A DNA stretch of 64,000 nucleotides from Marichromatium purpuratum 984 (GTDB taxonomy: Bacteria > Pseudomonadota > Gammaproteobacteria > Chromatiales > Chromatiaceae). Positions 1 through 64,000 of the stretch are shown piece by piece. The translations under genes and the position numbers were made by a program. Numbering within the stretch: the stretch's first letter is position 1; the number at the start of each line of letters is the position of its first letter. The notes under the pieces are model-generated. The model was not told the DNA's origin, searched no databases, and worked only from the letters and a program-made list of their open reading frames with translations. The stretch spans positions 3,129,001 to 3,193,000 of the forward strand of contig NZ_CP007031.1 in NCBI RefSeq assembly GCF_000224005.2, written 5' to 3'.

Positions 1-2
1 GC

Positions 3-128
3 TGGGCCGCCCAGGCCGAGATCACCATCCCCAGCGATGTGCCTCCGGGGACCTATGTGATCGAGCACCGCGTCAAGGCCGGGTCGAGCTACGACACCGA
101 CGAGTCGACCTTCGTGGTGCGCGGCTGA
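3..128 (+). CDS. C-terminal fragment of an unidentified protein
   Basis: This open frame enters from the left edge and stops at TGA 126-128, leaving 41 codons. The tail reads as a small beta-rich segment containing PPGTYVIEHRVKAG and ending in FVVRG, the kind of text seen in extracellular Ig-like or beta-sandwich domains. The start and most of the protein lie outside the window, so neither family nor function can be named. It runs in the same direction as the M48 peptidase gene that starts 20 nt later, so co-transcription is plausible. Confidence 0.55.
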   Translation, partial: WAAQAEITIPSDVPPGTYVIEHRVKAGSSYDTDESTFVVRG

Positions 129-147
129 GCGCGGCACCGACCGGACG

Positions 148-837
148 ATGCCGCTCCACTGGCTGCTCGGACTGGCGCTGTTCGGTGGGCTGTTCGGCGG
201 CGGCGCGGACCAGGGCTGCGCCACCGCCGAGCGGACCATGCAGCGCATCGAGCGCGACTGGCCGCTGCGCGCCTCGGGCGACCCGCTGCGCCGTCACGTC
301 CAGACCCTCGGCGCCCGACTCGGCGCGATCGCCGGGCTCGACACCGCGGTTCACATCCATCTGGTACGCAACCTCGAACCGCTCGCCTTCGCCCTCGGCG
401 GCGGCCAGTTCCTGATCAGCGACGGTCTGATCGCACTGGTCGGCGACGAGGCCCAGCTCGCCGCGGTACTCGCCCACGAGATCTCCCACCAGCGGCTCGG
501 TCACTTCTGCGCCGCCCCCGACTCGGCCGACCAGCGCATCGACCTCGGCGCCGTCGTCCAGCACTTCGACCTGCAGCGCGAGATCGCCGCCGATCGGGCC
601 GCCGAGACGCTGCTCGCGCGCGCCGGTCTCGACCCCGGCGCCATGGCCGGGGTGCTCGTCTGTCTGCAGCAGGGTCACGGCGCCAGTGCTCAGCTCAGGG
701 CGCGGATCGACGCACTCTCCCCGGCGCCGCCGCCCCACCCCGAGTACGACTCGCCCGCCTTCACCAGGCTACGCGCACAACTCGTCGACGAACTCGACGG
801 GCTGTGGTCGGAGAGCGGCGGCTGTCGTCCACGCTGA
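148..837 (+). CDS. M48-family zinc metallopeptidase (small, exported)
   Basis: This is a 229-aa protein with a hydrophobic N-terminus (LLGLALFGGLFGGG) that probably acts as a signal peptide or anchor. The catalytic motif HEISH (HExxH) lies near residue 111. A downstream EIAADRAAETLLARAG segment supplies the expected third zinc ligand, a Glu/Asp in the E-x-x-A-D type helix of M48 peptidases. It resembles the periplasmic BepA/LoiP branch used in envelope protein quality control, but it is short and has no TPR extension. The ATG at 148 is the only start that keeps the signal-like segment. Metallopeptidase is well supported; the substrate is unknown. Confidence 0.85.
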   Translation: MPLHWLLGLALFGGLFGGGADQGCATAERTMQRIERDWPLRASGDPLRRHVQTLGARLGAIAGLDTAVHIHLVRNLEPLAFALGGGQFLISDGLIALVGDEAQLAAVLAHEISHQRLGHFCAAPDSADQRIDLGAVVQHFDLQREIAADRAAETLLARAGLDPGAMAGVLVCLQQGHGASAQLRARIDALSPAPPPHPEYDSPAFTRLRAQLVDELDGLWSESGGCRPR

Positions 838-852
838 GTGCCGCCTGATCAC

Positions 853-1071
853 TCAGCGCAACAGATCCTCTCGCCGGCGCTCGAACTCATCGTGCTCGAT
901 CTCACCGCGCGCATAGCGCGACTCGAGGATGCGCAGCGCCTCCTCGCTGGCGCACCCCTCGCGACCTCGACCATCGCGGCGCCCGGCGCGCAGCGCCCAG
1001 ACCACGCCCAGTGCCACCAGGATCCAGAAGACCCAGCCCAGCCCACCGGGCAGCCAACCGTGATGCATCAT
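853..1071 (-). CDS. Small membrane protein with SHOCT domain
   Basis: The protein is about 72 aa. A transmembrane segment (WVFWILVALGVVWAL) near the N-terminus is followed by a SHOCT-type C-terminus (EEALRILESRYARGEIEHDEFERR), the short helical motif common at bacterial protein ends. I chose the ATG at 1071 because GGAG sits 6 nt upstream of it. An ATG at 1092 would add seven residues. It converges on the upstream peptidase gene and ends 15 nt from it. SHOCT proteins of this layout are usually of unknown function and are thought to aid oligomerisation. Confidence 0.8.
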   Translation of the reverse strand: MMHHGWLPGGLGWVFWILVALGVVWALRAGRRDGRGREGCASEEALRILESRYARGEIEHDEFERRREDLLR

Positions 1072-1218
1072 GCATTGCTCCAGATTCGTCATTCTCGATC
1101 ATTCGACGACACAGCCACCGCCAGCGTCGATCAACAGCGACGGGGGCGATCACGCATCGGCGCAAGCGGGGCTCGGCACCGGCCGACAGGCGTCACGCGC
1201 CCGAGGTGTGCTGCCGGC

Positions 1219-1278
1219 TCAGTCGTCGCATCGCTGCTGTTCGACCAGCTCCTCGAGCAGACGTTCGATGTTGGTCAT
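1219..1278 (-). CDS. Possible 19-aa small ORF (MTNIERLLEELVEQQ...)
   Basis: A tiny frame starts at ATG 1278 with GGGAG 7 nt upstream and ends at TGA 1219. It encodes an amphipathic acidic helix, MTNIERLLEELVEQQRCDD. The same frame stays open upstream for about 25 codons (text GAIAAGDALVLGAA), so this may instead be the tail of a frame-disrupted gene. A second frame with a signal-like stretch (VTLALLFAAPLS) overlaps its ATG. No family is recognised. Confidence 0.3.
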   Translation of the reverse strand: MTNIERLLEELVEQQRCDD

Positions 1279-1562
1279 GGCTGCTCCCAGCACGAGCGCA
1301 TCACCGGCGGCGATAGCGCCGCCGCTGCCATCGACGCCGCCCTCTCATCGACCGACAGTGGCGCGGCGAACAACAGCGCGAGAGTCACGGGCGCCCGGGC
1401 ACGAGACGCGTTGTAGACATCATCTCCGCCTTCTTCGAGCACTGACTGAAGCATGCGCCGGACACACCTCGACACGGGGCGACGGGACTTCCCGACGTCC
1501 CCGAACACTGGGCGCGGCCGACGCCGATTCGACCCGACGGGTGCCTGTGGGGCGAATGGGGG
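1279..1562. other. Intergenic stretch without a convincing gene
   Basis: Open frames here are short and mutually overlapping, and none has recognised homology. Minus-strand text resembling a signal peptide (VTLALLFAAPLS) lies next to the 19-aa frame in a different reading frame, which could mean a decayed small secreted-protein gene. I see no clear promoter or terminator. Confidence 0.4.
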
Positions 1563-2216
1563 TCAGGCGGGGGCGTGGTGGTACAGCCAGAAACGATGCA
1601 GGGCGGCGACATTCTGGGCGCAGAGCAGCGGCATCGCCGCCTCGAGCAGCTCGGGTTCCCAGTCCCACCAGGCAATCTCGAGCAGCTGCTCGATCTCCTC
1701 GGCGGTGAAGCGGACCCGGATCGGACGCGCCGGATTACCGCCGACGACGGTATAGGGCGGCACATCGCGGCTGACCAGGGCGCGGCTGGCGACGATGGCC
1801 CCGTCGCCGACCCGCACGCCGGGCATCAGCATCGCCTCGCTGCCGATCCAGACATCGTTGCCGATGACGGTGTCACCGGCCGGGACATAGCCATCGAGCG
1901 CCCCGGCGAAGGGCGTGTCGGCGCGATAGAAGAAGGGATGGGTGCTGATCCAGTCGCTGCGATGCCCCTGGTTGCCGGCCATCATGAACACCGCACCACT
2001 GCCGATCGAGCAGAAGCGCCCGATGATCAGGCGGTCGACATCGTCGCGATCGGGATCGAGATAGCGCACGCACTCCTCGAAGGAGTGATGGTGATAGTGG
2101 CCCGAGTAGTAACTGTATTCGCCGACCTCGATATTGGGGTTGCTGACCTGCTCGCGCAGTGGCTTGCCGGCGAAGGGGCTCTCGAAATGGTTGCGCATCC
2201 TGACGCTCCGATCCAT
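1563..2216 (-). CDS. CatB/Vat-type xenobiotic acetyltransferase (left-handed beta-helix)
   Basis: This 217-aa protein, the usual length for the xenobiotic acyltransferase family, has hexapeptide-repeat text ([31 protein letters not shown]) forming a left-handed beta-helix. It also has the [16 protein letters not shown] and [20 protein letters not shown] blocks typical of type B chloramphenicol and streptogramin acetyltransferases. Such enzymes move acetyl from acetyl-CoA to small hydroxylated substrates. Chromosomal copies like this are common and need not confer resistance. The gene stands alone, divergent from the next thioesterase gene. Family is secure, substrate unknown. Confidence 0.85.
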
Positions 2217-2326
2217 GACGCACGCGACACGAGATGCGTCGACTCGCTGAGGTCTCCGAGTGTAACCGCCCGTCGCGCCGCGCTGCTATCATCGACGCCC
2301 AGGCCCAGCCGCAGCCAGAGCGCGTC

Positions 2327-2758
2327 ATGATCCCCCGCCCCTTCGAATACCGCTTCACCGTCCAGCTGCACGACACCGATGCCGCCGGACGCCTGTTCTT
2401 CGCCCATCTGTTTCGTCATGCACACGACGCCTACGAGGCGCTGATGCGCGAGATCGGCCAGCCGCTACCGCCGATGATCGCTGCGCAGACGCTGCTGCTG
2501 CCACTCACCCACGCCGAGGCCGACTATCTGCAACCGATGCAGCACGGCGAGCAGATCAGTGTCGAGGTCGAGGTGCTGGAGCTGCGCCAGCGCGCCTTCA
2601 GCCTCGGCTATCGCTTCCTCGATGCCGACGGACGCCTCGCCGCGCGGGCGCGCACGGTCCACGTGCAGATCGCCCTGGAGCCGGGGAGCGCGCGCACCCT
2701 CGCCCCCGAACTGCGCGCGGCCCTCGAACCCCACCTCACCGCCGCATCGACCGAGTGA
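2327..2758 (+). CDS. Hotdog-fold acyl-CoA thioesterase (4HBT / DHNA-CoA hydrolase-like)
   Basis: This is a 143-aa single hotdog domain. The signature VQLHDTDAAGRLFFAHLFRHAHDAYE near residues 12-37 matches the 4-hydroxybenzoyl-CoA and 1,4-dihydroxy-2-naphthoyl-CoA thioesterases, where the D in HDTDAAG is the catalytic acid. I chose ATG 2327 (MIPRPFEYRF) because it places the motif at the usual distance. Upstream in-frame codons back to 2234 give non-conserved text. A role in menaquinone side metabolism is possible, since Chromatiaceae use menaquinone, but a general acyl-CoA thioesterase (YbgC-like) is equally possible. Confidence 0.8.
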   Translation: MIPRPFEYRFTVQLHDTDAAGRLFFAHLFRHAHDAYEALMREIGQPLPPMIAAQTLLLPLTHAEADYLQPMQHGEQISVEVEVLELRQRAFSLGYRFLDADGRLAARARTVHVQIALEPGSARTLAPELRAALEPHLTAASTE

Positions 2759-2770
2759 GGACACCCGGCG

Positions 2771-2965
2771 CCAGCGGCCAGCGGCCAGCGGCCAGCGGCC
2801 AGCGGCCAGCGGCCAGCGAGATTGAACTGCAAAGACGCCGAAGAGTCACCAGCCCCCGGCCAGCAAGGAAGGATCGGTGGCTTGCCTTCAACCGCCATGA
2901 TCGACCGAAACCTCCACTGGCGGCTGCTGGCTGCTGGCTGGTGGCTGAAAGCTGACGACTGACCT
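2771..2965. repeat. Heptamer tandem repeat with inverted heptamer counterpart (MITE-like intergenic element)
   Basis: Six perfect copies of CCAGCGG run from 2771 to 2812, followed by a partial seventh. About 100 nt later, from 2917 to about 2964, heptamers of the opposite orientation recur (CTGGCGG, CTGCTGG, CTGCTGG, CTGGTGG, CTGAAAG, CTGACGA). The two ends are thus imperfect inverted repeats with the same 7-nt period. The middle includes ACTGCAAAGACGCCGAAG, similar to repeated intergenic text in many proteobacteria. It lies between two convergent thioesterase genes and has no open frame of note. Confidence 0.75.
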
Positions 2966-3324
2966 CAGCGCCCCGGCAGCGGGCATTTGCGCCCGTCCTC
3001 GTCGACCCGCACGAAGGTGATGCAGGTCGAGAAGATCTCCTGTTCGGCGCCAGTCTCGAGGTCGTCGGCGAAGACGCTCACGGCATAGGTCAGCGAGCTG
3101 GTGCCACGGCACGACTCGACGGCCTCGAAGCGCAGCACCACGCCCTCGCGCACACTGCGATGGAACTCGACCCGATCCATCCCGACGGTGACCAGGCGAC
3201 AACCGGGATTGTCGCGACTGGCGGCGATCCAGCCGATCTCGTCGACCCACTGCAACAGAAAGCCACCGAACAGATAGCCGTAGTGATTGAGATGTCCGGG
3301 TCTGACGACCTTGTAGTTCTCCAT
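2965..3324 (-). CDS. Acyl-CoA thioesterase, hotdog superfamily (YciA-like)
   Basis: The protein is 119 aa. The N-terminal NHYGYLFGGFLLQWVDEIGWIAA block matches acyl-CoA hydrolases of the YciA/BFIT group, in which the Asp after the LLxWxDE helix acts in hydrolysis of acyl-CoA to fatty acid and CoA. It is slightly shorter than typical YciA because it lacks a long C-terminal tail. The ATG at 3324 has AGGGA 6 nt upstream. It is divergent from the symporter gene, with a shared 127-nt promoter region. Substrate range cannot be read from sequence. Confidence 0.85.
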   Translation of the reverse strand: MENYKVVRPGHLNHYGYLFGGFLLQWVDEIGWIAASRDNPGCRLVTVGMDRVEFHRSVREGVVLRFEAVESCRGTSSLTYAVSVFADDLETGAEQEIFSTCITFVRVDEDGRKCPLPGR

Positions 3325-3379
3325 AGCGTCCCTCGATGAAACAAAACCTTCAAAAAACCGCGTTTAACTGCGCTGGATC

Positions 3380-3387
3380 TATATAAA
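3380..3387. promoter_or_regulatory. TATATAAA box in divergent thioesterase/symporter intergenic region
   Basis: The 127-nt gap between the divergent genes contains TATATAAA, which could serve as a -10 element on either strand in an otherwise GC-rich region. No strong -35 element is obvious at 16-18 nt, so the assignment to one gene is uncertain. Confidence 0.3.
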
Positions 3388-3451
3388 GCCCCGCGCGACT
3401 TGGGTATTTTTCGCCCCCGCATTCGCTGATGAGCTGTCTCGAGGGGAGAAC

Positions 3452-5278
3452 ATGTCCGACACCGCGGCCCTGGGCTGGATCGACATCGTCGTCATTCTGA
3501 CCTATCTGTTGACGACCGCCTATCTCGGCTGGCTCGGTTATCGCGGCACCCGCTCAGCGGCCGACTTCCTGGTCGGCGGACGTGGCACGCATCCGGTGGT
3601 GATGGCCATCTCCTACGGCGCCACCTTCATCTCCACTGCGGCCATCGTCGGCTTCGGCGGGGTCGCCGGGCTGTTCGGCATGAGCCTGCTATGGCTGGTG
3701 TTCACCAACATCGCCGTCGGCATCCTGCTCGCCTTCGTGCTGCTCGGCGAGCCGACCCGCCGACTCGGCCACCAGCTCGGCGCCCACACCTTCCCCGAGC
3801 TGCTCGGCAAGCGCTACGAGAGCCGCGCCATCCAGCTCTTCTCCGGCGGGCTGATCTTCCTCTTTATGCCGCTCTACGCCGCGGCGGTAATGACCGGCGG
3901 CAGCGTCTTCGCCGCGACCCAGTTCGGCATCGACTTCGAGGTCGCGCTGCTGGTCTTCGCACTGATCACCGCCGCCTATGTCATCCCCGGCGGGCTCAAG
4001 GCGGTGATGTACACCGACACCCTGCAGGGGCTGGTGATGGTCGGGGCGATGGTGTTCCTGCTGATCTTCACCTATTCCTCGCTCGGCGGTGTCAGCGAGG
4101 CCCACCAAGCGCTCACCGACATGGCCGATCTCGCCCCGGCACCGCTACAGGCGATCGGGCACCGCGGCTGGACGGCGATGCCCGAGTTCGGCTGGGGCTC
4201 GCGCCAGTACGATCTGTGGTGGATCGTGGTCAGCGGCATCATCCTCGGCGTCAGCATCGGCGTGCTCGCCCAGCCGCAGCTGGCGGTGCGCTTCATGACC
4301 GTGCGCAGCCGCCGCGAACTCGATCGCGCCGTGCCGGTGGGAGCCGTGTTCATCCTGTTGATGGTCGGCACCCCCTATCTGGTCGGCAGTCTGTCGAACG
4401 TCTGGTTCGCCCAGAACGGTCCCGAGATCCACGGCCAGCTGGTCGAGACGCTCGAGGGCACGCGCGATCACGCCCTGGTCCAGCCGATGGTGCAGGACGC
4501 CACCGGCCACTGGTCGATCGACCCGGCGCGTGACCCGGTGCCGCTGATCGTCGCCAGCCGCGATCCCGCACAGGATGCCAGCGGCGCCACCTTCACCCTG
4601 CTCGGCGGGCGCTCCACCGCGATCACCGCCGTCGGCGGTGACGCCGATCGCATCATCCCGGCCTATATCAGCGCTGCGCTGCCGCGCTGGTTCGGCGTGG
4701 TCTTCCTGCTCGCGCTGCTGGCCGCGGCGATGAGCACCATGTCGAGCCAGTTCCACACCATCGGCAGTGTCGCCGGGCGTGACCTCTACGAGGGCAGCGG
4801 ACGTGGCCGGGATCGCGAGCCGAGCCTCATGGTGATGCGCCTGGCGGTGATGCTGGGGCTGCTGATCGCCGTCACCATCAGCTACGCGGTGCGTCAGGAG
4901 TACGTGGTCGCGCGCTTCACCGCGATCTTCTTCGGGCTGTGCGCGGCGAGTTTCCTGCCGGCCTACTTCGGCGCCCTGTTCTCGCACCGGGTGACCCGTG
5001 CCGGGGCGCTTGCCTCGATGCTGGTGGGCATGGGCGTGTCGCTGTTCTGGCTGGTACTGGTCAAGTCCAAGGAGGCTGCCGCCATCGGCCTGGTGCAGCG
5101 GCTCACCGACGGTGAGACCAGCCTGCTCGCCGGACACCCCAACTGGCCGATGGTCGACCCGGTGCTGATCGCGCTGCCGGCGGCCACCCTGACGCTGATC
5201 CTGGTGAGCGCGCTCACCCGCCCACCCGAGCCCGAACACCTGGCCCGCTGCTTCCCGGCGCGCGCCGCCCGAGACTGA
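3452..5278 (+). CDS. Sodium:solute symporter family transporter
   Basis: This 608-aa, very hydrophobic protein has about 13 predicted membrane segments and the sodium/solute symporter hallmarks. These include an early GYRGTRSAADFLVGGRG loop, ISYGATFISTAAIVGFGG in helix 2, AAYVIPGGLKAVMYTDTLQG, and a late MSTMSSQFHTIGSVAGRDLY segment that matches the conserved SSS signature. It would import an organic solute with sodium across the inner membrane. A roughly 100-residue soluble insert near residues 320-410 is larger than in PutP. Downstream lie a 57-aa accessory peptide and a porin gene in the same direction, suggesting a complete uptake route. The substrate is not evident. Confidence 0.9.
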   Translation: MSDTAALGWIDIVVILTYLLTTAYLGWLGYRGTRSAADFLVGGRGTHPVVMAISYGATFISTAAIVGFGGVAGLFGMSLLWLVFTNIAVGILLAFVLLGEPTRRLGHQLGAHTFPELLGKRYESRAIQLFSGGLIFLFMPLYAAAVMTGGSVFAATQFGIDFEVALLVFALITAAYVIPGGLKAVMYTDTLQGLVMVGAMVFLLIFTYSSLGGVSEAHQALTDMADLAPAPLQAIGHRGWTAMPEFGWGSRQYDLWWIVVSGIILGVSIGVLAQPQLAVRFMTVRSRRELDRAVPVGAVFILLMVGTPYLVGSLSNVWFAQNGPEIHGQLVETLEGTRDHALVQPMVQDATGHWSIDPARDPVPLIVASRDPAQDASGATFTLLGGRSTAITAVGGDADRIIPAYISAALPRWFGVVFLLALLAAAMSTMSSQFHTIGSVAGRDLYEGSGRGRDREPSLMVMRLAVMLGLLIAVTISYAVRQEYVVARFTAIFFGLCAASFLPAYFGALFSHRVTRAGALASMLVGMGVSLFWLVLVKSKEAAAIGLVQRLTDGETSLLAGHPNWPMVDPVLIALPAATLTLILVSALTRPPEPEHLARCFPARAARD

Positions 5279-5356
5279 ACACCGGTCGCCACCATCACCC
5301 GGCGCCCCGGACGACGCAACGACGCCCGGCCCGACCGGGCTGGCAGGAGAAGACGC

Positions 5357-5530
5357 ATGCTCGGCATCGAAGACCCCTGGGTATGGCTCGCCTACCTCGG
5401 CAGCATCCTGGTGACCCTGATCTGTCTGTTCTACGGCTGGATTCGACGCAACGCCGCAGACGACGAACTCACCCCCACCGACCGCCTCTGGGCACTCGAA
5501 GAACAGCAGGTGGAAGATGCGCTGCGCTAG
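5357..5530 (+). CDS. Symporter small accessory protein (57 aa)
   Basis: This small gene is easily missed: ATG 5357 (preceded by AGGAGA at 5345-5350, 6 nt upstream) to TAG 5528-5530, 57 aa. It begins MLGIEDPWVWLAYLGSIL, has one transmembrane helix (VWLAYLGSILVTLICLFYGW), then a charged tail (TPTDRLWALEEQQVEDALR). This pattern, an MxGIxDPxVWxAY start and one helix next to an SSS symporter gene, is that of the small accessory subunits found beside acetate or solute symporters. Its last codons overlap the start of the porin gene by 14 nt, implying translational coupling. Confidence 0.85.
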   Translation: MLGIEDPWVWLAYLGSILVTLICLFYGWIRRNAADDELTPTDRLWALEEQQVEDALR

Positions 5531-6887
5531 ACTCACCCGCCCTCTCGCCGCACTCGCGGCGTTGCTGCTCGCAACCCAGACCCAGGCGGCCAACGACGCC
5601 TTCGACTGGGGCGCCGATCTCAGGCTGCGCCAGGTCTTCATCGGCAACGTCGGCTTCAACAGCGACAGCCCCACCGCCGAGCGCAACTTCCAGCGTTATC
5701 GCGCCCGGCTCTGGGGCGGCTACGAGATCGACCCCGGCGCGCGTCTCGACGCCCGACTGGTCTGGGAGGGACGTCACTATCTGCTGCCCACCCCCGGTGA
5801 CTGGCCACTGCCCGGATTCGAGCGCAACTACAGCGGCGGAGTGCTCTTCGATCGGCTGGTGTTCACCCTCGAGGAGCCGGGCGGACTGCCGCTCACCCTC
5901 AAGCTCGGTCGTCAGGACCTGATCTTCGGCAACGGCTGGCTGGTGTTCGAGAGCAGTCCCTTCGACGGCTCGCGCTCGATCTATTTCGACGCCGCCCGCG
6001 CCACCCTCGCGCTCGCCGGCGACACCCAACTCGATCTGGTCTACATCGACCAGAGCGCCGATACCGGGCGCTTTCCCCAGGCACTCAACGGCGGGGTCGA
6101 GGACCAGATCGAGCAGCACGAGAGCGGTGTCATCCTCTATGCCCGCAACCGAGCGCTGATCCCCGGCGCCGACCTCGACGGCTATTTCATCTACAAACAC
6201 GCCCGTCCCAACGACACCCCGGGCAACCTGCGCTTCAACAACGGCTATCCCTTCACCTCGCCCGCCGACAGCGGCGACGTCTATGCCGCCGGCGCACGCA
6301 TCGACACCCCACTGGCCGAGCGCTGGCGGCTGCGTGCCGAGGGCGTCTATGAATGGGGCACGCGCAACGGGCGCGATCTCGACGCACTCGGGATCAACAC
6401 TCGGCTGACGCTGGACCTCGGCGACGGACTCGACAGCAAGCTCCATCTCGACTACGAGTACCTCTCCGGCGACGACCCCGACAGCACCGGCGACCAGGCC
6501 TTCGACCCGCTGTGGGGGCGCTGGCCGCAGTGGAGCGAGCTGATGATCTACCAGTGGCCGCTCGAGACCCGAGTCGGCGAGGCGAGCAACCTGCATCGCG
6601 CCAACCTCGGCTGGATCGCCCAGTTGCTGCCCTCGACCCGCCTCACCCTCGATTATCACGCCCTCTGGGCCGACCAGCGCAGCACCCGCAGCGCCGCGCA
6701 GCTGGCCAACATCAGCGGCGCGGGCGACTTCCGCGGCCATCTGTTCACCGCCTGGCTCAAGACCCGGTTCAACGACCATCTCGCCGGTCACCTGATGGCC
6801 GAATACCTGCAACCGGGCGATTACTACGCCGCCCACCGCCGTGACAACGGCTACTTCGTCCGCGCCGAACTCACCCTGAGCTGGTGA
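5517..6887 (+). CDS. Alginate-export-type outer membrane porin
   Basis: This is a 456-aa protein with a clear signal peptide (PLAALAALLLATQTQA, cleavage about residue 24). Alternating aromatic beta-strand text follows to a C-terminal FVRAELTLSW ending in Trp, a typical outer-membrane barrel terminus. The blocks RARLWGGYEIDPGARLDARLVWEGRHY and KLGRQDLIFGNGWLVFE match the alginate_export (AlgE/OprD-like) family. It overlaps the small symporter peptide gene and probably provides outer-membrane passage for the symporter's substrate. Its use for alginate is not implied. Confidence 0.85.
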   Translation: MRCARLTRPLAALAALLLATQTQAANDAFDWGADLRLRQVFIGNVGFNSDSPTAERNFQRYRARLWGGYEIDPGARLDARLVWEGRHYLLPTPGDWPLPGFERNYSGGVLFDRLVFTLEEPGGLPLTLKLGRQDLIFGNGWLVFESSPFDGSRSIYFDAARATLALAGDTQLDLVYIDQSADTGRFPQALNGGVEDQIEQHESGVILYARNRALIPGADLDGYFIYKHARPNDTPGNLRFNNGYPFTSPADSGDVYAAGARIDTPLAERWRLRAEGVYEWGTRNGRDLDALGINTRLTLDLGDGLDSKLHLDYEYLSGDDPDSTGDQAFDPLWGRWPQWSELMIYQWPLETRVGEASNLHRANLGWIAQLLPSTRLTLDYHALWADQRSTRSAAQLANISGAGDFRGHLFTAWLKTRFNDHLAGHLMAEYLQPGDYYAAHRRDNGYFVRAELTLSW

Positions 6888-6976
6888 GGGTCGCGCCCCC
6901 TTGGTTGCTGCGACGCAACAGGGGGACCGATAATGCAACCAGAATCCTTCTGCACTACGAGAGCGAAACCGAGACC

Positions 6977-8596
6977 ATGACTGGAGAACGGCTTTTGTTG
7001 AGCGGCGACGACGCAGTCGCCCTGGGAGCGCTGCACGCTGGGGTGCGGCTGGGCACCGGCTATCCCGGCACGCCCTCGACCGAGATCCTCGAGACCTTCG
7101 ACCGCATCGGCGGCCGCGCCCAGTGGTCGCCCAACGAGAAGGTCGCACTCGAGGTCGCCTGCGGCTCGGCCTTCGCCGGCGCGCGCACCATCGTCACCAT
7201 GAAGCACGTCGGCCTCAACGTCGCCGCCGATGCCCTGTTCACCGCCACCCACACCGATGTCGACGGCGGACTGGTGATCGTCTCGGCCGACGATCCGGGC
7301 ATGGCCTCGAGCCAGAACGAGCAGGACAACCGTCACTACGGTCGTGCCGCCGCCGCGCCGATACTCGAGCCGATCGACTCGCAGCAGGCCTACGACTTCA
7401 CCTGGCTCGGTCTCGAACTCTCCGAGCGCTGGAAGATCCCGGTGATCCTGCGTCTGACCACTCGTGTCTGCCACGCCAAAACAGTGGTGCGTCCGCGCGC
7501 GCCGCATCAGGACGACAGCGCGCTGCGTTTCCGGCGCGATGTCCCGGCGCGGGTGATGATCCCCGCCTTCGCCAAGCCGGCACATCGTCGACTGCGCCAG
7601 AAGCTCGCCGAGATCACTGCCTGGAACGAGGCCGAGGGGCCGATCACCCTGCACCAGGGCGATCGTGCGCTGGGTATCGTCGCCACCGGCGTGGCCGCCG
7701 TGCATGCCCGCGAGGCCGCGCCCGATGCCTGCCAGCTGACCATCGGTCTGACCTACCCGCTGCCGCTCGAGCGCATCCGCGCCTTCGCCGCCAGCGTCGA
7801 CCGTCTGGTGGTGATCGAGGAGGGCGACCCGGTGCTGGTCGACAGCCTGCGCGCCGCCGGCATCGATGTCGAGGGCAAGCCCGAACAGTACCGCTTCGGT
7901 GAACTCAATGTCGCGCGCGTGCGCCGCATCCTCGCCAACGACACCAGCCCCGAGAGCGAGCCGCCGGCGGGCAAGCCACCGGAGCTGTGTCCCGGCTGTT
8001 CGCACCGGGTGGTGTTCGAGACCCTGCGCGATCTCGACTGCATCGTCTCGGGCGACATCGGCTGCTACACCCTCGGCGTGCTGCCGCCCTTCTCCGCCAT
8101 GGACACCTGCGTGTGCATGGGCGCGAGCGTCGGCGTCGGCCTCGGGCTGCGTCACGTCCTCCCCGAGGACGAGGCACGCCGGGTGGTCAGCGTGATCGGC
8201 GACTCGACCTTCGTCCACTCCGGGCTCACCGGCATCGCCGAGATGGTCTACAACCCACCGGCCACCGGTCACGTGGTACTGATCCTCGACAACGCCACCA
8301 CCGCGATGACCGGCCAGCAGGAGCACCCGGGGACCGGTCGCCTGCTCGACCACAGCCCGACCAACCGCATCAGCTTCGAGTCGGTGTGCGAGTCGATGGG
8401 CGTGGCCAACGTCCACGTGCTCGATCTGCACCGCGGCGCCGACGACCTGCGTCCGCTGCTCGAGGATCTGCTCGCGCGCAACGAGACCTCGGTGGTGATC
8501 ACCCGTCAGCCGTGCGTGCTCGCCGCGCCGAAGATCCGGGTCTACGAAAAGGCCGCGGCCGAACAGGCCGAGTGCGCCACCGCGACCCAGGACTGA
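6977..8596 (+). CDS. iorA: Indolepyruvate:ferredoxin oxidoreductase alpha subunit, lacking the C-terminal ferredoxin domain
   Basis: This 539-aa protein is the thiamine-diphosphate subunit that decarboxylates aryl-pyruvates to aryl-acetyl-CoA. The N-terminal domain has LLLSGDDAVALGALHAG and GYPGTPSTEILE. The TPP domain has PELCPGCSHR, GDIGCYTLG, GDSTFVHSGLTG and LDNATTAMTGQQEHPG. I chose ATG 6977 (MTGERLLLSG), which matches the family start; the open frame back to 6884 is not conserved. Most relatives are about 600 aa or more and end in a two-[4Fe-4S] ferredoxin domain. Here the protein stops soon after VVITRQPCVLAAPK with no CxxCxxC cluster. It is followed by iorB. Confidence 0.9.
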   Translation: MTGERLLLSGDDAVALGALHAGVRLGTGYPGTPSTEILETFDRIGGRAQWSPNEKVALEVACGSAFAGARTIVTMKHVGLNVAADALFTATHTDVDGGLVIVSADDPGMASSQNEQDNRHYGRAAAAPILEPIDSQQAYDFTWLGLELSERWKIPVILRLTTRVCHAKTVVRPRAPHQDDSALRFRRDVPARVMIPAFAKPAHRRLRQKLAEITAWNEAEGPITLHQGDRALGIVATGVAAVHAREAAPDACQLTIGLTYPLPLERIRAFAASVDRLVVIEEGDPVLVDSLRAAGIDVEGKPEQYRFGELNVARVRRILANDTSPESEPPAGKPPELCPGCSHRVVFETLRDLDCIVSGDIGCYTLGVLPPFSAMDTCVCMGASVGVGLGLRHVLPEDEARRVVSVIGDSTFVHSGLTGIAEMVYNPPATGHVVLILDNATTAMTGQQEHPGTGRLLDHSPTNRISFESVCESMGVANVHVLDLHRGADDLRPLLEDLLARNETSVVITRQPCVLAAPKIRVYEKAAAEQAECATATQD

Positions 8597-8690
8597 ACCC
8601 GAGCGTCGGCGCCCGACACCGGCACCGACGCCGTCCCGAACGTCGGGTGCGCGCCACGGCGCGCGCCCGCACCTTGAGCGAGAAGATTCG

Positions 8691-9182
8691 ATGCAACAGG
8701 TCAAGAACATCGTGATCGCCGGACTCGGCGGCCAGGGGGTCATCAAGGCCTCCGACATCCTCGCCGACGCGGCCTTCCGCGCCGGTTTCGACGTCAAGAA
8801 GAGCGAGCTGCACGGCATGAGCCAGCGTGGCGGCTCGGTGAGCAGCGACGTGCGCTACGGCACCGATGTGCTCAGCCCGATGGTGCCGCCCGGCGAGGCC
8901 GACGTGCTGCTGGTGCTCGAGGCCACCCAGGTCGAGATCAACCGCCCCACGCTGCGTGCCGGCGGACTGCTGATCGGCCCGGATGTCATCGAGCCCGGCG
9001 CGCTGCGCAACCGTAAGAGCCTCAACGTCGCCCTGCTCGGTGCACTCTCCACCGCGCTGGAGATCGATCTGGGGCACTGGGAGGCGGCGCTCCACGCCAA
9101 CCTCGCCGAAAAGCTCCACGCCATCAACGAGCAGGCCTTCGCGCTCGGGCGCGAGGGCGCAACACGCCACCTCGGTCAGTAA
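8691..9182 (+). CDS. iorB: Indolepyruvate oxidoreductase beta subunit
   Basis: This 163-aa gamma-type 2-oxoacid oxidoreductase subunit begins NIVIAGLGGQGVIKASDILA and contains the conserved KSELHGMSQRGGSVSSDVRYG motif, followed by DVLLVLEATQ. It pairs with IorA to form the CoA-acylating oxidoreductase. The gene starts 94 nt after iorA, and the gap contains a GC-rich inverted repeat. At 163 aa it is shorter than many IorB proteins (about 190-200 aa) because the C-terminal helix is trimmed. Neighbouring ligase and ACT genes support an aromatic 2-oxoacid role. Confidence 0.9.
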   Translation: MQQVKNIVIAGLGGQGVIKASDILADAAFRAGFDVKKSELHGMSQRGGSVSSDVRYGTDVLSPMVPPGEADVLLVLEATQVEINRPTLRAGGLLIGPDVIEPGALRNRKSLNVALLGALSTALEIDLGHWEAALHANLAEKLHAINEQAFALGREGATRHLGQ

Positions 9183-9283
9183 CGATCGGCAGGGGCGCGG
9201 CGCGCCCCGTCATCCGCCAGCCAGAGCGGATCGGTCCGGGCATGCCCCCGGTCGACCCAGATCAAGCGATCAAGAGGACATCC

Positions 9284-10618
9284 ATGTTTAAAGAGCTTTG
9301 GAACGACGCCGCCGGAGGCTTCCACCCCGCAAGCGCCCCCGACTATCTGCCCGAGCAAGCACTGCGCGAGGTACAGCTGCGCCGACTGCGCGCCGTGGTC
9401 GAGCACGCCTACAAGAACGTGGCGCTGTTCCGCAGTCGGATGGAAGAGCGGGGCCTCACCCCGGAATCGGTCCAGAGCCTCGCAGACATCGCCAAGCTGC
9501 CCTTCACCGTCAAGGCCGACCTGCGCGACACCTACCCCTCGGGACTGTTCGCCGTACCCATGGGCGACGTGGTGCGGCTGCACGCCTCCTCCGGCACCAC
9601 CGGCAAGCCGATCGTGGTCGGCTACACCCGCGAGGACATCCAGGTGTGGTCGGAGGTGATGGCCCGCGCACTGGCCTGCTACGGCCTGCACCGCGGCGAC
9701 ATCGTCCAGAACGCCTTCGGCTACGGGCTGTTCACCGGCGGGCTCGGCGTGCACTATGGCGCCGAGACCCTGGGCGCGACCGTGGTGCCGATCTCCGGCG
9801 GCAACACCGACCGCCAGCTGATGGTGATCCGTGACTTCGGTGTCTCGGCGCTGTGCTGCACCCCGAGCTACTTCGCCCACATGCTCGAGCGCGCCGAGGA
9901 ACTCGGTGTCGATCTCCCGGCCTCGTCGCTGCGCGTCGGCGTGTTCGGCGCCGAGCCCTGGAGCGACGCGATGCGCCGTCACATCGAGGAGGCCGCCGGG
10001 ATCCGCGCCTACGACATCTACGGGCTCTCCGAGATCGTCGGCCCTGGGGTGGGCTGCGAGTGCACCGAGCAGCACGGGCTGCACCTCTTCGAGGATCACT
10101 TCTATCCCGAGATCATCGATCCCGAGAGCGGCGAGCCGCTGCCCGACGGCGAAGAGGGCGAGCTGGTCATCACCACGCTGAGCAAGCGGGCGATGCCGAT
10201 GATCCGCTACCGTACCCGCGACATCACCTCGATCATTCCCGAGCCCTGTGCCTGTGGTCGCACCCTGCGACGGATGCGTCGCATCGAGCGCCGCTCCGAC
10301 GACATGTTCATCATCCGCGGCGTCAACGTCTTCCCCTCGCAGGTCGAGGCCGCGCTGCTCGCCGTCGAGGGCACCCTGCCGCACTACCAGATCATCCTCA
10401 CCCGCGATCACGGCCTCGATCAGATCACCGTCGAGGTCGAGGTCACCGCCGAGGTGTTCAGCGACAAGGTGCGTGCGCTCGAGGAGGTACGCGCCCGGCT
10501 GGCGCAGTCGATCGAGCGCATCATCGGCATCCGTGTCATGCTCCGTCTGGTCGAGCCGCGCACCATCGAGCGCAGCCAGGGCAAGACCAAGCGCGTGATC
10601 GATCGCCGCCACGACTGA
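9284..10618 (+). CDS. paaK: Phenylacetate--CoA ligase (first copy)
   Basis: The 444-aa AMP-forming ligase activates aryl-acetates with ATP and CoA. Visible landmarks are HASSGTTGKPIVVGYT (P-loop), YDIYGLSEIVGPGVG, MIRYRTRDITSII and the C-terminal DDMFIIRGVNVFPSQVE block, all diagnostic of the PaaK family. A terminal Lys-rich QGKTKRVIDRR supplies the A10-type lysine region. ATG 9284 has AAGAGGA 5 nt upstream, so I prefer it over 9242. It lies between iorB and a double-ACT gene, a grouping known from aryl-pyruvate metabolism gene clusters. Confidence 0.92.
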   Translation: MFKELWNDAAGGFHPASAPDYLPEQALREVQLRRLRAVVEHAYKNVALFRSRMEERGLTPESVQSLADIAKLPFTVKADLRDTYPSGLFAVPMGDVVRLHASSGTTGKPIVVGYTREDIQVWSEVMARALACYGLHRGDIVQNAFGYGLFTGGLGVHYGAETLGATVVPISGGNTDRQLMVIRDFGVSALCCTPSYFAHMLERAEELGVDLPASSLRVGVFGAEPWSDAMRRHIEEAAGIRAYDIYGLSEIVGPGVGCECTEQHGLHLFEDHFYPEIIDPESGEPLPDGEEGELVITTLSKRAMPMIRYRTRDITSIIPEPCACGRTLRRMRRIERRSDDMFIIRGVNVFPSQVEAALLAVEGTLPHYQIILTRDHGLDQITVEVEVTAEVFSDKVRALEEVRARLAQSIERIIGIRVMLRLVEPRTIERSQGKTKRVIDRRHD

Positions 10619-10674
10619 GCGGCCCCGTCGTCGGCGACGACGGCCAGGAAGATGCACAAAGGGGAGTCGAACCC

Positions 10675-11112
10675 ATGAAACTGCAACAACTGTCACTCTT
10701 TCTCGAGAACCGCCCCGGCCAGCTCGGGGCGCCGCTGGAGGCGATCGCGGCCGAGGACATCAATATCCTCACCCTGTCGCTCGCCGACACCGCCCAGTTC
10801 GGCATCCTGCGCCTGATCGTGCGCGAGTGGGAGCAGGCCAAGCAGATCTTCGAGCAAGGCGGCTGGGTGGTGAAGCAGACCGAGGTGGTCGCCGTCGACG
10901 TGCTCGACCGCCCGGGCGGCCTGGCCGGCGCGCTGGCGGTGCTCGAGGCCGCCGAACTCAACATCGAGTACATGTACGCCTTCTCGCTGCGCCGCGACGA
11001 CAAGGCGATCCTGATCTTCCGTTTCGAGGACCCCGACCGCGCCATCGAAGTCCTGCTCGAGCACGGGCTGCACGTGGTCGAGGCCGAGGAACTGATGCGT
11101 CACGTCGGCTGA
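10675..11112 (+). CDS. Tandem ACT-domain protein, aromatic amino acid-linked
   Basis: The protein is 145 aa, with two ACT domains: residues about 1-68 (LQQLSLFLENRPGQLGAPLE) and about 70-142 (VVAVDVLDRPGGLAGALAVLE). ACT pairs bind amino acids and usually act as small-molecule sensors. Stand-alone double-ACT genes recur beside phenylacetate-CoA ligases and indolepyruvate oxidoreductases, so regulation by an aromatic amino acid is a reasonable inference. AAAGGGGAG lies a few nt upstream of the start. It sits between the two paaK copies. Confidence 0.88.
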   Translation: MKLQQLSLFLENRPGQLGAPLEAIAAEDINILTLSLADTAQFGILRLIVREWEQAKQIFEQGGWVVKQTEVVAVDVLDRPGGLAGALAVLEAAELNIEYMYAFSLRRDDKAILIFRFEDPDRAIEVLLEHGLHVVEAEELMRHVG

Positions 11113-11129
11113 CGCCAACCACAGACCCC

Positions 11130-12473
11130 ATGCCAATGTCCAACCAAGACCCCGACTGGTCGAGCGAGAACCGTATCTGGAACCGCAGCGCCGAGACCCT
11201 CCCGCGCGAGGAGATCGCGGCGCTGCAACTCGAACGACTGCGCGCCATGGTCGAGCGCGTGGCCCAGGTGCCCTTCTACCGCGATCAGTTCAAGCACGCC
11301 GAGATCGGCCCGCAGAGCATCCGCTCGCTGGACGATCTGCGGCGCCTGCCCTTCACCACCAAGGACGACCTGCGCCGTCACCAGCCGCTCGGCTTCCTCG
11401 CCGTGCCGCGCAAGGAACTGGCGCGCATCCACGGCTCCTCGGGCACCACCGGCGTGCCCACCTTCGTCGCCTACACCGCGCAGGACCTGCGCACCTGGTC
11501 GGAGCTGTGCGCGCGCTTCCTCGTCGCCGGCGGACTGCGCCCGGCGCACACCGCCCAGGTCGCCTTCGGCTATGGCCTGTTCACCGGTGGCTTCGGCCTG
11601 CACTACGGCATCGAGCGGGTCGGCGCGGCGGTGATCCCGGCGGCGGCGGGCAACACCCGACGCCAGATCGACATCATGCGCGAACTCACCCCAGAGGTGC
11701 TGATCTGCACCCCGAGCTACGCGCTGACCATCGCCGATAGCGCGCGCGAACTCGGCATGGATCCAGCCACCCTGCCGATGCGTTACGGTCATTTCGGCGG
11801 CGAGCCCTGGACCGAGGACATGCGTCGCGAGATCGAGGACCAGCTCGGGCTGCAGGCGTTCAACAACTATGGACTCTCGGAGGTGTTCGGACCCGGGGTC
11901 GCCGGCGAGTGTCCGCTGCACGACGGCATGCACATCCAGGAGGACCACTTCATCGTCGAGTGTCTCGACCCCGAGACCCTGGAGCCGGTCGCCGAGGGCG
12001 AGCCAGGCGAGCTGGTGATCACCAACCTCACCCGCGAGGCCACGCCGCTGATCCGCTACCGCACCCGCGACATCGCTCGGCTCTATCGCGAGCCCTGTGC
12101 CTGCGGCCGCACCACCATGCGGATGAGCCGGGTGACCGGACGCACCGACGACATGCTGATCATCCGCGGCGTCAACGTCTTCCCCTCGCAGATCGAGGAG
12201 GCGCTGTTGCGCGTCGAGGGCACCACCCCGCACTATCTGATCGAGGTCGACCGCCCGGGCACCCTCGACGAGGTCCACGTCAAGGTCGAGATGCGCCCGG
12301 AGATCTTCTCCGATCGCATGGACCGGATGCAGGGACTGTGCGAGCACATCAGCCGCGAGATCCAGACCGTCGCCGGCATCCGTGCTCATGTCGACCTGGT
12401 CGAGCCGAGATCGATCGAGCGTTTCGTCGGCAAGGCCCGGCGCGTACTCGACAAGCGCCGGCTCAACGACTGA
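11130..12473 (+). CDS. paaK: Phenylacetate--CoA ligase (second copy)
   Basis: This 447-aa protein is a paralogue of the gene at 9284 with the same landmarks: HGSSGTTGVPTFVAYT, FNNYGLSEVFGPGVAGE, LIRYRTRDIARLYREPCACG, DDMLIIRGVNVFPSQIEE and terminal GKARRVLDKRR. The start is either ATG 11130 or ATG 11136 (MSNQDPDW), with no strong ribosome site; it begins 18 nt after the ACT gene, suggesting coupling. Two non-identical ligases in one operon suggest different aryl-acid preferences, for example phenylacetate versus indoleacetate, but the sequence does not show which. Confidence 0.92.
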   Translation: MPMSNQDPDWSSENRIWNRSAETLPREEIAALQLERLRAMVERVAQVPFYRDQFKHAEIGPQSIRSLDDLRRLPFTTKDDLRRHQPLGFLAVPRKELARIHGSSGTTGVPTFVAYTAQDLRTWSELCARFLVAGGLRPAHTAQVAFGYGLFTGGFGLHYGIERVGAAVIPAAAGNTRRQIDIMRELTPEVLICTPSYALTIADSARELGMDPATLPMRYGHFGGEPWTEDMRREIEDQLGLQAFNNYGLSEVFGPGVAGECPLHDGMHIQEDHFIVECLDPETLEPVAEGEPGELVITNLTREATPLIRYRTRDIARLYREPCACGRTTMRMSRVTGRTDDMLIIRGVNVFPSQIEEALLRVEGTTPHYLIEVDRPGTLDEVHVKVEMRPEIFSDRMDRMQGLCEHISREIQTVAGIRAHVDLVEPRSIERFVGKARRVLDKRRLND

Positions 12474-12500
12474 CCCAAGGGCCATACCCCAGGAGAGAGC

Positions 12501-13271
12501 ATGACCATGATCCATACCGCGCGCCGAACGCGACTCCCGGCCGGGCTGCTGCTCGCCACCCTGCTGCTGCCGCTGCTCGCCATCGCCGGCGACGGCTACT
12601 ACATCGAGACCGTCAATCGCGGCTCGGCGGTGATGAGCGAGGGACCGCAGGAGAGCCTTACCAAGACCTACATCGCCGCAGGCAAGATGAAGGTGGTCAA
12701 CAGCGGCGAGAGCGCCGACAGCATGATCCTCGACCCCGAGTCCGGGGTGATCACCTTCCTCAACGACGGTCTGCAGCAGTACTTCACCATCAACGTCGAC
12801 GACGTCGCCAAGGCGATGGCCGACCCGAGCATGGCGCAGATGCGCGCGATGATCAGCGAGACCAAGGTGAGCGTCGAGGACACCGGCGAGAGCCGCCGGA
12901 TCGGCGACTGGGAATGCCGCAAATACGTGGTCACCAAGCAGGGCATGATGCAGGTCGAGCAGGAGGTCTGGGCCACCGAGGAGATCGATCTCGACGTCCG
13001 TCCCTATACCCGGATGATGCGCATGGCCGGCGCCGGCGACATCCCCGGCGGCGCCGAGCAGATGGCCGAACTCGACAAGATCAAGGGCTTCCCGATCCTC
13101 ACCGTCAGCACCATGAACATGATGGGCACCGAGGTGCGCACCGAGACCGAGGTCACCGCAGTACGCCAGGAGACGATCGCGACCGACTTCTTCACCGTCC
13201 CCGACGACTATCAGCTCAAGGAGATCGGCATGGGCATGGCGCCCCCGGCCGGACACCCACCGGCGCACTGA
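12501..13271 (+). CDS. Periplasmic DUF4412-type protein
   Basis: This 256-aa protein has a signal peptide (LPAGLLLATLLLPLLAIAG). Its layout matches DUF4412: a strand-rich N-terminal half with KTYIAAGKMKVVNSG and SMILDPESGVITFLN, then RRIGDWECRKYVVTKQG with one cysteine, then a variable charged tail. AGGAGAG precedes the ATG. It follows paaK by 27 nt and may belong to the same transcript. The family is of unknown function and resembles outer-membrane-associated lipoprotein carriers in fold prediction only. Confidence 0.75.
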   Translation: MTMIHTARRTRLPAGLLLATLLLPLLAIAGDGYYIETVNRGSAVMSEGPQESLTKTYIAAGKMKVVNSGESADSMILDPESGVITFLNDGLQQYFTINVDDVAKAMADPSMAQMRAMISETKVSVEDTGESRRIGDWECRKYVVTKQGMMQVEQEVWATEEIDLDVRPYTRMMRMAGAGDIPGGAEQMAELDKIKGFPILTVSTMNMMGTEVRTETEVTAVRQETIATDFFTVPDDYQLKEIGMGMAPPAGHPPAH

Positions 13272-13313
13272 TCCGCGCCCCGTGGCCGGCGAGCGCTGGC
13301 CACGGCATCCAGA

Positions 13314-14732
13314 TCAGCCCACCCCCGCCCGCGCCAGCGAACCGATCGCCACCCGATCGTACTTACCCGAGTCGAGTAACGGCAGTGCCGCCACCCGCAG
13401 CCAGCGCCGTGGCCGCTCCGACCCGGACAGCGGCCCCGCGCACCACACCGCCAGCTCATCGGCACTCGCCTCGCCACTGTAAACGGCCACCAGCCGATGC
13501 CCCCACACCGGGTCTTCGAGCGCGACCACGGCCAGCGCCGTGACCCCGGGCGCACCGGCGAGCACCGCCTCGACGCGAGCGAGCGAGACGTTGTTGCCGG
13601 CGATCACCCGTAGGTCGTCGGCACGCCCCTGGACCCAGAGCGCGCCCTCGGCGGCGATCCAACCGAGATCCGAGGTCTCGAACCAGCCATCGGTCAGCCC
13701 CTCACCGGGACGACGCTCGGGGTTGGCATAGCCCTGCATCAGCACAGGCCCACGCAGCCACAGCCGCGCCGGTGCCTCGGCCTTGCCACCGCGCGCCGCA
13801 CAACCGGGTAGCAGCGCCCCGATCCGTCCGGGCGACGGCGCCGCGTGCAGTCGCGCCGAGGTGGCGATCTGCGAGCCGGTCTCGGTCATCCCGTAGGTCA
13901 CATACAGCGGCCAGCCGGCCTTGAGCGCGCGCGCGGCGAGCGCCGGGCTCAGCGCCTGCCCCCCGACCATCACCACCCGCAGCGACGCCGGTGGCCGCAC
14001 GCCGTGATCGAGCAGACGCGCCAGCATCGGCGGCACCAGCGAGAGATGGGTGATGGCGTGCGCATCGAGGTCGTGCGCCACCCGCTCGACGGCGAAACCC
14101 TGGTGCAGCACCAGGGCCGCACCGGCCAAGGCGCAGCGATAGGCGATGGCGATGCCGCCGACATGACTGGTGCGCAGACAACACAGCCAGCGATCAGCGC
14201 TGCCGAGCCCGAGGCTGTGGTTGCAGCCAAGCGCCGAGGCGAGCACGGCCTCGGCGCCGAGCATCGCCGCCTTGATGCGCCCACCGCTGCTGCCACTGGT
14301 ACGGATCAGCAGCGCCGGGGGGCTCGTCGGGTGCGTCCCGGGCCCGGGGCCGAGCCGTTCGAGGCGGGCGTCGAGCGGATCCCAGTGCCACTCGGCCGCG
14401 GCCAGTCGCGCCAGGTCGGCGCGGGCCTCGGGATCGAGTCCGACGCGATAGGGGAAGAGCGCGGCGCCGAGCCGCGCCAGGGCATGCTGCATCAGCAGCA
14501 GATCGAGCGCCGGAGCATCCGGGGCGAGCACCAGCTCACCCGCGGCCAGCCCCTGATCACGGAGCAGCCGGGCACGCGCCATGACCTCGGCGCCGAGCCG
14601 ATCGTAGTCCCAGCGCTGATCATCACAGACCAGCGCCAGCCCGGTGCCCGAGCACCAGGGGGCGGCGGAGAAGTCGGGGGGGCGAGTGCGCACCGGCATG
14701 CCCTGCGGGGCATGCGGGAGTGCGTCGGACAT
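13314..14732 (-). CDS. MenE-like AMP-forming acyl-CoA ligase in the photosynthesis operon
   Basis: This 472-aa member of the ANL adenylating superfamily has the P-loop IRTSGSSGGRIKAAM near residue 140, the A5 motif YVTYGMTETGSQIATS, a hinge SDLGWI...GRADDLRVIAGNNVSLARVE and the catalytic lysine in LLDSGKYDR. The compact size and overall text resemble O-succinylbenzoate-CoA ligase (MenE). No other men genes are nearby. It begins 4 nt after bchJ stops, so it is translated with hemN and bchJ. Start ATG 14732 (MSDALPH) is the first in-frame start after bchJ. Substrate unknown. Confidence 0.75.
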   Translation of the reverse strand: MSDALPHAPQGMPVRTRPPDFSAAPWCSGTGLALVCDDQRWDYDRLGAEVMARARLLRDQGLAAGELVLAPDAPALDLLLMQHALARLGAALFPYRVGLDPEARADLARLAAAEWHWDPLDARLERLGPGPGTHPTSPPALLIRTSGSSGGRIKAAMLGAEAVLASALGCNHSLGLGSADRWLCCLRTSHVGGIAIAYRCALAGAALVLHQGFAVERVAHDLDAHAITHLSLVPPMLARLLDHGVRPPASLRVVMVGGQALSPALAARALKAGWPLYVTYGMTETGSQIATSARLHAAPSPGRIGALLPGCAARGGKAEAPARLWLRGPVLMQGYANPERRPGEGLTDGWFETSDLGWIAAEGALWVQGRADDLRVIAGNNVSLARVEAVLAGAPGVTALAVVALEDPVWGHRLVAVYSGEASADELAVWCAGPLSGSERPRRWLRVAALPLLDSGKYDRVAIGSLARAGVG

Positions 14733-14736
14733 CGGT

Positions 14737-15348
14737 CTACCAGCGGACCTCGAAGACGCAGGCCTCAGCGCCATTGGCCTGGCAGGCGGTCTCGGTGACG
14801 CGCGCCTCGCGCTGCACCAGCTTACGATAGAGACGCTCGAAGGTGCCGGCGTAGAAGTCGCAGAGCGGGTGCTCGGCACGGGCGCCGGCGCAGATCGGAC
14901 CGTCCTCGATGACGAAGCGCGGCGGATAGGCCGGCAGCGCCTCGAAGCGACCGGACCCGGCGAAGGTCCAGGCGTTGCGCCGGATCGCGGTCATCAGCAC
15001 GCGGCTGGCCAGCGGCGCGGGCAGGATCTTGAGCAGACGCTGCGCCGGGCGCGGGATGCGCCGGGCGAGCAGATAATCGCCGGTACGCGCCCCAGCATCG
15101 CGCGAGACCGCCTTGGCCCCCTCGACACCGATCAGCTCGCGCAGCGCGATATGGAGTCGGGTCACCTCGCGCTCATCGACCATGCTCTCGGGCATGGCAT
15201 CGAGGTAATGTGCCAGACCCGCGGCCTCGAGCAGCGCCACGACGCGCTCGCGTCCCTCGAAGGACTCGAGCGCCTCGGCGATGCGGATGATGGCATTGGG
15301 GCCGACCCGTCCCGGGGCCGGAGCGGTGGTATTGACTGGTTGATTCAT
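14737..15348 (-). CDS. bchJ: 4-vinyl reductase-domain protein, BchJ
   Basis: The protein is 203 aa. The C-terminal half has the V4R domain: RFVIEDGPICAGARAEHPLCDFYAGTFERL and CQANGAEACVFEVRW with paired cysteines. BchJ was named as a bacteriochlorophyllide 4-vinyl reductase; later work on BciA and BciB suggests it is an accessory that helps deliver or stabilise divinyl intermediates. The start overlaps hemN by 4 nt (ATGA). The text around residues 75-115 (GAKAVSRDAGARTGDYLL) is also typical. The operon position with hemN supports tetrapyrrole work. Confidence 0.9.
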   Translation of the reverse strand: MNQPVNTTAPAPGRVGPNAIIRIAEALESFEGRERVVALLEAAGLAHYLDAMPESMVDEREVTRLHIALRELIGVEGAKAVSRDAGARTGDYLLARRIPRPAQRLLKILPAPLASRVLMTAIRRNAWTFAGSGRFEALPAYPPRFVIEDGPICAGARAEHPLCDFYAGTFERLYRKLVQREARVTETACQANGAEACVFEVRW

Positions 15349-16703
15349 TGCACTAGGATCGATCGCCACTGCGTACTGCCCCAGCCATTCGAGCCGCCCC
15401 GCTCGACACAGAGTCCGTGGAGCATGTAACGCCCCTCGGGGGTAACCCGGATACCATCCTGGCTGACCTCGACCAGTCCACCGTCGCCATCGCACAGCAG
15501 ACGATCCTGATCCTCCTCCAGCGCGGCGGCCGACGCGGCGGGCAGACGCATGTTACACATCAGGGAGACCAGCGCGTCACGGCGCCGGCGCTCCCGCTCA
15601 CCCAGTCGCCGTCCTGCAGCAACCGGCAGTTGACCGGCATCGAGCCGACTCCGCCAGGCGCGCAGATCGGGCTCGTTCTGCACCAGCGCATCACCCAGCT
15701 CACCTACGCCACTGGGACCGAACGCGAGTACCTGCGAGGCCGGCAGCGGGGTATAGCCGATGGCGGTGCGATGCAGCTGACCGGCGCGTTGGGCGACGGC
15801 TAGTTCATCGCCCTCACGCACGAACATATCGAGTCCGACCCAGCGATAACCGGCCTTGGTGAAGGCCTCGACCGCCTGGCGGAACAACGCCAGCTTCTGC
15901 CCGGCACTCGGCAACATCGCGACATCGATGGCGTGCTGGTGGGGACGGCGAACCGGATCGTGATTGTAACTGAAGCAGGAGATGCGGTCGGGGGCGAGAT
16001 CGATGACCTGATCGAGGGTGATGCGAAAACTCTCGGCGGTCTGGAAGGGCAGGCCATAGATAAGGTCGAAGCTGATGTTCTCGAAACCGGTGTCACGCGC
16101 GGTATGGTAGACATCGCGCACCATCCCCAGCGACTGCAGCCGGCCAATGGCGCGCTGTACATCGGTGTTGAGGTCCTGCACCCCGAAGCTGACGCGCTTG
16201 AAACCGAGCCCGTAGAGCAGGTCGAGCTGGCCGGCCGAGGCGCGACGGGGGTTGCACTCGATCGAGGTGCAGGCGTCGGAGGCGAGCGAAAAGTGGTGCT
16301 CGACGATCTCCATCAACCGGGCGAGCTGGGGTTCGTTGAGATGGTTTGGGGTTCCACCGCCGACATGCAGCTGTACCACCCGGCGTCCGCGCCCGATCAG
16401 CTCGGCGACCCGCCCGAACTCGCGCTCGAGGGCATCGAGATAGCCGTCGACCTTCTCCTCACTGTGGGTGATGGTGGTATCGCAGGCGCAGTAGAGACAG
16501 CGCACGTGACAGAAGGGCACGTGGACGTAGAGCGCGAGGTCGTCATCCGGGGCACTTGCCAGCTCGGCGAGTGCTTCTCGGTAGAGGGTTTCGCAGAAGG
16601 ATCGGTCGGAGACCAGACCCGAGGGAGAGAACGGACATCCGCTCGAGGATTGGCCATACCGGTCGAGCAACTCGAACGGCACACTGGTAGAGAGAGGCGC
16701 CAT
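15345..16703 (-). CDS. hemN: Oxygen-independent coproporphyrinogen III oxidase
   Basis: This is a 452-aa radical SAM enzyme. The CX3CX2CXC motif CHVRCLYCAC spans residues 65-74, the HemN arrangement, followed by VVQLHVGGGTPNHL and SIECNPRRAS. It decarboxylates two propionates of coproporphyrinogen III to protoporphyrinogen IX without oxygen, feeding bacteriochlorophyll synthesis. Length is near the usual 455-460. A stop lies directly upstream in frame, so ATG 16703 is the first possible start. A 16-nt palindrome covers its ribosome site. It heads the hemN-bchJ-MenE-like unit. Confidence 0.93.
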   Translation of the reverse strand: MAPLSTSVPFELLDRYGQSSSGCPFSPSGLVSDRSFCETLYREALAELASAPDDDLALYVHVPFCHVRCLYCACDTTITHSEEKVDGYLDALEREFGRVAELIGRGRRVVQLHVGGGTPNHLNEPQLARLMEIVEHHFSLASDACTSIECNPRRASAGQLDLLYGLGFKRVSFGVQDLNTDVQRAIGRLQSLGMVRDVYHTARDTGFENISFDLIYGLPFQTAESFRITLDQVIDLAPDRISCFSYNHDPVRRPHQHAIDVAMLPSAGQKLALFRQAVEAFTKAGYRWVGLDMFVREGDELAVAQRAGQLHRTAIGYTPLPASQVLAFGPSGVGELGDALVQNEPDLRAWRSRLDAGQLPVAAGRRLGERERRRRDALVSLMCNMRLPAASAAALEEDQDRLLCDGDGGLVEVSQDGIRVTPEGRYMLHGLCVERGGSNGWGSTQWRSILVQ

Positions 16704-16709
16704 GTGTCA

Positions 16710-16725
16710 AACCTGTTTTCAGGTT
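16710..16725 (-). promoter_or_regulatory. Perfect palindrome over the hemN ribosome-binding region
   Basis: AACCTG-AAAA-CAGGTT reads identically from both strands in its arms and ends 6 nt before the hemN ATG. As DNA it could be a repressor or activator operator. As RNA the 6-bp stem would hide the AGG that serves as a weak Shine-Dalgarno. It does not match the FNR (TTGAT-N4-ATCAA) or PpsR (TGT-N12-ACA) consensus. Confidence 0.5.
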
Positions 16726-17178
16726 GTGCCGCGAACATTCCGGGGATCGACGCGACGGACCAGGCCGTAACCACCCCAAAGTGTCGCAGTCTCGAATCCA
16801 TCCATATCCGACTCGGAATGTCCGGCGGATTCACGGGCCTCGTGGAAGAGGACGCGCGAGCGCTGGACGGCCAGCACGACTCGATCGGTCTCTCCGCAAG
16901 AACCTGGCTCAGGATGCCTTTCACAGCCCTGTCTAATGGCCGAAAGGCATCTTGCAAGCGCTTGTCCGGGCGGGATTTTAATGGATCGAGCAGACCGACG
17001 GAATCGTCGACCCAGGCTCTGAATTCCACGCGACCGCGCCGCGCTCACCATGGCTGGCACCGGGGATTATACGTCGACTGCAAACGAAGCTCTACCTTGT
17101 CACGGTTGGTCGCGAAAAAGTTCCCGGCACCCTCGCGCCCTTGTGCCAGCCCCTCGACCGGGCGGCGTGCAGCAACCC
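16726..17178. other. 453-nt intergenic region between puhE and hemN
   Basis: No open frame has recognisable protein text. Composition is less GC-biased than the flanks. The puhE stop overlaps a small hairpin (CCTCAG/CTGAGG, 17177-17192). A separate promoter for hemN is likely to be here, but I cannot point to a convincing -35/-10 pair. Confidence 0.4.
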
Positions 17179-18087
17179 TCAGAGTCCTGAGGCCCAGCCG
17201 GTTCGTCGAGCACAGGAGGAGGCGGCATAACCGCCGCTCTCGCCACCCTGCGGGCGGGTGCGCGGCAACGCCGAGCGCAGCACGCCACTATCCGAACCCG
17301 AACCGCCCAGATCATCCTTGGCCGCGTCCTGGCGATTCGGCAACGCCCAGGACCAGAGCGCCTCATCGGGCAGCGGCAGCACCAGCAGCCAGTGCTCGAG
17401 CAAGGCCAGGGCGAGCAGCGTGGCCGCCAAGGTCAGACGCACCGCGGCGGCGCCGGCCGAATGCGGCGCCAGCGCCTCGAGCACCATCAGTACCACCACC
17501 ACAGTGGAGACGGTGATCGAGACCGGAAAGAGCAGATTCATGCCGCGACTCGGCATGTAACTCTTGAGATAGCGCAGATGCTCGGGCAACCAGTCCTCAT
17601 TGAGGTTGGGCACGCCGAGGAAGAGGTTGAGCTTGGCGCTCCAGCGCATCAGCCACAGCACCACAAAGGTCCAGACCCCGACCTGGTTGGGCTGCTCCCA
17701 GGCGATCAGGATGAGGAACACAGCGGTGGCGATGATCGCCAGCTCATGATAGAGGCTGGTGAGTACGGCCAGCCAGAAGCGCTGCCAGCCACGGCAGTCC
17801 TGGGGGCAGGCGAGCTTGCGCGGACCGGTGAGGAAACCGGTGAAATAGCTCATCTCCAACACCCCCCAGACCACCAGACCGCAGGTGAAACCGGCATAGG
17901 CGGCAAGACGGCCGTCGTGCAGACTGCTCAGGGCGAAGCCGAAGATCGCCACGGCCAGCACCACGATACCGCCGAGCATGGTCCAGCGGAAGGTACGACG
18001 CGGCAGGTTGTCCAGATAGAGCACCACGCCGGTGCCCAACCACCACAGCCCGAGCGCGAAGAGGACTGGGAAACCGAAGTCGGTCAT
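17179..18087 (-). CDS. puhE: Photosynthetic complex assembly protein PuhE
   Basis: This 302-aa polytopic membrane protein has about seven hydrophobic segments. The text VVWGVLEMSYFTGFLTGPRK, WQRFWLAVLTSLYHELAI, WSAKLNLFLGVPNLNEDWLPEHLRYLKSY and RGMNLLFPVSITVST is the conserved core of PuhE, which affects reaction-centre and bacteriochlorophyll levels in Rhodobacter. The C-terminal ~50 residues after LLPLPDEALWSWAL are low in hydrophobicity and look lineage-specific. It follows puhC after a 136-nt gap holding a strong hairpin. Confidence 0.9.
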   Translation of the reverse strand: MTDFGFPVLFALGLWWLGTGVVLYLDNLPRRTFRWTMLGGIVVLAVAIFGFALSSLHDGRLAAYAGFTCGLVVWGVLEMSYFTGFLTGPRKLACPQDCRGWQRFWLAVLTSLYHELAIIATAVFLILIAWEQPNQVGVWTFVVLWLMRWSAKLNLFLGVPNLNEDWLPEHLRYLKSYMPSRGMNLLFPVSITVSTVVVVLMVLEALAPHSAGAAAVRLTLAATLLALALLEHWLLVLPLPDEALWSWALPNRQDAAKDDLGGSGSDSGVLRSALPRTRPQGGESGGYAASSCARRTGWASGL

Positions 18088-18187
18088 GCGATGCGACCCA
18101 TTCTGCTGCTGAGGCGAGCCGCAGGGCTCGCCGATATCACCGAAGCCATTCGCTGCTCGGTCGCATCAGGGTCGATACGCGCGAGCA

Positions 18188-18213
18188 GGCGCGTCCCCAC
18201 GCGGGGACGCGCC
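18188..18213 (-). terminator. Strong GC hairpin between puhC and puhE
   Basis: GGCGCGTCCCC-acgc-GGGGACGCGCC forms a perfect 11-bp stem with a 4-nt loop, 10 nt after the puhC stop on the minus strand. No U-tract follows. It may act as a partial terminator or as a stabiliser of the 3' end of puhABC mRNA, lowering puhE expression. Confidence 0.6.
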
Positions 18214-18223
18214 ACGAATGGAC

Positions 18224-18682
18224 TCACTGGGAGACCGGCTCGGCGTCCAGGAGTTCGGCGAACACGCCTTCGTTACTCTCACCGAAGGCGCGCAACCGGA
18301 TCAGGATTTCGGTTTCCGGGTCCTCCAGGGTGATCGCACCGTCGGCACGACGCGCTACCTGGAAGGGTGCCCCGGCCTCGGCCTGATGCAGCATGCGCTC
18401 ACGCCCCATACTGCGCAGTACGCCACGCACGAAACCACCCTCGACGGGCGCAAAGGTCTCGATCAGCTCGCCGGTGGCGTCGTCGTAGACGGCGAGCACG
18501 TCCTCGGGCTGCGACTCGAAGCGCAGATCCCTGGTCTCGACCGCCGGCGCCACCGGGATCTGCTCCGGCGACATACCGGTGAGACGCGCGATGCTGATCA
18601 TCAGGATGATCGAGCCGAGCAGGATCGCGACCGCGATCAGCACGCCCCGCGGAAACGGGCGTTCACCAAATGGATCACTCAA
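18224..18682 (-). CDS. puhC: Photosynthetic complex assembly protein PuhC
   Basis: The protein is 152 aa: a single N-terminal membrane helix (GVLIAVAILLGSIILMISIARL) and a periplasmic domain with the family text LRFESQPEDVLAVYDDATGE and GGFVRGVLRSMGRER. PuhC is needed for efficient assembly or reorganisation of the RC-LH1 core. It starts 12 nt after puhB stops and lies in the usual puhA-puhB-puhC order. Confidence 0.92.
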   Translation of the reverse strand: MSDPFGERPFPRGVLIAVAILLGSIILMISIARLTGMSPEQIPVAPAVETRDLRFESQPEDVLAVYDDATGELIETFAPVEGGFVRGVLRSMGRERMLHQAEAGAPFQVARRADGAITLEDPETEILIRLRAFGESNEGVFAELLDAEPVSQ

Positions 18683-18694
18683 GATGAGACCTCG

Positions 18695-19336
18695 TCAGGA
18701 AGCGGCTGCGGGACTGGACTCGGCCTCGCTGTCGCTCGCGGCATCCTGCGCCTCTCCGCTCTCGGCGAAGGCCTTGAGCGCATCGGCCAGGATTCCGGCG
18801 ATCCGGTCGACGTCCGGGATCGACCGCAACATCGGACGTGGAGGCGAGAAGGTCCAGGGACGGACATGGGGCCAGAAAAGCACGTAGGAAGGACGCGCGG
18901 ACTCGGCGAGCAGCAAGGGGATGTCGCCACAGCCGTCGGCGTAGCGACGCAGATCGGCCGAGCGGATCTGCGCGAAGGGCAGATTCATCATCATCGGCAG
19001 CGCCACACCGATCCGCATCACCACCCGACGCGAGGTGATGGTGTAGACCGTGGTCCGCGCCATTCCCCAGGCCAGCAGCGCGAGGGCACCGATGGCCAGC
19101 ACCGCCAACAGGGCGATCCACAGCGATCCCTGCACCACGGCGGCAATGCCGCCCTGCTCCGCCCACCCGAATGCCAGCAGCACTGCCAGCAGCAGAAAGT
19201 AGACGGCGATCTTCCTGACGTGGAAGACGCGCCGCGCCAGGACGTTCCAGCGCGGCGCGCCCTGCCAGAGCAGCTCCTCACCAGGAGGAAGCTGCTCGGG
19301 CAAACCCCGAATAGGCTCGAAGTCGTATTCCTTCAC
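18695..19336 (-). CDS. puhB: Photosynthetic complex assembly protein PuhB
   Basis: This 213-aa PH-like-domain membrane protein begins [28 protein letters not shown]. It has two or three membrane helices, then [29 protein letters not shown], which is typical of bacterial PH domains. PuhB assists reaction-centre dimer assembly. Its ATG overlaps the puhA stop by 4 nt. The Ala/Ser/Glu-rich tail after residue 190 is variable. Confidence 0.92.
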
Positions 19337-20115
19337 AGCAGGGGCTCTGCACGCTCTTCGGTGGCGTAGAGCTTGCCCGCGGCATAGAAGGCGCAGACCT
19401 TGTCCTCTTCATAGAGGGTGATGAGATCGGGGTTGGCCAGGGTCGGCACCTTGGCGAAATGCTCACCACGCAGCGACAGCACCTTGACCTTGCCTTCCTT
19501 CTTGTTGAAGCGGCAGAAGTTGATCGGCAACAGCACCTGCTTGCCACCCTTCGTGGTCTTCAGCTCGAGATAGCGGATCTGCGGCTCGGCGCGATCGATC
19601 CAGGCATCGGTGATGGTGCCACCGACCTCGCCGTCGAGACCCACCACGGTCATGCCACGCGGATCGGGATCCTTGCTGGAGATGGAGAAATCGGTGGCCA
19701 CACGCAGCGGCACGATCTTCGGACGACCATCCTCGGTGAGGTCGGGGTGCTTCTCACGGTTGGGCGAGGAACCCGGGCCGACGCCAGCGGTCATCGGATC
19801 GCCGATCGGCTCGATCGGAGCGCCGAGGAAGGGTGCGACCGGCTTGGCCTTGAGGTTGGTCTCAGGGGCCTTCGGGTTCGGCGCCTGCACGGTGCCACCG
19901 TTGTGCGGCAGGATGAAGGTCTTGGGCGCGGGCAGACCAGGGAAGCCGACGACCTTGACACGACCGCCGGAGCGCTCGGTGCGGTCGGAATCGAGCGGAT
20001 AACCCTCGCGCTTGTCTTCCTGGCGCAGATAGTAGATCAGACCAGCGAAAAAGAACCAGAATGCCCAGATCGCTAGCTGGGCAACATCGATGTATTCAGT
20101 GATGGCAGCAGACAT
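19333..20115 (-). CDS. puhA: Photosynthetic reaction centre H subunit
   Basis: This 260-aa protein has one N-terminal membrane helix ([19 protein letters not shown]) followed by [20 protein letters not shown] and a cytoplasmic PRC-barrel domain with [19 protein letters not shown] and [19 protein letters not shown]. This is the H subunit that caps the L/M reaction centre and shapes quinone protonation. ATG 20115 has a perfect GGAGGT 7 nt upstream; the in-frame ATG seven codons earlier lacks one. The text is close to Chromatiaceae H subunits. Confidence 0.97.
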
Positions 20116-20369
20116 GTTGTGACCTCCGTAGGACAAATGGCCAGCCGGCTAACCGGCCAGACCGAAGCGCGATGACCGCCTTGGACCGGGTCGATGGGCC
20201 AGACCCGCAAGCGGACCAGTGACGACCAACGTGGCAGATGAAAAAACGAACTCGCGTGATGTGACGACTCCATAACCGGTCTCGACCGGCCCCCTCCCCG
20301 CCCCGTGGCGCGGCCCCGACACACCCACGCGCGGCGTGGGCAGTGTGCACTGCGCCCTGGGGCAGACAC
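20116..20369 (-). promoter_or_regulatory. 254-nt bchM-puhA gap with hairpin; no lhaA
   Basis: The region holds a 7-bp hairpin CCCACGC-gcg-GCGTGGG (20324-20340) and the puhA ribosome site. It has no open frame that could encode LhaA, a roughly 450-aa PucC-like protein found at this place in many purple bacteria. Separate puhA transcription or mRNA processing probably occurs here. Confidence 0.5.
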
Positions 20370-21070
20370 TCATGCCGGCACCAGCTCCAGGGCCTGAGAG
20401 GTGTAGAAGCCGACCATGACCCGGTGGGTACGACCAGGCTTCCAGCCGCTGAGTCGAGGCTCAGCGGCGATCAGCGCCTGCAGTCGCTCCAGACTCACCG
20501 GCACGATCGCCGGCGAACGGTCGCTGCGCGGGAACCACTTGCCGACGGCGTGCATCAGTGCCAGCAGCGGTGTCCGCGGCGCAAAGGTGAACAGGATCGA
20601 TCCGCTGGTGCGCTCGGCGATCCCGGCGAGCACATCCACCACGTCCTCGGGGCTGTAGTGGATCAGCGAGTCCATGGCCACCACGTAATCGAAGCGTCCG
20701 TGGGCCGGGTCGAGCATGTCACCGGCCTCGAAATGGACCACGCCCGGTTCCAGATCGGCCGGCAGACGCTCGCGCGCCACCTCGATCAGGCTCGGCGCCA
20801 CATCAATGGCACAGACCTCGGCGCCGCGGCGCGCCGCCTCGACCGAGAGCATCCCGGTCCCGCACCCGGCATCGAGCAGGCGCTTGCCAGCGAGATCCCC
20901 CGGCAGCCAGCTGAGCAGGGTGTTGCGCATGTCGTCGCGCCCGGCGCGCACCGTCTCGCGGATACGCGAAACCTTGGCATCCGAGGTCAGCTTCGACCAG
21001 GCCTCGGAGGCGGTGCGGTCGAAGTAGGTCTTGATCTGACTCCGACGCTGTTGATAGGAACCCTCGGCCA

Positions 21071-21071
<1 letters not shown>
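20370..21071 (-). CDS. bchM: Magnesium protoporphyrin IX O-methyltransferase
   Basis: This 233-aa SAM-dependent methyltransferase contains the class I motif RLLDAGCGTGMLSVEAARRG, followed by VCAIDVAPSLIEVAR and YVVAMDSLIHYSPED. It converts Mg-protoporphyrin IX to its monomethyl ester using BchH-bound substrate. The N-terminus SYQQRRSQIKTYFDRTASEAW and C-terminus RVMVGFYTSQALEL are typical. Its ATG overlaps the bchL stop by 1 nt. Confidence 0.96.
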
Positions 21072-25666
<4,595 letters not shown>

Positions 25667-25692
<26 letters not shown>

Positions 25693-27253
25693 CGTAGAGC
25701 GTCTCCACAGTAATGGTCTGGATCCCGCGCTCCGTGGCATAGCGCTCGGTGTTGCGCTTGGCCTTGCCACGCACGAAGAACGGAATCTTTTTCAGTTCCT
25801 GCTCGGCCTCCGGTGCCCAAGCCATTGCAGCGGGATCGCCGGCCTCGGCGGGCGTCTCCTCGGGCTGCGCGGACACGGCGGTTTCGGGCGCTCGCCCGGG
25901 GCTCGCGCCATGTCCCAGATGCGACGGAGTCGACGCGTCGTTGAACTCGAAGTCTTCCCTGAACATGGTGATCAGGTGCTCCTCGAGGCCCATCATCAAC
26001 GGGTGGACCCAGGTGTCGAAGAGGACGTTCGCGCCCTCGAAACCCATCTGCGGGGCATAGCGCGCCGGGAAGTCCTGCACGTGCACCGGTGCCGAGATCA
26101 CCGCGCACGGCACTCCCAGACGCTTGGCGATATGGCGCTCCATCTGAGTACCGAGCACCAGCTCCGGATGCGCCTCGGCCACCCGCGCCTCGACTTCGAG
26201 ATAGTCGTCCGTGATCAGCGGCTCGACGCCGTACTGCTTGGCCGCGGCGCGGATCTCACGAGCGAACTCGCGCGCATAGGTACCGAGCCCGACCACGGTG
26301 AATCCAAGCTCCTCGCTGGCCACCCGCGCTGCGGCCACCGCATGGGTGGCGTCGCCGAAGATGAACACCCGCTTGCCGGTCAGATAGGTCGAGTCAACCG
26401 AGCGTGAGTACCACGGCATTCTAGACCAGTCGGGCATCGGAATGCTGCCCGTATCGATCCCGGCAACCCGCCCGACCTCGGCGATGAAGTCGCGGGTGGC
26501 GCCGATGCCGAGCGGCACCGTCTTGACCGTCGGCTGACCGAACATGCGTTCGAGCCAGAGGCAGGTCTGATCTGCGGTCTCGGGATAGAGACAGATGTTG
26601 AAGTCGGCCTCGGGCAGACGCAGCAGATCGGCCGGCGCGGCGCCGAGCGGTGCGACCACGTTGACGTCGACACCGATCATGTCGAGCAGCCGGGTGATCT
26701 CGGTGACGTCGTCGCGACAGCGGAAACCGAGCGAGATCGGCCCGAGCAGGTTGGCGCGCGGGCGCTGCCCCTCGGGGCGCGGCGGACGCGACTCGCCGGG
26801 CGCCGGACGACGCTCGTGCAGCAGGCCGCGGACCAGCTGGTAGAAGGTCTCGTTGGCGCCCCACGACTCCTTGCGCGCGTAGGCCGGCAACTCCAGCGGC
26901 AGCACCGGAATCGGCAGCCCCATGCCCTGGGCGAGCGCGCCGGGTTGATCCTGGATCAGCTCGGCGGTGCAGGACTCACCGATCAGCAGCACCTCGGGCG
27001 AGAAGCGGTCGTAGCAGGCCTGGATAGTGTCCTTGACCAGCTCTGCGGTATCGGCGCCGAGTTCGCGGGCCTGGAAGGTGGTATAGGTCACCGGCGGGCG
27101 CGAGTCGCGCCGCTCGATCATGGTGAACAGGAGATCGGAATAGGTATCTCCCTGGGGCGCGTGCAGCACCAGGTGGACGCCTTTCATCGAGGCGGCAACG
27201 CGCATCGCGCCGATATGGGGCGGCCCTTCGTAAGACCAGAGCGTCAGCTGCAT
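25667..27253 (-). CDS. bchB: Light-independent protochlorophyllide reductase subunit B
   Basis: This 528-aa, NifK-like subunit opens [18 protein letters not shown]. Asp36 in [10 protein letters not shown] is the unusual aspartate ligand of the NB [4Fe-4S] cluster known from Rhodobacter. [16 protein letters not shown] and [13 protein letters not shown] are conserved. The linker near residues 430-470 is Pro/Ala-rich ([20 protein letters not shown]), followed by the C-terminal domain ([11 protein letters not shown]). It begins 4 nt after bchN stops. Confidence 0.97.
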
Positions 27254-27257
27254 GATG

Positions 27258-29041
<1,784 letters not shown>

Positions 29042-29089
29042 CGTTGGCCGGGCTCGCTTCGATCCTTAGTCGTTATTTCATGCATGAGG

Positions 29090-29118
29090 AATCTAGTCCG
29101 CTTTCCAAGATGCGTCAA
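29090..29118 (-). promoter_or_regulatory. Putative bchF operon promoter
   Basis: On the minus strand TTGACG (29113-29118) and TAGATT (29090-29095) are separated by exactly 17 nt, 49 nt upstream of the bchF ATG. The elements match 5/6 and 4/6 of the sigma70 consensus. It is adjacent to the PpsR-like operator. Confidence 0.6.
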
Positions 29119-29128
29119 CCAAACTTTA

Positions 29129-29146
29129 CGTAAACTTGACTTGACA
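29129..29146 (-). promoter_or_regulatory. Near-consensus PpsR/CrtJ operator
   Basis: The minus strand reads TGTCAAGTCAAGTTTACG, i.e. TGT-N12-ACG, against the TGT-N12-ACA consensus. It covers the putative -35 of ppsR and sits just upstream of the bchF -35, so one bound tetramer could control both directions. A perfect TTTACGTAAA palindrome (29125-29134) overlaps its edge. Confidence 0.55.
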
Positions 29147-29168
29147 ACCCGGCACAAGCCACCACAAT
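29141..29168 (+). promoter_or_regulatory. Putative ppsR promoter
   Basis: A perfect TTGACA (29141-29146) is followed after 16 nt by CACAAT (29163-29168), facing ppsR about 420 nt away. Overlap with the PpsR-like site suggests autoregulation. The long leader to the gene is unexplained. Confidence 0.45.
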
Positions 29169-29585
29169 AGGGTTGCGAGTCCAACGAGGCCGCTTGCGGT
29201 GCCCTGGCACCAGCATGCACGGTACGTTCGGCATGGCCCGTCCAGACCGACGACCGCCGCTCCGTTGCACTCGAGAGTTGAGAGGGCGGGCCTCGATCCA
29301 GCAACATCGAAGTACGGAGACGAGCCCGCGCATTGCGCCTTGGTTTGGTTTCCGTCGAAACACCTGATTTCGGCAGCGAGCATCGCGCATCCGAGCCCAA
29401 CTTGTCACCCCCCGCGTGCGCGCGCAGGGCGACCCAGGGTCCTCGAAGCGTGGCAAACGGGCTTCAACGCCCGGGGTGCCGGGAGGCTTGTGATTCATTT
29501 GGGATCTCGTTCGGTGAGCCTGCCACTGCGGCCCTGACGTGGAACCTGCTAAACGCACCCATAGGCAGTGGAGGGTCTGGTCGCC
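29169..29585 (+). other. 417-nt leader region upstream of ppsR
   Basis: No convincing gene is seen; in particular no B12-binding aerR-like frame is present next to ppsR. The region contains a short palindrome GGTGCC-ct-GGCACC (29198-29211). GGAGGG at 29570-29575 could be the ppsR ribosome site. Confidence 0.45.
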
Positions 29586-31016
29586 GTGAGTCCGTTCAGA
29601 GACCCAAGGGAATCCCTGGGCGTCCTCAACGCCGAAACAGCGGCGCTGTTAATCGAAGGCACAGCGGACATCGCCATCGTGATCGACGACCAAGGCGTAG
29701 TGAGCGATATTGCGTACGGGAGCGACGATCTCTCCTCGGAGTTCAGCGACGAGTGGATCGGCCAGCCGTGGCTGGCGACCGTCATCCCGGAGAGCCGCCC
29801 CAACCTCGAGGCGCTGCTCGCCGAGGCCGAGCACGACGCCATCACCCACTGGCGCCAGGTCACCCACCCCACCGCGCGAGGCACCGACATCCCGGTGCAA
29901 TACCGCGCGATGCGGCTCGGTGAGGACGGCTCGGTGGTGGCGCTCGGGCGCAACCTCCAGGGCATCGCCGCATTGCAGCAGCAACTGGTCGACGCCCAGC
30001 AGGCGCTCGAGCGCGACTACTGGCGCTTCCGTCAGGTCGAGACCCGCTATCGGTTGCTGTTCCGCATGGTCTCCGAGGCCATCCTCATCATCGACGCACC
30101 GACCCAGCGCGTGGTCGAGGCCAACCCGGCGTCGGGACAGCTGCTCGGCGAGGCGCCCGCACGGGTGATCGGCCGCCCCTTCCCCGAGGGCTTCGACGCC
30201 GACAGCACCCAGGCGATCAACGGCCTGCTCGCCGGCGTGCGCGCCGCCGGGCGCGCCGACGACGTGCGCGCCCGACTGCTCGACAGCGGTCAGGAGTTCC
30301 TCGTCTCGGCCTCGCTGTTGCGCCAGGAGAACGTCTCCTTCCTGCTCGTCAGGCTCTCGCCACTGCCCGCCGACAACTCGACGACCGCTCACCCGGAGGC
30401 CGGCGCGCGTTATCTGCGCGTGCTCGAGAACGCCCCCGACTGCGTGGTCATCACCGATGGCGACGGTCGCGTGCTCACCGCCAACGGCACCTTCCTCAAT
30501 CTCGCCGAGGTGGCCACCGAGCAGCAGGCCCGCGGCGAGTCGCTCGACCGCTGGCTGGGTCGTCCCGGGGTCGACCTCAACGTGCTGATGGCCAACCTGC
30601 GCCAGCACGGCACGGTGCGGCTGTTCGCCACCACCCTGTGCGGCGAATACGGCTCGACCACCGATGTCGAGATCTCGGCGGCGGCCATCCGCAACGGCGA
30701 GCGTCCCTATTTCGGCTTCTTCATCCGCGACGTCGGCCGCCGGCTCGGCGCCGAACCGGCGCCCACGCCGGAACAGCCGCGTTGGCTCGAGCAGCTCACC
30801 GAACGTGTCGGCCGGGTACCGCTCAAGGAGCTGGTGCGCGAGTCGACCGATACCATCGAGCGACTCTGCATCGAGGCCGCGCTCAAGCTGACCGGCGACA
30901 ATCGCGCCTCGGCCGCCGAGCTGCTCGGCTTGAGCCGCCAGAGCCTGTACGTCAAAATCGACCGCTACGGCATCACCGACCAAGCGTCCGAGGCCACGGC
31001 GCCGGACAAGAAATAG
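29586..31016 (+). CDS. ppsR: Photosynthesis gene repressor PpsR/CrtJ
   Basis: The protein is 476 aa. An N-terminal PAS-like domain (ADIAIVIDDQGVVSDIAYG), a coiled Q-linker (QQLVDAQQALERDYWRFRQ), two further PAS domains and a FIS-type helix-turn-helix (ASAAELLGLSRQSLYVKIDR) give the PpsR architecture. A cysteine lies in IERLCIEAALKLTGDN, at the place of the redox-active C-terminal cysteine of CrtJ/PpsR. It represses bch, crt and puc genes under oxidising conditions. GTG 29586 is preferred because GGAGGG lies 10 nt upstream; GTG 29568 is the alternative. bchG and bchP follow. Confidence 0.93.
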   Translation: MSPFRDPRESLGVLNAETAALLIEGTADIAIVIDDQGVVSDIAYGSDDLSSEFSDEWIGQPWLATVIPESRPNLEALLAEAEHDAITHWRQVTHPTARGTDIPVQYRAMRLGEDGSVVALGRNLQGIAALQQQLVDAQQALERDYWRFRQVETRYRLLFRMVSEAILIIDAPTQRVVEANPASGQLLGEAPARVIGRPFPEGFDADSTQAINGLLAGVRAAGRADDVRARLLDSGQEFLVSASLLRQENVSFLLVRLSPLPADNSTTAHPEAGARYLRVLENAPDCVVITDGDGRVLTANGTFLNLAEVATEQQARGESLDRWLGRPGVDLNVLMANLRQHGTVRLFATTLCGEYGSTTDVEISAAAIRNGERPYFGFFIRDVGRRLGAEPAPTPEQPRWLEQLTERVGRVPLKELVRESTDTIERLCIEAALKLTGDNRASAAELLGLSRQSLYVKIDRYGITDQASEATAPDKK

Positions 31017-31206
31017 CGCCGACCTCGACACCCATGCAGCCCGACCCGATCATCACCGCGCGCAGCGTCGGCGCCTCCCGGCGGCGCCCGCCACCCTCGC
31101 CCCGGGCCGAGACGCGCACCCCGTTCCACCCACGATCGCATGGCGGCGCTCCCGGCCGGATCGCCGCCGCGCCCCCTGACAGGCTTTTAGGCTTTAGGTT
31201 TCCGGC

Positions 31207-32112
31207 ATGAATCAATCGACGCTGTCCGCCACCCCCAAGCGCCCCGCCTTGCCCGCGGTACTCGAGGTCCTCCACCCCATCACCTGGTTCCCGCCGATGT
31301 GGGCCTTCGCCTGCGGCGTGGTCTCCTCCGGCGCGCCGATCCTCGATCAGTTGCTGGTGGTGTTCGCCGGTATCCTGCTCGCCGGGCCATTGATGTGCGG
31401 TACCAGCCAGGTGGTCAACGACTGGTACGATCGTCATGTCGATGCCATCAACGAGCCCGACCGTCCCATCCCCTCCGGTCGCATTCCCGGCAACTGGGGC
31501 TTCTATCTGTCGTTGATCTGGACCGCCGTCTCGTTGCTGCTGGCCTACGCGCTCGGCCCCTGGGTATTCGGTGCCTCGCTGCTCGGCATGGCCCTGGCCT
31601 GGGCCTACAGCGCCCCGCCCTTCCGCCTCAAGGGTAACGGCTGGTGGGGCAACCTCGCCGTCGGCATCTCCTACGAGGGGCTGGCCTGGGTGACCGGCGC
31701 GGCGGTGATGATCGGCGGCGCCATGCCCGACTGGCAGATCCTCGTACTCGCCCTGCTCTACAGCATCGGCGCCCACGGCATCATGACCCTCAACGACTTC
31801 AAGGCGATCGAGGGCGACATCAAGATGAACGTACGCACCCTGCCGGTGCAGCTCGGTGTCGATCGCGCCGCGCGCCTCGCCTGCCTGGTGATGGGCCTGC
31901 CGCAAGCAATCGTGATCGCGCTGCTGTTCTCCTGGGACAAGCCCGCGCACGCCATCGCCGTCGGCGTGGTACTGCTGGTCCAGGTGGGCTTGATGATCCG
32001 CTTCCTCGGCGACCCGCGCGCCCGCGCCACCTGGTTCAGTGGACTCGGCGTCAGTGTCTATGTCACCGGAATGATGATCAGCGCCTTCGCGGTGCGGGCA
32101 CTGGCCGGCTGA
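31207..32112 (+). CDS. bchG: Bacteriochlorophyll synthase (geranylgeranyl transferase)
   Basis: This 301-aa UbiA-family polytopic prenyltransferase has the Mg-diphosphate motif NDWYDRHVDAINEPDRP near residue 75 and a second Asp motif in TLNDFKAIEGDIKMN. It esterifies bacteriochlorophyllide a with geranylgeranyl diphosphate in the membrane. Length is normal. It lies 190 nt after ppsR, and bchP follows 99 nt downstream, the common bchG-bchP pairing. Confidence 0.96.
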   Translation: MNQSTLSATPKRPALPAVLEVLHPITWFPPMWAFACGVVSSGAPILDQLLVVFAGILLAGPLMCGTSQVVNDWYDRHVDAINEPDRPIPSGRIPGNWGFYLSLIWTAVSLLLAYALGPWVFGASLLGMALAWAYSAPPFRLKGNGWWGNLAVGISYEGLAWVTGAAVMIGGAMPDWQILVLALLYSIGAHGIMTLNDFKAIEGDIKMNVRTLPVQLGVDRAARLACLVMGLPQAIVIALLFSWDKPAHAIAVGVVLLVQVGLMIRFLGDPRARATWFSGLGVSVYVTGMMISAFAVRALAG

Positions 32113-32211
32113 TCCGGCGCCGCCGCCCGCCCCGCGCACCAACCTCAACCCGGGGCGCCGGAGCACCGCGAGCGGCGGGCACGGACGCCTCTCAACCAGG
32201 GTAGGACCCTC

Positions 32212-33402
32212 ATGACTGAGCTCGAAACCTTCGACGTGGTGGTGATCGGCGGCGGCCCCGCCGGCGCCACCGCCGCCACCGACCTGGCCAAGCGTGGCCG
32301 TTCCGTGCTGCTGCTCGACCGCCCCGGACGGATCAAGCCCTGCGGCGGCGCCATCCCGCCGCAGGCGATGCGTGAATTCGACATCCCCGAGGCACAGCTG
32401 GCCACCCGGGTCTACTCGGCACGCATGGTCGCACCCTCCAACCGCACCGTCGACATGCCGATCGACGGCGGCTATGTCGGCATGGTCGACCGCAAGGACT
32501 TCGACGAGTGGCTGCGCGAGCGTGCCGCCGAGCACGGCGCCACCCGGCTCGACGCCACCTTCGAGACCATCGAGCGCGACGCTGACGGCACCGCCCTGGT
32601 GCGCTACCGCCCCGGTCAGGGCCGCGATTCGGGCGAGCCACTGCAGGTGCGTGCGCGCGCGGTGATCGGCGCCGACGGCGCCCACTCGGCGGTGGCCAAG
32701 CAGTGCGTGCCCGGCGCCGAGAAGATGAAGTATGTCGCCGCCTATCACGAGATCGTGCGCACCCCGGAGGGCTTCGACGGCACCCGCTGCGACGTCTACT
32801 ACCAGGGCGACATCTCGCCCGACTTCTACGGTTGGGTGTTCCCCCACGGCGACACCATCAGCGTCGGCGTCGGCACCGAGATCAGCGGCTTCTCGCTGCG
32901 CTCGGCCTGCACCGAGCTGCGCAAGCGCGCCGGACTGGCCGAGGTCGAGACGCTGCGCTGCGAGGGCGCGCCGATCCCGCTCGAGCCGCTACGCTGCTGG
33001 GACAACGGTCGTGACGTGGTGCTCGCCGGCGATGCTGCGGGTGTGGTCGCGCCGGCCTCCGGCGAGGGCATCTACTACGCCCTGCTCGGCGGACGCCTGG
33101 CCGGCGAAGCGGTCGAGGAGATGCTGGCTACCGGCAAGGCCTCGGCGCTCAAGCTCGCGCGCAAGCGCTTCATAAAGGATCACGGCCGGGTGTTCTGGAT
33201 CCTCGGCATCATGCAGCGCTTCTGGTATGCCAACGACAAACGCCGGGAGCGCTTCGTCAGCATCTGCGCCGACCCCGATGTGCAGTACCTGACCTGGGAG
33301 GCGTACATGAACAAGCGCCTGGTGCGCGCCAAGCCGACGGCGCACATCCGTATCTTCTTCAAGGATCTCGCCCACCTGCTCGGCGTCGTCTCGCCGCGCT
33401 GA
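32212..33402 (+). CDS. bchP: Geranylgeranyl reductase
   Basis: This 396-aa flavoprotein has an N-terminal dinucleotide-binding VVIGGGPAGATAATDLAKRG followed by RIKPCGGAIPPQAM. Further on are the FAD contacts VLAGDAAGVVAPASGEGIYYAL. It reduces three double bonds of the geranylgeranyl tail to phytyl on bacteriochlorophyll. The C-terminal text FLGI-like WILGIMQRFWYANDKRRERF and YLTWEAYMNKRLV is family-typical. It ends the plus-strand ppsR-bchG-bchP run. Confidence 0.96.
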   Translation: MTELETFDVVVIGGGPAGATAATDLAKRGRSVLLLDRPGRIKPCGGAIPPQAMREFDIPEAQLATRVYSARMVAPSNRTVDMPIDGGYVGMVDRKDFDEWLRERAAEHGATRLDATFETIERDADGTALVRYRPGQGRDSGEPLQVRARAVIGADGAHSAVAKQCVPGAEKMKYVAAYHEIVRTPEGFDGTRCDVYYQGDISPDFYGWVFPHGDTISVGVGTEISGFSLRSACTELRKRAGLAEVETLRCEGAPIPLEPLRCWDNGRDVVLAGDAAGVVAPASGEGIYYALLGGRLAGEAVEEMLATGKASALKLARKRFIKDHGRVFWILGIMQRFWYANDKRRERFVSICADPDVQYLTWEAYMNKRLVRAKPTAHIRIFFKDLAHLLGVVSPR

Positions 33403-33422
33403 GCAAGGAGCCGAACGCCCTT

Positions 33423-33455
33423 CCCTTCGGGCGCTGTACACCAGCACCCGAAGGG
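33423..33455 (+). terminator. Hairpin terminator after bchP
   Basis: CCCTTCGGGCGCTG-tacac-CAGCACCCGAAGGG forms a 14-bp stem with one mismatch, 20 nt beyond the bchP stop. There is no long T-run, so it may be weak. It probably ends the ppsR-bchG-bchP transcript and could also act on the opposing strand. Confidence 0.65.
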
Positions 33456-33694
33456 CTCCTCGACTCGATCCCGAGAGCTGTCGCACGCGCGACACTCGCG
33501 CACATCGATCGCAGGCTCGGCAAGGGACTGCCGGCGGCGGGGACGATCGGCCTTCCATGCTCCATGGACCTTTCAACGCTCGGCGCCGCGCGCGACCTTG
33601 ACTGGCGCTTGACGAACGCGCGTCCGAACGACCGCACCACGGCTCACCTGTACGACCCGATGCCGGCGCGATCATTGAAGCATCAGCCCGCAGC

Positions 33695-35875
33695 TCAGTG
33701 GCGCGGCGCCCCATTAGCCTCGTCGCCCCCCTCGCAGCCCTGGCGCTGGGCGGCATACCACAACAGCCGCTCGAGCAGTGTGGTGGTGTGACTCACCGAG
33801 TGCTCGAAACCCTCGAACACCGCCGGCACACGCTCCAGGTCGACCCCGTCGGCCACCTCCTCGGCGGCCAGCCGGGCGTTGCCGATGATCGCGGCGAACA
33901 GTTCACGATAACGCTCGCCGTCACCGCCGCACAGTGGCGTGCTGACATGGTATTGGTGCGCGGCGATCCCGGCATGGAGACGCTGACGGGCATCCTCGGC
34001 GGCCTTGATGTCGGTGAGGTCGGTGAACAGGAACATGAAGCCGAGCACCCGGCCCGGCGCCGAAAACACCGGATCAGCGCGCAGCAACACCGGGGTCTCG
34101 CGCCCATCGGCGCCACACACCTCGAACTCGGCCTGCCAGGGCCGGTAGTCGTCGCGCAGCGCGGCCAAGGCGGCACGTACCGTTGCGGGATCGCTCACCA
34201 ATCCGGGCAGCGCATCAAGGGACTCCAGGCGCCCGGCCCCGAACAGCTGCTCGAGCGAACGCGTGGCCAGCACCAGCCGCCCCTCGGGATCGGTGATCAG
34301 CATCGGCTGATCGGAGATCCGTACCCGCGCCTGGGCCTCGGCGAGCTGCGCCTGGGCGATCAACAGTCGGACCGAGCGGAACTGCTGGAGCACATCGGTC
34401 ACCGATTCACCGAGCAGTCGAGCGATGGCCGTCTGCCCCGAGTTCCAGGGTACCGCCCGACCACGTACCTCGCGCTGCTCACCGGCGAGCGCCGGGGCGC
34501 GGTTGAGTTCGGCGCCGTCGGCACAGAGCAGCGGGCTGGCGCCGAGGATCAGGGTCCGTACCCGCTCGGGACGAAACCACACCAGATACTCGCCGCAGCC
34601 ACTCGACAGCGGCACCGCCAGCACTCCGCTGGCGGTCTCCCTGAGCGCGGCGAAGCGCGGGTCCTCGCGCATCAGCGATGAGGTGGCGATCACCGCCGCG
34701 CGCGGCTGGCGGTCGAGCCAGGCACGGACACGCAACAACCCTCTCTGCTCCGGGACCCGGCCAAGGGTCTGCAGCTCACCGTCACAGAACAGCGCCGCCC
34801 CGCTCGCCTCGAGGCTCGCGAGCAGGGCATCGGCGTCGCTGACCAGCGCCGAGCGCCAGTCGCCGCTACGCGAGATCGCCTCGATCATCCCCTGCTCGAG
34901 CCGTCGCACCGCCAGCTCGGCCTGCTCCTGGATGAAACTCTCCAGCGCCGCAATACGCGTGGCCACGGTCTCGGCGAGCAGCTCGCAGAGGGCGCGGATC
35001 TCGTAGTGGACGAAGCGGGGCGTGCGATGATGACAGGCGATCAGCCCCCACAGCCGTCCGCCCACGATCAGGGAGACGACCAGGGTGGCGCGCACGTCCA
35101 TCATCTTGAGGATCTGGATGTGCAACGGCGAGACACTGCGCAGGGTGCACAACGACATATCGAGCGGCTCGCCGAGAGGATGCATCGGCTGCAACGGCAC
35201 CGGCACGCTGTCGACATCGACCAGCAGCCGCACCCGTGGGCGACGCCCCGGCTGGCGCGCCATCCGCGGCACGCAGGCCTCGGGATAACACTGGCCGAGA
35301 TAGGCCGGCAGCGCCGGTTCGCGCGCCTCGGCGAAGACCTCGCCGTGACCGGCCTCGTCGAGGCGGTAGAGCATCACCCGGTCGTAGCCGGTGAGCTGCT
35401 TGAGGGTCGCGACGACCTCCTCGCCAAGCGCCCGGACCGAGGGCGCGGCGATGATCCGCTGCAGCGCCTCCTCGACCCGCCCGGAGAGTTCGAGCGATGG
35501 CCCGGCGGGCTCGAGTTCGAGCACCAACAGGCCGCTGCCCGAGCGATGCACCAGCACGTCGAACTCGGTCGCCCCGACACCCAGGCGACAGCGCAGCGCC
35601 AGGGCCACCGGATTGAGGGGCGCGTCCAGATGAGGGCGCAACCGCTGTACCAGATCCTCTCCCAGCCAATCGAGCCGGTGCCCGGGCAGCGCATCGTCCA
35701 GCCCCAGCATCCGCCGCGCATTGGTGCTCGCTTGCAGGATCTCGAGATCCCGTTCGCGCACGCTGATCAGGGCACCATGGGGCTGGATGGTCTGGATCGA
35801 ATGCAGTGATTCGGGATCACGACCCTCAGACCCGGCGATCGTGAACCTGGTCAAGGCGGAGAAACTGACACTCAC
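33695..35875 (-). CDS. Degenerate bacteriophytochrome-like protein (PAS2-GAF-PHY-PAS), no chromophore cysteine
   Basis: The protein is 726 aa. A PAS2 domain (SIQTIQPHGALI), a GAF domain (residues ~150-300: YDRVMLYRLDEAGHGEVFAEA, LRSVSPLHIQ, LWGLIACHH), a PHY domain with a WFRPERV tongue, a C-terminal PAS (LFTDLTDIKAAEDARQRLHA) and an ~80-residue helical tail can be seen. There is no histidine kinase. The biliverdin Cys before IQPHG is Arg19. The PASDIP motif is PEACVP, with Asp replaced by Cys201, and the pocket Tyr is Gly210. The plant-type GAF Cys is Leu251. Pocket His252 and ACHH remain. GTG 35875 has GGAGG 10 nt upstream; ATG 35932 is the alternative. It lies next to the ppsR run. Confidence 0.88.
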   Translation of the reverse strand: MSVSFSALTRFTIAGSEGRDPESLHSIQTIQPHGALISVRERDLEILQASTNARRMLGLDDALPGHRLDWLGEDLVQRLRPHLDAPLNPVALALRCRLGVGATEFDVLVHRSGSGLLVLELEPAGPSLELSGRVEEALQRIIAAPSVRALGEEVVATLKQLTGYDRVMLYRLDEAGHGEVFAEAREPALPAYLGQCYPEACVPRMARQPGRRPRVRLLVDVDSVPVPLQPMHPLGEPLDMSLCTLRSVSPLHIQILKMMDVRATLVVSLIVGGRLWGLIACHHRTPRFVHYEIRALCELLAETVATRIAALESFIQEQAELAVRRLEQGMIEAISRSGDWRSALVSDADALLASLEASGAALFCDGELQTLGRVPEQRGLLRVRAWLDRQPRAAVIATSSLMREDPRFAALRETASGVLAVPLSSGCGEYLVWFRPERVRTLILGASPLLCADGAELNRAPALAGEQREVRGRAVPWNSGQTAIARLLGESVTDVLQQFRSVRLLIAQAQLAEAQARVRISDQPMLITDPEGRLVLATRSLEQLFGAGRLESLDALPGLVSDPATVRAALAALRDDYRPWQAEFEVCGADGRETPVLLRADPVFSAPGRVLGFMFLFTDLTDIKAAEDARQRLHAGIAAHQYHVSTPLCGGDGERYRELFAAIIGNARLAAEEVADGVDLERVPAVFEGFEHSVSHTTTLLERLLWYAAQRQGCEGGDEANGAPRH

Positions 35876-36159
35876 AGACGGTAAACCTCCGTGCTCGGCT
35901 CCTGCCCGCAGCCACAGGCTGTGGGACAGCACCTGCAGGCGATGCGGGACTGGGCGGGCGCGCCACAGCCCCGAGCATCCGCCCGATGTCGGCGCCGACG
36001 AGGCGCGATCGGGATTCGCGACCGAGCGCCGAGGGGCGACAAGAGCGCCTCGGACCCGGACATCTCAGACGATGGTACGTGAGCGACTCCAGGCATACCA
36101 GCCGGAGCACGGTCGACGTGACCCTCGGTCGCGCCTGAGTTACCATAATCGACTGGCTT

Positions 36160-36236
36160 GCCCTCGTAGCTCAGCTGGATAGAGCAATCGCCTCCTAAGC
36201 GATAGGTCACAGGTTCGAATCCTGTCGAGGGCACCA
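36160..36236 (+). tRNA. tRNA-Arg (anticodon CCU)
   Basis: This 77-nt sequence folds as a cloverleaf: acceptor GCCCTCG/CGAGGGC, D-arm GCTC...GAGC, anticodon stem ATCGC/GCGAT with loop CTCCTAA (anticodon CCT), and T-arm ACAGG-TTCGAAT-CCTGT. The CCA end is encoded. It reads AGG codons. It lies between the phytochrome-like gene and coaX. Confidence 0.97.
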
Positions 36237-36342
36237 TCTCCCAGGCACGAAACATCTCGCCAGCATCCAGTATACCAACCCCCGCTGCCGCCCCCGGTCG
36301 CGCGCCGTGCCGCTTGTGCGCACCAGCCGCCACGCCCGGCGG

Positions 36343-37086
36343 CTATGCCTGTCGCGCGCCGACCCGTGCCAGCCCGCGCAGCACCAGATCGGGCACCGCC
36401 TCCCAGGGACGATCGAGCTGTCCGACAAGTCGCGGCGCATCGCCCCCGGTCAGCAGCAACCGAGGTGTCTCGCCGGTGCGCAAGACGCACTGATCGTAGA
36501 GCCGGGCGGCAACGCCCAGGACCGCCTGCAGGCTGCCGGCAGCCACCGCCGTGCCGGTATCGCGCGCCCAGGGCTCACCGCTCGGCTCGGCGGTGATCCG
36601 CGGGATCGCGGTGCCGGCGAGCAGGCTCGCGCGCATCATCTCGATCCCCGGCAGGATCACCCCGCCGAGGTGCTCGCCGTCAGCGGCGAGCAGGTCGAAG
36701 GTCACCGCAGTACCGGCATCGAGGACGAGCTTGGCGCCCTCCCCCTCGGCCTCGGCCGCGACCAGACCCAGCCAGCGATCGACGCCGAGCCGGCTCGGCT
36801 CGTCATAGGCGATGCGCAACCGCCCCCAGGTCGCGCGCGTGGCGACGAACTCCGGCTCGAGCGCCCAATAGGCACGACTCACCCGACTCAGCGCCTCGGC
36901 CACCGCCGCGCCGCCGACATTGCTCACCAGCACGCGCTCGGGGCGCGGCGCCAATCGCTCCCAGCTCGCCAGCAGATCGAGCGGGATGCCGCCGTCATGG
37001 CGCACCACCTCGACCTCGCCGACCTCCGGCCCGTCAGCCAGTGTCCAACGCAGATTGGTATTGCCGATATCGACCAACAACATCAT
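36343..37086 (-). CDS. coaX: Type III pantothenate kinase
   Basis: This is a 247-aa ASKHA-fold kinase with MLLVDIGNTNLRW (phosphate loop), GVDRWLGLVAA and LVLDAGTAVTFDLL (catalytic and cation-binding Asp), then GGVILPGIEMMRASL. It phosphorylates pantothenate in the first step of CoA synthesis. The start overlaps the birA stop by 4 nt, the frequent birA-coaX pairing. GGAGGAG lies just upstream of ATG 37086. Confidence 0.95.
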   Translation of the reverse strand: MMLLVDIGNTNLRWTLADGPEVGEVEVVRHDGGIPLDLLASWERLAPRPERVLVSNVGGAAVAEALSRVSRAYWALEPEFVATRATWGRLRIAYDEPSRLGVDRWLGLVAAEAEGEGAKLVLDAGTAVTFDLLAADGEHLGGVILPGIEMMRASLLAGTAIPRITAEPSGEPWARDTGTAVAAGSLQAVLGVAARLYDQCVLRTGETPRLLLTGGDAPRLVGQLDRPWEAVPDLVLRGLARVGARQA

Positions 37087-38081
37087 CGCTCCTCCTCCAC
37101 GACCGGCCGCAGACTGACCTCGCCGGCCTGGAAGCGGCGCACCCCCTCGGTGGTCTCCAGTCGCAGCGCGCCATCGTCCTCGATCCCGGCATAGCGCCCA
37201 CGGATCACCCGCTCACCGAGGTGCAACGCCACCGGCTGGCCGCGCAAGCTGTCGAACCGCTCCCAGCGTGCGAGGAAGGGGCCAAGTCCGGCGCGCTCGT
37301 AGTCGGCCAGCGCCTCGAGCAGCGCCTCGGCGAGCCGCCCGGCCAGCGCATTGCGCACACCCTCGAGTGCGCCGGGCAAGGCCTCGGCGAGCGTCACCCA
37401 GGGCTGGTCGATCGCCGCCCCCTGGTCAGCCGCCATGCGCAGATTGATGCCGATGCCGACCACCAGATGGCTCGGTCCCTGCGACTCGCCGGCGACCTCG
37501 AGCAACAGCCCGGCGAGCTTGCGTCGCTGCCAGAGCACGTCGTTGGGCCATTTCAGCGTCACGTCCTCGACCCCGAGCGCGGCGAGCTGCTCGGCCACCA
37601 CCACCCCGGCGACCAGGCTCGAGGCACCGAGCGCGGCCGGCGCCAGCGGCGAGCGCCACAGCAACGAGCCATAGAGATTGACCCCGAAGGGCGAGACCCA
37701 GGTCCGCCCCCGCCGCCCGCGCCCGGCGCTCTGCTGCTCGGCCAGACACAGGGTCGCCGAGGGCGCCCCGGCGGCGGCCTCGCGCATCAGCCAGGCGTTG
37801 GTCGAGTCGATCTGGTCATGGATGTCGAGCCGGGCGAGCCGCGCGCGCCCCTGTTCGGACATCGCCGCGAGCAGGCGCTCGCGCTCGAGCAGCTCCAGCG
37901 GCTGGGCGAGACGGTAGCCGCGCCCGCGCACCGATTCGAGCACCAGGCCGAAGCGCTCGGCGGCCTTGCGCAACGCCTTCCACACCGCCGCGCGGGTGAT
38001 GCCGAGGTGCGCGGCGATGGCCTCGCCCGAGTGCACCTCGCCGTCGGCGAGCAGCCGGATCAACGCGATCTGACGATCCAT
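37083..38081 (-). CDS. birA: Biotin operon repressor / biotin--[acetyl-CoA-carboxylase] ligase
   Basis: The protein is 332 aa. An N-terminal winged helix (AIAAHLGITRAAVWKALRKA, residues ~20-40) is followed by a biotin ligase domain with the adenylate loop AGRGRRGRTWVSP and the substrate motif LKWPNDVLW, and a C-terminal SH3-like domain. It biotinylates carboxylase subunits and can repress biotin genes. ATG 38081 places the helix-turn-helix correctly. It is coupled to coaX. Confidence 0.95.
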   Translation of the reverse strand: MDRQIALIRLLADGEVHSGEAIAAHLGITRAAVWKALRKAAERFGLVLESVRGRGYRLAQPLELLERERLLAAMSEQGRARLARLDIHDQIDSTNAWLMREAAAGAPSATLCLAEQQSAGRGRRGRTWVSPFGVNLYGSLLWRSPLAPAALGASSLVAGVVVAEQLAALGVEDVTLKWPNDVLWQRRKLAGLLLEVAGESQGPSHLVVGIGINLRMAADQGAAIDQPWVTLAEALPGALEGVRNALAGRLAEALLEALADYERAGLGPFLARWERFDSLRGQPVALHLGERVIRGRYAGIEDDGALRLETTEGVRRFQAGEVSLRPVVEEER

Positions 38082-38091
38082 CCCCGCCCCC

Positions 38092-39936
38092 TCAGACACG
38101 GCTGGCCAGCCAGGCCGCGCGCGCGGCCTGCGCAGCGGCCTCGGCCTCGGGCAGCAGACGCAGCTCGCAGGTGTCGGCCGGGGCCGGCTGCGGACGCACG
38201 GCCAGCTCGAGCAGCTCGTCGTCGCGGAAGACGTGCAGCGACACCGGCGCATCCAGCGCACCGAGCGCGGCGACTGCGCGCTCGAAGTCATCGGCGCCGA
38301 CCCGCAGCCCATCGAGCGCAACCAGTCGGTCGCCGGGGGCAAGCCCGGCGCGCTCGCCCGGCGAGCCGGCGAGGACATGGCGCACCACCCCCTCGGGCGC
38401 ACCCGGCGCCAGGCGCACCCCAAGGGTGGCCGGGGCCTCGACCGGCTCGAAACGCTCGACGCAGCCACCGAGGTCCTTGGCGTCGCGCGCCGGGCGCCAC
38501 CGCATCTCGATCCCCAGGGTAGCGAGCAGCGGCGCGAGATCGAGTTCGTCGGTGGAATCGAGCGCGGTGGCGAAGAAATCGTCCAGCTCGAGCCCGCTGA
38601 CCTCCTCGGCCAGGGCCTCGATACCGCGCTCGGCGACACCGACCCCGGTCCGTCCGTGGCGGGTCCAGAGTGCGCGCATCACGGTGTCGAGCGAACAGGC
38701 CCCGGCGCTGCGCTGGCGCAACGTCAGATCGAGCGCCAGCGCCACCAGCGCGCCCTTGAGGTAATAGCTGACGATGACATTGGGCGCGCTCTCGTCCTGC
38801 TTGTAGAAGCGGGTCCAGGCATCGAAGCTCGACGCGGCCAGGGTCTGCAGGTGCCGTCCCGGGGTGCGCTGCAAGCGGGTGATGGCGTTGGCGAGCAGGC
38901 CGAGATAGGTCGCGGTGTCGATACGACCGCTGCGCACCAGCGCCAGCTCGTCGTAGTAGGAGGTGATGCCCTCGAAGGCCCACAGCAAGCGGGTGTGGAC
39001 CTCCTGCTCCAGACCGCCGTCGATCAGCGCCTGGGGGCGGATGCGCTTGACGTTCCAGAGATGGAAGTACTCGTGACTGCACAGCCCGAGGAAGCGGACA
39101 TAGCCCTCACGCGGCGGGCGGCCGCGCTCGGCGCGCCGCGGCAGGTCGGCGCGGGCGCACATCAGGCTGGTCGAGAAGCGGTGCTCGAGCCCGCCGTAAC
39201 CGGCGCCGGTGACGCTGGTGAGGAACAGATACCGGTCGAGCGGCAGCTCGCCGAACAGCGCCGCGTGCTCGCGGCAGATGCGCTCGAGGTCCTCGACCAG
39301 CCGCTCGCCGTCGGCGCGATGCCGGCCGCTGAGCACCATGCGATGGGGCACGCCGTCGACATCGAAGGGGATCTCGGTGAACCGCCCCATCTCCACCGGG
39401 TAGTCGATCAGATCGGCGTAGTCATCGGCGAGATAGCGCCCGAAGCCGCGCGCATCGACCGACTCGGGCCGGCAGGCACAGGCCAGGCGCCAGTCGGCCC
39501 GCGCCTCGCCCGGCGGCGGCAGCAGCTCGAGCGCGCAGGGACGATCATCGGCCCCGTCGACCCGCAGCAGCAGCCCGGGGCCGTTGAAATAGGCATGGGT
39601 GGCGTCGAGGTGACAGCCACGCACCGAGCGATCCCAGGCATGGACCCGATAGCGTACCCGCGCCGTGGCGACCGGCCGGTCGGCGACCCAGGTCTGCTTG
39701 TCGTGTTTCTCCAGCGCGAGCGGCGCACCCTCGCCATCGCTGGCGACGATCTCGACGAGATTGCGGGCGAAGTCGCGGATCATGTAGCTGCCCGGGATCC
39801 AGGCGGGCATGCTCAGGCGCAGCACGGCGGGGGCGGCACGCGACAGCAACAACTCGACCTCGAAGAGATGGGCCTCGGGGTCGACAGGATGAACACGATA
39901 GGTCAGATCGACCGGTTGATTGCGGGTTTCAGGCAT
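38092..39936 (-). CDS. M61-family aminopeptidase with PDZ domain
   Basis: This 614-aa protein has the catalytic HEYFH at residues 288-292 followed by LWNVKRIRP, and a downstream FEGITSYYDELAL with the third zinc ligand Glu. Together these are diagnostic of the glycyl-aminopeptidase (M61) family. A PDZ domain (GSPGERAGLAPGDRLVALDG) occupies about residues 490-575. No signal peptide is visible, so it is probably cytoplasmic. It is 10 nt upstream of birA and could share a transcript with birA-coaX. The 278 nt before it contain no gene. Confidence 0.9.
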   Translation of the reverse strand: MPETRNQPVDLTYRVHPVDPEAHLFEVELLLSRAAPAVLRLSMPAWIPGSYMIRDFARNLVEIVASDGEGAPLALEKHDKQTWVADRPVATARVRYRVHAWDRSVRGCHLDATHAYFNGPGLLLRVDGADDRPCALELLPPPGEARADWRLACACRPESVDARGFGRYLADDYADLIDYPVEMGRFTEIPFDVDGVPHRMVLSGRHRADGERLVEDLERICREHAALFGELPLDRYLFLTSVTGAGYGGLEHRFSTSLMCARADLPRRAERGRPPREGYVRFLGLCSHEYFHLWNVKRIRPQALIDGGLEQEVHTRLLWAFEGITSYYDELALVRSGRIDTATYLGLLANAITRLQRTPGRHLQTLAASSFDAWTRFYKQDESAPNVIVSYYLKGALVALALDLTLRQRSAGACSLDTVMRALWTRHGRTGVGVAERGIEALAEEVSGLELDDFFATALDSTDELDLAPLLATLGIEMRWRPARDAKDLGGCVERFEPVEAPATLGVRLAPGAPEGVVRHVLAGSPGERAGLAPGDRLVALDGLRVGADDFERAVAALGALDAPVSLHVFRDDELLELAVRPQPAPADTCELRLLPEAEAAAQAARAAWLASRV

Positions 39937-40174
39937 GGTCCGAAGGATTGCAGCGGATGAAGACGCCGCTACGGTAGCAGATGCCCAGGGTGCACGCAGC
40001 GTCCGGGATGCCGGGAGAGGACCGTCGCACCACCGCCCCGGCTGGCGGGTGGGGGTGGAGCCTCGGCAAGCGGGTCATGTCGGGGAGGAGCAGGTCGGGG
40101 TCGGACGACCCCGCCTGATGGCGGACCGGGGATGGTCCACCGGGCGTCCCGCCGACACCTCGGCAGGACACCAC

Positions 40175-40202
40175 GGGGGAGCGGCAGCAGCGCCTCTCCC
40201 CC
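40175..40202 (-). terminator. Hairpin downstream of the RRM protein gene
   Basis: A 7-bp GGGGGAG/CTCCCCC stem with a 14-nt GC-rich loop lies 12 nt past the RRM gene stop on the minus strand. No U-run follows, so termination strength is uncertain. Confidence 0.4.
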
Positions 40203-40214
40203 TGAGGCGACGCC

Positions 40215-40487
40215 TTACCAGCGCGGCCCGCGAGACGGACGCTCGCCACGGGGCTTGGCCTGGTTGACCTTCATGTTGCGCCCCTTGAGCGGGGTGTCGT
40301 TGAGGGCCTTGATGGCGGTATCGGCCTCGGAGTTGTTAGGCATCTCGACGAAGCCGAAACCCTTCGACTCACCGGTGAACTTGTCGGTGATCAAGTTCAC
40401 GCTGGAGATCTCACCGTAGGCGGCGAACACGGCCTGAAGTTCTTCCTGAGTCACGCCGTAAGCGAGATTGCCAACATAAATATTCAT
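40215..40487 (-). CDS. RRM-type RNA-binding protein
   Basis: The protein is 90 aa, almost entirely one RNA recognition motif: RNP2 as NIYVGNLAY at residues 2-10 and RNP1 as SKGFGFVEM at 41-49. A short basic tail RGERPSRGPRW follows. Such single-RRM proteins are small, abundant and often cold-induced RNA chaperones. Start MNIYVGNL at 40487 is the family start; an ATG five codons earlier is possible. It has a long upstream region before rhlE and is transcribed in the same direction as the helicase gene. Confidence 0.92.
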   Translation of the reverse strand: MNIYVGNLAYGVTQEELQAVFAAYGEISSVNLITDKFTGESKGFGFVEMPNNSEADTAIKALNDTPLKGRNMKVNQAKPRGERPSRGPRW

Positions 40488-40768
40488 ATTCGGGATATCC
40501 ATACGAGTGCGCATTGAAGAGAAAGAGAACAGCCGAAAAATCAACGCGCAACTGATTCGACAGTTTTTGTCTCCACCGTTGGAGACTAGGCCCAGGCCCT
40601 CGAGGCCGGCAACGGGGCGCCCGGAACGGGGATCCGGAGCGATTGTCACGAGGCCGGTGCCCGGTGTCCGGCCCGCCCGATCAACGGACGGCAACCTGAC
40701 GGCAGCGGCACGGAACCGCTACCCCCGGACCCAGACGGGTGGACGCGCCACCCGCTCATACGGGCCGA

Positions 40769-42097
40769 TCAGGCCCGTGTCGAGCCGCCCTGACCGAGCC
40801 GGGCGCGCTTGGCGCCCTGACCCGACCGCGACTTGGGCGCGGGACGCCCGGAGCGCTCCCGCTGTGCATTGCCGCCGTTGCCCCGGCCGCCATTGCGACC
40901 GCCCGAACGACGGTGACGACCACCCCGACCATGGTCGGGGGTCTCATTCGTCGGCGCCTCGGCCGAGGGCTCGAAACCGGCTACCGGTTGGAGCACGATC
41001 TCACGCTTGATCAAGCGCTGGATGCCATTGAGCAGCTTGCGCTCGTCATGACTGACCAGCGACAACGCCCGACCACCGGCACCAGCGCGACCGGTGCGCC
41101 CGATGCGGTGGACGTAGTCTTCGGCAACGGCGGGCAGTTCGAAGTTCACCACCTGGGGTAGATTGGCGATGTCGATGCCGCGCGCGGCGATGTCGGTGGC
41201 CACCAGCGCCCGCACCCGCCCCTGCTTGAACTCGCTCAGTGCACGGGTCCGCGCCGACTGGCTCTTGTTGCCGTGGATCGCCGCCGCGGCAATCCCCTCA
41301 CGCCCCAGATACTCGGCCAGGCGGTTGGCGCCGGCCTTGGTCCGGGTGAACACCAGCGCCTGGTCCCAACCTTCACGGTGGAAGAGGTGCGCCAACAGCT
41401 CGCGCTTGCGCGACTTGTCGACCGGGTGCGCACCCTGCTCCACGGTCTCGGCGGCGGTGTTGCGCCGGGCGACCTCGACCAGCTTGGGCTGGTGGAGGAT
41501 ACCGTCTGCCAGGCGGCGGATCTCGTCGGAATAGGTCGCCGAGAACAGCAGATTCTGACGTTGCTTGGGCAGCAGCGCGAGCACCTTGCGGATATCGTGG
41601 ATGAAGCCCATGTCGAGCATCCGATCGGCCTCGTCGAGGACCAGGATCTCGACCGCGGACAGGTCCAGGGTGCGGCGCGCGGCATGATCGAGCAGCCGCC
41701 CCGGCGTAGCCACCAGGATGTCCACGCCGCGCCGCAGTCGGTCGACCTGCGGCTGCATGCCGACACCACCGAAGATCACCGTCGAGCGCAGCGACACCTC
41801 GCGACCATAGGCCTGGAAGCGCTCGCCGATCTGTGCCGCCAGTTCGCGAGTTGGCGACAGCACCAGCGCGCGGGGCAGACGTCGTCCACCATTGCTCTTG
41901 CGGGCCGCGAGCAGCTGCAGCACGGGAAGCGCGAAGGCCGCCGTCTTGCCGGTGCCGGTCTGAGCGCCGGCGAGCAGATCATGGCCGGCCAGGACCGCGG
42001 GGATGGCCTGCTCTTGGATCGGGGTCGGGCGTGCATAGCCCTGACCTGCCACGGCACGCAGCAGATCGGCCCGCAGGCCGAGCGAATCGAAGGACAT
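40769..42097 (-). CDS. rhlE: DEAD-box ATP-dependent RNA helicase, RhlE-like
   Basis: This 442-aa protein contains the full set of DEAD-box motifs: Q-motif [24 protein letters not shown] (I), PTRELAAQI (Ia), [14 protein letters not shown] (II), FSATY (III), [10 protein letters not shown] (V) and [10 protein letters not shown] (VI). The RG/RS-rich basic tail from about residue 385 is typical of RhlE. It remodels structured RNA and is often cold-linked, in keeping with the RRM protein gene immediately downstream. Confidence 0.95.
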
Positions 42098-42392
42098 GAA
42101 GACTCCTGAAACCAGCCTAACCCAAGTCTTGATACTGGGGCCGGTCTAGGCAAAAAAGAGGGAGGACGTTCGAGGGTGACGCCTTGAGGATAAGGTCGTT
42201 TCAGCCGCGAGACGACGCATCGACCGGTTGATGCGATAGATGCAGTCTACGCGCTCGGCAACACGAAAGCCAGCGATCCATTGCAATGATCTCATCCATG
42301 AGTTGAAAAGACGCCGAATCCGCCTCCGCATCGTCCGCAACCTGTGCGGATGATATCCAGCGGCGTGGAAGGGACGGAGGCGAAGCGATGGA

Positions 42393-42794
42393 TCAAGCGT
42401 TCTTGACCTGCAGATAGCTCTTCTTGAAGGTGTCGCGATCTTCCTTGGAGCTGTGATCGAGCCCCTTTTCCGTCATCTTGTCCTTCATCCAGCGCGGCAG
42501 CACACCACGGACGTAGACGTTCTCCGGGTTCTCCGGGTCGAAATACTCGATGTACTGGCGCGAGCCGGAGGACTTGCGCACACCAGTGCGGCGGGACTTC
42601 TTCGCATCGAGCAACTCGACGATCTCGGTGAGATCATAGCCACGCTGCTGAATCAGCTCGCGAATCTCCTGGGCGACTTCCTTCTTCGCCTCGCGACGAC
42701 GGATCTCGAGCGCGCGCTTGAGCTCGGACTGCTTGCTCTCGGCCTCCTCCAGCTGACGCCGGATTTCCTCGACGCTAAGGTTAGCGTACTCCAC
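42393..42794 (-). CDS. H-NS family nucleoid-associated protein
   Basis: The protein is 133 aa from GTG 42794, which has GGAGG 8 nt upstream; the in-frame ATG 48 nt earlier has none. An N-terminal coiled coil (SVEEIRRQLEEAESKQSELK) for dimerisation is followed by a central basic region and a C-terminal DNA-binding block with QYIEYFDPENPENVYVRGV and LPRWMKDKM, the H-NS C-domain loop. It would bind AT-rich DNA and silence foreign genes. Its own upstream region is AT-rich, hinting at autoregulation. Confidence 0.88.
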   Translation of the reverse strand: MEYANLSVEEIRRQLEEAESKQSELKRALEIRRREAKKEVAQEIRELIQQRGYDLTEIVELLDAKKSRRTGVRKSSGSRQYIEYFDPENPENVYVRGVLPRWMKDKMTEKGLDHSSKEDRDTFKKSYLQVKNA

Positions 42795-43150
42795 GTGATC
42801 TACCTCCAATGGGGTTAGGGTGTTTTTCTTTGATGGACGCAAAAGATCAGGAATCTGCGCGCACTGCGTAATTTATTCGATTTACTATAAAAGTCAAGTA
42901 AAGGCCATTTATTGAATGGCCTTTTCAACTATAAATAAGCAGCCGCCGAGGCATACATCCATATGCCAGTCCGGCCCTGGCTGGAGCGATGAAGGCGTCT
43001 CTCTCTGCAAATGCGGCGTCTCGCCAATCTCACAAGGGGGCGGCCATCGCACATTGACGAAAGGAGGCTTGGCGGGGCGGAAAAAGATGATGCTGCCGGC
43101 AGCATGTCGTACACGAAAGCAGACATCCAGATATCCCGAACAGCGCCGGC
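42795..43150. other. 356-nt region upstream of the H-NS gene, AT-rich
   Basis: The stretch 42850-42945 is markedly AT-rich for this genome and includes TTGACT and TAAATT on the minus strand with a 16-nt spacer, a possible hns promoter. A strong hairpin (42901-42923) lies next to it. Open frames of 81 aa exist on both strands but show no protein-like signals. Confidence 0.45.
42901..42925. terminator. Bidirectional intrinsic terminator between queA and the H-NS gene
   Basis: AAGGCCATT-tattg-AATGGCCTT forms a perfect 9-bp stem followed by TT on the plus strand and by TTACTT on the minus strand. On the minus strand it would end queA transcription about 230 nt after its stop, just upstream of the hns promoter region. 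Confidence 0.7.
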
Positions 43151-44209
43151 TCATTCAATGAGCGGTGCTTGACGACTCCGATCCTCTCGCCTGGCGGCAA
43201 GAAACATGGCATCACCATAGCTGAAGAAGCGATAGCGCTCGGCCACGGCATGACGGTAGGCCGCCATCATCCGCTGATACCCGGCAAAGGCGCATACCAG
43301 CATCAGCAGGGTCGACTCGGGAAGATGGAAGTTGGTGACCATGGCATCGACCACCCGGAAACGATAACCGGGACGAATGAACAGCCGACTTTCACCGCGA
43401 TAGGGACGTAGCTCGCCAGCAGCCGCCGCGGTCTCCAGCGCACGCACGCTGGTGGTTCCGACGGCAACCACTCGGCCACCACGCGCCCGCGTCTCGGCAA
43501 CCCGCGCACACAGCGTCTCGTCGACCTCCAGCCATTCCGAATGCATCCGGTGCTGATCGAGGTCATCGACCCGCACCGGACGAAAGGTACCAGCGCCGAC
43601 GTGCAAGGTGATCTCGGCGCGTTCGACCCCGATCGCGTCGAGCCGATCGAGCAACGCCTCATCGAAATGCAACCCGGCCGTCGGCGCCGCCACCGCGCCC
43701 GCGTTGCGCGCATAGACGGTCTGATAGCGCGACTCATCGGCGGCCTCGTCGGCGCGGGTGATATAGGGCGGCAGCGGCATGTGTCCGAAGCGCTCCATCA
43801 ATACCGTGAAGTCGTCATCGAGCGCGCGCAGCCGAAAGAGATCATCATCACGCCCGATCACCTCGATGCACGGCACACCATCGATCAACAGCCGGGCGCC
43901 GGGCTTGGGCGACTTGCTCGCGCGCAGATGCGCCAGCGCCACCCCGGGTTCGACCACCCGCTCGATCAGCAGCTCCACCCGCCCGCCGGTCTCCTTGACG
44001 GCGAACAGACGCGCGCGCATCACCCGAGTGTTGTTGAACACCAGCAGATCGTTCGGTCGCAGCAGCTCGGGCAGATCGAGAAAGCGCCGATCACTCGGTC
44101 GCGCGGCTCCCGCCTCGAGCACCAGCAGGCGCGAGGCGGCACGCTCGGCGAGCGGATACTGCGCGATCAACTCGTCGGGAAGATCGAAATGGAAGTCTGA
44201 ACGACGCAT
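43151..44209 (-). CDS. queA: S-adenosylmethionine:tRNA ribosyltransferase-isomerase
   Basis: This 352-aa enzyme makes epoxyqueuosine in tRNA. Family text runs throughout: [24 protein letters not shown] at the start, [41 protein letters not shown]-type [12 protein letters not shown] and [21 protein letters not shown] near the end. ATG 44209 (MRRSDFHFD) matches the usual start. The tgt gene that often follows queA is not downstream here. It is divergent from the NamZ-like gene. Confidence 0.95.
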
Positions 44210-44559
44210 CGCTTGGCACTGAATTAAAGAGATCGAAGGTCGACGGACACCCACCGACCGAGCAACAGGGGCACGAGACACCGCGAACACGGCATCTCGA
44301 ACGAATACGAAAACATGGGGACCTCCGTCATGCCCGACCGGGCCGACGACATCCTTGCGGTCAGCGCACGACACCAGGTCGCAACCGGGTCGCGCCGCCA
44401 GGAACTCGACACGACGAAGACGGACCATTGTCGTCGATCGGTGCACGTTTGTCCTTGGCCGGGATCAATCCGCCAGCGAGCGGAGCAGGCTCCATAGGCG
44501 ATGAACCGGACTCTGGTCTAACATGCCCGCTCCATTGCAACCCGCATCACAGCACCGAG
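44210..44559. other. 350-nt divergent intergenic region queA / NamZ-like gene
   Basis: No gene-like frame is supported. The promoters of queA and the NamZ-like gene must lie here, but I see no strong -10/-35 pair. Confidence 0.35.
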
Positions 44560-45768
44560 ATGATCAGCTACGGAATCGACCGCCTGCTCGCCGAGCCCGA
44601 GCTGCGCCGCCCACTGCGCGGCCGGCGCCTCGCCCTGCTTGGCCATGCCGCCTCGCTGACCGCCAGCGGCCAGCACAGCCTCGACGCCCTGATGGCGCTC
44701 CCCGATCTCGACCTGGTGGCCGCCTTCGGCCCCCAGCACGGGATGCGCGGCGACAAGCAGGACAACATGGTCGAGACCCCCGACGAGCGCGACCCGCGCC
44801 ACGGCATCCCGGTCTACAGCCTTTACGGCGAGGCGCGCTATCCGACCGCGCGGATGCTCGAGAGTTTCGACGTCCTGCTGGTCGATCTGCAGGACGTCGG
44901 CACCCGCATCTACACCTACATCACCACCCTGGCCTATCTGATCGAGGCCTGCGCCCGCCACGGCAAGGCGCTGTGGGTGCTCGATCGCCCCAACCCCGCC
45001 GGGCGTCCGGTCGAGGGCAGCATCCTCGAACCCGGCTGGGAGAGTTTCGTCGGCGCCGGGGCGCTGATCATGCGTCACGGTCTCACCCTCGGCGAGCTGG
45101 CGCGCTGGTTCGCCGCGCGCGGTGGGCACGACCTCGAACTCAAGGTGATCGCGATGCAGGGTTATCGGCCCGACCAGGGGCCGGGGTTCGGCTGGCCGCT
45201 GCACCAGCGCCCCTGGATCAACCCCAGCCCCAACGCCGCCAGCCTCAACATGGCGCGCTGCTACCCCGGCACCGTGATGCTCGAGGGCACCACCCTCTCC
45301 GAGGGACGCGGCACCACCACCCCGCTGGAGCTGGTCGGCGCGCCGGACCTCGATTTCAACCGCATCCTCGCGCGGATGGAAGCGCTGTGCCCGGCCTGGA
45401 CCCGCGGCGCGCTGCTACGTCCCTGCTGGTTCGAGCCAACCTTCCACAAGCACCAGGGCACACGCTGCGCCGGGCTGCAGATCCACACCGATCAGGCCGG
45501 CTACGATCACGGCGCGTTCAAGCCCTACCGGCTGATCGCGTTGCTGTTCAAGGCGCTGCGCCTGGAGTCCCCGGACTATCCGCTGTGGCGTCACTTCGCT
45601 TACGAGTACGAGCACGAGCGCCTGGCCATCGACCTGATCTGCGGCGGCCCGCTGCTGCGCGAATGGGTCGACGACCCCACAGCCACCCCCGCCGCTCTCG
45701 AACAGCGGCTGCTCGGCGACGAGCACGCCTGGCGCGAACAGATCGCGCCCCTGCTGCTCTACCCCTGA
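44560..45768 (+). CDS. NamZ-like exo-beta-N-acetylmuramidase (DUF1343)
   Basis: The protein is 402 aa. Blocks characteristic of DUF1343 are GHAASLTASGQHSLDALM, AAFGPQHGMRGDKQDNM, IPVYSLYGEARYPTARML, LLVDLQDVGTRIYTYI and LDRPNPAGRPVEGSILEP, followed by SEGRGTTTPLELVGAP. NamZ releases terminal MurNAc from peptidoglycan glycans; the glycans may be recycled or scavenged. No signal peptide is present at the chosen ATG 44560, and the weak start leaves some doubt. It is 17 nt upstream of the patatin gene and so probably co-transcribed. Confidence 0.88.
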   Translation: MISYGIDRLLAEPELRRPLRGRRLALLGHAASLTASGQHSLDALMALPDLDLVAAFGPQHGMRGDKQDNMVETPDERDPRHGIPVYSLYGEARYPTARMLESFDVLLVDLQDVGTRIYTYITTLAYLIEACARHGKALWVLDRPNPAGRPVEGSILEPGWESFVGAGALIMRHGLTLGELARWFAARGGHDLELKVIAMQGYRPDQGPGFGWPLHQRPWINPSPNAASLNMARCYPGTVMLEGTTLSEGRGTTTPLELVGAPDLDFNRILARMEALCPAWTRGALLRPCWFEPTFHKHQGTRCAGLQIHTDQAGYDHGAFKPYRLIALLFKALRLESPDYPLWRHFAYEYEHERLAIDLICGGPLLREWVDDPTATPAALEQRLLGDEHAWREQIAPLLLYP

Positions 45769-45785
45769 CCCGGGAGGAGTCCCGC

Positions 45786-48002
45786 GTGCGTACCACTGTC
45801 GCCATCCTGCTGACCCTGCTGGGCCTCATCGCCCCGGCGCTCGCCGAGACGCGACCGGCGATCGGCCTGGCACTCTCCGGCGGTGGCGCGCGTGGCGCCG
45901 CCCATGTCGGCGTGCTGCGCGAACTCGAACGCCGCCGCATCCCCATCGACTACATCGCCGGCACCTCGATGGGCGCGGTCGTCGGCGGTCTCTATGCCAT
46001 GGGGATGTCGCCCGACGAGATCGAGCGGACGATCGCTCGCATCGACTGGACGGCGATCTTCCAGGACGAGCCGGCCCGCGCCACGCGACGGATGCAGCGC
46101 AAGCTCGAGGACCGGAGTTTCCTGATCAAGAGTCGACCCGGGGTCGACGAGGAGGACGGTCGGGTCAATCTGGTACCGGCGCTGATCCAGGGCCAGAAGC
46201 TGGAGCTGGCGCTGCGCGAGTATACCCTGCCAGCGACCGGTGTTCACGACTTCGACCGCCTGCGCATTCCCTTCCGCGCCGTTGCCACCGACGTTGTCAG
46301 CGGCGAGGCGGTGGTGCTCGACGACGGCGACCTGGCCACCGCGATCCGCGCCAGCATGGCCGTCCCCGCAGTGTTCGCCCCGGTCGAGATCGGCGAGCGG
46401 CTGCTGGTCGACGGCGGGCTGGCGATGAACCTGCCGATCGGGGTGGTGCGCGAGATGGGGGCCGAGATCGTCATCGCCGTCGACATCGGCGGCCCGCGCC
46501 GTGATCGCGAGTCGATCACCGACGTGCTGGAGATGCTCGACCAGGTCGCCAGCCTGGTGACCTGGCGCAACACCCAGGCCGAGATCGCCACCCTGGGCCC
46601 GCGCGACCTGCTGCTCACCCCGCCGCTCGGGCGCCGGGTGCTGGCCAGCGACTTCGACAAGATGCTCGAGGCGATCGCCATCGGCGAGCAGGCCGCGCGC
46701 GACGCCGGCGCGCGATTCGACGCCCTCGCCCTGCCCCCGGCGCGCTATGCCAGCTACCGCCGCGCCCACCGCCCCGCCGACTACCAGGCCCCGGTGATCA
46801 CCCAGGTCAGCATCGACAACGACTCCGGGCTCGACGACGCCGTGCTCGCCCGGCGCATCCGCATCACCCCCGGCGAACGGCTCGACCCCGGAGCGCTCGC
46901 CGCTCAGATCGAGCGGGTCTACGACCAGGACGTGTTCGAGACGGTGCGCTACCGCATCGTGCCCGAGGCCGACGAACGCGCCGCGCTGCACATCAGTGCG
47001 CGCGAGAAGCGCTGGGGCACCAGCTCGCTGCAGGGCGGACTGGAGCTGAGTTCGAGCGGCGGCGGCAACTCCCGCTTCAACCTCGGCGCAGCCTATACCA
47101 AGGCTCCGCTCACCGACCTCAACGGCGAGTGGCGCACCGAGGTCCGGCTCGGCGATGAGCCGGGCATCCTCTCCAGCCTCTACCTGCCGCTCGATCCCGC
47201 CGAGCGCTGGTTCGCCGGGATCGGCCTCGGCTACCTCTCCGAGAATCTGACCCTGTTCGACCCCGGCGCCCAGGACGCGCCGATCGCCGAGTACCAGCTC
47301 AACCGCCTCGGTGCCCGCCTCGAGTTCGGGCGCAACCTCGGCGACTGGGGCCGGGTCGCGCTCGGCTACGCCCACTATCGCGGCGACGCCGACCTGCGTG
47401 TCGGCGACCCCGGCTTCGGCGGCTACAACTTCGACGTCGGCGCACTCGAATTCCGGCTCGACATCGACACCCTCGACAGCGCCAATTTCCCCGCCAGCGG
47501 CTGGGCCGCGAGCGCCTTCGGCGAGCACTCGCGCACCGCGCTCGGTGCCACCAGCGACTACGACCAGGCCGGGGTCGAGCTGGTGCACGCTCTGGGGCGT
47601 GGTCGTCACCGCCTGATCACCGCGCTGACCCTGGCCGGCAACTTCGGTGGCGAGACCCCGCCGCACGCCTACTACCGGCTCGGTGGCTTCCTCAACCTCT
47701 CCGGCTTCAACCAGCTCGAACTCTCCGGGGCCAACCTCGGGCTGGCACGCGCGATCTATCTCCACGCCTTCGACACCGGGCTGGTGCCGAGCTATGCCGG
47801 CGTCTCGCTCGAGGTCGGCAACACCTGGGCACGACGGCGCGACATCGGCGCCGACAGCCTGCGTCTGGGCAGCAGCCTGTTTCTCGGCGCCGACACCCCG
47901 ATCGGCCCGCTCTATCTCGGCTACGGCTATGCCGACGGCGGCAATGACGCCCTCTATCTGTTCCTCGGTCGTCCCTGGAACCGAGCGCTGATCCACTACT
48001 GA
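45786..48002 (+). CDS. Patatin-like phospholipase with POTRA and BamA-type barrel (type Vd autotransporter-like)
   Basis: This 738-aa protein starts at GTG 45786, preceded by GGGAGGAG. A signal peptide (VAILLTLLGLIAPALA) is followed by a patatin domain with oxyanion SGGGARGAAHVG, nucleophile GTSMG and catalytic DGG (LVDGGLAMNLP). A POTRA-like segment (ITQVSIDNDSGLDDAVLARR, about residue 340-400) precedes a roughly 330-residue beta-barrel ending in WNRALIHY. This is the PlpD-type layout: the barrel sits in the outer membrane and the lipase on the far side or periplasm. It probably acts on envelope or host lipids. Confidence 0.9.
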   Translation: MRTTVAILLTLLGLIAPALAETRPAIGLALSGGGARGAAHVGVLRELERRRIPIDYIAGTSMGAVVGGLYAMGMSPDEIERTIARIDWTAIFQDEPARATRRMQRKLEDRSFLIKSRPGVDEEDGRVNLVPALIQGQKLELALREYTLPATGVHDFDRLRIPFRAVATDVVSGEAVVLDDGDLATAIRASMAVPAVFAPVEIGERLLVDGGLAMNLPIGVVREMGAEIVIAVDIGGPRRDRESITDVLEMLDQVASLVTWRNTQAEIATLGPRDLLLTPPLGRRVLASDFDKMLEAIAIGEQAARDAGARFDALALPPARYASYRRAHRPADYQAPVITQVSIDNDSGLDDAVLARRIRITPGERLDPGALAAQIERVYDQDVFETVRYRIVPEADERAALHISAREKRWGTSSLQGGLELSSSGGGNSRFNLGAAYTKAPLTDLNGEWRTEVRLGDEPGILSSLYLPLDPAERWFAGIGLGYLSENLTLFDPGAQDAPIAEYQLNRLGARLEFGRNLGDWGRVALGYAHYRGDADLRVGDPGFGGYNFDVGALEFRLDIDTLDSANFPASGWAASAFGEHSRTALGATSDYDQAGVELVHALGRGRHRLITALTLAGNFGGETPPHAYYRLGGFLNLSGFNQLELSGANLGLARAIYLHAFDTGLVPSYAGVSLEVGNTWARRRDIGADSLRLGSSLFLGADTPIGPLYLGYGYADGGNDALYLFLGRPWNRALIHY

Positions 48003-48383
48003 CCCGGACGGGCACGACAGCGCCCGGCAGCGTGCAACCCGGCCCGACCGGCGCCTGCCGCAACCGCAGGCCGGAGTCGGCGAGCACAGTGACTTTGACC
48101 ACTGTCGGGACCAGCCGCTCGGCAATATCGGCAACGCTCGGTGCTCCCCGCACGGCGGTGGGACTCGCCAGCGCCGTGTGACAAGATCAACGATCGGCGA
48201 GCAAGCGGCGCCCCATCGCCCGATGGCCGCCCAGGGCGCATCCTGCCGGGTCAGACGAGGGGCCACCCGACACCGCCCACCCTTGTGTCGGCACGGGTTT
48301 GCACCAATCCTTGCACTGCACCCGGGACATGGGGACACAGCGCCCGGATCATGCTCACCGACACCAAAGGAGATCGTTTCACG
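48003..48383. other. 381-nt intergenic region without supported gene
   Basis: Several GC-rich inverted segments follow the barrel gene (for example CCGGACGGGC and GCGCCCGGC near 48005-48030). I see no recognisable coding text. AAGGAGAT at 48367-48374 is the ribosome site of the next gene. Confidence 0.4.
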
Positions 48384-48959
48384 ATGAAGATCAGACCCGC
48401 CAGCCTGACCCTCGCCTCGGCCATTGCACTCGCCTCCGCCGGCCTCTCTCCGGTCGCGCTGGCCGAGCTGCGCGACGTGCCGGTGACCGGCGCCGCGGTC
48501 ACCACCGAGCTGACCGGCACCGTCGAGGTGGTCAACCTCGACAAGCGCATGCTCACCATCCGCACCCCCGAGGGCGAGTTCGTGGTGCTGCACGTCCCCG
48601 ACGAGGTGACCCGGCTCGATGAGGTCAAGATCGGCAACACCCTCAACGTCAGCAAGACCGAGGCGGTGCTGATCGACCTGCAGAAGGGCTCGGACGCCGG
48701 CACCGTCGGCATGACCAAGGAGCGCGAGGTGGCGCGCGACCCGGGGGCCAAGCCCGCCGGCGCCATCGTCGACACCCTCACCCTGTACGGCAAGATCGAG
48801 GCGGTCGACCGCGAGGCCGCGACCGTCACCGTGCGCGGCCCCAACCGCACCCTGGTGTTCACCGTCGAGGACCAGGCGCTGCTCGACAGCGTTGCCCCGG
48901 GTGACGGGGTGGTGGCCACCTATATCACCGCCATCGACGGCTTCGTCACCTTCGAATGA
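48384..48959 (+). CDS. Conserved-looking periplasmic protein of unknown function
   Basis: This 191-aa protein has a signal peptide (LTLASAIALASAGLSPVALA). Two similar small beta domains follow: residues ~45-95 (GTVEVVNLDKRMLTIRTPEG) and ~130-190 (GKIEAVDREAATVTVRGPN), each of the form x-G-x-(V/I)-E-x-V-(N/D)-x-(D/E)-x-x-x-x-T-(I/V). The repeat pattern suggests an internal duplication of an OB-like or DUF5666-like strand unit. AAGGAGAT precedes the ATG. Function unknown. Confidence 0.75.
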   Translation: MKIRPASLTLASAIALASAGLSPVALAELRDVPVTGAAVTTELTGTVEVVNLDKRMLTIRTPEGEFVVLHVPDEVTRLDEVKIGNTLNVSKTEAVLIDLQKGSDAGTVGMTKEREVARDPGAKPAGAIVDTLTLYGKIEAVDREAATVTVRGPNRTLVFTVEDQALLDSVAPGDGVVATYITAIDGFVTFE

Positions 48960-48993
48960 TCCCGCCGGCCGGGGCGCCGCCCCGGCCCCGAAC

Positions 48994-49878
48994 TCAGCCA
49001 GCGCCCTGCTGCATCCGCTCCAGGGCGCTGAGGATCGCCGCCGAGTCGAGTTCGCCGCCGTCGGCGGCGAGCAGCGTATCGAGATGGGCGGCGACCTGTG
49101 CGGCCAGCGGCAGTTCGAGCCCCTGCTCGCGCGCGCGCTCCTCGACCAGACGCATGTCCTTGCGGTGCAGCCGCGCCTTGAAGCCGGGCCGGTAGTCGCC
49201 GTCGAGCATGCGCTGACCGTGCAGCTCGAGCACCCGACTGGCGGCGAAGCCGCCGAGCAGCGCCTCGCGCACCCGCGCCGCGTCCACCCCGGAGGCACGC
49301 GCCAGCAGCAGCGCCTCAGCCACCGCGGCGATGGTGCCGCCGACCACCACCTGATTGCACGCCTTGCACACCTGCCCGGCGCCATGTTCCCCAATATGGA
49401 CGATGTTGGTGCCCAGCACCTCCAACAGCGGGCGCACCCGCGCAAACACCTCGGGGTCGCCGCCGACCATGATCGACAGCCGCCCCTCGCGCGCGCCGAC
49501 GTCGCCCCCCGAGACCGGGGCGTCGAGCATCGCCACCTCGCGCTCGGCCAGCCGCGCGGCGATGGCGCGGGTGGCCGAGGCCGAGATGGTGCTCATGTCG
49601 ATGACCACGGTGCCCGGTCGCGCGCCCTCGATCACCCCGTCGGGCCCGAGCAGCACCTGCTCGACATCCTCGGTGTCGGAGACGATGGTGAACACCACGT
49701 CGACCGCGCCCGCCAGCGCCGCCGGGCTCGCGCAGACCTCGGCGCCGGCCTCGCGCAACGGCGCCAGCGCCGTCTCGCGGCGCGCATACACCGCCAGCCG
49801 GTGACCGGCACGCAGCAGGTTCAGCGCCATCGGCGCGCCCATCAGGCCGAGGCCGATGAATCCAATCCGCTCTGTCAT
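48994..49878 (-). CDS. garR: 2-hydroxy-3-oxopropionate (tartronate semialdehyde) reductase
   Basis: The protein is 294 aa, in the beta-hydroxyacid dehydrogenase family. N-terminal Rossmann IGFIGLGLMGAPMALNLLRAG, substrate-binding DAPVSGGDVGAREGRLSIMVGG and the catalytic Lys in GQVCKACNQVVVGG are all present. It reduces tartronate semialdehyde to glycerate, so it fits with the glycolate oxidase genes upstream in photorespiratory or glyoxylate salvage. It overlaps glcF by 4 nt. Confidence 0.92.
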   Translation of the reverse strand: MTERIGFIGLGLMGAPMALNLLRAGHRLAVYARRETALAPLREAGAEVCASPAALAGAVDVVFTIVSDTEDVEQVLLGPDGVIEGARPGTVVIDMSTISASATRAIAARLAEREVAMLDAPVSGGDVGAREGRLSIMVGGDPEVFARVRPLLEVLGTNIVHIGEHGAGQVCKACNQVVVGGTIAAVAEALLLARASGVDAARVREALLGGFAASRVLELHGQRMLDGDYRPGFKARLHRKDMRLVEERAREQGLELPLAAQVAAHLDTLLAADGGELDSAAILSALERMQQGAG

Positions 49879-51113
49879 CTCTCAGGGGTCTCCTCGGGGG
49901 GCGCCGGGTCGAGCAGTTCCAGCCAGTGCACCACCGCCACCGAGGCGCCGGCGGCGAGCTGGAGCTGGCAGCCGACGTTGGCGGTGGCGATGAGCGCGGG
50001 CCGGCCGCCCTCCAGGGCGCCGAGCTTGTTCTCCAGCAGGCGGCGCGAGAGCGCCGGCTGGGTGATCGAATAGGTCCCGGCCGAGCCGCAGCACAGGTGC
50101 GCATCGGGCACCGGGACGAGGGTGAAGCCGAGACGCTCGAGCACCCCCTCGACCACGCCCTCGAGCCGCAGCACGTGCTGTTGGCTGCAGGGCGCGTGAT
50201 AGGCCAGCCGCCGCCCGGCGCCGGGTCGGCCCAACGGGGTCAGGTCGGTGGCGGCGAGCACCTCGGCCGGGTCGCGGGCGAGCGCGGCGACCCGCGCCGC
50301 CCGCTCGGCATAGTCCGGGTCGTCGGCCAACACCTCGCCGTACTCGCGCACCATGCTCGCACAACCGCTGGCGGTCACCAGGATCGCCTCGCAGCCGGAC
50401 TCGATCTCCGGCCACCAGGCGTCGATCGCCCGGCGCATCCGCGCCCGCCCGCCGGCCTGATCGTCGAGATGATACGCCAGCGCGCCGCAACAACCCGCCG
50501 CGGGCGCACCCACCAGCTCGATGCCGAGACGCGCGAACACCCGCGCCGCGGCGGCGTTGGTGCGCGGGGTCGCGCCCCCCTGCACGCAGCCCTCGAGCAC
50601 CAGCATCCGCCGCCCCAGGCCACGCGAGTCCGGCGACGCGCCCGGCGCGACCCGCGGCGGGATCCGCGCGGCCAGTCGCGCCGGCAACAACGGGCGCGCC
50701 AGCCGCCCGAGGGCGAGCAGCGTGCGCACCCGCCCCGCCCCCGAGAGACCGAGCACCAACGCCCGCCGCAGCAGACGCTGGTGCCAGGGACGGCGCACTT
50801 GGGCGGCGACCAGTCCCCGCCCGATCTCGGCCAGCCGCGCATAACGCACCCCCGAGGGGCAGGTGCGCTCGCAGGCGCGACAGCCGAGACAGCGATCGAG
50901 ATGGCGCTGCACCACGGCGGTGGCCGGCGCCCCCTCCATCACCCGCTTGATCTGATAGATGCGCCCGCGCGGCCCGTCGAGCTCGTCGCCGAGCAGCTGA
51001 TAGGTCGGACAGGTGGCGGTACAGAAGCCGCAGTGGACGCAGGCGCGGAGGATGGCGTCGGCCTCGCGACCGGCGGCGGTGTCGAGCAACTCGGGGAGCA
51101 GATCGGTACGCAT
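49875..51113 (-). CDS. glcF: Glycolate oxidase iron-sulfur subunit
   Basis: This 412-aa protein has two ferredoxin-type [4Fe-4S] motifs near the N-terminus (CVHCGFCTATCP at ~26 and CLGCRACERTCPSG at ~77) and two CCG domains (AGCCGALAYHL and LCCGSAGTYS), as in GlcF/LutA proteins. It shuttles electrons from glycolate oxidation to quinone. It is downstream of glcE and coupled to garR. No glcD is found in the window. Confidence 0.94.
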   Translation of the reverse strand: MRTDLLPELLDTAAGREADAILRACVHCGFCTATCPTYQLLGDELDGPRGRIYQIKRVMEGAPATAVVQRHLDRCLGCRACERTCPSGVRYARLAEIGRGLVAAQVRRPWHQRLLRRALVLGLSGAGRVRTLLALGRLARPLLPARLAARIPPRVAPGASPDSRGLGRRMLVLEGCVQGGATPRTNAAAARVFARLGIELVGAPAAGCCGALAYHLDDQAGGRARMRRAIDAWWPEIESGCEAILVTASGCASMVREYGEVLADDPDYAERAARVAALARDPAEVLAATDLTPLGRPGAGRRLAYHAPCSQQHVLRLEGVVEGVLERLGFTLVPVPDAHLCCGSAGTYSITQPALSRRLLENKLGALEGGRPALIATANVGCQLQLAAGASVAVVHWLELLDPAPPEETPER

Positions 51114-51144
51114 GCGGACTCCGGGTCAAGGCGGCGACGCCCCG

Positions 51145-52218
51145 CTAGAACTCGGCATGGAAGCGCCCCGGATTGAGGATGCCGTGGGGATCGAAGGCCT
51201 GCTTGAGGTTGCGATGCAGCGCAAGCAGCGACGGCGACAACGGGGTGAAGGGGGAGTGCATCGCCTCGCCGCCGCGAAAACAGGTCGCGTGTCCGCCGAG
51301 CCGCGCGGCCTCGGCGCGCACCACCTCCGCGGGGTGGGCCGCGCGCAGCCAGCGCTGCGCCCCACCCCACTCGATCAGCTGGGGGGCGTCGAGCGCCAGC
51401 GCCGGGGCGTGCGGCGGCAGCGAGAGCCGCCACAGCGGCGCGCCCGGCGCGGTGAAGAAGGGATGGCGCTGCTCACGGATCAGCGCGCCCCAGAAGTCCT
51501 CGGCCCGCCCCGGCTCGACGCGCTCGCCACCGATCTCGGCGGCGGCGGGCGCGAGCGCGCGCTCGGCCCCGGAGAGTCGCAGCCACAGCCGCTCGCCGTC
51601 GTGACAGCTCGCGCTCAGCGGCAGCGCTCGGCGCACCAGCGCGCGCAGCCGGGCGAGCGCCTCGTCACCGTCGCAGTCGAGCACCAGGGTGCGCACCGCC
51701 TCGGGGCGCGGCAGCACTTTGAGGCTGATGTCGAGGAGGATGCCGAGGGTGCCGAAGGCGCCGGTCATCAGCCGAGCGATGTCGTAACCGGCGACGTTCT
51801 TCATCACCGCGCCGCCGAAGCGCAGCACCTCGCCGCGCCCGGTGAGCACCCGCGCGCCGAGCACCAGATCGCGCGCCGCCCCGGCATGGGGGCGCGCCGG
51901 GCCCGAGAGGCCACAGGCGATGGTGCCGCCGAGGGTGGCGCCGGGGCCGAAGTGCGGCGGCTCGAAGGGCAGACACTGCCCGGCCTCGGCGAGCGCCGTC
52001 TCGATCTCACGCAGCGGGGTGCCGGCGCGGGCGGTGAGGGTGAGTTCGCGCGGCTGGTGGTCGAGGATGCCGCAATGCCCGGCGAGCGCGAGCGGACGGC
52101 CCGCGCAGCGCCGACCGAGAAAGTCCTTGGTGCCGCCGCCACGCAGACACAGCGGCGTGGTGGCGGCGATCGCCGCGGTCACGCTGGCGCACAGCTCGGC
52201 GGTCAGGTCCTGGCTCAT
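51145..52218 (-). CDS. glcE: Glycolate oxidase FAD-binding subunit
   Basis: This 357-aa PCMH-type FAD protein has PLCLRGGGTKDFLGR, LTARAGTPLREIETALAEAG, FGPGATLGGTIACGLSGPAR and GAVMKNVAGYDIARLMTGAFG, the standard GlcE text. The C-terminal FDPHGILNPGRF is also typical. ATG 52218 (MSQDLTAELC) is preferred over an unconserved extension. It precedes glcF by 31 nt. The catalytic GlcD partner is not adjacent; the next gene upstream is ruvA. Confidence 0.94.
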   Translation of the reverse strand: MSQDLTAELCASVTAAIAATTPLCLRGGGTKDFLGRRCAGRPLALAGHCGILDHQPRELTLTARAGTPLREIETALAEAGQCLPFEPPHFGPGATLGGTIACGLSGPARPHAGAARDLVLGARVLTGRGEVLRFGGAVMKNVAGYDIARLMTGAFGTLGILLDISLKVLPRPEAVRTLVLDCDGDEALARLRALVRRALPLSASCHDGERLWLRLSGAERALAPAAAEIGGERVEPGRAEDFWGALIREQRHPFFTAPGAPLWRLSLPPHAPALALDAPQLIEWGGAQRWLRAAHPAEVVRAEAARLGGHATCFRGGEAMHSPFTPLSPSLLALHRNLKQAFDPHGILNPGRFHAEF

Positions 52219-52310
52219 CCGGTGGCCTCGCGCATCCCTGGTCGTCGTCGCAACGACCGACGATGGGATCGGGCGCGTTGACCGCACCCGATCGACGATG
52301 CCCCCTTAGA

Positions 52311-52913
52311 TCAGGCCGGATTCACCGATCGCAATGCCACGCGGATGATCTCCTCGGAGGTCTTGGCGCCGTCGTCGGCGGCGCGCGCCATGCGCGTCGC
52401 ATCGGCCGGACGGAAGCCGAGCGCGACCAGGGCGCTGACCGCGTCGGCGAGCGCCTGGTCGGTACCGGGAGCGCTCTCGCCCGCAGCCCCGGCGAGGGCC
52501 GGGGTGAGGGTCGCCTCGAGCCGGTCGCGCATCTCCACCACCAGGCGCTGGGCGGTCTTCTTGCCGATCCCGGGGAGTTTGGTGAGGGCGGCGACGTCCT
52601 CGTACTCGACACACTGGGCGAAGCGCGCCGCGTCCATCCCCGAGAGGATCGCCAGCGCCATCCGCGCACCCACCCCGCTGACCTTGAGCAGGTTGCGAAA
52701 CAGCGCCCGGTCCGACTCACGGACGAAGCCGTAGAGCACCTGGGCGTCCTCGCGCACCGCCAGGTGGGTGATCAGGGTGACCGTCTCGCCCACCGTCGGC
52801 AGCTCGTAGAAGGTCGACATCGGCGCCTCGAGTTCATAGCCGACGCCACCGACGTCGAGCATCAGCCGGGGCGGCTGCTTGTGGACCAGCTGTCCACGCA
52901 AACGTCCGATCAT
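52311..52913 (-). CDS. ruvA: Holliday junction DNA helicase subunit RuvA
   Basis: The protein is 200 aa. The N-terminal OB domain (MIGRLRGQLVHKQPPRLMLDVGGVGYELE) is followed by paired helix-hairpin-helix motifs (LLKVSGVGARMALAIL, LTKLPGIGKKTAQRLVVEM) and the C-terminal RuvB-binding domain (ALVALGFRPADATRMARA). It binds four-way junctions during recombination repair. It starts 4 nt after ruvC stops. ruvB does not follow. Confidence 0.96.
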   Translation of the reverse strand: MIGRLRGQLVHKQPPRLMLDVGGVGYELEAPMSTFYELPTVGETVTLITHLAVREDAQVLYGFVRESDRALFRNLLKVSGVGARMALAILSGMDAARFAQCVEYEDVAALTKLPGIGKKTAQRLVVEMRDRLEATLTPALAGAAGESAPGTDQALADAVSALVALGFRPADATRMARAADDGAKTSEEIIRVALRSVNPA

Positions 52914-52917
52914 GGGT

Positions 52918-53469
52918 TCAGGGTCTCCAGTCGCGCCAGGAGGCGGCCATGCGCTTGCGCCCGGGGATGCCCATCGAGTGGGCGTGACAGAGCGCGATGG
53001 CGAGCGCATCGGCCTCGTCCTCGCCGGGCGGGGTGTCCATGCTCAGCAGGATCTGCACCATGTGCTGAACCTGCGACTTCTGCGCCCCGCCGGTACCGAC
53101 CACCGCCAGCTTGACCGACTTGGGGCTGTATTCGTGCACCGACAGCTCGCCGCGCAGCGCCGCGCACAGCGCCGCGCCGCGCGCCTGACCGAGCTTGAGC
53201 GCGGCGCTGGGATCGCGGGCGAAGATCAGCTGCTCGACGGCCAACTCGTGCGGACGATGATCGAGCACCAGCTGCTCGATCTCGTCGAAGATCAGTCGCA
53301 ACCGGTCCGGCCAGGGGGCCTTGTCGACACGGATGCAACCGCTGGCCACGCGGCGGCTGTGGTGACCGTCGGTGTCGATGATGCCGTAGCCGGTGAAGCG
53401 CGAGCCCGGATCGATGCCGAGGATACGGTGCGCCAGACGCGGCGGGGCCGAGCGGGGGGCACGGGCCAT
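52918..53469 (-). CDS. ruvC: Crossover junction endodeoxyribonuclease RuvC
   Basis: This 183-aa RNase H-fold resolvase has the acidic residues ILGIDPGSRFTGYGII, the LAVEQLIFARDP Glu and the late DEADALAIALCHAH pair. It cuts Holliday junctions bound by RuvA and RuvB. ATG 53469 adds a short basic N-terminus (MARAPRSAPPRLAH) before the family core; a start closer to the core is possible but no better codon is seen. Confidence 0.96.
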   Translation of the reverse strand: MARAPRSAPPRLAHRILGIDPGSRFTGYGIIDTDGHHSRRVASGCIRVDKAPWPDRLRLIFDEIEQLVLDHRPHELAVEQLIFARDPSAALKLGQARGAALCAALRGELSVHEYSPKSVKLAVVGTGGAQKSQVQHMVQILLSMDTPPGEDEADALAIALCHAHSMGIPGRKRMAASWRDWRP

Positions 53470-53498
53470 GGCGTCAGCGCTCCCGGAGGCGCACCGGC

Positions 53499-54248
53499 TC
53501 AGGCATCGAGCGCCGCCATGATCTCGTCGGAGATCTCGGCGTTGTGATAGACCTCCTGGACGTCGTCGAGGTCCTCGAGCGTGTCGATCATCTTCAGCAG
53601 CTTCTCGGCGGTGTCGCGATCGAGTTCGGCCGAGGTCGAAGCGTTGAAGGTAACCTCGGCGACCTCGGTATCGAAGCCGGCGGCGATCAGTGCGTCCTTG
53701 ACCTCGGAGAAGGCCTCAGGGGCGGTGATCACGTCGAGCGAGGCATCGTCGTTGGTGACCACGTCATCGGCCCCGGCCTCGATCGCCGCCTCCATCACCG
53801 CGTCCTCGTCGCTCCCCGGCTGGAAGCTGATGATCCCCTGCTTGGTAAACAGATAGGCCACCGAGCCGTCGGTGCCGAGGTTGCCGCCGTGCTTGGTGAA
53901 GGCGTGACGGACCTCGGAAGCGGTGCGGTTGCGGTTGTCGGACATGCAGTCGACCATCACCGCGACGCCACCCGGACCATAACCTTCGTAGCGGATCTCC
54001 TCGTAGTTGTCGCCCTCGGTGCCGCCGGCACCACGCTTGATCGCGCGCTCGACGGTATCGCGCGGCATGTTGGCGCCGAAGGCCTTGTCCATCGCCAAAC
54101 GCAGGCGCGGATTGGCCGCCGGATCGCCGCCACCGGCGCGCGCCGCGACCGTGACCTCGCGGATCAGCTTGGTCCAGATCTTACCGCGACGCTTGTCCTG
54201 CGCGGCCTTGCGGTGCTTGATATTGGCCCATTTGCTGTGACCTGCCAT
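53499..54248 (-). CDS. yebC: YebC/PmpR-family regulatory protein
   Basis: This 249-aa protein begins [21 protein letters not shown], the invariant family start, with [30 protein letters not shown] and [18 protein letters not shown] downstream. YebC proteins are long known as putative regulators; recent work links them to translation of proline-rich stretches. It heads yebC-ruvC-ruvA, a common gammaproteobacterial order. Confidence 0.95.
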
Positions 54249-54417
54249 CGATTGGGTTGCTCCTGAAGCTGAATACTGGGCCGATATTCTAACATTCGGC
54301 GCCGATCGGACGTTAAGCGCACCTCTGCGACGGACCATTCGAGTGCCACGCGAGGGGCGGAACTCAGCCCGCGAGACAAGCACGAATCGTGCGCTCTAAA
54401 TCACTCCAGACTTAGGC
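54249..54417. other. Divergent upstream region of yebC and the pilus operon
   Basis: This non-coding stretch separates yebC from the plus-strand promoter at 54418. I see no gene. Together with 54562-54794, in which no reliable frame is seen either, it makes the yebC-to-pilin gap 546 nt. Confidence 0.4.
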
Positions 54418-54423
54418 TATACT
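54418..54423 (+). promoter_or_regulatory. -10 element upstream of structured RNA and pilus operon
   Basis: TATACT matches 5/6 of the sigma70 -10 consensus. Transcription would start near 54430, 26 nt before the structured element. The -35 (TCTAAA at 17-nt spacing) is weak, suggesting activator dependence. Confidence 0.4.
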
Positions 54424-54455
54424 CAGACGCGCAAACAGCTGGCTTCAGCCCGCCC

Positions 54456-54561
54456 GGCAGGGATCAGACACCCTCGCTCGCGGTATGACTCGCGACCTTG
54501 CGGGGTCGAGGCAATGCTTCGTTGCTTGCCGACAGAGAGCGAGGGCAATCAGACCCTTGCC
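54456..54561 (+). ncRNA. Candidate structured RNA (leader or sRNA) with symmetric AUCAGA internal loop
   Basis: The outer helix pairs GGCAGGG (54456-54462) with CCCTTGCC (54554-54561). The inner 9-bp helix pairs CCCTCGCTC (54471-54479) with GAGCGAGGG (54537-54545). Between the helices both strands carry ATCAGA, giving a symmetric internal loop. Inside are hairpins GGCAA..TTGCC (54510-54530) and GACC/GGTC (54494-54507), or alternatively TCGCG/CGCGA (54478-54495). It lies 234 nt before the first pilin gene in the same direction. I do not recognise a known RNA family. Confidence 0.5.
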
Positions 54562-54794
54562 ACAGGATGATGTGATGCACACGCGCCGGAATCAGACTGA
54601 CGATCCGTCGTCGCCCCTCCAGCCGGGCACTCCCAAGCCAAGGTATCCACGCCACATCCCTGTCTCCCGCCAGATGCGCGACACAGCGCCAGGAAGACCT
54701 CGCTCGTCACCGCAGCGAGTACACGTTACTTGTTACCGGACGGCTGACGCACCGCCCGGATGAGGCCGGTCCGAGTCTCCCGGCCATCCCCACA

Positions 54795-55640
54795 ATGACA
54801 ACGACAGTGAGAACGAAGATGTCGGGTTCCAGATCCTCTATGCGCGGCTTCACCCTGGTGGAGATGTCGCTGGTGCTGGTGGTGATCGGGCTGATCCTCG
54901 GCGCCGTATCCATCGGGCGCGACATGCAGCGCAGCGCCGAGTACGTGAAGATCAAGCAGAAGTTCGTCGACCAGTGGGTCTCGGCCTACAACAACCACTA
55001 CTCGCGCACCGGAGTGGTGGTCGGCGACGACCAGACCGCGCCGCGCTACATGGTCAATGGCACCAACTACAACAGCGGCGCGACCTCGGGCTCGACCATC
55101 TCGGGCGGCGACATGTCGGGCGTCACCGCCCCCGGCGCGATCTGCGAGGGTGCGCGCCCGACCACCCAGGCCGCGGCCGGCGCCGGGCAGGCGGCCGACA
55201 GCAACGTCTCGCTGCATCAGCAGATGCTGCGCCACGGCATCCAGCTGCCGCCGGGACGTGCCGAGGGCTTCGAGGATCGCTACGTCTATCTCGACACCAA
55301 CGGCAACCCGCAGGAGATCCAGATCTGCTTCCAGTGGAACCCACCCGGCGCAGCCAGCGGCGAGCCCTCGGGCAACGTCATGGTGATCACCGGGCTGACC
55401 CCGGACCTGGCGCGCGCGCTCGACCAGATGATCGACGGCAAGGCCGACGCCCGCGAGGGGGTGTTCCGCCAGGAGAACATCGGCGCACGCACTGGCAGCT
55501 CCCGGGTGCCGCAGAGCGAGTGGCAGGGCAACAACACCTTCGAGATCGCCGCGGCGAACCCCGACGAGGCCAGCGAGGGCGACCGCGAGGACGAGGACCA
55601 GGTGATGACCCTGGTCGCCCACTACAAGATGAACCAGTGA
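54795..55640 (+). CDS. Type IV pilin-like / pseudopilin protein, copy 1
   Basis: The protein is 281 aa. After a 16-residue positively charged leader ending in MRG, the cleavage site is G|FTLVEMSLVLVVIGLILG with Glu5, as needed for prepilin peptidase. The mature protein is long for a pilin. Its C-terminal part has RAEGFEDRYVYLDTNGNPQE, ICFQWNPPG and GLTPDLARALDQMIDGKADA, shared with the next gene. Starts at ATG 54795, 54819 or 54840 are possible. It heads a pilus assembly operon. Confidence 0.8.
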   Translation: MTTTVRTKMSGSRSSMRGFTLVEMSLVLVVIGLILGAVSIGRDMQRSAEYVKIKQKFVDQWVSAYNNHYSRTGVVVGDDQTAPRYMVNGTNYNSGATSGSTISGGDMSGVTAPGAICEGARPTTQAAAGAGQAADSNVSLHQQMLRHGIQLPPGRAEGFEDRYVYLDTNGNPQEIQICFQWNPPGAASGEPSGNVMVITGLTPDLARALDQMIDGKADAREGVFRQENIGARTGSSRVPQSEWQGNNTFEIAAANPDEASEGDREDEDQVMTLVAHYKMNQ

Positions 55641-55672
55641 CGCGCCCCGGCGTACCTCGGTGGAGTAACGCA

Positions 55673-56503
55673 ATGCAGCAGCGCACCCCCGCCGCCCGGC
55701 GCGCACAGGGCGGCTTCACCCTGGTCGAGCTGACCGTGGTGCTGGTGGTCATCGGCATGATCCTCGGCGGCATCGCCATCTCCAAGGACATCGTCCGCGA
55801 GGCCCAGTCGAAGCGCATCTTCCAGTTCGTCACCGGCTGGAAGCGCGCCTACGACATCCACTTCCAGCGCACCGGCGTGGTGATCGGCGACAGCCAGATC
55901 GCCCCGACCTACATGGTCAGCGGCGCCGACGCCAGGCTCAACAACCGCTACGGCCAGGTCGCCGGCATCCCCGCCAACTACAGCCGCACCGGCCAGCGGC
56001 TGTGTCATGGGCAGGGCTACCCGGCCAACTCGGTCGGGCTCGGCGACCCCGCAGCGCTCTCCGAGCAGAACCTCCACCACCTGATGGAACGCGTCGGCAT
56101 CGCCATGCCGGCCGGACGCGCCGAGGGGCAGGAGGACCGTTATCTCTACACCGACAGCAACGGCAACCCGGTGGAGGTGCAGATCTGCTTCCAGTGGAAC
56201 CCCGACGGCACCGCCAGCGGCTCGGGCAACGTGATGGTGCTGCGCGGGCTCACCCCGGATCTGGCGCGCAGCCTCGACCAGATGATCGACGGTGCGCCGG
56301 ACGCGCGCGAGGGCCGCTTCCGCGAGCAGACCACCCTGAGCAACCATACCCAGACCAACGTCCGTGAGCCCGGCTACGAATGGGGCGGCAACAACACCTT
56401 CCGTCGTGACAGCGGCCTCGCCGCCACCGCCGAGGACATCGGCGAGAACCGCGACGAGGACGCAGTGATGCTGCTGACCGCACACTGGCGGATGGACCAA
56501 TGA
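55673..56503 (+). CDS. Type IV pilin-like / pseudopilin protein, copy 2
   Basis: The protein is 276 aa. The leader ends in QGG, with cleavage G|FTLVELTVVLVVIGMILG (Glu5 present). It shares with copy 1 the blocks RAEGQEDRYLYTDSNGNPVE, ICFQWNPDG and GLTPDLARSLDQMIDGAPDA, and NNTF near the end, so the two are tandem paralogues. GGAG precedes ATG 55673. The ending MRMDQ-like HWRMDQ parallels HYKMNQ in copy 1. Presumed major or minor subunit of the extracellular or periplasmic filament. Confidence 0.82.
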   Translation: MQQRTPAARRAQGGFTLVELTVVLVVIGMILGGIAISKDIVREAQSKRIFQFVTGWKRAYDIHFQRTGVVIGDSQIAPTYMVSGADARLNNRYGQVAGIPANYSRTGQRLCHGQGYPANSVGLGDPAALSEQNLHHLMERVGIAMPAGRAEGQEDRYLYTDSNGNPVEVQICFQWNPDGTASGSGNVMVLRGLTPDLARSLDQMIDGAPDAREGRFREQTTLSNHTQTNVREPGYEWGGNNTFRRDSGLAATAEDIGENRDEDAVMLLTAHWRMDQ

Positions 56504-56979
56504 CCCGGATCTCGATCAGCGGCACCACCCAGACCGCGCTCACCCTCGGCGCGGCCCTGCTGCTGGCCGCCGGCTCCTGGTACGCGAGCAGCGCCCAACA
56601 GCGCTTGCAACAGGCCAGATACGACGACCAGAGCGCACGCCAGACGCTCTCCAGCGCCGCCGGTGGGCTGGCCACGCTGGAGCGCTGGGAGCAGGCGGCG
56701 GCCGACTTCGAGCGCTGGCGACCGGTGATCGAGGCGCAGTCACTGCGCCGTTCCGACTGGAGCGAGCGCCTGCTGCGGGTGGAGAACCGGATGCTCTCGC
56801 GCCAGCAGGTCGACGCCTATCTGCTGAGCACCGCGCCCGACGCCGACGGCTTCTTCATCACCGACGCGCTGAGCATCCGCGCCAATGGTGGCGAGCCGGG
56901 GTTGTTCACCCGCGATCAGGACGACGACGGTCCTCAGGCGCTGCAGTTCACCCTGCTCGGCACCTACTACTCCCGCTAA
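56500..56979 (+). CDS. Small bitopic assembly protein, PilO/GspM-like
   Basis: The protein is 159 aa. One membrane helix (TALTLGAALLLAAGSWYASS) is followed by a coiled coil (QQRLQQARYDDQSARQTLSS) and a small periplasmic domain ending QALQFTLLGTYYSR. This is the layout of PilO or GspM-type inner-membrane assembly proteins, but sequence identity is too weak to name it. It overlaps copy 2 by 4 nt and is followed by the PilM-PilN-like gene. Confidence 0.65.
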   Translation: MTRISISGTTQTALTLGAALLLAAGSWYASSAQQRLQQARYDDQSARQTLSSAAGGLATLERWEQAAADFERWRPVIEAQSLRRSDWSERLLRVENRMLSRQQVDAYLLSTAPDADGFFITDALSIRANGGEPGLFTRDQDDDGPQALQFTLLGTYYSR

Positions 56980-57001
56980 CCCCGACCAGGAGTCCACCGT
57001 C

Positions 57002-58369
57002 ATCAACTGGACCAAGGCAATCGATCTCGGTGGCCGCGCGCTGCGCATCGCCGAAGGGCGGGCGCAGCCGCTCGACCTCGACGCCCCGCCGACCACGCCG
57101 CTGTGGCTGCTCACCGACTACCAGGGCGCCGCCTTCGGGGTGATGTTGGTCAACAGCCGGGTCGCCGACATCGCCCCGATCATCGAAAAGCGCCTGCGCG
57201 ATCAAGGCGAGATCGATGCCTATTCGCGGGTGATCGTCCATCAGCGAACCCGGCTGCGCGATGCCTACCGGGTGTTCTACACCGTGGTGCCACTCGACGT
57301 CTGGACCCGCTACCAGAAGCGCGTCAAGACCGGCGACCAGCATCAGGTGCTGATCCCCCTGGGCGCGGCGATGCTCGCCTGGACGCTGAGACGCGGGCGC
57401 GCCAGCCACCTGCTGGTGCTGCTCCAGCCCGACGACATCAGCTTCATGGTGGTGATCGACAAACAAGTGATGCTCGCCGAGCGCATGCCGGTGCTCGCCG
57501 GATCCGACCCGAACCTGGTCGCCGAGCGGCTTTACCGCCAGCTCAACGACCAGGGCTTCGGGCGCACCTATCCGCTGCCCCCCCACGCCACCCTGATCGG
57601 TCACGGCGAGTTCACCGAGGAGACCGGGGCGCGGCTGCTCGGCGCGCTGCAGCGACGCTTCCCGGGGATGGACTGGGGTCGTCTGGGCGCGACCTGTACC
57701 ATCGATCACGACCCCGACTTCCAGAGCGCGCTGCCGGCGCTGATCGAGACCAGCAGCGAGGCCATCGCCGACGCCCCCCCGGCGCAGCGCGCGCAGCTGT
57801 TGCTGCTGTCGCTGCTGCCGTGGATGGGACTGAGCTTCCTGGTACTGGCCGCCGCGCTCGCCTGGCAGGGCGCGCGCTGGAGCGAGCAGGCGCGGACGCT
57901 CGAGCAACGGCTCGCCGAACAGCGCATCGTCGTCACCGATCTCGACGAAGTCGAGGCACGACTGCAACGCACCCACCAAGGTTCGCGCGCCACCGCCGAG
58001 CAGGCCGCCGACGTGCTCGCGCTGCTCGAGCTGCAGTCGCTGCGCGATCGCGTCCCGCCGCTGCCGCGACTGGTCCGCGATGTCCAGCGCAGCCTCCCCG
58101 AGGGGCTGGCGCTGCAGGAACTCTCGGTAGTGGTCGAGGACGGCGTGGCGATGGTCGTGCTCACCGGAAGCAGCGCGGCCTTCTACCCGACCATGGAGAA
58201 GGAGCGTCATCTGGTCGAGGCGCTCGGCCAGCGCGGCTATCGGGTCGTCGACCAGGCGATCCAAGCCGGCAACAGCGGTGAGAACACCTTCAGCCTCGCC
58301 GCGATCTGGCGCGGCGCGCGCGGGGAGGACAGCGACGACACGCCGGCAGCGCCGGGAGCCCGACCATGA
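57002..58369 (+). CDS. PilM-PilN / MshI-GspL-like assembly protein, apparent ATC start
   Basis: This is about 455 aa. A cytoplasmic half of roughly 260 residues ends before one membrane helix (LSLLPWMGLSFLVLAAALAW, ~270-290), then comes a coiled coil and a ferredoxin-like periplasmic domain with LPEGLALQELSVVVEDG. This joins PilM-like and PilN-like parts in one chain, as in MshI or GspL. No ATG, GTG or TTG lies at the expected start. AGGAG (56988-56992) is followed 9 nt later by ATC (57002) and 6 nt later by GTC. ATG 56885 would force a 95-nt overlap with unlikely text. Confidence 0.72.
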   Translation: MNWTKAIDLGGRALRIAEGRAQPLDLDAPPTTPLWLLTDYQGAAFGVMLVNSRVADIAPIIEKRLRDQGEIDAYSRVIVHQRTRLRDAYRVFYTVVPLDVWTRYQKRVKTGDQHQVLIPLGAAMLAWTLRRGRASHLLVLLQPDDISFMVVIDKQVMLAERMPVLAGSDPNLVAERLYRQLNDQGFGRTYPLPPHATLIGHGEFTEETGARLLGALQRRFPGMDWGRLGATCTIDHDPDFQSALPALIETSSEAIADAPPAQRAQLLLLSLLPWMGLSFLVLAAALAWQGARWSEQARTLEQRLAEQRIVVTDLDEVEARLQRTHQGSRATAEQAADVLALLELQSLRDRVPPLPRLVRDVQRSLPEGLALQELSVVVEDGVAMVVLTGSSAAFYPTMEKERHLVEALGQRGYRVVDQAIQAGNSGENTFSLAAIWRGARGEDSDDTPAAPGARP

Positions 58370-59004
58370 ACAAGATCACCACCCGCGTCTTCACCGGACT
58401 GATCGGCGCCGCACTGGTGGTGGCGATCGTGCCGCACCTCGACCAGTCGCGCCAGGCGTTCATCCAGCGCGGCTCGGCGCAACAGCTCGCGCGCATGGAG
58501 CATGAAATCGCCGCACACCTGCGGCTGCTCGAGCAACTCGAGGAACGGCTCGCCACAACCGGCCTGACCCCGCCCCCGGCCATGACCACGGATACCCTGC
58601 TGGCGCGCTCGGAACCGCAAGCGGCACCCCCTGCGCCACGGCGCGACGACAGTGGCACCGTCACTGCCGCGAGCGCCAGCGCACGCTCCAGGCTACTGGC
58701 GAGCGACACCAGCGCACGCGCCGCCAGCCGCGCCATGACGCCGCCACGGCCCGAGGATATCGAGCCCTGGTGGCTGGACTACGAGGTCGGCATGATCTAC
58801 GCCGCGCGACACAACAGTCGCGCACTGGTCAACGGCCACCTGCTCGCCCCGGGCGAGGCGGTCGACGCGCGGGTGCAGCTGGTCGCCATCGAGTCGACGG
58901 CGGTGTGGCTCGATCGCGACGGCCAGCGCCGGCGCGTCGAGCTGCGCCTGGCCGAGGAGATGCTGACCCGCCCGGTGATCGCGCCGGACGCGGAGGTGCG
59001 ATGA
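58366..59004 (+). CDS. GspB/MshK-like periplasmic assembly protein
   Basis: The protein is 212 aa. One N-terminal helix (VFTGLIGAALVVAIVPHL), a coiled stretch (QQLARMEHEIAAHLRLLEQLEERL) and a Ser/Ala linker precede a compact C-terminal domain: RALVNGHLLAPGEAVDARVQLVAIESTAVWLDRDGQRRRVELRL. The last 45 residues match the GspB/MshK/PilP-type beta domain that binds the secretin. It overlaps the previous gene by 4 nt. Confidence 0.68.
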   Translation: MNKITTRVFTGLIGAALVVAIVPHLDQSRQAFIQRGSAQQLARMEHEIAAHLRLLEQLEERLATTGLTPPPAMTTDTLLARSEPQAAPPAPRRDDSGTVTAASASARSRLLASDTSARAASRAMTPPRPEDIEPWWLDYEVGMIYAARHNSRALVNGHLLAPGEAVDARVQLVAIESTAVWLDRDGQRRRVELRLAEEMLTRPVIAPDAEVR

Positions 59005-59042
59005 ACGGCAAGCCGTGGCGCATCGCCGAGGAGCGCGCATGA
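59001..59042 (+). CDS. 13-codon relay ORF linking two operon genes
   Basis: ATG 59001 overlaps the preceding stop (ATGA) and its own TGA (59040-59042) overlaps the next ATG (59039). GGAGG lies 5 nt before it. The peptide is MNGKPWRIAEERA. Its codons carry the GAGGAG that serves as ribosome site for the next gene. Most likely it works by termination-reinitiation coupling rather than as a functional peptide. Confidence 0.4.
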   Translation: MNGKPWRIAEERA

Positions 59043-59797
59043 ACAACACCTATCAGTGGTCCCGGCTGGCGCTGGCGATCGTGCTCGGCGTGGTCACCGG
59101 CCTCGCGCTGTGGTGGATCTTCACCCCGCCGCGCGACCTCGAGGCGCTCGAGGCGCTCCATCGCGCGCCACCACCGGCGATCGCGGTGGTGCCGCCGCGC
59201 CCGCCCGAGACGGTGGTGACGCGGATCCCCGAACCGCCACCGCCGCCACCCCTGCCCGAGGACGCGCCGCCGCAGCTCGAAGCGCTGATGGCACGCTATC
59301 GCGCGCTCAGCGACGCCGGGCGCCGGGCACAGCAACCCCAGCCACAGACGGCCGACCTCGCACCCACCCCTGCGACCGAGCAGCCTGTTGCGCCGACGAG
59401 CACGCCACCCGCCGTCGAGCCTCCCGCACCGCCGGACGATGACACCGAGACACGGGTGGCGCGGCTGCGCGACGAACTCATCGCCTACAGCCAGCGCGGG
59501 CGCTCGGGCGAGCCACCGGCGCTCGGCGAGCTTGCCGGGATGATCGAGGCGCTCGACGACAGCCTGCGCGAGCGGGGACGCGACAGCGTGCTCGACCTCG
59601 AGGCACTGGCCGGGATACTGCGCACCTCCGAGCGCATGGTCGAACTCAACGGCCTGATCCAGCGCGAGGCGGCCCGCGGCGAGCAGGCCGACATCGCGCA
59701 GCTGCGCCAATACACCAGCGAGCTTGAATCCCTGGCGCCACAGCTCAACCGCCCGGTGGTCGATCTCTCGTCGCTGCGCGACCGCGACCATGACTAA
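59039..59797 (+). CDS. Bitopic Pro-rich coiled-coil protein of the assembly operon
   Basis: The protein is 252 aa. An N-terminal helix (LALAIVLGVVTGLALWWIF) is followed by a proline-rich linker (PEPPPPPPLPEDAPPQ, TPPAVEPPAPPDD) and an alpha-helical C-terminal half (RLRDELIAYSQRG to LESLAPQLNRPVVDLSSL). The long Pro-rich stretch suits a spacer across the periplasm. No known family is recognised. GAGGAG is 5 nt upstream. It overlaps the pilin-like gene by 8 nt. Confidence 0.7.
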   Translation: MNNTYQWSRLALAIVLGVVTGLALWWIFTPPRDLEALEALHRAPPPAIAVVPPRPPETVVTRIPEPPPPPPLPEDAPPQLEALMARYRALSDAGRRAQQPQPQTADLAPTPATEQPVAPTSTPPAVEPPAPPDDDTETRVARLRDELIAYSQRGRSGEPPALGELAGMIEALDDSLRERGRDSVLDLEALAGILRTSERMVELNGLIQREAARGEQADIAQLRQYTSELESLAPQLNRPVVDLSSLRDRDHD

Positions 59798-60605
59798 CCC
59801 GCACCGCAACCGCGGTCTCTCCACCCTGGAGATGGCCTTCGTGCTAGTGATCACCGGGCTGCTGGTGGCGATCAGCGTCGGGCGCGCATCGCTGCCGAAC
59901 TACCCGCGCGACGGCAGCGACGCCCAGGCCCTCGCCGCGCTGCAGCGCGAGGTCTTCGACGCCGTGCTCGAGTACGCGCGGCGCTATCATCGCCTGCCCT
60001 GCGCCGATGGCAACATCGCCGCCGGGCTCGACCCCGACGGGCGCGAGGGCGCGGGCGATCAGGGTTGCGGCGACGTCTCCGCCAACCGGCTTGGCCATGT
60101 CCCCTTCCGCACCCTCGGGCTGGAGGCCCCCAGCGCCGACGAGGCCCGGCTCTACACCCGACTGCGTTACGCCGTCTATCGCAGTGGCGCGGTCGACCTG
60201 ACCAGCGCCCAGCCACCGTCGTGGCAGCAGGACGCCGCCCCGCGCATGCTCCCCGGCGACGGCCCCTATGCCGGGCGCGGCGCCTTCCTGCGCGCGCTGC
60301 GCCTCGCCGCCGCGCAGCCGCGCGACGACACCAACCCCTACCTGACCGGTGACGACGGCCCGCTGGGCACGCTCGACTGTGTCGGCAACAAGCGACCCAA
60401 TGTCGCCTTCCTGGTGCTCGGCGCCGGGGTGCGCGACGCCGACCGCGACGGCGATCTGTTCGACGGCCCGCACACCCCGCTGACCATCAACTCGCGCTGC
60501 TTCGCCGCCCCCGCCACCCCGACGACCGAACACTATGACGACACCGTGATCGCGATCGGCTTCGACCGGCTGGCCGGCGAGCTGCTGACGGTGGGGCGTC
60601 GCTGA
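59790..60605 (+). CDS. Pseudopilin-like protein with LPCADG motif
   Basis: This is a 271-aa protein. The short leader MTNPHRNRG is followed by LSTLEMAFVLVITGLLVAISV with Glu5 after Gly, a class III-like prepilin signal in which Leu replaces Phe at position 1. Downstream, YHRLPCADGNIAAGLDPDGREG and LDCVGNKRPNVAFLVLGAGV with several cysteines suggest a disulfide-stabilised globular head. It differs from the tandem pilins and may be a minor (tip) subunit. Confidence 0.75.
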   Translation: MTNPHRNRGLSTLEMAFVLVITGLLVAISVGRASLPNYPRDGSDAQALAALQREVFDAVLEYARRYHRLPCADGNIAAGLDPDGREGAGDQGCGDVSANRLGHVPFRTLGLEAPSADEARLYTRLRYAVYRSGAVDLTSAQPPSWQQDAAPRMLPGDGPYAGRGAFLRALRLAAAQPRDDTNPYLTGDDGPLGTLDCVGNKRPNVAFLVLGAGVRDADRDGDLFDGPHTPLTINSRCFAAPATPTTEHYDDTVIAIGFDRLAGELLTVGRR

Positions 60606-60651
60606 CCCGGTCCGAGAGACCCCGCAACGAATCGTTCTGCCCTGGAAAACC

Positions 60652-62313
60652 ATGCACATGATCAACAACACGGCGCCCCTGATCGCCCTCGCGCTCATCT
60701 TCCTCAGCGGCTGCTCCGGGCCGGCCAAGGTCGACCTCGATCGCACCGTCGACATCGACGAGGAGTCCCAGCGCGCGTTGCAGGAGCGCCTGGTGGCCGA
60801 GTCGCGCAAGCTCAGCGCCTTGCAGCGTTCGCTGCAGGAGCGGGTCGAGGAGCGCTCGGTCGCCCCGCCGCCGCCACCGATCGCGCCGCGCTACAACCCG
60901 CTCGACGCCATCCGCGTGACCCTGGTGGTGGAGGAGACCGACGCACGCAGCATCCTCCAGGCAGTGGCGCGCCAGGCCGAACTCAGCCTGGCGCTGCCCG
61001 ACTCGCTCGGCAGCCAGCCACGCTATCTCACCCTGGAGCTGCGCGACATGCCCGCCTCCAAGGTGCTGCAGGTAGTGCTCGACAAGATCGACATGTCGGC
61101 GCGAATCAACGACCGCTTGATCGAGGTCTACGAGCACGAGAGTCGGGTGTTCCACCTCGGCTTCCTGCAGACCGTCTCGACGGCCAGCTTCAACGCCGGC
61201 GGCGACGTCTTCGGCGCCAGCGCCATGAACGACATCGGCAGCAGCAGCAACAGCGGCAGCAGCGGCTCCTCGGGGATCACCAGCAGCTTCCAGCTCGACG
61301 GGCGCAACACCAACACCGCCGACCCCTACGACCAGATCGAGGCGATGCTCGGGGTGATCCTCGGCACCACCCCCGGCGTCGTCGACCCGGCCACCGCCCA
61401 GGGGTCGAACTACACCCTCAACCGCAACACCGGGGTGCTCTTCGTCCGTGCCCGGCCCTCGCAGCTCGAGGCCATCGACGACCTCATCTCGCGCTACAAG
61501 CGGGTGATGCAGCGCCAAGTGCTGATCGAGGCGCAGCTGATCGATGTCGAACTCAGCGACAAGTTCCGCTTCGGCGTCAACTGGTCGCAGCTCGAGAGCA
61601 ACATCGCCGCGCTCTACGGCCCCGAGGCCATCGGTCTCGGCTCGATCGACTCGGCCCTGCCCAACGAGGGCGGCATCGGGCGCGCCATCACCATCCCCGG
61701 CACCAGCATCGGCGACAGCGGCAACCCGGGGCTGGGACTGGTCGCCGGCAACGACAACTACAGCGTCGCGGTCAACCTGCTGCGCACCTTCGGCAACGTC
61801 CACGTACTCTCCAACCCCTCGCTGCGAGTCAAGAACACCCAGCCGGCACTGGTCAGCGTCGGCAGCAACTCGAGCTTCCTCAAGGAGGTCTCGCGCACCT
61901 CGCTGGGCACCGCCGACAACCCCGAGAGCACCTGGGAGACCAAGACCGGCAATGTCTTCGACGGCGTGCTGCTCGGGGTCATCCCCTTCATCGCCGACGA
62001 CGGCACCATCAGCCTGGTGATCAACCCGATGCAGACCCAGGTCGAACCGGGCAGCACCGACCCGGTCGACATCGGCAACGACCAGTCGATCTCGCTGCCC
62101 AAGGTCAGCTTCAAGGGCATGACCACCTCGCTGAACATGCGCGACGGCGACCTGGTGATCCTCGGCGGCATGATCAGCGAGACCGGCAGCCGCTCGAAGG
62201 ACGGCATCCCGCCGTTCACCGAGATCCCCGGGGTCGAATACCTGTTCGGCGGGCGCGGTCACTCCACCACCGCCCGCGAGCTGGTCATCGCGCTGCGCGT
62301 CACCCTGCTATGA
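60652..62313 (+). CDS. Outer-membrane secretin, MshL/PilQ-like lipoprotein
   Basis: This 553-aa protein has a lipoprotein signal LIFLSGC (Cys near 18). An N-terminal coiled coil (ESQRALQERLVAESRKLSALQ) is followed by an N0-type domain (VEETDARSILQAVARQAELS). The secretin core has RQVLIEAQLIDVELSDKFRFGV, VHVLSNPSLRVKNTQPALV and the C-terminal LVILGGMISETGSRSKDG...PGVEYLFGG. A Ser/Gly-rich loop (SSSNSGSSGSSG) lies near residue 205. It forms the gated channel of the assembly machine. Text is closest to MSHA-type secretins. Confidence 0.88.
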   Translation: MHMINNTAPLIALALIFLSGCSGPAKVDLDRTVDIDEESQRALQERLVAESRKLSALQRSLQERVEERSVAPPPPPIAPRYNPLDAIRVTLVVEETDARSILQAVARQAELSLALPDSLGSQPRYLTLELRDMPASKVLQVVLDKIDMSARINDRLIEVYEHESRVFHLGFLQTVSTASFNAGGDVFGASAMNDIGSSSNSGSSGSSGITSSFQLDGRNTNTADPYDQIEAMLGVILGTTPGVVDPATAQGSNYTLNRNTGVLFVRARPSQLEAIDDLISRYKRVMQRQVLIEAQLIDVELSDKFRFGVNWSQLESNIAALYGPEAIGLGSIDSALPNEGGIGRAITIPGTSIGDSGNPGLGLVAGNDNYSVAVNLLRTFGNVHVLSNPSLRVKNTQPALVSVGSNSSFLKEVSRTSLGTADNPESTWETKTGNVFDGVLLGVIPFIADDGTISLVINPMQTQVEPGSTDPVDIGNDQSISLPKVSFKGMTTSLNMRDGDLVILGGMISETGSRSKDGIPPFTEIPGVEYLFGGRGHSTTARELVIALRVTLL

Positions 62314-63017
62314 GCCTGATCTTCACCAGTCTGCGCGCGCGCGAGGCCCCGCACCTGAACGCCCTGGGCGATACCGCGCAACGCCGACGTGGCTGGCTAC
62401 TCGGCATCGCCGGCATGGCACTGGTCGGCGCCGGCGTACTGCTGTGGCCACTGGCCGGCAGCCAGCTGACAGACCCCGTGCCACCGCCGTCACTGGCAAT
62501 CGCGACCCCGGTACCGGCACCGCCGACGGAGACGTACGCGCCGCGCGGACCGTCCTCCACCCCCTTGCCGACACCCGAGCAGACGTCGGTGATCGACCCC
62601 GTGCCGACGCCGGACAGCGAGACGATCGAATCACCGCTGTTCGACGCGCCCGACCCGGCACTGCTGGCGATGCGTCAGATCGCCGCCGACTTCACCCGCG
62701 CCTGCGCGGCCGATCAGCTCGACGAGGCCGACCAGCTGCTTGCCCAGGCCGAGGCGATGATCGGCCCGGACAGTCTGGCAGCGGTGCGCATGCGTGCCTT
62801 CCTGCAGCTGCGCCGCGGCGAGCTGGAGGCCGCGCGCCGGACCTATCAGGAGGTACTCGGCTACGACGCCGACGACCTCGAGGCCAATCTCAATCTCGCC
62901 GCCATCGACTGGCGCGAGGGCGCGCTCGCCGAGGCGAGACAGCGGGTCGCGCGTCTCTACAGCCGCCACCCGAACAACCCTGACGTCAGACAGCACCACG
63001 ATGCCTACAGCCACTGA
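62310..63017 (+). CDS. TPR protein of the assembly operon (MshN-like)
   Basis: The protein is 235 aa. A basic cytoplasmic N-terminus and one membrane helix (WLLGIAGMALVGAGVLLWPL) precede a Pro/Thr-rich linker. The C-terminal tetratricopeptide repeats (LDEADQLLAQAEAMIGPDSL, LRRGELEAARRTYQEVLGYDADDLEANLNLAAIDWREG) occupy about residues 135-230. The layout is that of MshN, a scaffold for secretin or pilus assembly. It overlaps the secretin stop by 4 nt and the ATPase start by 17 nt. Confidence 0.78.
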   Translation: MSLIFTSLRAREAPHLNALGDTAQRRRGWLLGIAGMALVGAGVLLWPLAGSQLTDPVPPPSLAIATPVPAPPTETYAPRGPSSTPLPTPEQTSVIDPVPTPDSETIESPLFDAPDPALLAMRQIAADFTRACAADQLDEADQLLAQAEAMIGPDSLAAVRMRAFLQLRRGELEAARRTYQEVLGYDADDLEANLNLAAIDWREGALAEARQRVARLYSRHPNNPDVRQHHDAYSH

Positions 63018-64000
63018 GCGCGACCCCGTCCCCGGCGGCGCGCCGCCCTATCTCGACGAGCTGGGGCTGAGTCGCGACCCCTTCCCGGTGACGCCGACCG
63101 AGACCCGCTTCTTCCCCAGTCGGCAGACCTATCAGGGCTATCGCGAGCTGCTGCACCTGATCGAGCGGCGCAAGGGCTTCATGCTGGTCACCGGCGAGGT
63201 CGGGATCGGCAAGACCACACTGATGCGACGGCTGATGCGCGAACTCGAGGCCGCCGGCGAGCGGGTCGCGCTGATCCTCCACGGCGTCCCCCAGGAGCGC
63301 GAGCTGATCGCCGCGATCCACCGCGGCTTCGGGCTCGCCGAGCTGCCGCCGCCGCAGCTCGGCATCCAGCCCTACTTCGAGGCCCTGCATCACTTCTTCC
63401 GCGCCGAGCAGGCCGCCGGGCGCAACTGCGTGCTGATCCTCGACGACGCCCAAAACCTCGACGCCGCGACCCTCGAGCTGGTGCGCCAGCTCTCCAACCT
63501 CGAGACCAGCGACACCAAGCTGGTGCAGGTGGTGCTGGTCGCCCAGCCCGAGATCCTCGGCCTGCTCGGACGCTTCGAGATGCGGCCGCTCAACAGCCGC
63601 ATCACCCTGCACGTCCATCTCGCCCCGCTCAGCCGGGCCGAGACCCGGGGCTATGTGCTCAACCGGCTCGACCAGGCCGGCGCGGCCCAGCGCATCACGC
63701 TCGATCGCGCGGCGCTGCGCCTGCTGCACCGGGCCAGCGGCGGTCTGCCCAGACGCATCAACCTGATCATGGATCGCTGTCTCTACGGTCTGCTCCATCA
63801 GCCACGTCTGCGCATCGACCAACGGCTGATGCGGCTGGCCGTCGCCGAGGCCGATACCGGGTTGCGGACCCTGCCGGCGCACCGCACCAGCGCCCCGCGC
63901 TGGCGTCTCGCGCTGCTGCTGACACTGCTGCTCGCCGCGCTCGTCAGCCTCGGCTGGAGCCGTCAGCAACAACTCCGACCCTGGCTGGAGACACAGCTCG
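63001..64000 (+). CDS. ExeA/MshM-type AAA ATPase (incomplete at window edge)
   Basis: The first 333 codons are present and the gene continues past the right edge. Residues ~20-40 (LGLSRDPFPVTPTETRFFPS) and VTGEVGIGKTTLMRRL (Walker A), CVLILDDAQNLDAATLELVRQLSNLET (Walker B) and RASGGLPRRINLIMDRCLYGLL are typical of the ExeA/MshM family. A membrane helix (LALLLTLLLAALVSLGW) begins near residue 302, so a periplasmic domain should follow. It probably energises secretin or pilus assembly at the cell wall. Confidence 0.88.
   Translation, partial: MPTATERDPVPGGAPPYLDELGLSRDPFPVTPTETRFFPSRQTYQGYRELLHLIERRKGFMLVTGEVGIGKTTLMRRLMRELEAAGERVALILHGVPQERELIAAIHRGFGLAELPPPQLGIQPYFEALHHFFRAEQAAGRNCVLILDDAQNLDAATLELVRQLSNLETSDTKLVQVVLVAQPEILGLLGRFEMRPLNSRITLHVHLAPLSRAETRGYVLNRLDQAGAAQRITLDRAALRLLHRASGGLPRRINLIMDRCLYGLLHQPRLRIDQRLMRLAVAEADTGLRTLPAHRTSAPRWRLALLLTLLLAALVSLGWSRQQQLRPWLETQL

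Follow-up and report, generated by a model that had tools for sequence, protein, structure and literature searches.

The bphP1-type gene of Marichromatium encodes a phytochrome whose core has been kept by selection after the pigment site, the tongue and the dedicated partner gene were lost. Since selection is as strict as in working receptors despite the loss of pocket and partner, the protein has probably gained a light-independent role in the control of photosynthesis. Phytochromes are studied as photoreceptors, and this locus allows a direct test of how the phytochrome scaffold functions without light. The gene lies in a window of 64,000 nucleotides (the whole stretch of DNA that was analysed) from the complete, 3.78-Mb genome of Marichromatium purpuratum 984. 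Three species of the genus with the gene were sampled, the other two being Marichromatium gracile DSM 203 (95% identity of the ortholog) and M. bheemlicum DSM 18632 (85%).

An ortholog of Rhodopseudomonas BphP1

The frame runs on the minus strand from a GTG at 35875-35873 to a stop at 33695-33697 and codes for 726 amino acids. The original prediction had these coordinates right, and its PAS2-GAF-PHY-PAS layout without a kinase matches the Pfam domain calls (PAS_2 22-124, GAF 150-308, PHY 324-498, PAS 521-619); no kinase domain was found in the protein by Pfam search.

33695..35875, minus strand: gene of bphP1 type lacking the chromophore pocket, 726 aa, start codon GTG
35504..35812, minus strand: PAS2 domain, residues 22-124 (Pfam PF08446)
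34952..35428, minus strand: GAF domain, residues 150-308 (Pfam PF01590)
34382..34906, minus strand: PHY domain, residues 324-498 (Pfam PF00360)
34019..34315, minus strand: PAS9 output domain, residues 521-619 (Pfam PF00989/PF13426)
33740..34000, minus strand: HOS-like two-helix tail, about residues 626-712 (alignment and AlphaFold2 model)

The C-terminal ~90 residues can be aligned with the tail of the Chromatiaceae orthologs, and AlphaFold2 models them as a pair of long helices, which is what an HOS module would look like. The PAS2-GAF-PHY-PAS9-HOS architecture of BphP1-type (type 3) bacteriophytochromes, which lacks a kinase, is present. The best match among PDB sequences is RpBphP1 (4gw9, 574 bits, residues 14-626), the next PDB phytochrome that is neither RpBphP1 nor derived from it reaching 255 bits, and an RpBphP1 structure is also the top fold match of the AlphaFold2 model. 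By sequence and fold, the Marichromatium protein is an ortholog of Rhodopseudomonas BphP1. Its score with NCBIfam NF041576 (bacteriophytochrome BphP equivalog) is 247.5 bits, below the curated cut-off of 1040 bits.

Loss of the photoswitch residues

The protein was aligned with RpBphP1 and with 20 Chromatiaceae orthologs that have a canonical pocket; 171 columns are invariant in all of these references. The Marichromatium proteins keep 82% of the invariant columns in GAF and 77% in PHY, and the losses concentrate on residues of the photoswitch, which were located by the alignment:

35819..35821, minus strand: Arg19 replacing the biliverdin-binding Cys (RpBphP1 Cys20)
35246..35290, minus strand: pocket loop C196-YPEA-C201...G210 with Arg196->Cys, Asp201->Cys and Tyr210->Gly
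35111..35113, minus strand: Ile255 replacing the pocket Tyr257 (RpBphP1 numbering)
34595-34597, minus strand: new Cys427, slightly upstream of the tongue
34469..34555, minus strand: PHY tongue, residues 441-469, with the PRxSF motif gone and a new Cys451

Further changes of the photoswitch relative to the canonical sequences are Ile202->Val and Asn260->Met. In the tongue, PRxSF (RpBphP1 465-469) is replaced by R459 A460 P461 A462 L463 in M. purpuratum, and Trp446, Pro465, Arg466, Ser468, Phe469 and Trp472 are lost in Marichromatium. Kept are Arg216, Arg246, Ser249, His252, His283 and both His of the ACHH motif; Arg216 and Arg246 presumably form the propionate side of the pocket. All pocket and tongue losses are common to M. 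purpuratum, M. gracile and M. bheemlicum, which rules out a sequencing error.

The alignment bears out what had been read from the M. purpuratum gene alone, that is, the loss of the N-terminal Cys (Arg19), Cys201 and Gly210 as well as the retained His252 and ACHH. Going by the aligned sequences, the replacement by Ile255 and the loss of the PRxSF motif are additions to that list. Leu251, which had been taken for a lost GAF Cys, has to be struck from it, as the canonical orthologs have Ile at this position (RpBphP1 Ile253); a GAF Cys is not known to play a part in BphPs. The pocket loop (200-210) and the tongue (441-469) are modelled by AlphaFold2 with low confidence, which was also considered as a sign of loss, but a canonical control (G081) with the same alignment has similarly low confidence at 190-201 and 435-467, so that the confidence is no evidence of pocket loss.

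Selection on the gene

Pairwise ω from a codon model (GY94, F3x4, custom script) is 0.049 for bphP of M. purpuratum and M. gracile, 0.078 for M. purpuratum and M. bheemlicum and 0.081 for M. gracile and M. bheemlicum, and the likelihood-ratio statistic against ω=1 is 281-424 for the three pairs. Five within-genus pairs of canonical, presumably photoactive orthologs gave 0.065-0.117; the Marichromatium gene is constrained about as strongly as these. In the Marichromatium pairs, ω of the GAF domain (0.025-0.057) is at or near the lowest among the domains. Neither of the two signs of decay named in the original prediction, a dN/dS near 1 and random loss of the frame in close relatives, was seen: the frame is intact in all three species, and the ω of 0.05-0.08 with the likelihood-ratio statistic of 281-424 refutes neutral decay. 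The output parts PAS9 and HOS are intact; 77-85% of the invariant HOS positions are kept in Marichromatium versus 23-31% in g22, a genus with a pocket-less BphP1. Retention of HOS could, however, reflect dimerisation only.

Neighbourhood and loss of ppsR2

29568..31016, plus strand: ppsR (PpsR1 type, HTH Cys434), the sole PpsR in the genome (TIGR02040, 539 bits)
31207..32112, plus strand: bchG (profile match)
32212..33402, plus strand: bchP, convergent with bphP and 292 nt from it
35876..36342, no strand: gap of 467 nt, the place of ppsR2 in canonical relatives, here with tRNA-Arg and intergenic DNA
35886..35890, minus strand: Shine-Dalgarno-like GGAGG of bphP, within GAGCACGGAGGTTTACCGTCTGTGAGTGTCAGT, identical in three species
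36073..36100, no strand: conserved dyad (three Marichromatium species) TGGTA-N18-TACCA, located between tRNA-Arg and bphP

The distance of 292 nt to bchP (gap 33403-33694) had been given correctly, and the two genes are convergent. The bphP slot beside bchP is ancestral, and therefore closeness to bchP is no evidence of function. In this part of the family, most canonical relatives have the gene order ppsR1-bchG-bchP / bphP1-ppsR2 / coaX-birA, in which ppsR2, about 40% identical to ppsR1, immediately precedes bphP1 in the same orientation. The ppsR2-bphP1 pair of G081 (L047, L110) is found about 55 kb from the bch cluster; related genomes have the pair beside bchP.

The HTH residue is Cys in 19/19 PpsR1 and Tyr in 22/22 PpsR2 proteins. 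This split matches the division reported for R. palustris (PMC6899989): its PpsR1 is the redox form, and BphP1 pairs with wild-type PpsR2, the non-redox form under light control. The ppsR2 gene that adjoins bphP in canonical relatives is missing in Marichromatium: the genome of M. purpuratum has one PpsR match, of type 1, and a search of the 467-nt gap revealed no convincing ppsR2 relic, the lowest E among the matches listed being 0.009 at 26% identity on the wrong strand. Because ppsR2 stands beside canonical bphP1 and is gone here, the ppsR of the window is not the inherited partner of the phytochrome. The proposed pairing with PpsR thus holds as far as the protein is a kinase-less, PpsR-type phytochrome, but its partner by orthology is PpsR2 and not the ppsR of the window; with ppsR2 lost, binding to the remaining PpsR would mean that the partner was switched. 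PpsR1 gives no sign of an altered selective regime in Marichromatium (ω 0.017-0.020). The surviving PpsR has a Cys358 in the second PAS region that is fixed in Marichromatium and is Arg in 16 other PpsR1 proteins. PpaA/AerR was rejected as an alternative partner, as ppaA is reported to be absent from Chromatiaceae (PMC8877833); B12-binding matches are present in the M. purpuratum genome.

No PpsR sites (TGTN12ACA) were found upstream of bphP. A 16-nt block at the dyad, CTCACGTACCATCGTC, is identical in the three Marichromatium species, and the dyad may belong to either bphP or the tRNA gene. It occurs a single time in the genome and was dismissed as a regulon site.

Pocket loss in other Chromatiaceae

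BphP1 is present in 27 of the 210 Chromatiaceae genomes; most are without it. Pocket-less BphP1 proteins are also encoded in the genera g22 (G146, G202, G203) and g43 (G120), in the same gene slot, and have Glu201/Ile210 (g22) or Ala201/Ser210 (g43) as replacements. The tongue is lost in both and deleted in G120, and ppsR2 is gone in G146 and G202 but still found in G203 and G120. All degenerate sequences form one group in the BphP gene tree (90/94, with a long-branch warning), a group that falls apart once the pocket and tongue columns are removed. In a species tree from BchN, BchF, PpsR1, BchG and BchP, the canonical genus g8 is placed with g22 and g43 (97/98), and Marichromatium stands apart. 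A single origin of the pocket loss was therefore rejected: among purple sulfur bacteria the pocket was lost at least two times independently, in separate lineages. The locus thus comes with natural comparisons, namely canonical bphP1 with ppsR2, pocket-less bphP1 with ppsR2 (G203, G120) and pocket-less bphP1 without ppsR2 (Marichromatium, G146, G202).

Damaged reading frames were seen among the other genes of the family. The canonical bphP1 of G116 (L063, about 8985-11278, minus strand) is broken near residue 110-127 into two frames and resembles the bphP1 of R. palustris CGA009, for which a frameshift is reported (PMC6899989). The bphP1 of G173 (L060, 1864-4074, minus strand) is interrupted by a single in-frame TAG close to the beginning of PHY, which could be an assembly error in an incomplete draft genome.

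Possible function of the pocket-less phytochrome

The ancestral state would have been a far-red receptor encoded by a ppsR2-bphP1 operon. In the lineage of Marichromatium the light arm was then dismantled: the gene of the dedicated non-redox repressor, ppsR2, was lost, and the phytochrome, as its sequence shows, lost the chromophore Cys, the pocket Asp/Tyr and the bilin-reading PRxSF tongue. The apoprotein has not decayed, with purifying selection like that on the presumably photoactive orthologs and with intact PAS9 and HOS. Its most likely role would be that of a light-independent protein partner, which may be fixed in the PpsR-binding state, or close to it, or be tuned by a signal other than light; the target would be the redox-type PpsR1 of the bacteriochlorophyll cluster, and it is tempting to speculate that a thiol signal via C196, C201, C427 and C451 is the input. 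Formation of the BphP1-PpsR2 complex of R. palustris requires HOS, and Pfr, a state that depends on the chromophore, is inert there (PMC6899989). A protein without chromophore has no way of being fixed in Pfr, so that one may reasonably guess at binding that is constitutive or gated in some other way. That it acts on the surviving PpsR is plausible, and we give the explanation as a whole, a light-independent partner acting on PpsR1, about an even chance. To be counted against it would be the loss of the dedicated partner, the unchanged regime of PpsR1 and the lack of BphP1 in most Chromatiaceae.

Five Cys residues (196, 201, 427, 451, 649) occur in Marichromatium alone and are fixed there. Four of them are in the pocket loop or the tongue, that is, 4 of 17 unique residues there versus 1 of 57 elsewhere (Fisher P=0.009), in regions that were chosen after the data had been seen. 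Cys196 and Cys201 of the loop and Cys427 and Cys451 of the tongue might form a disulfide under oxidising conditions, which would replace the contact of Asp201 with the tongue, move the PHY/PAS9/HOS output and report the redox state to PpsR. A precedent in the literature is a phytochrome that was reportedly turned into a redox sensor (Vuillet 2007, by its title, cited in PMC6879726), and PpsR1 likewise gained Cys358 in Marichromatium. However, the total gain of Cys is not significant compared with other lineages (Fisher P=0.25), Cys201 is found only in Marichromatium, the other pocket-less lineages having Glu or Ala, and the low AlphaFold2 confidence of loop and tongue, also in the canonical control, means that distances cannot be judged. 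The conservation of Cys201, which had been suggested as a check, was confirmed in the three species but is hardly informative, given that GAF sequences within the genus are 90-98% identical. These observations lend the redox idea for Cys201 weak support, and we consider such a thiol switch doubtful. It is also only tentatively that we propose a bilin photoswitch core rewired in place to a thiol or ligand switch. Within such a core, replacement of the Asp-PRxSF contact by the Cys gained in GAF loop and tongue and delivery of redox or tetrapyrrole state to a PpsR that was not originally served are, taken jointly, conceivable at best.

M. purpuratum and M. gracile have a canonical second phytochrome of 521 aa beside a heme oxygenase gene. 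In M. purpuratum (L071, 6686-8251, plus strand) it consists of PAS-GAF-PHY without an output domain and is divergent from the heme oxygenase gene; the heme oxygenase of M. gracile matches only residues 1-169 of 219. In M. bheemlicum neither a heme oxygenase (profile and protein search of a draft genome that is about 99% complete) nor a second phytochrome was found, and bphP is nonetheless intact and constrained. This species, which may have a divergent biliverdin-making enzyme, is an additional natural comparison.

Since Arg216, Arg246, His252 and His283 remain, some tetrapyrrole might still bind non-covalently. The cradle of these residues could thus take up a bilin or an intermediate of bacteriochlorophyll or heme, with occupancy instead of photochemistry as the signal. 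The strong constraint on GAF (ω 0.025-0.057), the kept Arg pair and both His, the restriction of the losses to the Cys, the Asp/Tyr cluster and the tongue, and the position within the bch cluster would agree with such a sensor. But the constraint on GAF may be structural, the gene slot is ancestral and, as no heme oxygenase was found in M. bheemlicum, the ligand is probably not biliverdin there; altogether we regard it as unlikely. A weak or locked photoreceptor that binds biliverdin loosely is very unlikely: M. purpuratum and M. gracile do have the heme oxygenase gene beside their second phytochrome, but Cys, Asp, two Tyr and PRxSF are all lost and in M. bheemlicum, where no heme oxygenase was found, the gene persists and is similarly constrained. 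That the gene was silenced recently and is being lost is hardly credible, for although g22 (HOS) and G120 (tongue deletion) are decayed further, canonical G116 has a split frame and most Chromatiaceae are without the gene, Marichromatium has intact frames in three species, an identical start and Shine-Dalgarno region and an ω far below 1.

Comparison with known systems

We found no paper in the literature on light-blind phytochromes of Marichromatium; a precedent for a phytochrome without chromophore is known, RpBphP4. Among the closest known systems is RpBphP1 of Rhodopseudomonas palustris (PDB 4gw9, 5oy5), a far-red anti-repressor of PpsR2, which has the same domain order, no kinase, a sequence match of 574 bits and the best fold match, and whose Chromatiaceae orthologs adjoin a ppsR2 of the non-redox type. 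In contrast to RpBphP1, the Marichromatium protein is without the biliverdin Cys, the DIP Asp, Tyr210/Tyr257 and PRxSF, and the genome is without ppsR2. The degenerate BphP1 proteins of g22 and g43 share the slot and the loss of pocket and tongue, and G146 and G202 also the loss of ppsR2, but they differ in the residues at 201 and 210, HOS is decayed in g22, and ppsR2 is present in G203 and G120.

RpBphP4 is reportedly a histidine kinase with a response regulator. The reported loss of its chromophore and its light-independent role in a purple bacterium resemble what is proposed for Marichromatium, whose protein, however, is a kinase-less type-3 phytochrome in which a kinase output has no Pfam match; the redox property is that of RpBphP4. 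RpBphP2 and RpBphP3, which we take to keep the chromophore site, differ from the Marichromatium protein, in which the site itself is lost. Apo-RpBphP2/RpBphP3 are reported to be needed in low-light signalling, and the sensing of light quality to be dispensable (Fixen 2014, as described in PMC6879726).
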